From assembly GCA_003245835.1 (NCBI GenBank), contig QKCC01000065.1, positions 1 to 42,528 of the forward strand: 42,528 nucleotides of DNA. The letters are read 5' to 3'. A program made the translations under genes and the position numbers. Below the pieces are notes generated by a model. It saw only the letters and a program-made list of their open reading frames with translations, was not told the origin of the DNA and ran no database searches. Each line of letters opens with the position of its first letter. The first letter of the stretch is position 1. Shown here one piece after another: positions 1-42,528 of the stretch. The stretch is from Spirochaetales bacterium (lineage in GTDB: Bacteria; Spirochaetota; Spirochaetia; UBA9216).

Positions 1-1158
1 TTTTGCTTCACGGAGGATCGCGTCATCAGGTTCCCAGAGAGTTTTCAGCCCCTCATTGACGACTTCAAAACCGGAATCCGTCAAAGCCCTGCTGAGTATT
101 GATACCGATTCACCGCTCCATCCAAAGGGTCCGAACGCAGCCGCTTTTTTTCCTTTGAATCTCAGGCCTTTAATCTCTTCGAGAAGTGAGGCCATAGAAG
201 AAAGTATTCCCTTGTTTATTGTGGGAGAGCCGAGCAGTATCGCCTTGGAACGGAAAATCTCCGTGATAATATCATTTTTATCCCGTTTGGCGCTGTTAAA
301 CAGGCGCACATCCACGCCAGGATCGGTCTTCTGAATCCCTTTCGAAATCGCCTCTGCAATCTGTCTGGTTCCTCCCCACATCGTATCGTAAACAATGGTA
401 ATTTTATTTTCCCGGTATGAATCCGCCCATTCAAGATACTTCTTAACAATCTGGATGGGATCATCCCGCCATATAATTCCATGACTCGCTGCAATCATAT
501 CTACAGGAACGTTGAGGGCGAGAACCTCATTTATTTTTTTGGTTACCAATGCGCTGAACGGCGTCAGAATATTGGCATAATATTTAATGCATTCCGAGTA
601 GAGTTCCTCCTGATCGACCAAATCATTAAACATATATTCCGAAGCATAGTGCTGACCAAAGGCATCATTGCTGAAAAGGATGTTGTCCGCTGTAAGATAA
701 GTGAACATGCTGTCGGGCCAATGCAGCATCGGCGCCTCAATAAAAACAAGCTGCTTGCCGTTTCCTATATCGAGCGAATCTCCGGTTTTTACAATTCTGA
801 AATTCCAGTCGCTGTGATAGTGACCCCTCAGTGCTTTTTCGCCGTTTGCTGTACAGTATATCGGAACATCGGGTATACGAGCCGTCAGCTCCGGGAGGGC
901 CCCGCTGTGATCTACTTCGGAATGGTTCGCAACGATGTAATCAATCCGGGACAGCTCAATCTCTGACGACAGATTGTCGACAAATTCTTTCGAGAACGGC
1001 GCCCAGACTGTATCGATAAGCACAATCTTTTCTTCTTCAATCAGATACGAGTTATACGAGCTGCCGCGGTGGGTGGAATATTCATTTCCATGGAACTGTG
1101 TCAGCTCCCAGTCTATCTTACCCACCCAGTTAACATTGGATTTTAACTTTCGCTTCAT
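1..1158 (-). CDS. fprA: Class A flavodiiron protein, 3' end cut by window edge
   Basis: The frame is open from an ATG at 1158 to base 1, giving 386 residues without a stop; the ORF track omits it because no stop lies in the window. Family role: cytoplasmic reduction of O2 to water and/or NO to N2O with electrons from rubredoxin or a similar donor. The beta-lactamase-like half carries a full diiron ligand set, His79, Glu81, Asp83 (motif HSEVDH), His146, Asp165 and His226. The flavodoxin half begins near residue 252 with the FMN loop [10 protein letters not shown] and continues with [10 protein letters not shown]. Class A proteins are about 400 residues, so only a short tail is probably missing, though an added rubredoxin domain cannot be excluded. 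The start is fixed by GGAGACTG just upstream. Two palindromes lie between this gene and the VOC gene. O2 versus NO preference cannot be read from the sequence. Confidence 0.95.
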
Positions 1159-1176
1159 AGCAGTCTCCTAAAAACA

Positions 1177-1199
1177 AGGTTATATTTTAATGATAACCT
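1177..1199. promoter_or_regulatory. Inverted repeat AGGTTAT-N9-ATAACCT upstream of flavodiiron gene
   Basis: A perfect 7-bp inverted repeat with a 9-bp spacer lies 19-41 bp upstream of the flavodiiron start codon, where a promoter or operator is expected. It overlaps AT-rich sequence that could hold the -10 element. I read it as a candidate operator. It could also form a weak leader hairpin. Confidence 0.4.
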
Positions 1200-1217
1200 C
1201 AAATACTTCAGGAGACA

Positions 1218-1231
1218 GTAACATTTGTTAC
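1218..1231. promoter_or_regulatory. Palindrome GTAACA-TT-TGTTAC upstream of flavodiiron gene
   Basis: Two 6-bp arms separated by 2 bp lie 60-73 bp upstream of the flavodiiron start and just beyond the VOC stop codon. The compact dyad resembles sites of Crp/FNR-type regulators. Some regulators of that superfamily control nitrosative-stress genes in anaerobes, which would fit the gene. The regulator assignment is inference. Confidence 0.4.
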
Positions 1232-1238
1232 AGTAGGG

Positions 1239-1595
1239 TTATTTTTTCTGCCAGAATTCTATCCGGTGGCCTTCGGGATCATTAAAATAAAAGACTCTCG
1301 CATTCCAGGAGTGTGCTTTTACAGGTGTTGTATTAACACCCAGTTCATCCATATAAGCCTTCTTCCTGTCTAAATCATTAACCTCAAGCGAGATCGTAAC
1401 ACCGGCCCCGCTGCAGTCGTTAACGGTTGTCCGGCCTGAGTCGGCAATACTGAGTCTCGAGCCTTCAGATAATTCGAACTCGACAAACCAGTCCGTTGAA
1501 AAAAGAACGGGCAGGTTTAATATTGTCTTATAAAAGGCGACGGTTTCCCGCCATGCCCTGCAATACAGAATTGTGTTTGAACTTGAAAAACGCAT
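1239..1595 (-). CDS. VOC superfamily (glyoxalase/bleomycin resistance-like) protein
   Basis: A 118-residue protein of the size of a single VOC module, two beta-alpha-beta-beta-beta repeats. The N-terminal repeat includes RAWRETVAFYKTILNLPVLF; the C-terminal repeat ends with the family signature FYFNDPEGHRIEFWQ, in which the glutamate is a usual metal ligand. Members bind a metal or small hydrophobic ligand and include glyoxalases, dioxygenases and antibiotic-binding proteins; the substrate here cannot be told. The ATG at 1595 follows AGGTAG. A TATAAT sits only about 8 bases upstream of the start, inside the short gap to the ankyrin gene. Stop and next gene are 80 bp apart, so read-through into the flavodiiron gene is possible. 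Confidence 0.85.
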   Translation of the reverse strand: MRFSSSNTILYCRAWRETVAFYKTILNLPVLFSTDWFVEFELSEGSRLSIADSGRTTVNDCSGAGVTISLEVNDLDRKKAYMDELGVNTTPVKAHSWNARVFYFNDPEGHRIEFWQKK

Positions 1596-1619
1596 CTACC
1601 TGATTATACTGCTTACAAA

Positions 1620-3188
1620 TTAAAAATTCCTGAATCCCCTGTCTATATTCACAAAGTATCCGTAGACCCAGCCCATGTCGCCGTTCTGTCTGCGGACGAG
1701 ATACCATGGGCTTTCCATCTCTCCGATTTTCATATTTTCACCGGTTGATGCTACAGCTATAACCTGTTCATCCTTTTCCAGAAAGTCGATGTGATTGCCG
1801 TTCAATGACGGGGCATCTCTGAATCGGACGCGGTCGTCATTTACAATGCTGCTTAGACCTATTTTACCGTTCCTGTAATCATCGATAGAAAAATCCCTGC
1901 TGTTCTTTGCTCCGTATCTCTTTAAAAGCTCAGTCATTGCTCTATCATCTGTTTTATCCAGCACGGAAGATGAACTGAACTTCCTGAACGCATATGAATA
2001 GCTTAACAGGTTAGGGTTAGCCCCATTCTCGAGCAAAACTTCTGCAGTTTCAAGATCGTTATAATATATCGCTGTATTCAAAAATATGCCGGCGCCTGAT
2101 GAATCCTCGCCGTTGCTGTAACCCACCGAATATTCATTCGGATCATAACCGAGATCTATCATCAGCTTTACCATTTCGGGGTGTCTATACCTGATCGCAA
2201 AGTACAGATCATAGTCGGTTCCCATTTCTCCGCCGATATTCTGTCCTACGCCGTTTTTTACCAGGAACTCCACCATTTCAAGATCATTATCCTTTATCGG
2301 CCTTAACAGACATGAAACAGTGCCGTCATAATTGCCGGAGGTCGTCCGGGGGCTGAACCCGTTATCAAGCAGAAATTTTATCATTTCAAAATTCCTCTTT
2401 TCGATGGCGTCTATCATCGGAGATTCCGCCCTGGTCATGTAAATGCCCATATAATTATCGAAGCCCTCAGCCAAAAGCTTATTCAAACCTTCAAAATCAT
2501 TATTCCCGTAATAATACCAGAACTCTTCGTCCTTCAGATTCAGGGTCCTTTTTATCTCGAGATAGCTCCTGTTTACCGTCATGTAATAACTGTTTTCTTC
2601 ATTATCTCTTCGGCCGATCGATCGGTATATCCAATTGATTAGTCCGGCCTCCGGATCCCATCGGTAGGTATACTCACCCCACTTGTCCTGAAAATAATAC
2701 TTTGTAATATCCTTCGACGGCTCGCCCTCCGGATTGTATTTGTTGCCGTCATATTTCGAATAGACATAATGAAAAGCGCCGTTATCGACATAAATCTGAA
2801 CAAAATCATTACTGTAGCCCTTATCAAGCATATACCAGGCTTTGGTATAGTCCAGCTTTGTCGAGACTATAAGCAGGCTGCAGCCTGCCGCCCATTTCTG
2901 CCCGCCGTCAGGCAGCTGTATTTTATAAAAGGGCAGCGCCGTCCCGCCGGTCATGTACATGTTTTCAGAAACCTCTGTCAGCCTGAAAGTCTGACTGCAG
3001 GGGAACTTATAGATCTGCCCGGGGTTTTCAAAAAACCCCGGTTTGTCGAATAATTCAAGTTCAACCGATTCAATATTACGGTCTTCACAATTTACCGGCA
3101 GATACCCGAGAAATTCCGTTAAATCGGGCTGCGAAAAAATATCTGATGCTGTCAGGACCAGAAAAATAATTAATACCTTGAACTTCAT
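1620..3188 (-). CDS. Secreted ankyrin-repeat protein with C-terminal SH3-like domain
   Basis: A 522-residue protein with an N-terminal signal peptide (MKFKVLIIFLVLTASDIFS followed by QPDL) and no lipobox, so probably periplasmic. Residues about 235-415 contain ankyrin-like repeats, seen in phrases such as MIKFLLDNGFSP, MVEFLVKNGV and TAEVLLENGANPN. Residues about 450-515 look like a bacterial SH3 domain: VRFRDAPSLNGNHIDFLEKD and then WYLVRRQNGDMGWVYGYFV. The first 230 residues match nothing I recognise. The ATG follows GGAGAG. Ankyrin repeats usually bind proteins and bacterial SH3 domains often bind cell wall, so an envelope scaffold or surveillance role is plausible but not shown. It is divergent from the amino acid transporter. 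Confidence 0.85.
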   Translation of the reverse strand: MKFKVLIIFLVLTASDIFSQPDLTEFLGYLPVNCEDRNIESVELELFDKPGFFENPGQIYKFPCSQTFRLTEVSENMYMTGGTALPFYKIQLPDGGQKWAAGCSLLIVSTKLDYTKAWYMLDKGYSNDFVQIYVDNGAFHYVYSKYDGNKYNPEGEPSKDITKYYFQDKWGEYTYRWDPEAGLINWIYRSIGRRDNEENSYYMTVNRSYLEIKRTLNLKDEEFWYYYGNNDFEGLNKLLAEGFDNYMGIYMTRAESPMIDAIEKRNFEMIKFLLDNGFSPRTTSGNYDGTVSCLLRPIKDNDLEMVEFLVKNGVGQNIGGEMGTDYDLYFAIRYRHPEMVKLMIDLGYDPNEYSVGYSNGEDSSGAGIFLNTAIYYNDLETAEVLLENGANPNLLSYSYAFRKFSSSSVLDKTDDRAMTELLKRYGAKNSRDFSIDDYRNGKIGLSSIVNDDRVRFRDAPSLNGNHIDFLEKDEQVIAVASTGENMKIGEMESPWYLVRRQNGDMGWVYGYFVNIDRGFRNF

Positions 3189-3458
3189 TTACTCTCCAAC
3201 TATTATCGCATTCTGAGTATTGTTTTATTTTGTTCTTCCGGTAATACATACTGGAAATAAAACTGTCCGTCAATCTTTGAAGTGTTTTGAATTTCCGGAA
3301 TAAAGACAGCATCGATAAAACAGATCTCATTGCGATCACCGTTCAACGAATACAGCCAATTTATTCGCAGTTTATTCAGCATTTAAAGAACTTTCGCCTA
3401 AGATTATTTTGGATAATAAAAAATTTAAGGGCTATTATAGTATATTTAAATAATTTTA

Positions 3459-3467
3459 TGTTATACT
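3459..3467 (+). promoter_or_regulatory. Extended -10 promoter of the amino acid ABC operon
   Basis: TGTTATACT fits an extended -10 element (TG-N-TATACT). It predicts a start near 3474 and a leader of about 31 bases to the ATG at 3505. No good -35 is seen, as is common for extended -10 promoters. The region 3189-3480 otherwise shows only AT-rich sequence and no convincing gene. Confidence 0.5.
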
Positions 3468-3504
3468 CTGGTTCTAAAAATTGATATTTCACAGGAGAAA
3501 AATT

Positions 3505-4299
3505 ATGAAAAAGAGCATTCTTGCAGCATTATTCTGCATTGTTACTCTTGCTTCAATGTATGCAGGAGGAACCCAGGAAAAGGCTGCTGCATCAGACCTT
3601 AATCTGATGAAGGCCGGCGCCCTGACAATTGGTGTAGAAATCGGTTATCCTCCGTTTGAGGATTTCGCAAATGACGGTGTAACACCTGTAGGTTACGACA
3701 TTGATTTCGCAAAAGCACTCGGTGAAAAACTTGGTGTGGAAATCGTATTCATCAACACTGCATGGGATGGTATATTCCAGGGTATCGGCGTCAACTACGA
3801 CGTAGTTATTTCTGCGGTTACCATTACCGAAGAAAGAAAAGAGACGATGGATTTTTCAGATCCCTACATCGACAACTATCAGGCTGTTGTTGTACGGACT
3901 GATTCCGATTTAAAAATCGGCAGCTTCCAGGATCTTAACGGCTATGCACTGGCTGTTCAGAAAGAAACCACATCAGATATTCTGATATCTGACTACATTT
4001 CCACCGGATCCCTGAATTGTACTGTTGCGCAGAATGAAAAGGTCATCACCTGCTTTACCCAGCTCGACAACAAAGAGATCGATGCAGTTGTTGTTGATTC
4101 AACCGTTGCAGATGGACAGGTCGGCAAATACCCCGACAAATACAAGATCGCTTATCTTGACAAGAGCGAACCGGAACAGTTCGGTGTTGCAATCAAGAAG
4201 GGAAATGCAGCTCTTCAGTCGGCAATCAACAAAGCCATCGCCGAGCTTAAAGCTGAAGGCTTCTTCAAAGAAAGCACTGAATACTGGTTCGGTGGCTAA
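3505..4299 (+). CDS. Polar amino acid ABC transporter substrate-binding protein
   Basis: The start is ATG 3505 after AGGAGA; the track start (TTG 3481) adds eight unneeded residues. The 264-residue product has a signal peptide, MKKSILAALFCIVTLASMYA, then GGTQEKAA, a mature start frequently seen in spirochaete binding proteins. No cysteine is placed for lipidation, so it should be soluble in the periplasm. The family-3 binding-protein fold is clear: LTIGVEIGYPPFEDF at the beginning, VGYDIDFAKALGEKLGVE, DVVISAVTITEERKETMDFS and a late FGVAIKKGN. These proteins capture amino acids and deliver them to the permease. The substrate cannot be named. The permease follows after 11 bp. Confidence 0.93.
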   Translation: MKKSILAALFCIVTLASMYAGGTQEKAAASDLNLMKAGALTIGVEIGYPPFEDFANDGVTPVGYDIDFAKALGEKLGVEIVFINTAWDGIFQGIGVNYDVVISAVTITEERKETMDFSDPYIDNYQAVVVRTDSDLKIGSFQDLNGYALAVQKETTSDILISDYISTGSLNCTVAQNEKVITCFTQLDNKEIDAVVVDSTVADGQVGKYPDKYKIAYLDKSEPEQFGVAIKKGNAALQSAINKAIAELKAEGFFKESTEYWFGG

Positions 4300-4310
4300 A
4301 ACGAGCATCA

Positions 4311-5354
4311 ATGAAGGATTTCCTCAAAAAGCTGATAAATATTAGAGAATGGAAACAATCTTCAAAAACAGCTGCCATATGTATTGTGGCAGCTGTTGTT
4401 TTGTTGATTGTTCTTTCGATAATAAATGTCTCCGAATCGGAGATGATGGATCATGCTTCCCCGCAGGTGAAGCAGATGATCGAAGACGAGAAGGACAGTT
4501 CCCGAAAGCGTCTTACAATTACCTATAACGATTTTAAAGTTATCAGTTATCTTTCTTTTTCGACTTCAGGAGCCAAAGCCCTTCAGGAAACCTACGTGGG
4601 TTTCGCGGGCAATATTTTTCAGGCTGACGAAGGTTTCGGAAAGTTTGCCGGCCAGATGGTGAACTACACCTACCGAATGCTGGGTATTAAACAGAATGTT
4701 CTGCACGGCGTTAAGCTGACTATGCTGCTTACGACACTGTCCATTCTGATCGGGTTTGTTTTCAGTATTTTCCTGGCCCTTGGAAAGATTTCGACCAATA
4801 AAATAATCAGTAAAATATGCAGCGCATATGTATTTTTCTTTCGCGGCACCCCACTGCTGATACAGCTGTTTGTGGTGTATTTTTCAATTCCGGGAATATT
4901 CGGATTTTCATGGCGGGGATTGTTCGATACTGCCGATCCCGAAGCGGTGTATAAGGGCGCATTTATTGCGGCTTTGATAGCGTTCTCATTGAACTCTGCA
5001 GCATACTGTGCAGAGATTGTACGTGCGGCCATTCAGTCAATAGACAAGGGGCAGCATGAAGCGGCAAAAACTCTGGGGCTCGGTTACGGTCAGACAATGA
5101 CCCATATCATCATTCCCCAGGCGACCCGGAGAATGATTCCGCCGCTTTGTAATGAATTTATCATGATGATCAAGGACGTATCGCTTGTTTTTGCGATCTC
5201 GCTGATGGACATCACTACTATATCAAAAACGATCATGACCAGCGAAGGAAGCTACCTTGTCTTCCTGCCGGCCCTGGTTATCTACCTGATCGTAACAGCA
5301 ATATTCACATGGATATTCGGAAGAATGGAAACGAGGTTGGCAATTTATGAATAA
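4311..5354 (+). CDS. Amino acid ABC transporter permease with long N-terminal insert
   Basis: A 347-residue inner-membrane permease of the HisM/GlnP type. The core, from about residue 118, carries the family features [33 protein letters not shown] and the EAA loop [21 protein letters not shown], which contacts the ATPase. Typical members are 215-250 residues. Here a first membrane segment (about residues 21-42) is followed by about 75 polar residues before the core, so an extra extracytoplasmic segment is predicted. Only one permease gene is present, so the channel is presumably a homodimer. The ATPase gene overlaps its end by 8 bp, indicating translational coupling. Confidence 0.92.
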
Positions 5355-6135
5355 TGAAAAGCAGACACACGAATACGACTATTTGCTCAGAACCGAGAAG
5401 CTCTGCAAGTCGTTTGGCCACCTTGAAGTTCTGAAAAATGTGGATCTTGCAGTTAAAAAGGGAGAGGTCATCTGTATAATCGGACCGTCCGGAGCTGGAA
5501 AATCGACATACCTGCGCTCCTTGATTCACCTCGAAGAGATCACGAGCGGAAAGATATTTGTTGAAGACCAGCTGTTTCTTCACAGAAAGCATAACCGGAC
5601 AGTGCACAGGGTCCCGGCAGAACAGCAGAAAGCCATGCTTCTTGAAATGGGAATGGTATTTCAGCGTTTTAATCTTTTTCCCCATAAAACGGTACTTGAA
5701 AACCTGACCCTCGCTCCGATGCTGATCCGCAAAAAATCACGTGCCGAAGCTATAGCATCGGCTACGAAGCTCATCGAGCGCGTCGGGCTGTCTGATAAAA
5801 GGGACGTCTACCCAAGCAGGCTTTCCGGCGGTCAGCAGCAGCGTGTTGCAATCGCGCGGGCACTGGCTATGGAGCCGGAAATCATGCTGTTCGACGAACC
5901 GACAAGTGCGCTCGATCCGGAACTCGTAGGCGAAGTTCTTGCCGTAATGCGGGACCTTGCCAAACAGGGAATGACCATGCTGTGCGTGACGCATGAGATG
6001 GGCTTTGCCAGGGAAGTTGCCGACCGGGTAGTACTAATGGCGGACGGTATGATCCTCGAAGAAGGTAAACCAAGAGAATTATTCGAAAACCCGCAGCACG
6101 AAAAAACCAAAACCTTCCTTAAAAACGTATTATAG
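5347..6135 (+). CDS. Amino acid ABC transporter ATP-binding protein
   Basis: A 262-residue cytoplasmic ATPase that powers the upstream permease. All expected motifs are present: Walker [11 protein letters not shown]-loop [11 protein letters not shown], signature LSGGQQQR, Walker B IMLFDEP followed by TSALDPE, and H-loop THEMGFA. It fits the polar amino acid uptake group (GlnQ/HisP-like). An insert of about 15 residues between the Walker A region and the Q-loop ([14 protein letters not shown]) makes it slightly longer than the usual 240-250 residues. It is the last gene of the three-gene operon and is followed by a strong terminator. Confidence 0.95.
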
Positions 6136-6160
6136 AACTTTACAGATTTATTCTGCATTG

Positions 6161-6197
6161 CGGCACCTGTTTATTATTTTAACGGGTGCCGTTTTTT
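6161..6197 (+). terminator. Intrinsic terminator after the amino acid ABC operon
   Basis: CGGCACCTGT and ACGGGTGCCG pair over 10 bp with one G-T wobble around an 11-nt loop, directly followed by six T. It begins 25 bases after the ATPase stop codon. Confidence 0.9.
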
Positions 6198-6302
6198 ATT
6201 AGAGACCATAAAGATGCTTAGACTTAATTATAATCCACAGGGACTCCAAATATTTGTGTTTTCTTTGTTGTAAAGAATATCATCTTCATTTACGATACAG
6301 CT

Positions 6303-8588
6303 ATGAAACGAATTATTCTTCTCCCGGTAATCACCCTGCTGTTTGCAGCGCCCTTGTTTTCCGATATCGTCTCGACCCCTCTTGGAAACCAGCTTCGATC
6401 GATTTTCCCGGAACTAAAAAACGGCTATATCGACCTGAACAGGAACGGCTCTCTCGACAGACTCGAGGATATGGATGAAAAGATATCCGACTATCTTGTA
6501 CAGGATGATCAGCTGCAGGTCCAGGAAACGCTTGAATTTATAAGTAATAACTACAAATACTTTCCTGTACGAACCCTGGAAGCAGTCCGTGACGCCCTTA
6601 ACAGTCCCGAAGGGACAATAAACGAATTGATTGGGCTGAATTACGGGACCGAAATCGAACAATTAATAGAAAAGCGGATCGCCATAGGCGAATACGGTTT
6701 ATATCTTCCCCCTTCGGCAAGAAAAAAGGCAATGAATGAAATGTATTCATACCTCTCAGTAATGGACAAGGCCTATAAAAGAGAAGGAAGCGGGGCAGAA
6801 ACAGAATTCAGCAAGGCGAAAGCGACTCTTTACAGTATGCTTGAAAAGGGATATCCCCTGCCTGAGCCTTTAACCGGAAAAGAAAAAGAAATACTCGAAT
6901 CCACCCTGATCAATTCATTATTAAGAGAACAGGATGAGCCGCAAACTGTGAATACAGCCCTCTACACTCTCGGCATTATGCGCTCAAGCAGGGCCATTCC
7001 ATATATCATTCCGCTGGTTTCCGATGAAAATTACAGCGTCGAAGCTATCAGAAGCCTTGGAGCGGTCGGCAACCTTGAAGCCATGGATCTGCTGATCCGG
7101 AAGCTGGAAGAAGACCCGAAAGAACAGGAGAAAATCGAGCTGATCAGGGCCCTCGGTTCAATCGGTTCAAAAGAAGGTATAACCCCTTTGTTTGATATCA
7201 TAAAGGACGAAAAAATATCTCCGGTACTCCTGAAATCCGTTCTCGAATCGTTAGGGAAAATTGCAGCCAAAGGAACTGCCGACAGAAGAATAGCAGCGGC
7301 CTTATCTGATTATCTCAACTCTGCCGACCCATCGCTCCGAATCACAGCAATAAACGGTCTGTCGGCATTCAATGATCAGAATACTGTTGCCGCCCTGGTC
7401 GGCCTTTTAAAAAAGGAACGTTCGGAAACGGTGCTCTTAACGCTGGTCGAAAAAGCCAGGTATATAAACAATCCTTCGATAGTTCCATCAATAACCAGTC
7501 TGCTCGAGAGCCCGCAGAGCTCGACAGAACTGCAGATACTCTGTCTGGCTACGATAGGACTGCACCCCGAGGGTACAAAAGGAATAAACAGTGTACTGAC
7601 GGCTCTTTCATCCGGAAACGATGACATTGCCGAAGCAGCTTTTGACGCCGCCAAAAATCTTTACAGTACCGACAGCACCGTGCTTATCGGCGGATTAGCC
7701 CGGCAGGCTGCTGCCGACAGCAGCATTCAATTCCAGCGCCAGGCTGCCCGATTATTTGCAGAACTTCCGGATGACGCCTCAATTAACAGCCTGCTGACTA
7801 TGCTTGGTTCCCCTGATCCTGTAGTAAGGCGTTATACTACCATGGCGCTTTACCGAATACGGCCTGCCGGCAATGTCAGAATTACAGCAGCCCTGAATAA
7901 AATAATATCAAATGAAACGGAACCGCTAGATGTAAGAATCAACGCTGTTCGCGCTATAGGAGCTGCCGGCTTTGACAACCCGACAGTAAATGCTGAACAG
8001 ACCCTCATAACCGCTGCATCGATGCGAGAAAGCAAATACGCACAGCTGCGTTTTTATTCGCTCCGCGCGCTGGGAGAGATGGATTCGCTCAGCGAAAGCT
8101 CCATCGGGAAAATCATCGTAATCGCAGCAAGGGAACGCGATGCTGCAATAAAAGAAGAGGCCATACAAACGCTCTCAAGAATCGGCCTCGCTGATCCCTC
8201 CAGAGTTACTATGCTCGCTGAGTCTCTGGACAGTATGGAACTGAAAGACAACATAGATTTGGCGCTTCAGATCTGTGAGATCCTCGGTGAATTACGCTCA
8301 CAGGAATTCATCAAAAAGGGCATTGAACTCAGCAGTCTGCTTACCGAGGAAAGCAGTAAACGGAGACTGACCTACGCTTTCTATCTCTCGGGTTCACTGG
8401 ATGGCTATGAAAGCATGATTCAACAGGGAAAGGACTCCGATCTGACCGAGTTCATCTTGTCGCTTTCCGAAAGCTCTGATCTTGTGCTTCTTGGAAAGGC
8501 AGTCGAAAATCTTAAGCGCACGGAAGAAAATGAAAGTACCCTTGAACTGCTGGAATTAATTGAATCGGAGGTACTGTATCAAAGCTGA
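6303..8588 (+). CDS. Secreted HEAT-repeat protein with N-terminal EF-hand loop
   Basis: A 761-residue protein with signal peptide MKRIILLPVITLLFAAPLFS, so exported. Residues 44-55, DLNRNGSLDRLE, form a textbook EF-hand calcium loop with acidic or polar residues at positions 1, 3, 5, 9 and 12 and Gly at 6. From about residue 200 to the end the protein is a long alpha solenoid of HEAT-like repeats, for example AIPYIIPLVSDENYSVEAIRSLGAVG and PVVRRYTTMALYRI. Such solenoids bind other proteins. No enzymatic motif is visible. The Shine-Dalgarno site is weak; a TATAAT at 6229-6234 could be the -10. Related HEAT proteins occur in spirochaete envelopes, but I cannot assign a function. Confidence 0.85.
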   Translation: MKRIILLPVITLLFAAPLFSDIVSTPLGNQLRSIFPELKNGYIDLNRNGSLDRLEDMDEKISDYLVQDDQLQVQETLEFISNNYKYFPVRTLEAVRDALNSPEGTINELIGLNYGTEIEQLIEKRIAIGEYGLYLPPSARKKAMNEMYSYLSVMDKAYKREGSGAETEFSKAKATLYSMLEKGYPLPEPLTGKEKEILESTLINSLLREQDEPQTVNTALYTLGIMRSSRAIPYIIPLVSDENYSVEAIRSLGAVGNLEAMDLLIRKLEEDPKEQEKIELIRALGSIGSKEGITPLFDIIKDEKISPVLLKSVLESLGKIAAKGTADRRIAAALSDYLNSADPSLRITAINGLSAFNDQNTVAALVGLLKKERSETVLLTLVEKARYINNPSIVPSITSLLESPQSSTELQILCLATIGLHPEGTKGINSVLTALSSGNDDIAEAAFDAAKNLYSTDSTVLIGGLARQAAADSSIQFQRQAARLFAELPDDASINSLLTMLGSPDPVVRRYTTMALYRIRPAGNVRITAALNKIISNETEPLDVRINAVRAIGAAGFDNPTVNAEQTLITAASMRESKYAQLRFYSLRALGEMDSLSESSIGKIIVIAARERDAAIKEEAIQTLSRIGLADPSRVTMLAESLDSMELKDNIDLALQICEILGELRSQEFIKKGIELSSLLTEESSKRRLTYAFYLSGSLDGYESMIQQGKDSDLTEFILSLSESSDLVLLGKAVENLKRTEENESTLELLELIESEVLYQS

Positions 8589-8742
8589 TTCAATCGGCAA
8601 GTGTTGGTTCTTTCTGTACACATGGTAACTCAGTTTTAATAAAATACTCACTAAAAACTACGCCGTTTTTTATCTGCGGTCTTGATTTTCATATACCTAA
8701 ACTGCGACAATTGGGTTGGACGTAGTTCTGTTGGAGTAATCG

Positions 8743-9423
8743 ATGAAGAAATATATAGCCTCTGCTGTAGTATTATATACAGCTTTTATACTGGGATCCT
8801 GTGCTACCATGACGGCTTCGTATGGTCCTATGCCCGGCACAGTAGCCAAATATATAAGCAGAAACGGTCCTGACATCGGGGATTATCCTATCAGCAGCCT
8901 TGCAACCATTGCCAGTTTTAACCGTCATGAGCGAGATTATGACGTATATGAGAATCTGGATACCATCTGGAAGGATTACACTGAAGCCGACCCCACGAAG
9001 GCTTTCGACGGCCGGATCATTGACTTTGGACTTCTATTCAACCCCGGCGATTCAGCCGTCCATACCCAGAAAGATCCGGTTCCTTTTTTTACGGAAGGGC
9101 AGATTTACATTCTTAATCTGAAGGTTTTCGGGTTTTATAATTTCCCCGTTGCATTCAAGGTCACAAGAATCGATTCGGTACAAAAAATGTTTGAATTCGT
9201 TTATCTGCAGAAGAATATAGTGAACGGGGTACAGCGGGTTTACTTCGAATCTTCATTTGATGAAACCGGAAGACCGGTTACTCTTATCAGACACATCTCT
9301 TTTTTCAAGAGCGGAAACGGTTTTCAGGACAAGGTTCTATATCCCCCGCTTCACAAACAAACAATAGACGATTTCCACAGTAACGTTTTAAAAGTTAACC
9401 GCCTAGTCTGGTCGGCCAAGTAA
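8743..9423 (+). CDS. Lipoprotein of unknown function
   Basis: A 226-residue protein beginning MKKYIASAVVLYTAFILGSC; LGSC is a good lipobox, so the mature protein should be anchored in a membrane by its N-terminal cysteine. The body alternates short hydrophobic and polar stretches and looks beta-rich, with no repeat or catalytic motif that I recognise. The ATG is preceded by TTGGAG at a good distance. It stands alone between the HEAT gene and the LysR gene, with about 150 bp upstream lacking any other feature. Confidence 0.8.
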   Translation: MKKYIASAVVLYTAFILGSCATMTASYGPMPGTVAKYISRNGPDIGDYPISSLATIASFNRHERDYDVYENLDTIWKDYTEADPTKAFDGRIIDFGLLFNPGDSAVHTQKDPVPFFTEGQIYILNLKVFGFYNFPVAFKVTRIDSVQKMFEFVYLQKNIVNGVQRVYFESSFDETGRPVTLIRHISFFKSGNGFQDKVLYPPLHKQTIDDFHSNVLKVNRLVWSAK

Positions 9424-9543
9424 TCCGGGAACCGATCAGACCGCTTCCGGCTCAGGGCCCGCGTATATAGCGGTGCAAATTTCTAAAAGTAATAAAACCT
9501 TAAAACTATATTATTATGCTAAACTCATACCCGGAGGCGGGGA

Positions 9544-10497
9544 ATGGAACTTACTCAATTAAAATATTTCAAAGCTGTGGCAGAAATCCAGCATTTTACC
9601 AAAGCAGCAGACCAGCTTCATATTTCACAGCCGTCACTCAGTAAAGCCATTTCCAATCTGGAAGATGAACTTGGAACAAACCTTTTTGAAAGAGAGAAAA
9701 AATCCGTCTATCTCAATGAGTTCGGGCAATGCTTCTATAACCATGTAAAACTGATATTCGAACAGCTTGCTGAAGCCGAATTAGAGATCAGCGACATGAG
9801 ATTGGGCGCACATGGTGATGTAAGAGTGGCATCCTCCTTTGAACTTACCGAACCCAACCCGATCCTCGAAAATTCATGGAAATTTTATATGGATCATCCG
9901 CAGATCCACTTTCATTTTTACCAGCAGAGCACCGAACAGATACTTAATCTGCTTGAAACACGGTTTATCGATTTCTCGTTATGTACGAAGGATGAACTGA
10001 ACCTTCCCCAGATAAAATGGAACCATCTATATTCCGAAGAGCTCTTCCTGCTCACTGGAGAAGATTCGATCTTCAGCAGCAGAACATCGGTAAAGCTGGA
10101 AGAACTTAAAGATGAAAATTTCATAATAGACAAGATAGCGCCCGGAAAAGAAGACTCGCTGCATCATCTATGCAGACAGGCAGGGTTCACCCCAAAGATT
10201 TCATTTGAAGGGAATTCGATAAAAATGACAGGCATGGCTGTCGTTAAAGGCTACGGTATATCGTTTGTTTCCAAAACCAGGAAGGAACGTGTACTCGCAT
10301 CTCCCAGAACCGAGCCCTGGGAAAAAAAACTCCGGTTCATTCCGATCGATAACGATTACTGCATCAAGGAAATCGGAATAGCACATCTCACAAACAAGCG
10401 CCTTTCCGCAGCGGCGTCGTTGTTTCTTGAACATATTCTTGAGTATTTCAGCCACCGCAATCAGGACAAATCAGCACCGGTAATTACCGAAGGATAG
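9544..10497 (+). CDS. LysR-family transcriptional regulator
   Basis: A 317-residue cytoplasmic DNA-binding protein. Residues 1-60 are the LysR winged helix-turn-helix: MELTQLKYFKAVAEIQHFTK, AADQLHISQPSLSKAISNLE, DELGTNLFERE. Residues about 90-300 form the periplasmic-binding-protein-like effector domain. The ATG follows GGAGGCGGGG. LysR regulators often act on a divergent neighbour, but here both neighbours read in the same direction, so the target may be the following SPFH operon, the gene itself or a distant locus. The effector is unknown. The 225 bp downstream hold a widely spaced inverted repeat and the promoter of the SPFH operon. Confidence 0.93.
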   Translation: MELTQLKYFKAVAEIQHFTKAADQLHISQPSLSKAISNLEDELGTNLFEREKKSVYLNEFGQCFYNHVKLIFEQLAEAELEISDMRLGAHGDVRVASSFELTEPNPILENSWKFYMDHPQIHFHFYQQSTEQILNLLETRFIDFSLCTKDELNLPQIKWNHLYSEELFLLTGEDSIFSSRTSVKLEELKDENFIIDKIAPGKEDSLHHLCRQAGFTPKISFEGNSIKMTGMAVVKGYGISFVSKTRKERVLASPRTEPWEKKLRFIPIDNDYCIKEIGIAHLTNKRLSAAASLFLEHILEYFSHRNQDKSAPVITEG

Positions 10498-10535
10498 TTG
10501 TCTCCGTACAGTTGTTCATGAAAACAGAAATCCGA

Positions 10536-10587
10536 CTGACGCAAGCTGTCTGTATAGAATTATTAATTTTTTAAATAAATGCGTCAG
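10536..10587. repeat. Inverted repeat CTGACGCA-N36-TGCGTCAG
   Basis: Perfect 8-bp arms flank an AT-rich 36-bp segment just downstream of the LysR gene and upstream of the SPFH operon promoter. It might be a paired regulator site or a weak transcript hairpin. No T-run follows it, so a terminator is not supported. Confidence 0.35.
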
Positions 10588-10624
10588 CAGGCTGTAAAAT
10601 CAAAATCGTAATCACTATAATTAA

Positions 10625-10652
10625 TTGTCAAATAATTATTTCAGGTTATAAT
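10625..10652 (+). promoter_or_regulatory. Promoter of the SPFH-TerB-zinc ribbon-Hsp70 operon
   Basis: TTGTCA and TATAAT are separated by 16 bp. The predicted start near 10659 gives a leader of about 64 bases to the SPFH gene. A second, weaker TATAAT lies at 10677-10682. Confidence 0.6.
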
Positions 10653-10722
10653 TGGACACCGTAAATTTATAAGTATTATAATCTCAACTGTTAAAAGACA
10701 GCACAGTTAAGGAGTAAAGCTG

Positions 10723-11910
10723 ATGGGTGTATGGGATGCTATAAAAAAAGAGATCTTCATTGATATTATTGAGTGGATTGAAAATGATGATTCTACGCTG
10801 GCATACAGGTATGATCGAAAAGGCAATGACATCAGGAACGGGGCGGCCCTGACCGTCAGGGAAGGACAGACTGTTGTTTTTGTGAATGAAGGTCAGCTTG
10901 CGGATGTCTTCAAACCGGGGATGTACGAGCTAACCACCGAGAACCTGCCTGTGCTATCCAGGCTGAAGGGCTGGAAGTACGGATTCAAATCCCCCTTCAA
11001 GGCTGAGGTTTATTTTATTTCTTCACGTATAGTGACCGGATTTCACTGGGGCACACCGGCTCCATTCATGATCAGAGACCCGGAGTTCGGAATTCTTAAG
11101 CTCAGGGCAAGAGGACATTTCTCCATACATGTGATTGATGCCGCAAAGTTTATTCGCAATGTTGTCGGCACAGACGGTGAATTCACAAAAGATGAGATTC
11201 AGGATCGTCTCAGAAAGAAATTCATAACCGAGGCACAGTCTGCAATCGCAGAACTCGGCAAACCGTTTTATGAAATGGCTGCACAGCTCGATGACCTTTC
11301 CTTCTCAATCAAGGACCGGATAAATCTTGTTTTTATCGATCAGTACGGCCTTAGTCTTGATGACACCTCGGTTCAGAGCATCGAGCTTGACGAATCAAGC
11401 ATGGCAAAGGTAGAGAAGCGCGACGAACTGCTGTTTACAGACAGCCGAATCGGTAATTATGAACGGCAGGCACGTGCCGACGCGATGAAGATCCTTGCAG
11501 GTAACCCGGGTGCCGGCGGACTTGCAGCCGGAGGAATGGGCCTCGGAATGGGTCTCGCTGCAGCCGGTCAGTACGCGGGAGGCGGCTACGGAATGAACCC
11601 CGCAATGGGAATCGGCAACCCCGCAATGATGGGAATGGCCGCCGGTGCCGGAGCTGCCATGGGCCAGGCCGCAGCGCCGCCCCCGCCCCCGCTGCCGGCT
11701 GCTTTTTATATTGCAGTAAACGGAGCCCAGCAGGGTCCCTTTTCGGTTCAGCAGCTTTCCGCAATGGCTGCGCAGGGGCAGATTAACTCCGGCACACTTG
11801 TATGGAAACAGGGTATGGCTGCATGGACGGCAGCCTCAGCCGTGCAGGATTTAAGCGTTATTTTTCAAACCGGAGCATCGGACGTTCCTCCTCCGCCTCC
11901 GGTGGGATGA
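10723..11910 (+). CDS. SPFH-domain protein with C-terminal GYF_2 domain
   Basis: A 395-residue protein. Residues about 1-245 form an SPFH/band-7-like domain of the type annotated as virion core protein-like, with TVREGQTVVFVNEGQLADVF and FKPGMYELTTENLPVL. Residues about 262-325 are a low-complexity Gly/Ala/Met linker. Residues about 330-380 match GYF_2: FYIAVNGAQQGPFSVQQLSA, then GTLVWKQGMAAW. GYF domains bind proline-rich peptides, and poly-proline runs lie immediately before (PPPPPLP) and at the very C-terminus (PPPPPVG). There is no transmembrane segment. The ATG follows AAGGAG. SPFH proteins form large oligomers, often at membranes, so a scaffold role in this operon is likely but inferred. 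Confidence 0.88.
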   Translation: MGVWDAIKKEIFIDIIEWIENDDSTLAYRYDRKGNDIRNGAALTVREGQTVVFVNEGQLADVFKPGMYELTTENLPVLSRLKGWKYGFKSPFKAEVYFISSRIVTGFHWGTPAPFMIRDPEFGILKLRARGHFSIHVIDAAKFIRNVVGTDGEFTKDEIQDRLRKKFITEAQSAIAELGKPFYEMAAQLDDLSFSIKDRINLVFIDQYGLSLDDTSVQSIELDESSMAKVEKRDELLFTDSRIGNYERQARADAMKILAGNPGAGGLAAGGMGLGMGLAAAGQYAGGGYGMNPAMGIGNPAMMGMAAGAGAAMGQAAAPPPPPLPAAFYIAVNGAQQGPFSVQQLSAMAAQGQINSGTLVWKQGMAAWTAASAVQDLSVIFQTGASDVPPPPPVG

Positions 11911-11973
11911 TAATCTGCCTGACAGCACAGAATGAGCCTGCTTGCGAGAAGTTTGAAAATAAGGAGAAAACCA

Positions 11974-12792
11974 ATGGCTGAACATGCTATAGGAATGACT
12001 GCGCCTGAGGCGGCGCTGATACTGACAGCAATCATATCTCTTGCCGATGATAATCCATCAGAAGAAGAAGCGATTGTCCTCCGTAAATACTACAAAGCTG
12101 AAACTGCCGGGACGCTTGAAGAAAAGATTGAAAAATCGGGGTTAAAATATCCGGAAGATATAATGGATTTTGAAAAGGAGGCCCTCGATGTTCTTTCCGG
12201 CGCAGATGCTGTTTTTGTTAAACGAACATTATCGGTCTGTCTGAAGATTGCAGAGTCGGACGGAACAGTAGATCAGACAGAATTCAATCTGCTCAATAAA
12301 TATTGTGATCAGTTTGATTTGACTATCTATGAGCTAGAGCAGTTTTCACTGAAAAAGCTTCATGAAATAGATGAGACCCATGACTACACGGATCTGGATG
12401 ATTTATCTGATTCCGAAATTCCGCTGAATATTGACTTGACCCATGGCGAAGCAGGCATCGCGCTTGCGACATGGCTTGCTTTTGCAGATGATAATCCCAC
12501 AGATCAGGAAATGGCAGTCGTCCGTGAGTATTTTACAGAGAAAGACGTGGAAGGCCTGATTGGCAAACTGGAAAATGAGAATGCTGTTTTCCCGGACGCA
12601 GTTTCACGTCTCGGTGATTCCGTAAAAAACGCACTTATCAGGCTTTCACGCGATGAACAACTGAAAATGCTCGCAGTCGCATACCGTACAGCAAATGCCG
12701 ACGGGATTATGGATCCGGAGGAACATCGGATTATTTCAGAATTCTGTGAATATTTTATGATTGGAGAAGGTGAACTCCGAAAATATTTCTGA
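11974..12792 (+). CDS. Tandem TerB-like domain protein
   Basis: The start is set at ATG 11974 behind AAGGAG; the track start at 11932 adds 14 residues. The 272-residue acidic, helical protein consists of two similar halves. Half one has SLADDNPSEEEAIVLRKYY and later AESDGTVDQTEFNLLNKYC; half two has AFADDNPTDQEMAVVREYF and ANADGIMDPEEHRIISEFC. The helical pattern with a conserved acidic DG turn followed by Glu resembles TerB/tellurite-resistance domains, which bind metal or act in stress modules. The assignment to TerB is by pattern only. No signal peptide, so cytoplasmic. It lies 63 bp after the SPFH gene and 178 bp before the zinc-ribbon gene. Confidence 0.75.
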   Translation: MAEHAIGMTAPEAALILTAIISLADDNPSEEEAIVLRKYYKAETAGTLEEKIEKSGLKYPEDIMDFEKEALDVLSGADAVFVKRTLSVCLKIAESDGTVDQTEFNLLNKYCDQFDLTIYELEQFSLKKLHEIDETHDYTDLDDLSDSEIPLNIDLTHGEAGIALATWLAFADDNPTDQEMAVVREYFTEKDVEGLIGKLENENAVFPDAVSRLGDSVKNALIRLSRDEQLKMLAVAYRTANADGIMDPEEHRIISEFCEYFMIGEGELRKYF

Positions 12793-12801
12793 GTTCCAGG
12801 G

Positions 12802-12834
12802 GAAATTTTAAAACTCAGTGAGTTTTAAAATTTC
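12802..12834. repeat. Perfect 15-bp AT-rich hairpin inside the SPFH operon
   Basis: GAAATTTTAAAACTC, a 3-nt loop AGT, and GAGTTTTAAAATTTC form a perfect inverted repeat starting 10 bases after the TerB stop codon. No T-run follows it on the plus strand. It could stabilise the upstream mRNA, be an RNase site or attenuate transcription into the zinc-ribbon and Hsp70 genes. Confidence 0.75.
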
Positions 12835-12970
12835 TACCGAACATGTAAACGGGGATTTTTTGCAGCTAATTACTCTATATAAAATTAGTTAATATCGCAA
12901 AAAATGCTCCAGAGCGCTCTTGCAGAAGCAACCGACTTTTGTAAGAGGCTCTACAGACAGGAGAGATACA

Positions 12971-13966
12971 TTGGCTATTCGGGAAGGAAAATGGAAATGC
13001 GAGTTCTGCGGTGCGGAGAATCTCGGACGCGATATGAAATGCGGGTCCTGCGGCGCTGTCCGCGGTGAAAATGTAAAATTCTATCTGGATGATAACGCCG
13101 CCGAAGTGACGGATGAAACTCTGCTGAATATGGCGGAGGCCGGAGCAGACTGGCACTGTGATTACTGCGGCACCGACAACCGTGCCGATGCCGGCAGCTG
13201 CAAACAGTGCGGAGCCCCGAAAGACGGGATGAAATCAAGAGAAGAAAAACACCTCTCGAACGACGGAACACCCTTATCCGGGGGGAGCAGCGTTGAGTTC
13301 TCTGAAAACGCACCTGTAAAAAGCAGCAGGAAAAAAGCGCCTGCCGTAATAATTGCTGTAATTGCACTTGCTGTCATAATCGGCGTTGCTTCATTTTTAA
13401 TCTTCGGAGGAAAAGAAGATGTTCTTGTTCTCGACAGGGGAGAATGGACCCGGACCGTAGGTGTTGAACGGCAGGAATGGGTGGAATACACCTCATGGGA
13501 GGATTCTGTCCCGTCCGGTGCAAGTGTACTCGATCGATGGGAAGAACAAAGGGGCACCGAAAAAATTCAAACCGGAACGGAACGGGTCAAAGTTGGAACA
13601 AAAGATAAGGGCAACGGCTTTTTTGAAGACATTTATGAGGACAGACCAGTGTACAGGGAACAAGCTGTCTACGATACCAAAGTCCGGTATGAAATAGTTG
13701 AATGGAAAGAATATCGTGAAGTTAAATCAGCAGGCGGTATTTCAGATGATCCGCAATGGCCGGATTCCGAGCTGAGGTACACCGACCGCGAGGGCCGGAA
13801 AAATGAAACTGCTGTACTTTTTTTTCACAGTACTGATCCAGAACAAGAGGGAAAGGTGTTTACATATGACAAACTCAGACCCGAAGATCTGGCATCATTT
13901 GAAAAGGGCTCGCAGTACCCTGCCGAGGTAATAGGCACAACGGTCAGGAAATTTTTGGACGAATAA
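12971..13966 (+). CDS. Double zinc-ribbon, single-pass membrane protein
   Basis: I choose TTG 12971 because CAGGAGAG lies just before it; the track TTG at 12920 has no such site. The 331-residue protein has two RanBP2-like zinc ribbons in its cytoplasmic part, CEFCG-x8-CGSCG (Cys10, 13, 24, 27) and CDYCG-x8-CKQCG (Cys63, 66, 77, 80). A basic stretch (SSRKK) leads into one membrane helix at about residues 123-147. The remaining 180 residues would be outside the cytoplasm and contain charged, Trp-rich strands such as RQEWVEYTSWEDS and RYEIVEWKEYREV. The topology suggests a link between a cytoplasmic partner and the envelope. The Hsp70 gene follows after 42 bp. Function unknown. Confidence 0.8.
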   Translation: MAIREGKWKCEFCGAENLGRDMKCGSCGAVRGENVKFYLDDNAAEVTDETLLNMAEAGADWHCDYCGTDNRADAGSCKQCGAPKDGMKSREEKHLSNDGTPLSGGSSVEFSENAPVKSSRKKAPAVIIAVIALAVIIGVASFLIFGGKEDVLVLDRGEWTRTVGVERQEWVEYTSWEDSVPSGASVLDRWEEQRGTEKIQTGTERVKVGTKDKGNGFFEDIYEDRPVYREQAVYDTKVRYEIVEWKEYREVKSAGGISDDPQWPDSELRYTDREGRKNETAVLFFHSTDPEQEGKVFTYDKLRPEDLASFEKGSQYPAEVIGTTVRKFLDE

Positions 13967-14008
13967 AACCCTGTCCCCTTAGTTTTTACCCCGGGAGATA
14001 TTAATTTT

Positions 14009-15415
14009 ATGGCTCATATCGGGATCGGTCTTGATTTCGGAACATCAAATACAACAGCGGCTGTTTACGACGGCCGCAATATCAGCTATATCCGGCTCGA
14101 CGACCTTACGGAAGAAGGCGTCATTATGCCGACAGCCCTGTACCTTGACCGCGAGTTTCACTCATCAACTGGAAGCGAAGCAATCCTGAAGTACCTGCAG
14201 GATAATACCAGCCGCAGGATCGTTCTTACCGACAAGGAGATCGGCTGTATAACTGTTCATATGGGTGAAATGGACAGAGATCATACAATCGAGAGGGACA
14301 GGACATATACCCAGGTTATAACCGGGAAGATAGACGCCGAACTTCCGGGCCGCCTGTTTAAATCAATGAAGAGCTACCTTGGAGACAAGGGAGATCCGCG
14401 GTTTGACGTATTCGGCAGGAAATTCCGGCTGGAGGCGATACTTACCATCATTCTCAGGCATATAGCTGAAAAAATTACTGATTTTACAAAGGAGAATGAA
14501 TTCTCCCTTTGTATAGGCAGACCTGTGCTCTACAGCGGAACTGCTGCTGACTCGGAATCACTCGCGCTGAACAGAATGAAGCTGTCCGGGGCAAGGGCCG
14601 GTATGGAAAATTTTTCCTTTATGCTTGAGCCGGAGGCCGCCGCGCTCAGTTACCTGCACAGCCATAAAAGCGGCGGAAAAGAAAATATTCTTGTCTTTGA
14701 TTTCGGCGGCGGTACGATGGATCTCTGTGTTCTCGAGAAGTCTGAACATAATATTAAATTCCTCGGCGCCGCAGGCATTCCGCGTGCGGGAGACAATATC
14801 GACAGGATGATTTTCCGGAATAAGGTCGCGCCGCTGCTCGGAGCAGGACTGTCATTCAGCCACAATTTTCACTATGCCGAGTTTGAAGACTACCTGCTGA
14901 ACTGGCAAAGTACATATCTTCTAAACCAGGCTGTTTATATCGAGAAAATAAACACGCTTATAAAAGCAGGCGGAAGCGCAAAAGAAAAAGGGCTGAGACT
15001 TAAAAAGCTGGTTCGCTGTAACGGTTCGTTCCAGCTGCTTGAGCAGATAGAACAGGCAAAAATCGAATTGTCGGGAAAAGACTGCACCTCGATCGTCATG
15101 GAAGAAATTGATCTTGATGTTGATCTGACAAGAACGGATCTGGAAGATATCCTGTCACCCGTTTTTTCTGATATCGATCAGGTTGTCAGAGAAGTTCTTG
15201 AGATTGCAGAATTGAAAAAGGCTCAGCTCAACCGGATTGTCTGTACAGGAGGTTCGTCGCGCATTCCTGCAGTAAGAAAGTACATCGCCTCACTTTTAGG
15301 AAAGGAACCGGAAGAGTGGAATTCATTCCGCGGTATTGCCGCGGGTCTGGCAGTTGCGGCATACAGGGAATTTTCGACGGATGCGAAAAGCGGTATTGAA
15401 ATAAATGAGAACTGA
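14009..15415 (+). CDS. Short Hsp70-family ATPase (YegD-like)
   Basis: A 468-residue actin/Hsp70-fold protein. The nucleotide-binding motifs are intact: GIGLDFGTSNTTAAV (phosphate 1), ILVFDFGGGTMDLCVL (phosphate 2) and CTGGSSRIPAVRKYI (adenosine). DnaK is about 640 residues; this protein ends soon after the ATPase domain and lacks the standard peptide-binding domain, as in YegD-type proteins. It has no signal peptide. It is the fourth gene of the SPFH operon, and its end overlaps the sulfotransferase start by 11 bp. Its client may be supplied by the neighbouring SPFH, TerB or zinc-ribbon proteins, which is inference. The ATG follows GGGAGA. Confidence 0.9.
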   Translation: MAHIGIGLDFGTSNTTAAVYDGRNISYIRLDDLTEEGVIMPTALYLDREFHSSTGSEAILKYLQDNTSRRIVLTDKEIGCITVHMGEMDRDHTIERDRTYTQVITGKIDAELPGRLFKSMKSYLGDKGDPRFDVFGRKFRLEAILTIILRHIAEKITDFTKENEFSLCIGRPVLYSGTAADSESLALNRMKLSGARAGMENFSFMLEPEAAALSYLHSHKSGGKENILVFDFGGGTMDLCVLEKSEHNIKFLGAAGIPRAGDNIDRMIFRNKVAPLLGAGLSFSHNFHYAEFEDYLLNWQSTYLLNQAVYIEKINTLIKAGGSAKEKGLRLKKLVRCNGSFQLLEQIEQAKIELSGKDCTSIVMEEIDLDVDLTRTDLEDILSPVFSDIDQVVREVLEIAELKKAQLNRIVCTGGSSRIPAVRKYIASLLGKEPEEWNSFRGIAAGLAVAAYREFSTDAKSGIEINEN

Positions 15416-16349
15416 CAAGACTAATATCCTTGTAACCGGCATGCCCCGCAGCGGCACAACCTTTGTCGGAAAGGCACTGACCTTCTCTCCCGAGGTCGCT
15501 TACCTTTGGGAGCCGTTCAACTCCAGGTTCAGGCGGGGGGTGAGGCAGCATTATCCGTATGTCGGGCGTTCCAGCAACCATGACAAGGTTTCATTCTATG
15601 CCCGTCTTATTGAAGATACTGCCGCATTCAGAAACCTGAAACCATGCTGCACAAAATATCTGTTCAAACCCGGACAGTTAAGGCTGCTGTCCGGTATAGA
15701 TCGTGAGTGGGAACAGGTACGATCGGCAAACGCTGTTGAAGAGAAACCTTTCTCCGTCTTCAAAGACCCTATCGCTATCTTCCTTTCCGAAATAATGATC
15801 ACCCGCTTTGATTTCAAAATTGTTTTCGTGGTCAGGCATCCCGCAGCCCTTTATGCAGCATGGGAACGCCTGGGCTGGCTCCACGATTTCAGGCCGTGGA
15901 TTGAACAGCCCGATTTTGTGGCCGATCATTTTGGAGAGTTCGCGGGGATGATAGACAGCTGCCCCCGGGATATTCTCTCGTACACGGCGCTGCAGTGGCT
16001 GGTAAGCTACAGCTACATGGAAAAGATTAAACTGCAGTATCCCGAAAACGTTATGGTTGTCAGGCATGAAGATCTCTGCGTGAACGCGAAAAAAGGCTTT
16101 GCTGAAATATTCCGGTTCGCCGGCATCGGTTTCACCAATGAGATTGCCTCACGCCTTGCGGATATCACGGAAGGATCCGGGGTCAATCAGGTCTCACGTA
16201 ATTTTTCTCAGCTTGAAAAACGCGATTCAGTAAAACTTTCCGTCAAATGGAAAGATCAGGTATCACGTGAACAGCTTGAACGGATTATGGAGATTACCGC
16301 CCTCCTTTCGGAACAGCTCTACCCGGAACCCCTCTTCAGGACAATCTGA
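15405..16349 (+). CDS. Sulfotransferase family protein
   Basis: A 314-residue protein with the PAPS 5'-phosphosulfate loop near its start, NILVTGMPRSGTTFVGKAL, and a second region, FVVRHPAALYAAWERL, resembling the 3'-phosphate-binding segment. VMVVRHEDLCVNAKKGF is another conserved sulfotransferase element. Family role: transfer of a sulfuryl group from PAPS to a sugar, lipid or protein hydroxyl. No signal peptide, so cytoplasmic. It overlaps the Hsp70 gene by 11 bp without a clear Shine-Dalgarno site, suggesting translational coupling. By function it fits the surface glycan locus that follows; by transcription it belongs to the SPFH operon. It is convergent with the GT2 gene, 20 bp apart. 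Confidence 0.85.
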   Translation: MRTDKTNILVTGMPRSGTTFVGKALTFSPEVAYLWEPFNSRFRRGVRQHYPYVGRSSNHDKVSFYARLIEDTAAFRNLKPCCTKYLFKPGQLRLLSGIDREWEQVRSANAVEEKPFSVFKDPIAIFLSEIMITRFDFKIVFVVRHPAALYAAWERLGWLHDFRPWIEQPDFVADHFGEFAGMIDSCPRDILSYTALQWLVSYSYMEKIKLQYPENVMVVRHEDLCVNAKKGFAEIFRFAGIGFTNEIASRLADITEGSGVNQVSRNFSQLEKRDSVKLSVKWKDQVSREQLERIMEITALLSEQLYPEPLFRTI

Positions 16350-16369
16350 ATCTAAACACACTGGCAGTA

Positions 16370-17437
16370 TCAGAGAGCCTGGCCGTACAAACGGACAATC
16401 ATAGGGTAAAAGCAGGTCAGAAGCAGGGCAGGCGTAAAATGTCCGGTTTTTAGACAGTAAGCAACAAACCGGTAGACGGGATAGAAACGGGTAAAATTGG
16501 TCCTTTCAAATGCCCGGGAGACCGCCGGTCTGCAGGCAATGTCCGCCATCAGGGACTTTTGTTCCGCAAAGGAAACACCGCCGAGTGCCGCATTAAAGCA
16601 GGCTTGAACAGCAAAATAGCAAAGGTTTCCGTCAATCTGCCCCGAGAGGTCGAATGTATCTGCTGCACGGCTTTTTTCATTCAGATGGGCTGCAAGCAGC
16701 AGAATCCGTGAGAGATAGTTTTCCTTATACCGCGACGAAAGAGAATCCCTGTGAACACGGTAGTGGTATGGATGAAAACCTGAAAGAACGCAGAGGCGCT
16801 CCGCCTGCAGAAGCGCCGGATAGGTTACCGCGGCATCCTCGCCGAAGGTTATTTCAGGTTCAACTGCAAGCAGGTTCTGAAGCAGCAGATCACGTTTGAA
16901 AATCTTTGACCAGAGGGCCGGCGGAATTCTTCTGAAACCGGTACCTGGTGACGGAGCCGGGTCGAAGAGCATCGTCGGATAAATCTGCGATTGCAGTCCC
17001 TGTTTGTCGTAAACACCCCGTGAAACGTTAATCGAAAACCGCCGTTCTCTTCGCGGAAACGAAAGCAAAAAACCGCAGGCAGTGATGTCAGCCCCGGATT
17101 CTTCAGCGGCATCAATCAGAACCTGAAACATATCGGGATCGATCCAGTCGTCGCTGTCGACAAAACCGATATATTCCCCTGCTGCGGCTGTCGCACCTGC
17201 CTGCCTGGCAGCCGTAACCCCGCGGTGTTCCTGACGGATAACCCTGACACGCGGATCTGAGCGCCGGTATTCTTCGCAAAGCTCAGCGGCGTTTCCTGGA
17301 TGATCACGCGGGGAGCCGTCATCGATCAAAATAAGCTCGAAATCTGTAAAAGTCTGCCGAAGGATGCTTTCGACGCATCGTGGAAAAAATTGTTCGGACT
17401 TGAAGACAGGAACCAGGATACTCAGACGCGGCGGCAC
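16370..17437 (-). CDS. Family 2 glycosyltransferase
   Basis: A 355-residue GT-A fold enzyme. The N-terminal half carries LSILVPVFKSEQFFPRCVES, the nucleotide-binding ELILIDDGSP and the metal-binding FVDSDDWIDPD (DXD). A later EDAAVTYPAL is the typical acid/base region. Hydrophobic C-terminal stretches may contact the membrane. Family role: sugar transfer from a nucleotide sugar to a lipid-linked or growing glycan at the cytoplasmic face. It lies 4 bp after the flippase gene on the same strand, so the two probably form an operon. The sugar cannot be predicted. Confidence 0.93.
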   Translation of the reverse strand: MPPRLSILVPVFKSEQFFPRCVESILRQTFTDFELILIDDGSPRDHPGNAAELCEEYRRSDPRVRVIRQEHRGVTAARQAGATAAAGEYIGFVDSDDWIDPDMFQVLIDAAEESGADITACGFLLSFPRRERRFSINVSRGVYDKQGLQSQIYPTMLFDPAPSPGTGFRRIPPALWSKIFKRDLLLQNLLAVEPEITFGEDAAVTYPALLQAERLCVLSGFHPYHYRVHRDSLSSRYKENYLSRILLLAAHLNEKSRAADTFDLSGQIDGNLCYFAVQACFNAALGGVSFAEQKSLMADIACRPAVSRAFERTNFTRFYPVYRFVAYCLKTGHFTPALLLTCFYPMIVRLYGQAL

Positions 17438-17441
17438 TGGA

Positions 17442-18857
17442 CTATCTCCCTGAATTCAGACGGCCGGAAATTCTTCTCCAAAGCCCTGACAGCCGCTTCC
17501 GCAGCATGAATGCGATAACCCCCGGCAAAACAACCGCTGAGGCTGCGATCATAAACGGGCTGCCGGTAAAAAATGCGGTACAGCTCAGAGCAATGCAGCC
17601 GATAGCTATAATAGCCGGAACCGCCTTTATTTTCAGTCCAATTTTTCTACCGAGGAAAAAACCCTTAATCGCCGCAGACAGCGCGAAGCCCGAACTTACT
17701 GCAGCGCTTGCCCCGTTCACTCCGAAACGCTGAACCATCGGGCCTATAAGCAGCAGGCAGAGCACCGCCCCTAGAACTGTCGACAGGATGACTATTTTGT
17801 TTTCGAAGATGTTCCCGTACATTGAAGCAAGAAACTGGTCAAACGAGCAGAACAGGACGCCTACCAGCGCCAGCGGGATGTAGAACATGGCGATCCGGTA
17901 CGCTGCACCTATGAGCAGCGGAAAGAGGAACCAGACAACGGGAAGCATGATGACAAAAAGCCCAGCGAGCACATTAATAAAGGTATCCGCTGCCCCGGAA
18001 AAGTAACGCTGCCGGTCGTTCCTTTCCCCATCCAGCGCATAGGCCGCCTCCTGCCAGGAAAGCAGAAAGTTTCTTGCTATCAGGGTGAAAATTGCGGCAA
18101 CACCCATAGCTGACGCGTACAGGCCGTTATCCGCCACAGAAAGGATCTTCGATATGGCGATCCTGCTGTACCGGTTAAGAATCCAATAGGCAGTTACGTT
18201 TATGCAGAAGGGCACTGCGTAGCTGAACATCCTCCGTGTAATACTGAAATCGAGCTTCTTCCGCCTGAAACGTCCCAGAAAGCGTACATCCCGCTCGAAA
18301 AAGGCGATCTGGACAAGGAACCCTCCGATTCCGGCAATGAACAGGGCATGTATTCCCATCCTGAAAACTACAAGAAAAAGGAGGGTAAGCAGCAGTGAGA
18401 CAACCGCGTACAGCATGCCTGAAACGGCAAAATGTACAGCCTTCCCCCTGCTGCGCGCCACTGATCCGTAAAAATCGACAGCCTTGTTAAGCAGACCGAA
18501 GACAAGAACAAACGGAAAAAATGGAAACGAGATTAAACTGTTCAGCAGAAACATCACTCCGATGTAGAGAATAGTTGATCCGGCCAGAATCGGGACACTG
18601 CTGCAGAGGACTGACTCTTCATCAGCCGTCGTGCCCTTTGCAGCTACAAGGAAACGCAGCACAACCTGATGAATATCGATGAAAACTACCGATATTGTGA
18701 GGTAAATATATGTCAGCGCAAGATCATAAGAACCGTATTCACCCGGTGACAGAAAAGCGGTATGAAGAGGGAGAAGAAAAAAAAGTATCACGCTGGAGAG
18801 AATATTTCCGGCAAGGTAAAATGCCGATCTCTTCCCAATGCTGTGTATATCACTCAT
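17442..18857 (-). CDS. Wzx-type polysaccharide/oligosaccharide flippase
   Basis: I use ATG 18857, giving 471 residues that begin MSDIHSIGKRSAFYLAGNIL; the longer track start (18938) would put coding sequence across the predicted promoter. The protein has about 12-14 hydrophobic helices and matches the polysaccharide-biosynthesis/MOP exporter pattern: an amphipathic N-terminus then SSVILFFLLPLHTAFLSPGEYG. Family role: moves undecaprenyl-linked glycan units, or comparable lipid-linked sugars, across the inner membrane. It is co-transcribed with the GT2 gene 4 bp downstream and sits within the glycan locus. Confidence 0.88.
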   Translation of the reverse strand: MSDIHSIGKRSAFYLAGNILSSVILFFLLPLHTAFLSPGEYGSYDLALTYIYLTISVVFIDIHQVVLRFLVAAKGTTADEESVLCSSVPILAGSTILYIGVMFLLNSLISFPFFPFVLVFGLLNKAVDFYGSVARSRGKAVHFAVSGMLYAVVSLLLTLLFLVVFRMGIHALFIAGIGGFLVQIAFFERDVRFLGRFRRKKLDFSITRRMFSYAVPFCINVTAYWILNRYSRIAISKILSVADNGLYASAMGVAAIFTLIARNFLLSWQEAAYALDGERNDRQRYFSGAADTFINVLAGLFVIMLPVVWFLFPLLIGAAYRIAMFYIPLALVGVLFCSFDQFLASMYGNIFENKIVILSTVLGAVLCLLLIGPMVQRFGVNGASAAVSSGFALSAAIKGFFLGRKIGLKIKAVPAIIAIGCIALSCTAFFTGSPFMIAASAVVLPGVIAFMLRKRLSGLWRRISGRLNSGR

Positions 18858-18882
18858 TCGGCGCCGGTTCCCAGATTTCTTT

Positions 18883-18911
18883 ATAATAAATAAAAAAGAG
18901 TCCCGGTACAA
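18883..18911 (-). promoter_or_regulatory. Promoter of the flippase-GT2 operon
   Basis: On the minus strand TTGTAC and TATTAT are 17 bp apart. Transcription would start near 18876, downstream of the long ORF start at 18938, which supports the shorter flippase start at 18857. Confidence 0.45.
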
Positions 18912-18970
18912 TAGAAAAGTGATCACCTTCATATACACACCGGCCGATAAATAGGGAACACGCGGAAAAT

Positions 18971-19780
18971 ATGGCTGAAACAGAACAGGAAATCGACCCC
19001 GCTCAAATACAGGGGCTAATAATTGATATATTTCTGGAAGTTAAGCGAATCTGTGAACTTCTGGGCCTTCGCTATTATCTCTGCTACGGGACACTCCTCG
19101 GAGCGGTAATGAAGCATGGTTTTATTTCCCCGGACAGCGACCTGGATATCATCCTTCCCCGGACGGATTACAGAGTCTTTGTTGACAGCTTTAACTCAGT
19201 CTGCGGCAGCCGGTTTCAGCTGCTTTCTCCTGAATATAACCCCGACTATTACTACTCCTTTGTGAAGGTTGTTGACCGAAGCACAGAAGTATCGGAACCC
19301 GGGCTGCCGCCAATTAAGGGTATGGGCGTATACATTGATATCTTTCCGCTGGACGGTATGCCCGGCGGCACCGTTCAATACAGGCTTCATTCCCTGCGGC
19401 TGCAGCTGCTTCATAACTTCCGTTATACAGCTCTTTTGCTGGCAGCAATCGGCAGCTTGCAGAATCCGGCATCCCGATTATTAGTCAGACTCAGCCGGAC
19501 GCTTGCTGTTCGGTTTGACGCTGTCTCACAGTCTTTCTCTGAAAAAACCTCGCCCTTTGCTGTCTGTGATGTCGGCGGCCGGATACCCTCCGGGGTTTTC
19601 AAAGGCAGTGTTCCGGTAATTTTTGAGGGACTTACCCTGCCCGCCCCGGACGGACATCATGAATACCTTACAAAGCTCTATGGGGATTACACGGCTGCGG
19701 CCTTTATGGAAAGTCGTGCTTCATGCCATGATTTTACCGCACGATGGCGGCAGGAGGAATGTACGGATGATCAGTCTTGA
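18971..19780 (+). CDS. LicD-family phosphotransferase
   Basis: A 269-residue cytoplasmic protein of the LicD nucleotidyltransferase-fold family. The key segment at about residues 38-66 reads LCYGTLLGAVMKHGFISPDS followed by DLDIILPR, matching the family pattern GTLLGxxRHxxFIPWDDDxD with SPDSDLD in place of PWDDDMD; the last aspartates presumably bind metal. Known members attach phosphocholine or other phospho-groups to surface glycans or glycolipids. It leads the LicD-FemAB-acyltransferase operon; the FemAB start overlaps its end by 14 bp. Acceptor and donor are unknown. Only a weak Shine-Dalgarno (CGGAA) precedes the ATG, and I see no clear plus-strand promoter in 18858-18970. Confidence 0.85.
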   Translation: MAETEQEIDPAQIQGLIIDIFLEVKRICELLGLRYYLCYGTLLGAVMKHGFISPDSDLDIILPRTDYRVFVDSFNSVCGSRFQLLSPEYNPDYYYSFVKVVDRSTEVSEPGLPPIKGMGVYIDIFPLDGMPGGTVQYRLHSLRLQLLHNFRYTALLLAAIGSLQNPASRLLVRLSRTLAVRFDAVSQSFSEKTSPFAVCDVGGRIPSGVFKGSVPVIFEGLTLPAPDGHHEYLTKLYGDYTAAAFMESRASCHDFTARWRQEECTDDQS

Positions 19781-20756
19781 ACCATATGATGATTCAGTCC
19801 GCGACGAATGGGACTATTTTGTCCGAAACCGGGCCCTGAATTCAGGATTCATGCAAAGCCGCAATTTTATAGATTACCATCCTGAGGGCAGGTTTACCGA
19901 CTGCTCCCTCATATTCCGGACCAGGAACAGCCGCATAACCGCGGTGATTCCGGCCTGTTCGGTAATTGACGAAGATCGCCGGACATTCTTTTCGCACCGG
20001 GGCTGCACCTATGGAGGTATTGCTGTCGAGAAAAGATATCACAGTACCGGAAGGCTCCAGGAAATTCTGGACAGCCTGAACGAATACCTGACAGCACAGG
20101 AGTTCCGCCGGGCTGTATTCAAATTGCCGGGAGGACTGTACACCGGTACCGGGAGCGAGCTCTCCGAATATATGTTCGGGCTGAACGGTTACTCGTCTTA
20201 TGCCGAACTTAATTCCTATATCGATTTTTCCCGCTACAATCCCGATATACTCTCGAATTTTTCTACTGCCAAACGGACACACGTCAGAAACGGGAAAAAG
20301 GCCGGATGGGAATTTCGCCTGGCCACAGAAGACGCCGATGTTGCAGATTTTTACCGGCTTCTCACAGAAAATCTGAAAAAGTACCAAACCGTTCCGATAC
20401 ATTCACTTGCGGAACTCCTGAACTTTAAAAACTCCCGGCTCACAGATATTGTACGCTTCTACGGCGTATTCATCAAAGAAAGGATGCTTGCGGGTGGGAT
20501 GGTCTACGATTACCCGGAAGCCGGCACAGTATACACAACATACCTTTCAGCCGATCCGGAGTACCTGAACCCGAGCCCGGCCACATTCCTTTATTATGGA
20601 ATAATCGCCGATACAATGACCCGCGGCAGACGTTATCTGTCGTTCGGAATTTCGACCGAAGAACACGGGAGCCGGCTCAACCGGGGCCTTATTCACAGCA
20701 AGGAATCATTCGGCAGCCTGTATTCCATCCACAGGACTGTATATAAAAATCTATAG
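19767..20756 (+). CDS. FemAB/GNAT-like acyl- or aminoacyltransferase
   Basis: ATG 19767 behind AGGAGG is clearly the start; the track start at 19623 lies inside LicD. The 329-residue product has the two-GNAT layout of FemAB-like proteins. Supporting segments are FFSHRGCTYGGIAV, FSTAKRTHVRNGKKAGWEFR, VADFYRLLTENLKKY, and FGISTEEHGSRLNRGLIHSK near the end. Family members transfer amino acids or acyl groups to peptidoglycan precursors or glycans, and many sit in exopolysaccharide loci, as here. It overlaps LicD by 14 bp and is 9 bp before the acyltransferase, so all three are co-translated. Confidence 0.8.
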   Translation: MISLEPYDDSVRDEWDYFVRNRALNSGFMQSRNFIDYHPEGRFTDCSLIFRTRNSRITAVIPACSVIDEDRRTFFSHRGCTYGGIAVEKRYHSTGRLQEILDSLNEYLTAQEFRRAVFKLPGGLYTGTGSELSEYMFGLNGYSSYAELNSYIDFSRYNPDILSNFSTAKRTHVRNGKKAGWEFRLATEDADVADFYRLLTENLKKYQTVPIHSLAELLNFKNSRLTDIVRFYGVFIKERMLAGGMVYDYPEAGTVYTTYLSADPEYLNPSPATFLYYGIIADTMTRGRRYLSFGISTEEHGSRLNRGLIHSKESFGSLYSIHRTVYKNL

Positions 20757-20765
20757 GAGGCCGCC

Positions 20766-21302
20766 ATGAAAGGAAAATTGCTAACTTTTCTGGACAGGAA
20801 ACTGTATGAATTCCTGGAAAAGCATGTAGATGTAATGCCGCTCAGGTTTACCAAAATGATCGCATTCTACTACTGTGATGCAAGAACCCGAAAGCTGTAC
20901 TTTCGGAAACTGGGGATAACAATGGGAGAAAATACATACGCAAACCTCGGCCTGAAGGTGGTGCGCAATGACGGGGATTTCAGCGTCACAGTCGGCAGCA
21001 ACGTTTCCATTGCTCCTAATGTGGTATTCGTCTGTGAATCTACCGCCAATAACGGCCGTGAGATAAATACTCTTCCCTATGTGCGCGATGTAATGACAGG
21101 CGGCGGAAATATAACCGTCGGGGATGAGGTCTGGATCGGAGCAAACGTTACGGTGCTGCAGGGTGTCACAATCGGAAAGTGCTCGATGATCGGCGCAGGC
21201 AGTGTAGTCATTCATGACGTCGAACCCTTTTCCCTTTACGTGGGTGTTCCCGCGCGCAAGATCCGTGACCTGCGAACAGGAGAACGTGTCACCACCGGGT
21301 AA
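20766..21302 (+). CDS. Left-handed beta-helix (hexapeptide) O- or N-acyltransferase
   Basis: A 178-residue hexapeptide-repeat protein. Repeats are visible in VTVGSNVSIAPNVVFV, ITVGDEVWIGANVTVLQGVT and IGKCSMIGAGSVVIHDVEPF, followed by the common exit VGVPARKIRDL. It resembles maltose/galactoside O-acetyltransferases and WbbJ-type sugar acetyltransferases that use acetyl-CoA as trimers. AGGAGG precedes the ATG. Third gene of the LicD operon. With the Gfo/Idh and DegT genes nearby it could acetylate an amino sugar, but that role usually falls to a different subgroup, so the substrate is open. Confidence 0.9.
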   Translation: MKGKLLTFLDRKLYEFLEKHVDVMPLRFTKMIAFYYCDARTRKLYFRKLGITMGENTYANLGLKVVRNDGDFSVTVGSNVSIAPNVVFVCESTANNGREINTLPYVRDVMTGGGNITVGDEVWIGANVTVLQGVTIGKCSMIGAGSVVIHDVEPFSLYVGVPARKIRDLRTGERVTTG

Positions 21303-21318
21303 ATCAGCCTGCCTGAAC

Positions 21319-22470
21319 TCAGCTGCTTTCTGAGATTAAACTGATAACGCGCCTGGCAAACGCTTCAGCACCGAACTCCATATCAAGCTCATCGAAGCCC
21401 TTTTCAGCCCGGTTCAGGACCGAAGGATCGTTCAGGCAGAACCTGATAACAGCTGTCTGCTGTTCAGTTTCCGGAGCGAACCAGCCGATTCCATGGGACT
21501 CAAGCAGCGCTGCAGTGGTCTCCACGTTGAAGTAATCAGTGGTAATCATAAATGGCCGGCGGGCATAAATTGCCTCGGCAACGGTATTCGCTCCGGCTTT
21601 TCCGGCTGCAATATCGCAGGCGTACAGGTACACATCCATCTCTGAAACAAAGCCGGGGCTGAACAGTACAAGCGAAGGATATTCACGTTTCAGTGCATCG
21701 CAGGTTAGGTCCAGGCTGGTGGTACGCCCGCCGACAAGGACAACCTGAACGGGGAGTTCCAACGCGGCAATCCCGCGGATGAGGCTTATCGAGCCGATCC
21801 CTTCACCGCCCAGGTTGAGCATTACGGTAAACCGGTCCTGCAGTCCCAGCCGTTCCCGCGCTTCCTGCTTTGTCAGCCTCGAACCTGAGAAAATCGGGCG
21901 GATCGGAAACGGGCAGACTGAGACAGTCTCAGCCGGCTGCCCCTTATCAATGATCATTGCAGCACTCGACTTTACAGGTGTAAGAAACCACCGGTATCTG
22001 GAACAGGCGTGAATAGACAGAACACTGAAGACATCTGAGTTGTAGTAAAAAAACGGTGTTTCAATTCCTGTTACGGCAATTATCCGAGATATGACGCGGG
22101 CCGCGATAAAATTGGTAGCGACGATGATATCCGGGCTGAACCCGGTATGCCAGCGGAGGAACCTTCGGCGGTAAAACCCGCCGATAAAATCGAGAAAGCG
22201 TTCTTCCCTCTTCCGCTTTTCTACACCTGCCGTGTACCTCCGTTCGAGTTTAGGCAGCCTGAGAAAGAACCGCCACGAGGTCCTGCAGAACCATTGCCAC
22301 ATACCTGCTTTAACAACATGGAAAAAATTCAGGGCTTCGGCATGGCATCCGAGTGCAGTAAACCCTTCGGCTATAGCCGAAGCCGGCACGGCGTGGCCCA
22401 TCCCGGCTGTAATGTAAAAAACAGCCGTTCGTTTACCGGCAGAAAAATTCTCTGACTGATTCGCAGACAT
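21319..22470 (-). CDS. MGDG-synthase/MurG-like glycosyltransferase (GT28-type)
   Basis: A GT-B enzyme, 383 residues from ATG 22470, with an alternative ATG at 22500. The N-terminal domain starts AVFYITAGMGHAVPASAIAE, where the GMGH glycines and His correspond to the GxGH region of diacylglycerol glycosyltransferases. The C-terminal domain has VMLNLGGEGIGSISLI and DIAAGKAGANTVAEAI, the UDP-sugar pocket. Family role: adds glucose or galactose to diacylglycerol, or GlcNAc in MurG, at the inner membrane. A glycolipid role suits spirochaetes, whose membranes often contain glycosyl-diacylglycerols. It overlaps the DegT gene end by 38 bp and is last in a three-gene operon. It is convergent with the acyltransferase gene, 16 bp apart. 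Confidence 0.85.
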   Translation of the reverse strand: MSANQSENFSAGKRTAVFYITAGMGHAVPASAIAEGFTALGCHAEALNFFHVVKAGMWQWFCRTSWRFFLRLPKLERRYTAGVEKRKREERFLDFIGGFYRRRFLRWHTGFSPDIIVATNFIAARVISRIIAVTGIETPFFYYNSDVFSVLSIHACSRYRWFLTPVKSSAAMIIDKGQPAETVSVCPFPIRPIFSGSRLTKQEARERLGLQDRFTVMLNLGGEGIGSISLIRGIAALELPVQVVLVGGRTTSLDLTCDALKREYPSLVLFSPGFVSEMDVYLYACDIAAGKAGANTVAEAIYARRPFMITTDYFNVETTAALLESHGIGWFAPETEQQTAVIRFCLNDPSVLNRAEKGFDELDMEFGAEAFARRVISLISESS

Positions 22471-23536
22471 AGACAGCCTGGTCCCCGGTAATTTGTTCAT
22501 TCATAGGCAGCGAGAGAAGCTCTTCCGCCCAGGTTTCACAGGTTAAAAGGCTGCCCGGCAGATAGCCCAGATGCTCGTATGCCTTCTGCCGGTGGCAGGG
22601 AACCGGATAGTGGATACCGGTCGATATTTTCTTTCCGGCGAGAAAATCTCGCAGGGCGTCTCGTTGGGGGGTGCGAATCGGAAACAGGTGAAAAACCGGC
22701 TTTGCGTTCCCGCTGATTACGGGAAGCGAGAGCCCGGGAAGCCCCGACAGCTGTTCGAAATAGACGGCGGCGATCTTTCTTCTTCTGTCGGTCCACTCCG
22801 CCAGATGCCGAAGTTTTACTGAAAGAACGGCAGCCTGCAGCCCGTCCATACGGTAGTTGAATCCGATCATTTCATGCCTGTATTTTTCGGTCGAACCGTG
22901 GTCCCTTAAAGCACGCATTTTTTCATACAAATCCGAATCGCCGGTTATTACCGCTCCGCCTTCTCCGCAGCAGCCCAGATTCTTGCTCGGATAGAAGCTG
23001 AAACATCCCGCAATGCCTGATGTGCCGATTTTTTTTCCGCGGAAAGAAGCGCCATGCGCCTGGGCGCAGTCCTCGACTACCTTCAGTCCGTAACGGGAGG
23101 CAATAGTCATCAGCGGGCCCATGTCGACAGGGGTTCCGTAAAGATGAACTGGAATCAGCGCCCTGGTGCGGGGAGTAACTGCAGCTTCGATCTGATCGGC
23201 ATCGATTGAGTAGGCAGCATCACAGTCTACAAAAACCGGGGTTGCCCCGCAGAGACTTACCGATTCGGGTGTTGCAAAAAAGGTATTCGCAGGAACAATG
23301 ACTTCGTCACCGGGGCCTATACCGAGTGCTGTCAGGGTGATGTGAAGGGCCGAGGTGCCTGAATTAACAGCAACGCAGAAGCGGCTGCCGCATTCCCGCG
23401 CGAATTCGGCTTCAAAGGCTGATACGAACGGTCCGCCGGAAAAAGCGGCGCTTCTGAAAACATCACCGACGGCTGCGCTGATCTCCTCTTCAATCTCGCT
23501 GTGCTGAGACTTCAGGTCAATGAAATCAACCTGCAT
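22433..23536 (-). CDS. DegT/DnrJ/EryC1/StrS sugar aminotransferase
   Basis: ATG 23536 after GGAGCAGG gives 367 residues beginning MQVDFIDLKSQHSEIEEEI; the track start is 28 residues further upstream inside the Gfo gene. The fold-type I PLP enzyme is clear: NSGTSALHITLTALGIGPGD, EVIVPANTFFATPESV, VVEDCAQAHGA and the PLP-lysine region CFSFYPSKNLGCCGEGGAVI. Role: amination of a keto-sugar nucleotide using glutamate. It overlaps the Gfo/Idh gene by 11 bp, so the dehydrogenase-like and aminotransferase steps are probably coupled, as in routes to 3-amino sugars of the WbpB/WbpE type (inference). Confidence 0.95.
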   Translation of the reverse strand: MQVDFIDLKSQHSEIEEEISAAVGDVFRSAAFSGGPFVSAFEAEFARECGSRFCVAVNSGTSALHITLTALGIGPGDEVIVPANTFFATPESVSLCGATPVFVDCDAAYSIDADQIEAAVTPRTRALIPVHLYGTPVDMGPLMTIASRYGLKVVEDCAQAHGASFRGKKIGTSGIAGCFSFYPSKNLGCCGEGGAVITGDSDLYEKMRALRDHGSTEKYRHEMIGFNYRMDGLQAAVLSVKLRHLAEWTDRRRKIAAVYFEQLSGLPGLSLPVISGNAKPVFHLFPIRTPQRDALRDFLAGKKISTGIHYPVPCHRQKAYEHLGYLPGSLLTCETWAEELLSLPMNEQITGDQAVYVCESVREFFCR

Positions 23537-24557
23537 AGCGCTGACCTGCTCCGCCTGCAAAGACCGGACTGCCGGCGCCTTTTGACAGCGAGAGATTTGC
23601 CTCTTCCAGTATCCGTACAACTTCGAGTCCTTCCTCAGCAGTATTTACGGCAGGAGGTATATTGATGCTGATGCATTCAACAAAATACTCCAGCTCGGAG
23701 TGCAGAGCCTCTTTATTTACAACTTTGGGCGAGTAAATATCTCCGCTTCTGTAGGAAATCAGCAGCTGATGGATCTCTTCATCGGCGGTTGTCTGAATCC
23801 CTTTGTCATATACCTTTACCGGTTCCTCCGGATTCAGGTCGTTCCATACGAGCATCCGCTTCGTTCCGGCTATCATCACATGGCGGATCTTCACCGGGCT
23901 AAGCCAGCTCATATTGAAATGCGCGATTAGGCTGTCAAATTTTAGAGTCAGGTAGGCGACGCTTTCCATTCCGCTGCTTATGCAGTCAAATCCTTCCGCC
24001 CGAACACAAAGGGGCTTTTTCTGTACAAGGTGATTCAGAATAGAAAGGTCATGGGGCGCCAGATCATAGATTACATTTACATCATGCTGAAACAGGCCCA
24101 GATTTACCCGGTAGGAATCGAAGTAGATTATCTCACCAAGCTCACCCGAATCCACAAGCTCTTTAATCTTCTGTACCGCGCCGGTAAAGAGGAAGGTATG
24201 ATCAACCATTATGAAGCGGTCCTGTTTTCGTGCCTCCCGTATCAGTTCCTCCGCCTGCCGGACAGAAACCGTCATTGGTTTTTCGACAAAAACATGCTTT
24301 CCGGCTTTCAGCGCCTTCATGGCGAGTTCATAATGGGTTGAAACTGGCGTTACTACAGCTATGATGTCAATATCTTTTCTGCGGAAAGCCGCGCCAACGT
24401 CCGATGAGGTTTCGATGCCGATCTGATCCGCACGGGCATTTAACAGCGCTTTATCCGAGGTATCATAGATTACGATATTTTTAAGACCGAGAATATTGAC
24501 GAGATTTCGGGTAATATTCTTTCCCCAGTAGCCGTATCCGATTATTGCGGCACGCAT
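23526..24557 (-). CDS. Gfo/Idh/MocA-family sugar oxidoreductase
   Basis: ATG 24557 has the strong site GGAGGTGG; the track start at 24629 adds 24 residues. The 343-residue protein starts with the Rossmann loop AAIIGYGYWGKNITRNLVNI and contains the family signature HVFVEKPMTVSVRQAEELI. FIMVDHTFLFTGAVQKIKEL follows, as in WlbA/WbpB-like dehydrogenases of UDP-sugar acids. Role: NAD-dependent oxidation at a sugar carbon, here likely supplying the keto group for the downstream DegT aminotransferase. It is the first gene of a three-gene minus-strand operon with an identifiable promoter. Confidence 0.93.
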   Translation of the reverse strand: MRAAIIGYGYWGKNITRNLVNILGLKNIVIYDTSDKALLNARADQIGIETSSDVGAAFRRKDIDIIAVVTPVSTHYELAMKALKAGKHVFVEKPMTVSVRQAEELIREARKQDRFIMVDHTFLFTGAVQKIKELVDSGELGEIIYFDSYRVNLGLFQHDVNVIYDLAPHDLSILNHLVQKKPLCVRAEGFDCISSGMESVAYLTLKFDSLIAHFNMSWLSPVKIRHVMIAGTKRMLVWNDLNPEEPVKVYDKGIQTTADEEIHQLLISYRSGDIYSPKVVNKEALHSELEYFVECISINIPPAVNTAEEGLEVVRILEEANLSLSKGAGSPVFAGGAGQRYAG

Positions 24558-24640
24558 TCCTAACCACCTCCAGAGAATCACAATCACCGGCAACGGGCGT
24601 AGAAGAAACCCGTATAGCGAGCCGCTCAAACCAGAATTAG

Positions 24641-24669
24641 ATTATATGAAAAAAATATTCACCGCGCAA
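24641..24669 (-). promoter_or_regulatory. Promoter of the Gfo/Idh-DegT-GT28 operon
   Basis: On the minus strand TTGCGC and a perfect TATAAT are separated by 17 bp of AT-rich sequence. The predicted start near 24634 gives a leader of about 77 bases. Confidence 0.65.
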
Positions 24670-24760
24670 TATTATTAAATCATTTTAAATTCCATTAATT
24701 AACCAAAAAATTGCGTCCGACAAGGCGCCGCCATGACGTGTCAAACCGGTAAAATTGTAT

Positions 24761-24788
24761 TTGAATTCCGCCGCATAGCATTTATAAT
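24761..24788 (+). promoter_or_regulatory. Promoter of the GT4 gene, implying a leaderless mRNA
   Basis: TTGAAT and TATAAT are 16 bp apart. The TATAAT ends 7 bases before ATG 24796, so transcription would begin at or next to the A of that ATG. The promoter lies inside the longer ORF that starts at 24733. Confidence 0.5.
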
Positions 24789-24795
24789 ATCCCGC

Positions 24796-26034
24796 ATGCA
24801 GGACAGTCGAACCGGTCATGTGTATGCCCAATTCAGTATTGCCTATCCTCCCATAATGGATGGTGTAGCCGCGGTAGTTCAGAATTATGCCCGCCGGCTC
24901 AACTGCCCGCAAAGTGCCTGCATAACCATTGCGCCAAAGGCCGGCAGCTGGCAGAAAATAGACGCAGTCGAAGGAATTCCGTATGTGCTGCGATGTCCAT
25001 CAATCACTCGGCTAAGGGCTAAACCGTATGTCATACCGGTATTAACGCCTCTCTTTCTTTTCAGGCTGAAGAATGTCCGTTTCGATCTTGTCCACATCCA
25101 CTATCCGGTTCTGATGGGCAGTACAGCTGTCCGCATAGCCAGAAAACGGGGAATCCCCGTTGTTATTACCTTCCACACCCGCTACAGGGAACAGATAGAA
25201 CGGTCTGTCAGACCGCGGTTTCTGTCGAACTGGCTCTCTTGGTATGTAACCCGTTTCTATGATAAAGCTGATGAGGTCTGGGTTCCCACCCTAGGCGCGG
25301 AGCGGATACTCCGATCATACGGCTACCGGAAAGATAATATTAGGGTAATGGGACTCGGGACAGAGTTCACGGTACCAGGCGCAGAAGAATACAAATTGTA
25401 CCGATCGGAGGGTCTTCGGGAACTTTTCCAGGAACCGGACTGTGACTTGCAGCGAAATAAAAAGCCCCCCGTACTTATCTATGTCGGCAACCTGATAGAA
25501 ACCAAAAACCTGGGTATAATACTCGGCAGCCTCAGGGTACTCTTTGAAGCTGGAGAAGATTTCCGTATGGTTTTCGTCGGCGACGGCTATTACCGGCCCG
25601 TTATGGAGCGGTTCGCTGAGGACAGCGGTTTTGCTGATAAAGTCATTTTCACGGGTTCGGTAAGCGACCGTGAACGGATCAAGACTCTGCTTGCAGTTTC
25701 GGATCTCTTTCTGTTTCCGTCTGTAGCCGACACCGCCGGGATCGTACGTATCGAAGCAGCGGCGTTCTCAGTTCCGCTGGTAGTCGTAAATGAAGAGTGT
25801 TCAGCTTCCGGGATAGTCGACGGGGTAAACGGTTTTCTGTCTGAAAATTCTATCTCCGACTACACACAGACAATCCTCCGGGCTCTCTCTGATCCGGAAA
25901 AATTGAAAGCGGCAGGTATAGAAGCGCAGCGGACGCTTTACCGCGGCTGGGACGCTCTGATCTCAGAAGTTCGGGATCGCTATGAAGAGATCATCGCGGA
26001 GTATTCCCGGGAATCCTGCGGAAAAAAACGCTGA
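24796..26034 (+). CDS. Family 4 glycosyltransferase (1,2-diacylglycerol/mannosyl-type)
   Basis: I place the start at ATG 24796 (412 residues) because a promoter ends just before it and the GT4 fold starts soon after: HVYAQFSIAYPPIMDGVAAV. ATG 24733 is possible. Conserved features are VVITFHTRYREQIERSV, the GT4 signature DLFLFPSVADTAGIVRIEAA with the EX7E-type glutamates, and VVVNEECSASGIVDGVNGF. The pattern resembles GT4 enzymes that glycosylate diacylglycerol or phosphatidylinositol in the inner leaflet. It is divergent from the Gfo operon. Its 3' end overlaps the convergent MMPL gene by 44 bp. Acceptor unknown. Confidence 0.9.
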   Translation: MQDSRTGHVYAQFSIAYPPIMDGVAAVVQNYARRLNCPQSACITIAPKAGSWQKIDAVEGIPYVLRCPSITRLRAKPYVIPVLTPLFLFRLKNVRFDLVHIHYPVLMGSTAVRIARKRGIPVVITFHTRYREQIERSVRPRFLSNWLSWYVTRFYDKADEVWVPTLGAERILRSYGYRKDNIRVMGLGTEFTVPGAEEYKLYRSEGLRELFQEPDCDLQRNKKPPVLIYVGNLIETKNLGIILGSLRVLFEAGEDFRMVFVGDGYYRPVMERFAEDSGFADKVIFTGSVSDRERIKTLLAVSDLFLFPSVADTAGIVRIEAAAFSVPLVVVNEECSASGIVDGVNGFLSENSISDYTQTILRALSDPEKLKAAGIEAQRTLYRGWDALISEVRDRYEEIIAEYSRESCGKKR

Positions 26035-28387
26035 GTTTAGAAGAAAGCATTATTGCCGCCGGGATAAGAAACAATGTCGCCAGCATAGTATTCAGAAAAG
26101 CCATCGACAGCAGCAGGCCGAAATACCTGACCGGGATATAGCTTGCCAATGTAAGAACCAGGAGCCCTGCAATCAGTGCAAGCGATGTCAGAATGATTGG
26201 TCTTCCCGATTCCAGCAGGGTCTCAGAAATTACCCATGAAGCCGGTTTACCCGCCCCGGCGGCAGAAATCGCCCGGTATCTGAACAGAAAATGGATCGCA
26301 TCGTCTATACCCACACCGATTGTAATACTCGAAAATCCGAGAGTAACCAGGTCAAGCGGTATTTTTGTCAAATACATGAAGATGTAGTTGCCCATTACAC
26401 CGGCAAGAATCGGCAGAACTGCAAATATCCCGTAGACAGGTGATCGGAAAGCTGCAATAGCCGCCGCGAGTACAAGCAGAAGAGACAGCAATGCCGAAAC
26501 TGCCTGGTCCCGGGTGATTATTTCATTCAGGAGAAGGGTTTCAACACCCGTTCCCCAGATCCGGTATCCGGCGCCTTCAGGAAGCAGCGGGATGTTCCGT
26601 TCAAGGGTATCCATAACCCGCGCCGCACTCTCCGTTGTCTGAAACTCCTGCCGTTCGGCATCGTAGTAGCGCATTACCAGTGTGAGAGACCGGCCGTCCG
26701 GCGCCATAATCTGGCGCAGCTGGCCGGCAAGAGGGCTTTCCTGCAGAAGAGAAATGTACCGCGACAGAAGATTCAGCAGGCCGGAGTTCCCGGGTATTCC
26801 TCCTGTGCCGGTGTATACCCTGTTAATGAAGCTGATATAGGAAGTATATGAAAAAATGTGGAAGATGTCCGGACAATCCTTCTGTACTGTTTCCTCGTAA
26901 TCTCTAATCTGCCTTAAGACCTCCGGCCTTGAAAAATATCCCGGTTCGTTACCGGGCGCGCTGATTGTAACCCTGAAAGGGTCGAGCCCGCCCATAGTCC
27001 TGGCTATTTCCATAGAGTCCCGAACAAACGGATCTTTTTGGGGGAAATAGGCCATGTAGTTCGATTCAAGCGAAACACTGTCCCGGACCAGCAGAAACCC
27101 TCCTGTGACGGCAAGGAAGAGCAGCAGAACAACGGGCCAGCCCTTTACGGCCGCGTAACCCGTCCGGGCAACCGCACGGTTCAGCAGTCCCGAACCGGCT
27201 GGCGGCATTCCCTTCCTTCCGGGAGGAGGAAGAAGCGATATGACCGCCGGCAGGTATGTCAGCGACAGAACCGCGCAGAACAGTACCCCTATTGAAACAG
27301 AAACCCCGAATTCCCTGAATGCCCTGGTTTGTGCAGACAGAAGCGACAGAAACCCGATTACCGTAGTGACACATGCGAGCAGAATCGTTCCCCGCAGATT
27401 CCGCGCACTGCTTGCCGCAGGGTTTACCTCGCCAGCCGCCGCAGACCGGTAGTACCCGGAAAGCATGTGGATGGTGTAGGAGCTTCCCAGGGTGAGGATC
27501 ATAGGGGGAGTAATAATGTTTACTATGGTAAGGGTAAATTTCAAAAGCGCCATCATCCCGAGGGTCCAGACCAGCGCAATCAGCGAAACCGAGAACGGAA
27601 GAATCATCGCTCTTTTCGAGCGGAATGCTAAAAAGTAAACAATGAGCATTCCGGCTAAACATAGGCCGAGAAGCGAGAAAAGGTCTTTCTTCAGGTAATG
27701 AAGTACTCGTTCCGAAATTGGTGCTGTACCGTTTATATATACGGCGGCCTTGTCCATAACCGGTTTCAGGATTTCCCGGTACTCTTCAAGTTTTTCGCTT
27801 GTACTGCCCCGGGGTTTAATCTGGTAGTAAACCATGATGGCTGTGCCGTCATGTGAAACAAGGTAGTTCCGGACGACATCGTCGTTCAGAAGCCTTTCCC
27901 GGAAAATCCCGGCTTCAGTGCTGCTCCACGAATAATCATCGGCTTTCGGCGATATTGGAACAGGAACAAGTCTTCCCCCCTGCTTAACCAGGGTCGGCAT
28001 ATCAAACGGTGACAGGCAGTTCCCGAACTCATCAAGGCTTTCCAGAGCTTGCATGGCCTGTGAAACAGCGGTCAGAAGCTCCGGGTTGAACAGGTCGTCC
28101 GATTTGATAACAAAAAAATAGCTGCTCGTATACGGCGAAGAAGGTTTTTCTACTGAACCGCCGTCTTTTTGCACCTGCACAGCCGCAGAAAGCCGCGATG
28201 CCGCCTTATCCACTGTGGGTACAGTCTGTTTTGTTACAACCCGCTCAGCGGGAAGGTGCTGCCTGGGAAAAAGGGAAAGATAATCCGTATCGAATCGAAG
28301 ATTGGTGAGCTGAAACCCGAAAAAAAGCGTCAGGACAAAAACGAGGCCAAGGGTAATCACTGTTCGTATTCGGCGGTGTCTGCACAA
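25991..28387 (-). CDS. MMPL/RND-family membrane exporter
   Basis: A 798-residue inner-membrane protein of the RND/MMPL hydrophobe exporter type. Helix 1 (residues 7-27) is followed by a large exported loop (about 28-225), a block of five or more helices with a sterol-sensing-like region, a second helix and exported loop (about 415-620), and a final helix block containing LGFSSITIGVGIDDAIHFLF, where the GIDDAIH acidic residues fit the proton relay. Role: proton-driven export of lipids or other hydrophobic compounds; a glycolipid from the adjacent locus is a tempting cargo but unproven. The start is TTG 28387 after GGAAGAG, with an in-frame TAG just upstream. Its 3' end overlaps the GT4 gene tail. 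Confidence 0.9.
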   Translation of the reverse strand: MCRHRRIRTVITLGLVFVLTLFFGFQLTNLRFDTDYLSLFPRQHLPAERVVTKQTVPTVDKAASRLSAAVQVQKDGGSVEKPSSPYTSSYFFVIKSDDLFNPELLTAVSQAMQALESLDEFGNCLSPFDMPTLVKQGGRLVPVPISPKADDYSWSSTEAGIFRERLLNDDVVRNYLVSHDGTAIMVYYQIKPRGSTSEKLEEYREILKPVMDKAAVYINGTAPISERVLHYLKKDLFSLLGLCLAGMLIVYFLAFRSKRAMILPFSVSLIALVWTLGMMALLKFTLTIVNIITPPMILTLGSSYTIHMLSGYYRSAAAGEVNPAASSARNLRGTILLACVTTVIGFLSLLSAQTRAFREFGVSVSIGVLFCAVLSLTYLPAVISLLPPPGRKGMPPAGSGLLNRAVARTGYAAVKGWPVVLLLFLAVTGGFLLVRDSVSLESNYMAYFPQKDPFVRDSMEIARTMGGLDPFRVTISAPGNEPGYFSRPEVLRQIRDYEETVQKDCPDIFHIFSYTSYISFINRVYTGTGGIPGNSGLLNLLSRYISLLQESPLAGQLRQIMAPDGRSLTLVMRYYDAERQEFQTTESAARVMDTLERNIPLLPEGAGYRIWGTGVETLLLNEIITRDQAVSALLSLLLVLAAAIAAFRSPVYGIFAVLPILAGVMGNYIFMYLTKIPLDLVTLGFSSITIGVGIDDAIHFLFRYRAISAAGAGKPASWVISETLLESGRPIILTSLALIAGLLVLTLASYIPVRYFGLLLSMAFLNTMLATLFLIPAAIMLSSKLSVFFRRIPGNTPR

Positions 28388-28491
28388 GGTCTATGCTCTT
28401 CCGGGAAAAGAATGACTTCGCGCCCGGAGGGGGGGGCGCTGCCTCGGCTTAAACTCAGCCGGGCTGATTTTCCGGCAACGCCGACAAGTTT

Positions 28492-28521
28492 ACTATAAAT
28501 CAAACCTGTTTCGGCTGTCAA
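28492..28521 (-). promoter_or_regulatory. Promoter of the MMPL exporter gene
   Basis: On the minus strand a perfect TTGACA and TATAGT are 18 bp apart. The leader of about 98 bases includes a run of eight C and a possible GCGCCC/GGGCGC hairpin shortly before the TTG start. Confidence 0.6.
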
Positions 28522-28540
28522 ATTCATATTTGAACATCAC

Positions 28541-29938
28541 TCAATGGACGGCTACGGATTGATTTTCTTTCATTCCCCTTATCGTCTTCCTGAATTGAAC
28601 GGAAAAAAGAATCACTGTAAAAGTAACCGCAATAAAATCCGCGACCGGCTCCGCTGCATAAACTGCCACGGCTTTATCTGAGGAGAAAAGGTTCGGCATA
28701 ATATAAATCAGGGGAAGGAGTAATACGAATTTGCGTACTATTGCGATTATAACTGATTCTTTCGCGCTTCCGATTGCGATCAGGGTCATCTGGCTGGCCA
28801 TCTGGATTCCGAACAGCAGGCTCACCGTAAAAAATATTCTGATTACTCTTTCAGCAAAAACTGTCAGGGCCTCATCTGAGGTAAAAATGCCTATAGGCAG
28901 CTGCGGAAACAGCTGTATAAGAGCCCACAGCAGCGTCGAATAACATAAACTGATCGTGAGCAGAAGCCGGAATGCTTTTCTCACCCGCTCACTGCTGCCT
29001 GCGCCGTAATTGAAGCCGATAATCGGCTGAGCGCCCTGCCCCAGCCCCTGCATCGGCATCATCGTAAACTGCATGACACTCGACAGAATTGTCATAGCAC
29101 CGACGGCAATGTCTCCCCCGTATTTCAGCAGCGATGAGTTGAAGCTTACAGTAATTATACTCTCGCTGCCGATCATTATAAACGGAGCCGCGCCCAGAGC
29201 AATAAAGGGCAGTATTATTTTTGATTTGAGTTTAAGATTCTTACTTCTGAGTTTGAGATTTGTTTTTTTCCCGACCAGAAACAGGATTACCCAGACACAT
29301 GAAATACCCTGGGAGATAACAGTGGCAAGAGCCGCACCCTGAACACCCATATTGAAACCGAAAATGAAAATAGGGTCCAGAATAATATTGACGACAGCCC
29401 CTATAAGAACGGTGAACATACTGGTTTTGGCAAAGCCCTGTGCAGTAATGAAAGCATTCATCCCGAGTGTCAGCTGAACGAAGAGAGTCCCGACAGCGTA
29501 GATATTCATATAACCGGTCGCATAGCCTATGGTATTTTCACTTGCACCGAAAGCAAGAAGAAAATCTCGGTTCCAGATCAGCAGCACAGCTGTCAGAATG
29601 AGCGACAGAATCACCTGAAAAGTAAATGCATTACCGATAATCTTTTCAGCTCCGTCCTTATCCTCCCTGCCGAGGCTTATTGATGCCCGCGGAGCCGCCC
29701 CGGCGGATACAAACGCTGAAAACGCCATAATGATCATGATTACAGGCAGGCAGACGCCCACGCCCGTCAACGCGAGTGTTCCGGTTCCGGGTATATGACC
29801 GATGTAGATACGGTCGACCATATTGTAAAGCATGTTTATCAGCTGTGCAGCAATAGTCGGAACTGCCAGTTTGAATAAGAGCCTTCCGACCGGCTCTGTT
29901 CCCAATATATTTTTCTGTATAACCTGTTGTTTATTCAC
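28541..29938 (-). CDS. MATE-family efflux transporter
   Basis: GTG 29938, overlapping the MarR stop by 8 bp, gives a 465-residue protein; ATG 29962 is an alternative. About 12 membrane helices in two homologous halves are visible, beginning GRLLFKLAVPTIAAQLINML with YNMVDRIYIGH, a hallmark of the NorM/DinF-type MATE family. The second half begins near ALGAAPFIMIGSESIITVSF and contains MTMMPMQGL-like and QGAQPIIGFNYGAG motifs. Role: Na+ or H+ driven export of cationic drugs or metabolites. The upstream overlapping MarR gene suggests drug-inducible control. Confidence 0.93.
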   Translation of the reverse strand: MNKQQVIQKNILGTEPVGRLLFKLAVPTIAAQLINMLYNMVDRIYIGHIPGTGTLALTGVGVCLPVIMIIMAFSAFVSAGAAPRASISLGREDKDGAEKIIGNAFTFQVILSLILTAVLLIWNRDFLLAFGASENTIGYATGYMNIYAVGTLFVQLTLGMNAFITAQGFAKTSMFTVLIGAVVNIILDPIFIFGFNMGVQGAALATVISQGISCVWVILFLVGKKTNLKLRSKNLKLKSKIILPFIALGAAPFIMIGSESIITVSFNSSLLKYGGDIAVGAMTILSSVMQFTMMPMQGLGQGAQPIIGFNYGAGSSERVRKAFRLLLTISLCYSTLLWALIQLFPQLPIGIFTSDEALTVFAERVIRIFFTVSLLFGIQMASQMTLIAIGSAKESVIIAIVRKFVLLLPLIYIMPNLFSSDKAVAVYAAEPVADFIAVTFTVILFSVQFRKTIRGMKENQSVAVH

Positions 29939-30374
29939 TCGTTTCCAGTCCTTTGCCGGCATTCCGCCAAATTCGCAGATTCATTTCTGCGTACAGTTCC
30001 CGCTCCCCGGCGGAGAAATCAGAGAACAGCTCACTGACGAACCCGTCCATTGCTGCCGACAGTTCAGTTATGATTCTGTCGGCACCCGGTCTCAGATTCA
30101 GATGGATCCTGCGCCTGTCCCCGCTGTCCTGCAATCGGCTTAGAAGATCCTTCCGAATCAGGGATTCAACCGCTTTTGATACATTCGCCTTCGGCAAATG
30201 CCTGAATTCGACAATATCGGTCGCGGTGTCTTTCGACGGATTATTATGCAGATACAGCAGAACATTGGCTTCGTATTGTGTCAGACCGTATTTATCATAA
30301 ACCGGGGCACTGAACTTATCGAGCAGACGAAGAATTGTCTGCGTTGCCTGCAGAATCTCATTGGGGCTCAGCAT
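29931..30374 (-). CDS. MarR-family transcriptional regulator
   Basis: A 147-residue winged-helix repressor-type protein. The DNA-binding core is YGLTQYEANVLLYLHNNP, then FRHLPKANVSKAVESLIRKD and the wing LLSRLQDSGDRRRIHLNL with the invariant-looking DRR. Helices at both ends would form the dimer. The ATG follows AAAGGA. It is first in the MarR-MATE operon and probably represses its own promoter; an imperfect palindrome and a repeated TATAAACAG lie at the predicted start of transcription. The inducing ligand is unknown. Confidence 0.93.
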   Translation of the reverse strand: MLSPNEILQATQTILRLLDKFSAPVYDKYGLTQYEANVLLYLHNNPSKDTATDIVEFRHLPKANVSKAVESLIRKDLLSRLQDSGDRRRIHLNLRPGADRIITELSAAMDGFVSELFSDFSAGERELYAEMNLRIWRNAGKGLETSE

Positions 30375-30399
30375 ATATTCTATCCTTTTATTGTTTCTT

Positions 30400-30437
30400 T
30401 ATAAACAGTTTCTACAGGAACTAATTTATATAAACAG
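30400..30437. promoter_or_regulatory. Candidate MarR operator
   Basis: AGTTTC-TACA-GGAACT (30407-30422) is a 16-bp palindrome with one mismatch. It lies between two exact copies of TATAAACAG (30400-30408 and 30429-30437, 29 bp apart). It overlaps the predicted transcription start of marR, where a repressor would block transcription. Confidence 0.45.
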
Positions 30438-30451
30438 AATACGATCGTCAA
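30423..30451 (-). promoter_or_regulatory. Promoter of the MarR-MATE operon
   Basis: On the minus strand TTGACG is followed by TATAAA at 15 bp or TAAATT at 17 bp. The leader to the MarR ATG would be about 40-45 bases. Confidence 0.5.
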
Positions 30452-30471
30452 GTATTGGGCAGATCAGAGTA

Positions 30472-30982
30472 TTATTGCTTCTCCAATATTCCGGAAGCAA
30501 ATGCTTTTATCGTCTTTATGGTATCTTCACTTACATAAGGCAATGTGTAGCTTGATGAGGAAGGATAATCTTCAAATATTGAACAGTAAAGTAAAAGAGC
30601 TGCAAGAAAAGAACCTAATTGCGTCGGATGGATTTCATCGGCCTTTATTATACTGATATCCGGATACTCTTTTTGAAACTGGTAAAAAGCCTGTGAAACA
30701 GGTGCTACAATAACACTGTTCTCCGCTGCAATTCGCCTGTACAGCCCCATCCTCCCAATGTTTTCGCAGCCCGGTACCGCCCCTGGCATGAGTTTGAATG
30801 GTTATAACGCGTTTCGGGTTATTGTTCTCTCCGATAGCGGATATCATATCTTTAAGCCCGTTATAATATGTAAGGCTGTCGCCGATCATCAAAATCCGAG
30901 TTTCGGCATTTCCGGTGCTTAGAGTAATTAATGCAAATATAATTATAGAACAGCATCTGATAAGAAGAGTACGACCGACCAT
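30472..30982 (-). pseudogene. SGNH/GDSL hydrolase remnant, frameshifted and internally deleted
   Basis: Two overlapping minus-strand ORFs belong to one gene. The first (ATG 30982) has a signal peptide, MVGRTLLIRCCSIIIFALIT, then RILMIGDSLTYYNGL, the block I nucleophile motif of SGNH hydrolases, and HARGGTGLRKHWEDG. The frame then changes between about 30730 and 30760. The second ORF supplies LYRRIAAENSVIVAPVSQAF and IIKADEIHPTQLGSFLAALL, the block V Asp-x-x-His catalytic pair. The middle of the fold is missing compared with the usual 200 or more residues. The best reading is a decayed secreted esterase that has lost an internal piece whose length is not a multiple of three. An assembly error is less likely but possible. 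Confidence 0.7.
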
Positions 30983-31157
30983 AAAACACCTCCATAAACG
31001 AAACTGCTAAAACCGGCCGAATCTAATAGATACAAACTTTTTAATACTGACATACTATCCAGCTATCCGTAAATTCTAAGCCTTCTCCTGAAAGGATGTC
31101 AAGCGAATTGATCAGCTCATATTCTGCATGATGCGGACATTTAATTTCACGAGAGCT

Positions 31158-32114
31158 TCATTTCTCCCGTGACTTGCGGATTTTATACAGCTGGTAGGAA
31201 TTCACGGAATTGTGCCAGATACTGTAAAACCCTCCGGCAAGTGCTGTTACCGGAGTCAGAAAGGTATAGCCCATCCATATTGCAAACACCGTATTTTTCT
31301 GTCCCAGGGCCTGACCCGCAGTCGTCTTCTCCCCATATCGTATTCCAACCTTCCAGCCAAGCCAAAACTGCAGCAGGCAGGACAGCAGCGTCACTGCACC
31401 GATTCCGGCTTCATAGATAAAAGCAACCCGGCTGTGCATCAATTCTCGTACCGTCATGGCAATCGCTACGGTTAAAGCGACAGCCCACAGGTAAAATGCA
31501 AGGTCCTTCAAAGCAATCAGTCTTTTGTGTACTTTCGGAAAGCGTATTCGGACAAACCAGGCTGTAAAAAATGGAAGAATCAGCAGGGGAAATACCTTTT
31601 TCAGGATGATCCAGAATGAAGACAGAAAGGACATTCCTTCGACCGGATGAACCACTGGAAGCATAAGCGGCACCATCAAAGCAGTTACCAGGTTGCATAT
31701 AATCGTGTAAGTCGTCAGTGAAGAAATATTACCGCCAAGCTTGTCAGTAACTACGACAGCAGCTGTTGCGGTCGGGCAGATCATACAAATCATAGCCCCT
31801 TCGACAACAACCCTTCCCTGCATATCAGGAAAAAGCATCAGCAGCCCGCCCAGTATAAGAAAAATACCGACCTGAATTAAAACCAGCCAGCCGTGCCACG
31901 GACATAGTCGCAAGTCTCCGGGATCAACTTTACAAAAGGAAAGAAATAACATGGTGAAAATCAGCAAAGGCTGAATAACGGCGACTGTCTTTACAGTAAA
32001 TACATGAACAGCAACAGGCAGGTTGAGCTGAGAGTACACCAGGTACGCGAGAATACCGGAAAGCATAGAAATCGGCAGCGTCCAGTTTTTCAATAAAAGG
32101 ATAAATTTCTTCAT
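31158..32114 (-). CDS. BASS-family (bile acid:Na+ symporter-like) membrane transporter
   Basis: ATG 32114 after AGGATTGTG gives 318 residues; the track start adds 11. About nine or ten membrane helices are seen. The segment EGAMICMICPTATAAVVVTD resembles the first crossover motif of the bile acid sodium symporter/arsenite-type superfamily, and QALGQKNTVFAIWMGYTFLT resembles the second. Family role: sodium-coupled uptake of organic anions or export of arsenite. Substrate unknown. It reads in the same direction as the sigma-54 regulator gene, 91 bp upstream. The 175 bp between it and the SGNH remnant (30983-31157) show no feature I can support. Confidence 0.82.
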   Translation of the reverse strand: MKKFILLLKNWTLPISMLSGILAYLVYSQLNLPVAVHVFTVKTVAVIQPLLIFTMLFLSFCKVDPGDLRLCPWHGWLVLIQVGIFLILGGLLMLFPDMQGRVVVEGAMICMICPTATAAVVVTDKLGGNISSLTTYTIICNLVTALMVPLMLPVVHPVEGMSFLSSFWIILKKVFPLLILPFFTAWFVRIRFPKVHKRLIALKDLAFYLWAVALTVAIAMTVRELMHSRVAFIYEAGIGAVTLLSCLLQFWLGWKVGIRYGEKTTAGQALGQKNTVFAIWMGYTFLTPVTALAGGFYSIWHNSVNSYQLYKIRKSREK

Positions 32115-32205
32115 CAGCACAATCCTGTCAGTTAAACATTCAGACAATAATAGCTTTAAATGTCTGTATTGTGCTATACCTCACATCATCAGTTAAAAAA
32201 GGCAG

Positions 32206-33591
32206 TCAGGAACTGCCCTTTAACCCCAGAATATCCAGGCGTGAACGAAGTCTCCTCTCGGAAATATTTAAAAGCCGGGCGGCTTCACTCTGATTTCCTG
32301 CCGCCTGTTCTAAACCCGCCTGAATCAGGCTGATCTCAAAAGCCCTGAGCTGTGAATTGTAGTCTTTCGGGATTAGCTCTCCGCCGGTTCCGTCATTATC
32401 CGGTAACTGATCTTCAAATTCCGGAAGATCAGCAGCAGTAACGAGACGGCCCCGGCTAAGTATTACCGCCCTTTCTATAATATTTTCCAATTCACGTATA
32501 TTCCCCGGAAACCGGTGCGCCATAAGTTTATCCAGCCCTTCCCTGCTGATTCCCTCAACCGATTTGCGGTTCTTTTTGTTATACATTTCGATAAAATGTT
32601 CTGCAAGAAGCGGTATCTCTGACTTTCTATGCCTCAATGCAGGCAGTTCAATTTTAATGACATTCAATCGCCAGAAGAGATCCTCCCGGAAGGTTCCTTC
32701 GCTTATCATATGCTCAAGATTCCGGCTGGTAGCAGCTATAATTCGAATATTAAGATCCTTTTCAAGGTTTTCTCCGACCTTCTGGAGCTTCCCGAACTGG
32801 ATTATGCGCAGCAGCTTTACCTGAATCTTTACCGGGATATCACCCACCTCGTCAATAAAGAGGGTTCCGCCGTCGGCTTCCTCAAACCGGCCGGGGCGGT
32901 CCTTTTCGGCACCGGTAAACGCACCTTTAACATGACCGAAAAGCTCACTCTCCATTAAGGTTTCCGGAAGAGCTGCAATATTGACTGAAATAAACGGTTT
33001 ATCTTTCCGCAAACTGGTTTTATGAATCAGCCTTGCAATCAGTTCCTTACCAGTACCGCTCTCACCTGTTATAAGTACCGTAGCATCGGTTTCAGAACTG
33101 CGGGCTACCACATTGAGAACATTCTGCATTGGACGGCTGTTATAGACTAAAGGCAAATCGGGAAAGGACGCCTCTATCTCCCTGTCTACACGGATATTTT
33201 CATGAATTAGGCTTTGCTGCTCGAAAATGCGCAGAAATATGTGCTCGATATCGTCCAATTTCACCGGCTTGATCAGGTAATCGTCCCCGCCGCTTTTCAG
33301 TATTTCCACTGCTTCCCGCGCACTCTCAAACGCCGTCATAACGACTACATTTATTAGAGGATTTCGGCTCTTGATTTCCCGCAGCACTTCCAGGCCGTCC
33401 CGATCGGGAAGCCGGTAATCCGTCAGAACAAGATCAACAGAATCTTCAGCCAGTCTGTCCAGTCCCTCTTTTGCCGTTTCTGCTGTAATCAGTTCTATTC
33501 CGGGAAAAGTAATTTTATCAGAAAATGTTTTGAGCAGTTCCAGTTGGGTAAAATCATCATCAATGGCAAGTACCTTGAGTTTATCATCCAT
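32206..33591 (-). CDS. Sigma-54-dependent response regulator (NtrC family)
   Basis: ATG 33591 gives 461 residues; the track start adds 57 residues unrelated to a receiver domain. Residues 1-125 form the receiver: LAIDDD, phospho-acceptor in [13 protein letters not shown], switch VVMTAF and lysine YLIKPVK. Residues about 145-375 are the AAA+ domain: Walker A GESGTGKE, the sigma-54 contact loop GAFTGA, Walker [13 protein letters not shown] and arginine region [11 protein letters not shown]. The last 45 residues are a Fis-type helix-turn-helix, [20 protein letters not shown]. It activates sigma-54 promoters after phosphorylation. No cognate kinase gene is adjacent. A consensus sigma-54 promoter and a palindrome lie just upstream in the divergent region, so the 92-residue neighbour is the obvious target. 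Confidence 0.95.
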
Positions 33592-33640
33592 AATTCGATT
33601 ATCGGTGTTTGGATGTATGAAGTTGATTTGGCAGTTAAAA

Positions 33641-33727
33641 TCGAACAAATACGCAGCCTCTCTGCCGCCGAAAAACCTCGCCCTGATTGTCGAAACTTCA
33701 TTAAATATTCGACCAAATAGTCGAACA
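33641..33727. promoter_or_regulatory. Candidate upstream activating sites for the sigma-54 regulator
   Basis: TATTCGAC-CAAATA-GTCGAACA (33706-33727) is a near-perfect dyad with core TTCGAC-N6-GTCGAA. A related half-site, TCGAACAAATA, lies at 33641-33651 and matches TCGACCAAATA of the dyad at 10 of 11 bases. The dyad is centred about 140 bp upstream of the predicted sigma-54 start, a usual distance for enhancer sites. Confidence 0.55.
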
Positions 33728-33830
33728 TTTTTCTTATGAATTCTTTTAAAGCGGCAAAGCATAACTTTTTAACAATCATAACTCCTTACTGGATATGCAT
33801 TTAGTAAACTTACCCTGAAACCTGCGACCA

Positions 33831-33847
33831 TGGCACACTAATTGCAT
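33831..33847 (+). promoter_or_regulatory. Sigma-54 promoter
   Basis: TGGCACACTAATTGCAT matches the -24/-12 consensus TGGCAC-N5-TTGCA exactly, with GG and GC 10 bp apart. It predicts a start near 33857 and a leader of about 24 bases to ATG 33881. The adjacent divergent gene encodes a sigma-54 activator. Confidence 0.85.
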
Positions 33848-33880
33848 TATATTATTATCCTGACAATTAGGAGGGATTTT

Positions 33881-34159
33881 ATGAACCAGGAAAACAGATC
33901 GATAATCAGCCGAACCTTAATGGAACTCATAGTTGATAATTACCGAGAAATTGAGCAGAAATACCCCGGATATACAATGAAAAAAGAAGCCGCCACACTG
34001 ATTACGTATTGTCACACCAGGGGCTGGCCGGACCTGCTTAAGAGGGCAATGAGCATCTTTGGAATGGATGTCCTCGACATAGTTCCGGATCGTCTTTTTA
34101 TCCAGATAAACAATAAAGACATAAAAACAATGGCGGCTGCTGTTCATAATATGGAATAG
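33881..34159 (+). CDS. 92-residue protein of unknown function, sigma-54 controlled
   Basis: The start is ATG 33881 after AGGAGGG; the track start at 33842 lies inside the sigma-54 promoter. The 92-residue product has no signal peptide or membrane helix and looks mostly helical. It begins MNQENRSIISRTLMELIVDN and contains YREIEQKYPGYTMKKEAATL and a short strand-like segment RLFIQINNK. I do not recognise a family. The strong ribosome site and the consensus sigma-54 promoter indicate a conditionally and probably highly expressed small protein. The thioesterase gene follows after 131 bp and may share the transcript. Confidence 0.85.
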   Translation: MNQENRSIISRTLMELIVDNYREIEQKYPGYTMKKEAATLITYCHTRGWPDLLKRAMSIFGMDVLDIVPDRLFIQINNKDIKTMAAAVHNME

Positions 34160-34290
34160 GGGCAGAAGTGCCGCTGTCTTCTAACCCTGATTTCCGATTC
34201 CTCCTGTTTCAGCCTTGCACGCTTTGATTTTTTTCCTTACTATCAGTTTTTAAATACAGCCGTTATTTACAGTTTAAGGATTAAATACTA

Positions 34291-34716
34291 ATGAAAACCT
34301 ACACAGCCTCGCATATGGTTAAAATGGAAGACTTGAATCATCACAGTAATCTTTATGCCGGAAGGGCAATAGAATGGATGGTAGAGGCATCCTTCATCGC
34401 AGTCTCGCTTGAATATGGAAACGGACATGGCCTGTTATACAAAAACACCCATCAGTTCAGCTTTGAAAAATCAGTCGAGCCCGGAGAGATTATCAGCTAT
34501 AGAAGTATATTGGTGCGCACCGGAAAGAAAAGCCTGACGCTCCGGGTCGGTTTGATTTCAGAAAAAACCGGGGAGCTAAAGGCCGAGGGATATACCACCT
34601 TTGTTACTGTAAAACCGCAAACAAACGAGTCGGTTGCACACGGGCTCTCATTGGATCAAACAGACGATCCGGATGAACTGGCCTGGAGAGCAAAGGCGGA
34701 TTCCTTTTTTAGGTAG
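34291..34716 (+). CDS. Hotdog-fold acyl-CoA thioesterase-like protein
   Basis: A 141-residue single hotdog domain. The N-terminal MVKMEDLNHHSNLYAGRAIE and WMVEASFIAV fit the acyl-CoA hydrolase/BFIT-type pattern, in which an asparagine or aspartate near the start of the long helix is catalytic; QFSFEKSVEPGEIISYRSIL and KSLTLRVGLISEKTGELKAE complete the sheet. Role: hydrolysis of acyl-CoA or acyl-carrier thioesters in the cytoplasm; chain length unknown. AAGGA lies 11-12 bases before the ATG. It may be transcribed from the sigma-54 promoter upstream of the 92-residue protein. Convergent with the lipoprotein gene 34839-35723. Confidence 0.85.
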   Translation: MKTYTASHMVKMEDLNHHSNLYAGRAIEWMVEASFIAVSLEYGNGHGLLYKNTHQFSFEKSVEPGEIISYRSILVRTGKKSLTLRVGLISEKTGELKAEGYTTFVTVKPQTNESVAHGLSLDQTDDPDELAWRAKADSFFR

Positions 34717-34838
34717 ACCCGCAGTTTTTACCCCATCAGCTGCTCCGGCAACGGCTTAGTGATTCTGCAGTTAAATGAATTCTTATGCCGGACTGTTGTA
34801 ATTCAGCAGAATAAAGCTCTGTCCGGATTCGGTTTTCT

Positions 34839-35723
34839 TCAGTATTCGCTTACAAGGCTGAATTGTCCGCCTTCCCCAGTCAGGCTGCCGGCCCAGGGAT
34901 TCGGATAGTCCCTATAGTGGGTGAATGAGTAACTGACTGTATCGTTGAAAATCCCCTCAAGGGTCAGAGTTCCGGTACTGTTCCAGGAGCCTGAGTACGA
35001 ACTGCCGGAGGAGCTGCTGGTGACTGTAACAGCACCCGTAATCGAAGCCGTCCCGCTCAGTGCCGGATTTTCATTCAGCGACTGATAATCAGTGAAGACC
35101 GCCCTCATGTTAGTATACTCGTATTTATACTTGTTATAGTCCAGCATAGTCTTGGTGAAGGTTCCATTTACGGTCACTGTTCCTCCAACCGCCCCGTCTA
35201 CAATCTTGTTCGAACACGTCTGACTCGAGAGCCAGGGCACTGCCCTGAAAAAATCATCTACGATAGACTGAGCCACCCGGGCCGCATCGGAAGAATAGAT
35301 AACCGCCGGACCGTTGATCCCCTCCCGGATAGTAAACGCATAATCCTCTTTCCCGTACACATAGTCCCGGTGCAGGTAAACTGTAAAATAAATCTCTCCG
35401 CCGGATGATGCTGTGAAAGTTGCGACGTCGTGAGCGGATGTCCCCATATCAAAATCGAAATCTTCAATATGCAGATGGATAGGCACTTCATCAAAAGACG
35501 CGAGCTCGGCTGTATAGACCTGTCCCTCATCGAAGGCTGCTTTGTACAAACAGTAATAATAAGGATAATCCTCTTCGCACGTGTCGTCGATGTAGCCCTG
35601 AAATACCGCATTAAGAACAAGCTTCGGGACAAGATCACAGGTCCACAGAAGGCAGCCGGCTGAACATGTCAGAATAATCAATAAGAGACTCCTGAATCTT
35701 GAAAGATTATTTTGAATTTTCAT
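34839..35723 (-). CDS. Lipoprotein of unknown function
   Basis: A 294-residue exported protein. The signal peptide MKIQNNLSRFRSLLLIILTC is followed by SAGC, a plausible lipobox, with a second cysteine option in LWTC. The mature part is beta-rich; the last 120 residues have repeated Thr/Ser/Gly strands such as GGTVTVNGTFTKTML, GTASITGAVTVTSSSSGSSY and TGTLTLEGIFNDTVSYSF, suggesting a beta-barrel-like or adhesin-like sheet. No known motif. GGAAGGAG precedes the ATG. It is monocistronic and convergent with the thioesterase gene. Confidence 0.85.
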   Translation of the reverse strand: MKIQNNLSRFRSLLLIILTCSAGCLLWTCDLVPKLVLNAVFQGYIDDTCEEDYPYYYCLYKAAFDEGQVYTAELASFDEVPIHLHIEDFDFDMGTSAHDVATFTASSGGEIYFTVYLHRDYVYGKEDYAFTIREGINGPAVIYSSDAARVAQSIVDDFFRAVPWLSSQTCSNKIVDGAVGGTVTVNGTFTKTMLDYNKYKYEYTNMRAVFTDYQSLNENPALSGTASITGAVTVTSSSSGSSYSGSWNSTGTLTLEGIFNDTVSYSFTHYRDYPNPWAGSLTGEGGQFSLVSEY

Positions 35724-36081
35724 ATTTCTACTCCTTCCGCCCCGGAAACAGTATTAAAAAGCGCGCAGGATTATCGGGGGATAAATGAATCAGTAATATC
35801 TGCTGAACCAAAAACCTTGCGGTTTCACGTTCAGCTGTTTTATCATTGGTTTCCTCTGAATAAGCGCTCCATTTACAAAACTCATTAAATTATAAAGGCT
35901 TCCAAAATAAAAAACATCCGTAAAAACATGGTTATTTTTCATCGAAATTGAACCTGAACGAGCACATTTTCCCGAAAGAAATAACCTAATAGCGATGAAA
36001 TTGTTCGCTATGCATGCAACTCTGAACATCCGTACAGAGAGGGTGATTTCACTCTGCCCGGCATTACTCCAAAATTAGCAC
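35724..36081. other. Gene-poor gap between lipoprotein and histidine kinase
   Basis: About 360 bp without a supported gene. A 79-codon minus-strand ORF (35790-36029) has no Shine-Dalgarno site and an unremarkable composition; it might be a decayed gene fragment, but I cannot identify it. The right end merges into the promoter of the kinase gene. Confidence 0.4.
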
Positions 36082-36110
36082 TTGCTATCTATATTCGATA
36101 GGGCTACAAT
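36082..36110 (+). promoter_or_regulatory. Promoter of the histidine kinase-receiver operon
   Basis: TTGCTA and TACAAT are exactly 17 bp apart. The spacer contains the inverted repeat CTATC-TATATTC-GATAG, which a regulator could bind. The leader to ATG 36126 would be only about 9-10 bases. Confidence 0.55.
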
Positions 36111-36125
36111 TGCAGTGGAATAAAA

Positions 36126-37445
36126 ATGAATATGAACATGAGTACTGTTATTTCCATAGCAGTTATTGTTTCAAGCCTGATGACACTATATATATTTTTT
36201 CTGTGGCTCGGATACCGTGAAGACAACCGTGCTGTCGGGTATTTCCTCTCCGGTTTTATAATTGTCAATATCGCCTACATAATTCTGAATTTTTCGGGTA
36301 AATGGCCGTTTTTCCTGACCGGCGTATTTGCAAATACGATATTCATCGGCGGGTATGCCATAATGTTTATTGCTTTTGCGTTCTTTTTAAAAGGAAATAT
36401 TGTTTTAAGAGAAATCGCAATCCTGATTATAATTACAGCGGGCGTACTGGTTGAACAGATCATCTTCAGCTATATATACCCGTCTATCAGGATAAGGCTT
36501 ATTCTGCTGTCAGGAGCAACCTCTTTTATTCAGCTTTTTATCGCATTTCTGATCTTCAAATACCGGAAGAGTCTTGGAACAGTCCATTTTTTTCTTATTC
36601 CGGTCATTCTTATAAGGGTCCTGAGTTCTTTATCCAGTGCTGTTCTGGCAATATTTGCGGACCCCGGCAAAACTATAGCCAGCCTGTCATGGTACCATGT
36701 AATAACTACAGTATTGGGAACTTACCTTTTAACATTCTGGCCTTTCGGCTTCGCCATGATGATTCTCAATCGAAAAAAAGCCGTTGCTGAAGAGCGCACC
36801 AGGGAAGCAGGGCTTCTGCTTCGAGAGCTGCATCACAGGATGAACAACAACATGAGCATGATCATTTCACTGATCGACTGGCAGATTTTAAGATCCGATG
36901 AACATCAGTCCGGTACGGCTGATGTAATTAAGGCCCAGCTCTCCGCCGCAAAAGCCAGGATTCACTCCCAGGCGCTGGTCTACCAGAGGCTTTTAACAGA
37001 GGGAAACCTCACCAGGATTATGCTGAATGACTTCATTTCCAGCCTGTCTGAAAAAATTGAATCAGAATTCATGCAGGACGACCGGAATGTCCGGATTAAC
37101 CTTACCCTGACCCCAATCCTGGTAAGTATCGAAACAGCAGGCTATGCCGGACTCATCCTGAATGAGCTTCTGGCCAACAGTTTCACGCACGCGTTCCCGG
37201 ACAACAAAACCGGTGAGATAAACATTACCCTTGAAACAAAGCCGGATAATAATATATTTTTAACATATAGTGATAACGGACCCGGGGCCGAGAAAATCAA
37301 GCCGGGTGAATTTCAGGGGATGGGAACGGAACTGGTACAAATTCTGGGAGAACAACAACTGCGCGGGCAAATGACCATGGATTATAAAAACGGATTTTTC
37401 TTTTCCCTGATTTTTAAAAATGAGCTGCCGAAAACAAGGATTTGA
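36126..37445 (+). CDS. Seven-helix membrane sensor histidine kinase (HisKA_2 type)
   Basis: A 439-residue inner-membrane protein. Residues about 1-220 contain seven hydrophobic helices with short loops, so the signal is probably sensed within the membrane or at its surface. Then follow the HisKA_2 phospho-acceptor box LLRELHHRMNNNMSMIISL at about residue 236 and an HATPase_c domain with N-box LNELLANSFTHAFPD and G1 box YSDNGPGA. It would phosphorylate the receiver protein encoded 1 bp downstream. Three closely spaced ATG codons (MNMNM) leave the exact start open by four residues. The signal is unknown. Confidence 0.92.
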   Translation: MNMNMSTVISIAVIVSSLMTLYIFFLWLGYREDNRAVGYFLSGFIIVNIAYIILNFSGKWPFFLTGVFANTIFIGGYAIMFIAFAFFLKGNIVLREIAILIIITAGVLVEQIIFSYIYPSIRIRLILLSGATSFIQLFIAFLIFKYRKSLGTVHFFLIPVILIRVLSSLSSAVLAIFADPGKTIASLSWYHVITTVLGTYLLTFWPFGFAMMILNRKKAVAEERTREAGLLLRELHHRMNNNMSMIISLIDWQILRSDEHQSGTADVIKAQLSAAKARIHSQALVYQRLLTEGNLTRIMLNDFISSLSEKIESEFMQDDRNVRINLTLTPILVSIETAGYAGLILNELLANSFTHAFPDNKTGEINITLETKPDNNIFLTYSDNGPGAEKIKPGEFQGMGTELVQILGEQQLRGQMTMDYKNGFFFSLIFKNELPKTRI

Positions 37446-37446
37446 A

Positions 37447-37803
37447 GTGGGACAAAAAAAGCTGTTGATTGTCGAAGATGAGATTATTATTGCCATGAAT
37501 CTGCGAAGACAGCTGGAAAAAAATGGCTTTGAGGTCTGCGGGATCGCCGGCGGAGAAAAAGAAGCTGTCGATTCCGTTCAGCTGCATCGCCCGGACACGG
37601 TCCTGATGGATATAAACCTGCGCAACAATGAATCAGGAATAAACGCCGCCAACGAAATCCGCAAACAGGAACACATCCCGAATATCATCTACATTACAGG
37701 CTACGGTGACGAGGAACTGATCCGTTCCGCCTGGAATACCGGACCGTTGGCAGTTCTCAAGAAACCTGTCATTATGGAAGATATTATCAGGCTGCTGGCA
37801 TAG
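37447..37803 (+). CDS. Stand-alone response regulator receiver protein
   Basis: GTG 37447 after AAGGA, 1 bp behind the kinase stop, gives 118 residues; the track start at 37420 lies inside the kinase gene. It is a single CheY-like domain: LLIVEDE (acidic pocket), phospho-acceptor Asp in VLMDINLRNNESG, switch Thr in IIYITGYG and lysine in LKKPV. There is no output domain, so it must act by protein contact, or pass the phosphate on. The Gly-Tyr-Gly-Asp-Glu after the switch Thr is common in receivers paired with HisKA_2/HWE kinases. Co-transcribed with the kinase. Confidence 0.92.
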   Translation: MGQKKLLIVEDEIIIAMNLRRQLEKNGFEVCGIAGGEKEAVDSVQLHRPDTVLMDINLRNNESGINAANEIRKQEHIPNIIYITGYGDEELIRSAWNTGPLAVLKKPVIMEDIIRLLA

Positions 37804-37873
37804 TGAACACTATTTAAGCACTTTAAAAAACAATACAATAAAAGCCAAAGCTTTCACTGCCGCTAAATTAATA

Positions 37874-37902
37874 TTGCAAAACCATTGGTTAGGGATTAAT
37901 AT
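37874..37902 (+). promoter_or_regulatory. Possible promoter of the three-lipoprotein operon
   Basis: TTGCAA and TAATAT are 17 bp apart, each a 4/6 match to consensus. The predicted leader to ATG 37939 is about 30 bases. No terminator is evident between the receiver gene and this site. Confidence 0.35.
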
Positions 37903-37938
37903 CAAAAAAACACTGATAAATAAAGGGAAATGCATTCG

Positions 37939-38667
37939 ATGAAAAAATTGCTGGATGCTCTTCGTTTTTGTTTCCTGATAGTTTTAATATTTTCTATAAT
38001 CCTTTCATGTGCCGTTCCGGTTGGACCGGGATGGGAAGATCCGGATGCGCCGGAATTATCCATAACAAGTGAATCAGCCAGAACGTCACTGGATCTCTCC
38101 TGGACCGAATATTCCGGAGCCGTAGGATACAATTTGTATGTGTCCGACAATCCGGAAGGGGCTTTCACACTACTTCAGGAGAATCTCTCCGGAACATCAT
38201 TCCCGGTCACACCGGAGATGCTGTCTCCAAAAATGTTTTCTTTTTTCAGGGTTACTGCGGTGCTTTCTTCCGGAGAAACCGAAAAATCCCGGCCCGTAGA
38301 AGGACGTTTTATAACCGGAGATCTAAGCGTCAGCAGCTTTCAGGCCGATTCATCCAATCCGGATCAATCTGTTTTAACACTGGAATGGGAAGGTATACCG
38401 ACGGTAACAGGCTACCAGATCCTTTACTCTTATCATCCGGAAGGAGTTTATTACAGACTTCCGGCTGCAGGATTGCAGGATATAACCTACGACACACAAT
38501 CTATTCTTTTTCCAGGCCAGGTTGACGGTAAATACAGGGTCAGCTTTCTGCGAAGCAGAGCTTCTGATGCCTATTTCAAGGTAAGAGCGGTTTTCTACAA
38601 CTCAGCGGATCAAAAATATTATTACAGCTACGAGAGTCCAGCTTTGCTTGATAAGGGGAGCAGATGA
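37939..38667 (+). CDS. Lipoprotein with fibronectin type III-like domains
   Basis: ATG 37939 is preferred over 37930, because AAGGGA sits at a proper distance only for it; the product has 242 residues. The signal peptide runs MKKLLDALRFCFLIVLIFSI and is followed by ILSC, a lipobox. Two fibronectin III-like sandwiches follow: about residues 38-118 (LDLSWTEYSGAVGYNLYVSD) and about 128-235 (LTLEWEGIPTVTGYQILYSY). The phrase Trp-x-x-hydrophobic-x-x-x-x-GY-x-hydrophobic-Tyr is the usual Fn3 pattern. It is a membrane-anchored, outward-facing binding or spacer protein. First of three overlapping lipoprotein genes. Confidence 0.85.
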   Translation: MKKLLDALRFCFLIVLIFSIILSCAVPVGPGWEDPDAPELSITSESARTSLDLSWTEYSGAVGYNLYVSDNPEGAFTLLQENLSGTSFPVTPEMLSPKMFSFFRVTAVLSSGETEKSRPVEGRFITGDLSVSSFQADSSNPDQSVLTLEWEGIPTVTGYQILYSYHPEGVYYRLPAAGLQDITYDTQSILFPGQVDGKYRVSFLRSRASDAYFKVRAVFYNSADQKYYYSYESPALLDKGSR

Positions 38668-39062
38668 AAAAGAGAATAACTGTCACATCCCTATTAATAA
38701 TGTTCCTGATAACCATGAGCGCTTGCAGCGGTCTGTTCCAGCTCAGCGGCATGCAGGCGGAGGTCGAAATACTGGAAGCTGAGCTTGATGAAGGTTATGG
38801 AGTTATTACACTTCATGCACGGGCGCATAATATAGGGACAAAAACTATACCAACGCTGAAGGTCACGTACACAGCTTACATATGGGATACCGCAGTTGGG
38901 GAGTATGTAACTCTGGACTTCTGGAATACTTTTACACAGCTTGAGCCCGATACCTGGCAGGTAGCGCTTGCGCTCGATACTTATTACCTGCATATCGACG
39001 TTACCAATCCCGACGCCGGTCTGAGTTATGTTGTGATAAAAAATTTGGAGTACCAATCCTGA
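38664..39062 (+). CDS. Small lipoprotein of unknown function
   Basis: A 132-residue protein with signal peptide and lipobox MKKRITVTSLLIMFLITMSA before Cys (SAC). The mature part, with VITLHARAHNIGTKTIPTLK and VTYTAYIWDTAVGEYVTLDF, resembles the short beta-sandwich of proteins that carry a non-covalent N-G-x-x-T/P type extension (a LEA14-like or CARDB-like fold), but this is a guess from pattern. It overlaps the Fn3 lipoprotein by 4 bp (ATGA) and the next gene by 1 bp, so all three are translationally coupled. GGGGAG precedes the ATG. Confidence 0.85.
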   Translation: MKKRITVTSLLIMFLITMSACSGLFQLSGMQAEVEILEAELDEGYGVITLHARAHNIGTKTIPTLKVTYTAYIWDTAVGEYVTLDFWNTFTQLEPDTWQVALALDTYYLHIDVTNPDAGLSYVVIKNLEYQS

Positions 39063-39538
39063 TGAAACAAGTATCCATGAATGACTATTTCAGGAAAAGA
39101 GGAAAGTTCTTAACATTACTTATTTCAGTCTTATTGCTGACAGGCTGCAGCCTGCTTCCGATCCCGGAATTCAATATCAGGATTTATAATCTGAGCGCAC
39201 CTTCCTACCTTAACCCTTCCGACAGCCAGTCCTTTTCAGTCAAGTATACTGCGGATTGCGTTGAAGCCGCCGGCAATGGTTATGCGGATGCAAGGGTGTA
39301 TTTTTCCCTGATTGATACTGCCGGCAGGGAATATATTCACACCGATAACATATTGTACCTGTCGGGCGGCGAAAACTATGATGAAATAGTCATATTCGAC
39401 TGGTACAACGAGTATACGCCGCTGTCCTATGCACCGGTCTCCGTTGTATTCTCAACCGGCGGATTTGATCTGAACTACTGGGAAGCAGCCTTCATCTACG
39501 ACGAAGTCGGGGGATACTGGGAGGCCAGAACCTACTGA
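39062..39538 (+). CDS. Small lipoprotein of unknown function
   Basis: A 158-residue protein beginning with a charged stretch (MKQVSMNDYFRKRGKF) and a hydrophobic helix ending in LLLTGC, a strong lipobox. The mature 125 residues look like one beta-sandwich, with FSVKYTADCVEAAGNGYADA and ARVYFSLIDTAGREYIHTDN. No known family recognised. Its ATG overlaps the previous stop (TGATG), and GGAG lies upstream. It is last in a three-lipoprotein operon, whose products may form one envelope complex (inference). Confidence 0.85.
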   Translation: MKQVSMNDYFRKRGKFLTLLISVLLLTGCSLLPIPEFNIRIYNLSAPSYLNPSDSQSFSVKYTADCVEAAGNGYADARVYFSLIDTAGREYIHTDNILYLSGGENYDEIVIFDWYNEYTPLSYAPVSVVFSTGGFDLNYWEAAFIYDEVGGYWEARTY

Positions 39539-39800
39539 AAAGCCGAAAGACCGATGTAAGGTTTTCTCTATCGGGAACTCATATTGCAAAGAATTTCCTT
39601 TTTTAGACAATGCATTTAATTTTCCTATTGTACTTAATGAATTATTTTTTTCTCTCGTACCTCGCACGAAATATGGATGTTGTAGATCTATACAGGTGAT
39701 TGGTTATTCCATCAACCTTCATAAGGAAAGCTTCATATAGAAATTTGCTTTTCGCTATAACATTCAATAGAATTGTGTACTGACCACAGAGGAGATTCTT

Positions 39801-39935
39801 ATGAGAAGCAGAATTTTTTTAGTTTCCGTTTCATTTGTGTTACTGATATGGCTGAGCATTACAACCGGGTGCAGTGTATCCGATCCGGTCCCAACGAATC
39901 GGACAGGGACTATAACAATCAAATCACTGGATTAG
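39801..39935 (+). CDS. 44-residue lipoprotein, missed by the ORF track
   Basis: ATG 39801 follows GAGGAG at 7 bases and the frame closes at TAG 39935. The product is MRSRIFLVSVSFVLLIWLSI followed by TTGC, a convincing lipidation site, leaving only 21 mature residues (C-S-V-S-D-P-V-P...). It resembles the very small lipoproteins, such as entericidin- or lysis-type peptides, that travel with larger partners, but no family can be named. The next gene starts 9 bp later, so the pair forms an operon. The 260 bp upstream hold no other gene; several AT-rich segments could provide the promoter. Confidence 0.8.
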   Translation: MRSRIFLVSVSFVLLIWLSITTGCSVSDPVPTNRTGTITIKSLD

Positions 39936-39944
39936 GGAGCTGAT

Positions 39945-41009
39945 ATGAAACGTTTTTTTCTGATTATACTTTGTTTTTTTATAACCGGCATGGCTTTTAG
40001 CCAGGAGCTTGGATATCAGCTGATAAATATCGATGGCATCAAGGTAAATATTGGAGATATTCGATTTGAAGAGGGCGAGTACGGAGCTTCTGTTACAAGC
40101 GGCGGATTATCGATTAATAGAGAAGTGGACCTTACCGGAAATATCAATGACATTTTCAGTGAAGAATTTACTATTAATTTTGAAGAAGGTTATTCCGAGC
40201 TGATTTTCAACATGGTCGCAATTAAATTTTATGATGGAATCGGTATTAAAGGGTATGCAGAAGTGGATGAAGAAACCAATACCTTCATGTATACCACCGC
40301 AAACGGTCCGGTGCGCGCCGTACTCAACTCGGATGATTGGGACCCGAATGATGCTCAGGTTATCGGATATGATTATACCGTTCTGGATTATATCTATGAT
40401 AAAAGCGACGGCGGGATAAATTGGGAAACCACCATGCTTCCGGAATTGGTTACGATCGGATCCGAAGATCCGCTTGAAATAAGCCTGCTGATTGATATTT
40501 TTCAGGTGGCTTTTTACTGGAATGGTGATGATACAAAACGCGTAGGGGCTGTGTTTTATCAGGCTGAAGATTTTCCAGCAGGAACCCCGGTGGTCGGGGT
40601 AGCCTATATTCCGACCTATGTGGCTGTAAACAGGGACCTCATAAGTGAAACCTATGCGATCACCTCAAGCGAGAATGTGTCCGCGTTAACACCAACCGCT
40701 GCCGGATTTTACGATCAGACGAAGGTAATGACACTGACCCTGGTTTTTGATTCTGACACAGGGGAATTTTTTGCCGGCAGATCAGGGAACAGCGCCGGGG
40801 CAAACGCCAACTGGAATCTTGAACAATTTGTAACAACAGGATCGGTTTCCGGTGGTGCTTATACATTTGAAGTATCCAATCTTCAAAAAGAGGCACTTTT
40901 TGAGGGAACGTTATCTAACTTCGTTCGAACCAATATAGATGCTCAGGGAACGTCTGCATATACTAATGATTCAGGTACCTTTACCTTGAATTATGTTCGT
41001 GTGAAATGA
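39945..41009 (+). CDS. Secreted beta-rich protein of unknown function
   Basis: A 354-residue protein with signal peptide MKRFFLIILCFFITGMAFSQ and no lipobox, hence periplasmic or outer-membrane associated. The mature part is acidic, rich in Asp, Glu, Gly, Thr and aromatic residues, and alternates in a way typical of large beta sheets, for example LTLVFDSDTGEFFAGRSG and GTFTLNYVRVK at the end. The final aromatic-hydrophobic strand would suit an outer-membrane beta-barrel, but residue patterns are not strong enough to decide. AGGGAG precedes the ATG. Paired with the 44-residue lipoprotein 9 bp upstream. Confidence 0.85.
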   Translation: MKRFFLIILCFFITGMAFSQELGYQLINIDGIKVNIGDIRFEEGEYGASVTSGGLSINREVDLTGNINDIFSEEFTINFEEGYSELIFNMVAIKFYDGIGIKGYAEVDEETNTFMYTTANGPVRAVLNSDDWDPNDAQVIGYDYTVLDYIYDKSDGGINWETTMLPELVTIGSEDPLEISLLIDIFQVAFYWNGDDTKRVGAVFYQAEDFPAGTPVVGVAYIPTYVAVNRDLISETYAITSSENVSALTPTAAGFYDQTKVMTLTLVFDSDTGEFFAGRSGNSAGANANWNLEQFVTTGSVSGGAYTFEVSNLQKEALFEGTLSNFVRTNIDAQGTSAYTNDSGTFTLNYVRVK

Positions 41010-41067
41010 TATTTTTTAATTATAAGGGGATATCTAAAAATATAGTGGATGTTTATTCATTATTGTA

Positions 41068-41102
41068 TGTAGTCCGGAAGATTTCTGTTCTTCCGGACTA
41101 CA
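41068..41102. repeat. Perfect 14-bp inverted repeat without T-run
   Basis: TGTAGTCCGGAAGA, loop TTTCTGT, TCTTCCGGACTACA. It lies between two convergent genes, 59 bp after the secreted-protein stop and about 180 bp after the MFS stop. Neither strand has a T-run after the stem, so it is not a standard terminator, though it may still end or protect transcripts. The rest of 41010-41279 is AT-rich with nothing else noted. Confidence 0.8.
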
Positions 41103-41279
41103 GAGTCCTTGGCTTAGATTTTCGTATCCAGATAAAAAATCATCTCTCTTAATCAGCCGATTTCATTAATTACTTTCGTAATCAAAACGCCAATAAGATA
41201 AAGTGGCGGAATATGAAATTTCATTTAAATATTTCCTACATTTTAAAATCCAAATTATTTTAGCGCGTGAGAACTAAGT

Positions 41280-42528
41280 TTAAAAACTCATAGTTTTTAC
41301 CCTTCCATAATAAATCTTTCCGGCAAAAAAAAGCGGAACCAGGGCCAGCAGCACAATCAAAGCCGCCCAGAAAAACATCGATTCGGTGGGAATGTTTTCA
41401 ACTATATTGAATTCATTTAAAACGGAACCGCTGCCCCTCTTGATTAGAATATTCCCGATATTTGTACCGATTATCATCGGGATCAAGGTAAAAAACAGAA
41501 CCCGGATTCCTTCGAACTGGCCCCGGCTGTCTTCGGGATATAGCTGTTTCACCCACATGGTCATTGACTGCATTATCAGGATATAACCCGCTCCCACCAG
41601 AAAAACGCCAAGAAAAAGAATGGAATTCATCAAAGAGAAGACATTTTCTACATCGACTTTTTCCGGGCCCGCAAACAGGTAAAGAATCAGCAGTCCCCCG
41701 ATACTGATAAAAATAGACATCATTGCGACAAAAGGAGTCTTTTTATTATTGATAAAACTGACAGCCGGAATTGCAAGAATCATGGCCGCTATTAATCCTA
41801 CGCCCTGCATCAGCCCCATTTTATCGGCAGTAAAACCGATTCTGTATATCATCCAGTTCCCCATATGAACAAAGTAGACATTAAATGCTATAAAGAAGAC
41901 AGTGGTAGTCAGACAGACCAGCACGAGTTCTTTGCGGGCAAAAAATGTTTTAAAATTAAAAATTGATCCGAACTGCTGCCGGAAAGAACCGATTTTATGC
42001 GGCTTTAATTGGGGGGAGTCTTTCAGAAAAAACAGGGAAACGATACCGACAGCAATAACAAAAATTCCCATGGCCCAGAACAGACGCTGATAATTATCGT
42101 TATCGCCGATCAGCAGCCCCCCGACTATTGTCCCTACAATAGTACCTATGACCGGCTGAGTTGCCAGCGCCGCACCAATCTGACCGCGGTTCCTGTCTGT
42201 AGTGGCATCATTAATCCATGCGTTGAATCCCGAATCATTCCCGATCGAACCGAAAAAACTCATAACGTCATCGGCCAGAATAACCAGAAAAGCCGCAAGA
42301 ATACTCACCTTGCTGCCTGCGCCGAGAGACCCTGTACCGAGGAATTCAGTCATACCGAAAAGGATAGTCAGGGCGCCCCACAGGATGTAGCCGATCGAGA
42401 TGAACTTTCTCCTGTTTCCTCTGCGGTCCGACAGCGTACCGAAGAAGAAGGTTGAAAAGGTCGTCACCAGGGCGCTGGTAATTACCATAAGCGTCACTAT
42501 ATTCGAGTCCTTGGCGATCTTCGCGTAC
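41280..42528 (-). CDS. Major facilitator superfamily transporter, N-terminus beyond window
   Basis: The frame continues past the track start (GTG 42497) to the window edge (YAKIAKDSNIV upstream), so the 5' end is missing. The visible 415 residues begin in helix 2, and the typical MFS motif A follows at once: GTLSDRRGNRRKF. About eleven helices can be counted, with a central loop near residues 170-185 and the second half starting at ARKELVLVCLTTTVFFIAFN. Family role: substrate/proton symport or antiport in the inner membrane. The substrate is unknown. It is convergent with the secreted-protein gene, 270 bp apart. Confidence 0.92.
   Translation of the reverse strand, partial: YAKIAKDSNIVTLMVITSALVTTFSTFFFGTLSDRRGNRRKFISIGYILWGALTILFGMTEFLGTGSLGAGSKVSILAAFLVILADDVMSFFGSIGNDSGFNAWINDATTDRNRGQIGAALATQPVIGTIVGTIVGGLLIGDNDNYQRLFWAMGIFVIAVGIVSLFFLKDSPQLKPHKIGSFRQQFGSIFNFKTFFARKELVLVCLTTTVFFIAFNVYFVHMGNWMIYRIGFTADKMGLMQGVGLIAAMILAIPAVSFINNKKTPFVAMMSIFISIGGLLILYLFAGPEKVDVENVFSLMNSILFLGVFLVGAGYILIMQSMTMWVKQLYPEDSRGQFEGIRVLFFTLIPMIIGTNIGNILIKRGSGSVLNEFNIVENIPTESMFFWAALIVLLALVPLFFAGKIYYGRVKTMSF

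Follow-up and report, generated by a model that had tools for sequence, protein, structure and literature searches.

A predicted sigma-54 circuit at a spirochaete orphan gene, with a regulator and enhancer dyad that recur beside different targets

The stretch of DNA analysed here (hereinafter the window) is 42,528 nucleotides long and represents contig C65 of the 4.43-Mb draft genome of a Spirochaetales bacterium. At the locus of interest the gene of a response regulator, P0002, is divergently arranged with that of a small orphan protein, P0001; a -24/-12 promoter and two dyads lie between them, a hot-dog/thioesterase-like gene, P0003, follows the small gene, and a histidine kinase gene lies farther along (Table 1). 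Contamination was considered in view of the estimate of 7% for this genome and of one window kinase and one SPFH protein without matches in four congeneric genomes at the thresholds used. However, the contig is probably native, because its GC and tetranucleotide make-up match that of other contigs in the assembly (correlation 0.971).

Table 1. Coordinates of the features at the P0002–P0001 locus and nearby, in positions of the window
Feature	Position	Strand	Remarks
NtrC-type response regulator P0002, 461 aa	32206..33591	-	Receiver, AAA+ sigma-54 interaction domain, Fis-type HTH
Second dyad CTCGCC-N6-GTCGAA, CTCGCCCTGATTGTCGAA	33677-33694		One mismatch from TCGAC-N6-GTCGA
First dyad TTCGAC-N6-GTCGAA, TTCGACCAAATAGTCGAA	33708-33725		Perfect; conserved beside orthologous regulators
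Sigma-54 promoter -24/-12, TGGCACACTAATTGCA	33831-33846	+	Exact match; rpoN in genome
Orphan protein P0001, 92 aa	33881..34159	+	AGGAGG ribosome-binding site just upstream of ATG
Hot-dog/thioesterase-like protein P0003, 141 aa	34291..34716	+	4HBT_2 E 0.0063, below curated cut-off
HisKA_2 histidine kinase	36126-37445		2.5 kb away; end overlaps receiver-like ORF
Receiver-like ORF	37420-37803		Overlapped by HisKA_2 kinase

An earlier, sequence-only reading of this DNA had assigned the divergent gene to an NtrC-type activator with a GAFTGA loop and a Fis-type DNA-binding domain, and both the Pfam domains and the translation agree with it. P0002 matches Response_reg (1.2e-22), Sigma54_activat (1.2e-68) and HTH_8 (1.3e-08), all above the curated cut-offs, and its translation displays GAFTGA as well as the DDD and a 10-residue stretch of the receiver, from which a phosphorylatable aspartate is predicted. 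The best NCBIfam models are AtoC and ZraR, with bit scores below the equivalog cut-offs of AtoC (412.7 vs 714), ZraR (404.1 vs 760) and also NtrC (389.1 vs 558.6). The named records among its closest relatives are spirochaetes.

The element before the small gene, previously described as a consensus sigma-54 promoter, does match the consensus: it has zero mismatches and is the sole exact -24/-12 site of the window in a pattern scan. Across the genome there are seven exact TGGCACN5TTGCA sites as compared to none for a reversed-pattern control, and the same genome encodes sigma-54 itself (rpoN; Sigma54_DBD E 4.2e-56). Judging from the position of the promoter, transcription would be expected to start near 33856.

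The first dyad, too, is present exactly as originally claimed. Its center lies about 140 bp before the predicted transcription start and about 165 bp before the P0001 start codon, and the 18-bp pattern is not repeated exactly anywhere else in the 4.4-Mb genome. The related half-site that had been noticed alongside it exists at 33690, but is better read as part of the second dyad, the start of which lies 31 bp, or three helical turns, from that of the first. The predicted enhancer is, hence, a helically phased dyad pair, which had not been foreseen. By sequence, the candidate enhancer dyads fall within the distance of about 50–250 bp upstream of a -24/-12 promoter that is expected of a sigma-54 enhancer circuit. 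Within the window the dyad pattern occurs twice at two or fewer mismatches, with 1.89 occurrences expected; since the relaxed pattern is no commoner there than by chance, the window alone cannot settle the status of the dyad.

A search of the class with P0002, covering a sample of 395 genomes with loci cut at contig ends, recovered 34 matches at E <= 1e-106 in 32 genomes, counting that of the window; there is none in the 4 other searched genomes of the same genus. With each locus oriented by its regulator, sigma-54 sites of the form TGGCA-N7-[TGC]GC were sought within 500 bp. Such a site adjoins the regulator in 26 loci, including that of the window, either divergently upstream or in tandem downstream of it; six further orthologue loci, some truncated where the contig stops, lack a strict site beside the regulator. 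Between regulator and promoter the dyad TCGAC-N6-GTCGA is exact in 16 of these 26 loci and present with at most one mismatch in 23, the exceptions being L077, L093 and L094. Both patterns, that of the promoter and that of the dyad, were fixed once the first loci had been seen, and the spacing and shuffle controls followed this choice: of 312 tests at the twelve other spacings between 0 and 12, 5 reach one mismatch or fewer, and in Markov shuffles the dyad is exact in 0.04% and has at most one mismatch in 1.1%. Although related genomes are not independent samples, the dyad is shared by regulators only 46–60% identical to P0002, which come from deeply separated clades. Because it recurs in exact or near-exact form beside orthologous regulators, unlike the other spacings and the shuffles, the dyad is very probably the enhancer recognized by P0002, as far as comparison of sequences can tell.

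The CTCGCC form of the second window dyad is also found in L085, L088 and L092, and a TTCGCC form in L081. Where loci have two dyads, their starts are 20–22 or 31–32 bp apart, i.e., multiples of the helical turn; L134, with overlapping matches 12 bp apart, and L091, with a third, overlapping match, depart from this phasing. In one locus the dyad is separated from the sigma-54 promoter by an inverted repeat (GGTGTCAATACCCC ... GGGGTATTGACACC; L010:1290-1380), perhaps a small mobile element, which could account for the greater dyad–promoter distance at this locus.

To assign the targets, the fetched loci were searched with the proteins of the tandem operon of L148 and with STAS and lipoprotein queries, the ORFs of the window being included in the same database. 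Most tandem loci contain pilin-like and chaperone genes, along with usher-like genes wherever the fetched sequence extends far enough; such a pilin-like/PapD-chaperone/usher-like operon 3' of the regulator is the predicted target in the majority of the genomes. Divergent loci of one family are matched by the STAS query and also contain a giant Ig-repeat lipoprotein; L098, L099, L132 and L134 show the lipoprotein match only. No window ORF matches any of these target queries at E <= 1e-3, and P0001 as a query matches itself alone among the fetched loci. When mapped on the regulator tree, the eight target/arrangement labels need seven changes, the minimum possible; thus, the arrangement follows descent. 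The clade of the window regulator has mixed targets, uniting it with G036 (a tandem pilin-type operon), G080 (at a contig edge) and the Ig-lipoprotein group, from which it follows that targets have been exchanged within the clade. That orthologous regulators control different genes, as these neighborhoods predict, is the second feature that the sequence-only reading did not anticipate. The L148 operon (L148:6473-11266) is a spirochaete operon coding for pilin-like, PapD-type chaperone, 824-aa usher-like and SCPU proteins; its domain matches are to PapD_N and SCPU, and at E <= 0.01 Pfam does not recognize the usher-like protein as an usher.

The own genome offers a further view of the specificity of the dyad. 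A scan for it near other -24/-12 sites, which had been put forward as a check, returns the window's site alone among the seven exact ones; it is the only one with a dyad within 350 bp, the other six having at best 3–4 mismatches. The remaining exact TCGAC-N6-GTCGA dyads lie inside predicted ORFs (L117, L118 and L119) or in DNA that reads like coding sequence (L115). A search with PF00158 gives 25 matches in this genome, the weakest of which are probably other AAA+ proteins. ORFs bearing GAFTGA or GAYTGA are seen beside an exact sigma-54 site in L001, L005, L006 and L007, and a Sigma54_activat match lies close to one in L003; local activator–promoter pairs seem to be common in this genome. In L006 (G000:C271), the exact site precedes a nifH-like and two short PII-like genes, recognized by eye from their translations, with a sigma-54 activator gene just upstream of the site; the organism may fix nitrogen.

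The small gene at the center of the locus looks genuine by its codon usage: P0001 has a score of 0.206, gene chunks of the window average 0.172 and non-coding frames -0.089, and no tested non-coding frame reaches the P0001 value. It had been described as lacking a recognisable family, which all the sequence and structure searches made uphold: relatives are absent from Pfam, NCBIfam, PHROGs, PDB sequences, viral contigs, phages and plasmids, as well as from 148 related genomes and a genome-contig collection, so that the gene is found in one genome only. The model obtained by single-sequence structure prediction is helical, but its confidence is low (mean pLDDT 64) and it has no meaningful fold match in the PDB; for these reasons we claim no fold. 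P0001 itself is most likely small, soluble and cytoplasmic. P0003 begins 131 bp 3' of it on the same strand, and a terminator scan found no terminator-like site between the two; it could possibly be co-transcribed with P0001 by read-through.

As to the input of the regulator, the earlier statement that no kinase is adjacent holds for the immediate neighbors of P0002, which include no cognate kinase; it has to be qualified by the HisKA_2 kinase lying 2.5 kb off. Together with the receiver-like ORF that it overlaps, this kinase apparently forms a separate two-component pair. We do not favor it as the partner of P0002, because its other matches listed among the 32 regulator-holding genomes have 25–38% identity and are mostly restricted to the C-terminal part, and because it overlaps a receiver gene of its own. 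Beyond the spirochaetes, in KSB1, Calditrichota, Bacteroidota and Ignavibacteriota, most of the examined regulator genes come directly after a long ORF, and the only such ORF scanned, that of L129 (KSB1), is a PAS/HisKA/HATPase kinase. A search of ten spirochaete genomes with its sensor part gave no match in the own genome and a single weak one, in G080, confined to residues 301-381.

Taken together, we consider it quite likely that P0002, the two dyads, the -24/-12 promoter and the P0001 gene constitute a local sigma-54 activation circuit. In the proposed mechanism, P0002 would be phosphorylated by an unlinked donor, bind both dyads, three helical turns apart, and assemble as an AAA+ oligomer; the DNA would then loop over the approximately 105 bp between dyads and promoter, and RNA polymerase–sigma-54 would be opened at the -24/-12 site, turning on the 92-aa gene and perhaps P0003 by read-through. 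Binding, phosphorylation, looping, the transcription start and sigma-54 dependence are all inferred here. The dedicated circuit that had been postulated gains support from the recurrence of the dyad, with its 6-bp spacer, beside orthologues near -24/-12 promoters. Its description as self-contained stands for the regulator, enhancer and promoter, which are all local, but not for the signal input, as no cognate kinase was found. Counting against the circuit are the lack of a kinase match, the orthologue loci without the dyad or without a strict sigma-54 site, the restriction of the P0001 gene to a single genome and the situation in G036, the closest orthologue with an intact downstream neighborhood, where the promoter lies 3' of the regulator gene and another target is served.

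Alternatively, the dyads might be an operator with which P0002 mainly regulates itself, the P0001 gene being a minor or accidental target. They do lie about 85–135 bp upstream of the P0002 start codon, and in divergent loci they are found between the two genes. In tandem loci, however, they are placed 3' of the regulator and 5' of the sigma-54 promoter of the target, where autoregulation is not an obvious role, and in the window a perfect -24/-12 site and a good ribosome-binding site precede the P0001 gene; we regard this explanation as improbable. Equally poor are the prospects of P0003 being the main target and the P0001 ORF a leader rather than a functional protein. The proximity of P0003 on the same strand, the lack of a terminator-like site before it and the absence of P0001 relatives would fit such a reading, whereas the strong ribosome-binding site of P0001 and its codon score, which falls in the range seen for genuine genes, speak against it, as does a sigma-70-like TTGCAC-N17-TACTAT of its own upstream of P0003 (noticed by eye, below the threshold of the scan). 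A reading in which P0001 is transcribed from an ordinary sigma-70 promoter and the dyad represents a terminator or a chance palindrome is highly improbable: the TTCGAC dyad scored as terminator-like, its relaxed count in the window is that of chance and the -24/-12 site shares bases with a 9-of-12 sigma-70 match, but the dyad bases and spacer recur beside orthologous regulators and the region's two sigma-70 matches are no excess over the 3.1 in shuffles.

For the favored sigma-54 circuit, the role of its output invites some speculation. P0001 might act in the cell-surface or attachment response that the P0002 family seemingly controls elsewhere, though we think this unlikely. Less likely again is the bolder conjecture that a core repeatedly joined to surface-related operons in spirochaetes has here been joined to P0001 to do the same job by another mechanism, which would make P0001 a new kind of attachment or envelope effector. 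In any case, P0001 gains a candidate promoter and regulator through which the condition of its expression could be found. More generally, the analysis defines a group of spirochaete sigma-54 activators for which TCGAC-N6-GTCGA, frequently present as helically phased pairs, is the predicted enhancer, and for which there is a testable set of targets. It provides a clear case of regulatory rewiring, with regulator and enhancer retained and the target replaced, and putatively ties a diverged spirochaete pilin/PapD-chaperone/usher-like operon to sigma-54 control.

In its architecture P0002 resembles the NtrC/AtoC/ZraR-type regulators, sharing the receiver, the AAA+ domain with GAFTGA, the Fis-type HTH and dyads upstream of a -24/-12 promoter; it differs from them in scoring far below their cut-offs, in having no adjoining kinase and in its TCGAC-N6-GTCGA dyad. 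The regulators of KSB1, Calditrichota, Bacteroidota and Ignavibacteriota are 48–54% identical to it in the full-length loci examined and have a similar HTH, but are set apart by the preceding long ORF, and none of those examined has TCGAC-N6-GTCGA beside it at one or fewer mismatches. Among spirochaetes, Rrp2 of Borrelia burgdorferi is likewise a response regulator and NtrC-like sigma-54 activator. Its activation of rpoS is described in a reference title as enhancer-independent, with a 78-bp upstream region sufficing (PMC11109971); it acts without an enhancer, unlike the P0002 loci, which keep conserved dyads. For TTCGAC in connection with sigma-54, titles and abstract openings in the literature contain no recognisable description, and neither the GTCGA nor the TCGAC half appears in the main text of PMC4641369 on Desulfovibrio vulgaris. 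According to PMC4641369 and PMC6615313, the targets of sigma-54 activators of Desulfovibrio vulgaris and Clostridiales adjoin the activator, being divergent, downstream or in the same operon, and frequently possess more than one enhancer site, located for the most part 100-250 bp from the promoter; the layout and enhancer distances of the window agree with these accounts. This kind of circuit is, therefore, already known, and what is new is the retention of regulator and enhancer with an exchanged target, along with the orphan protein itself.
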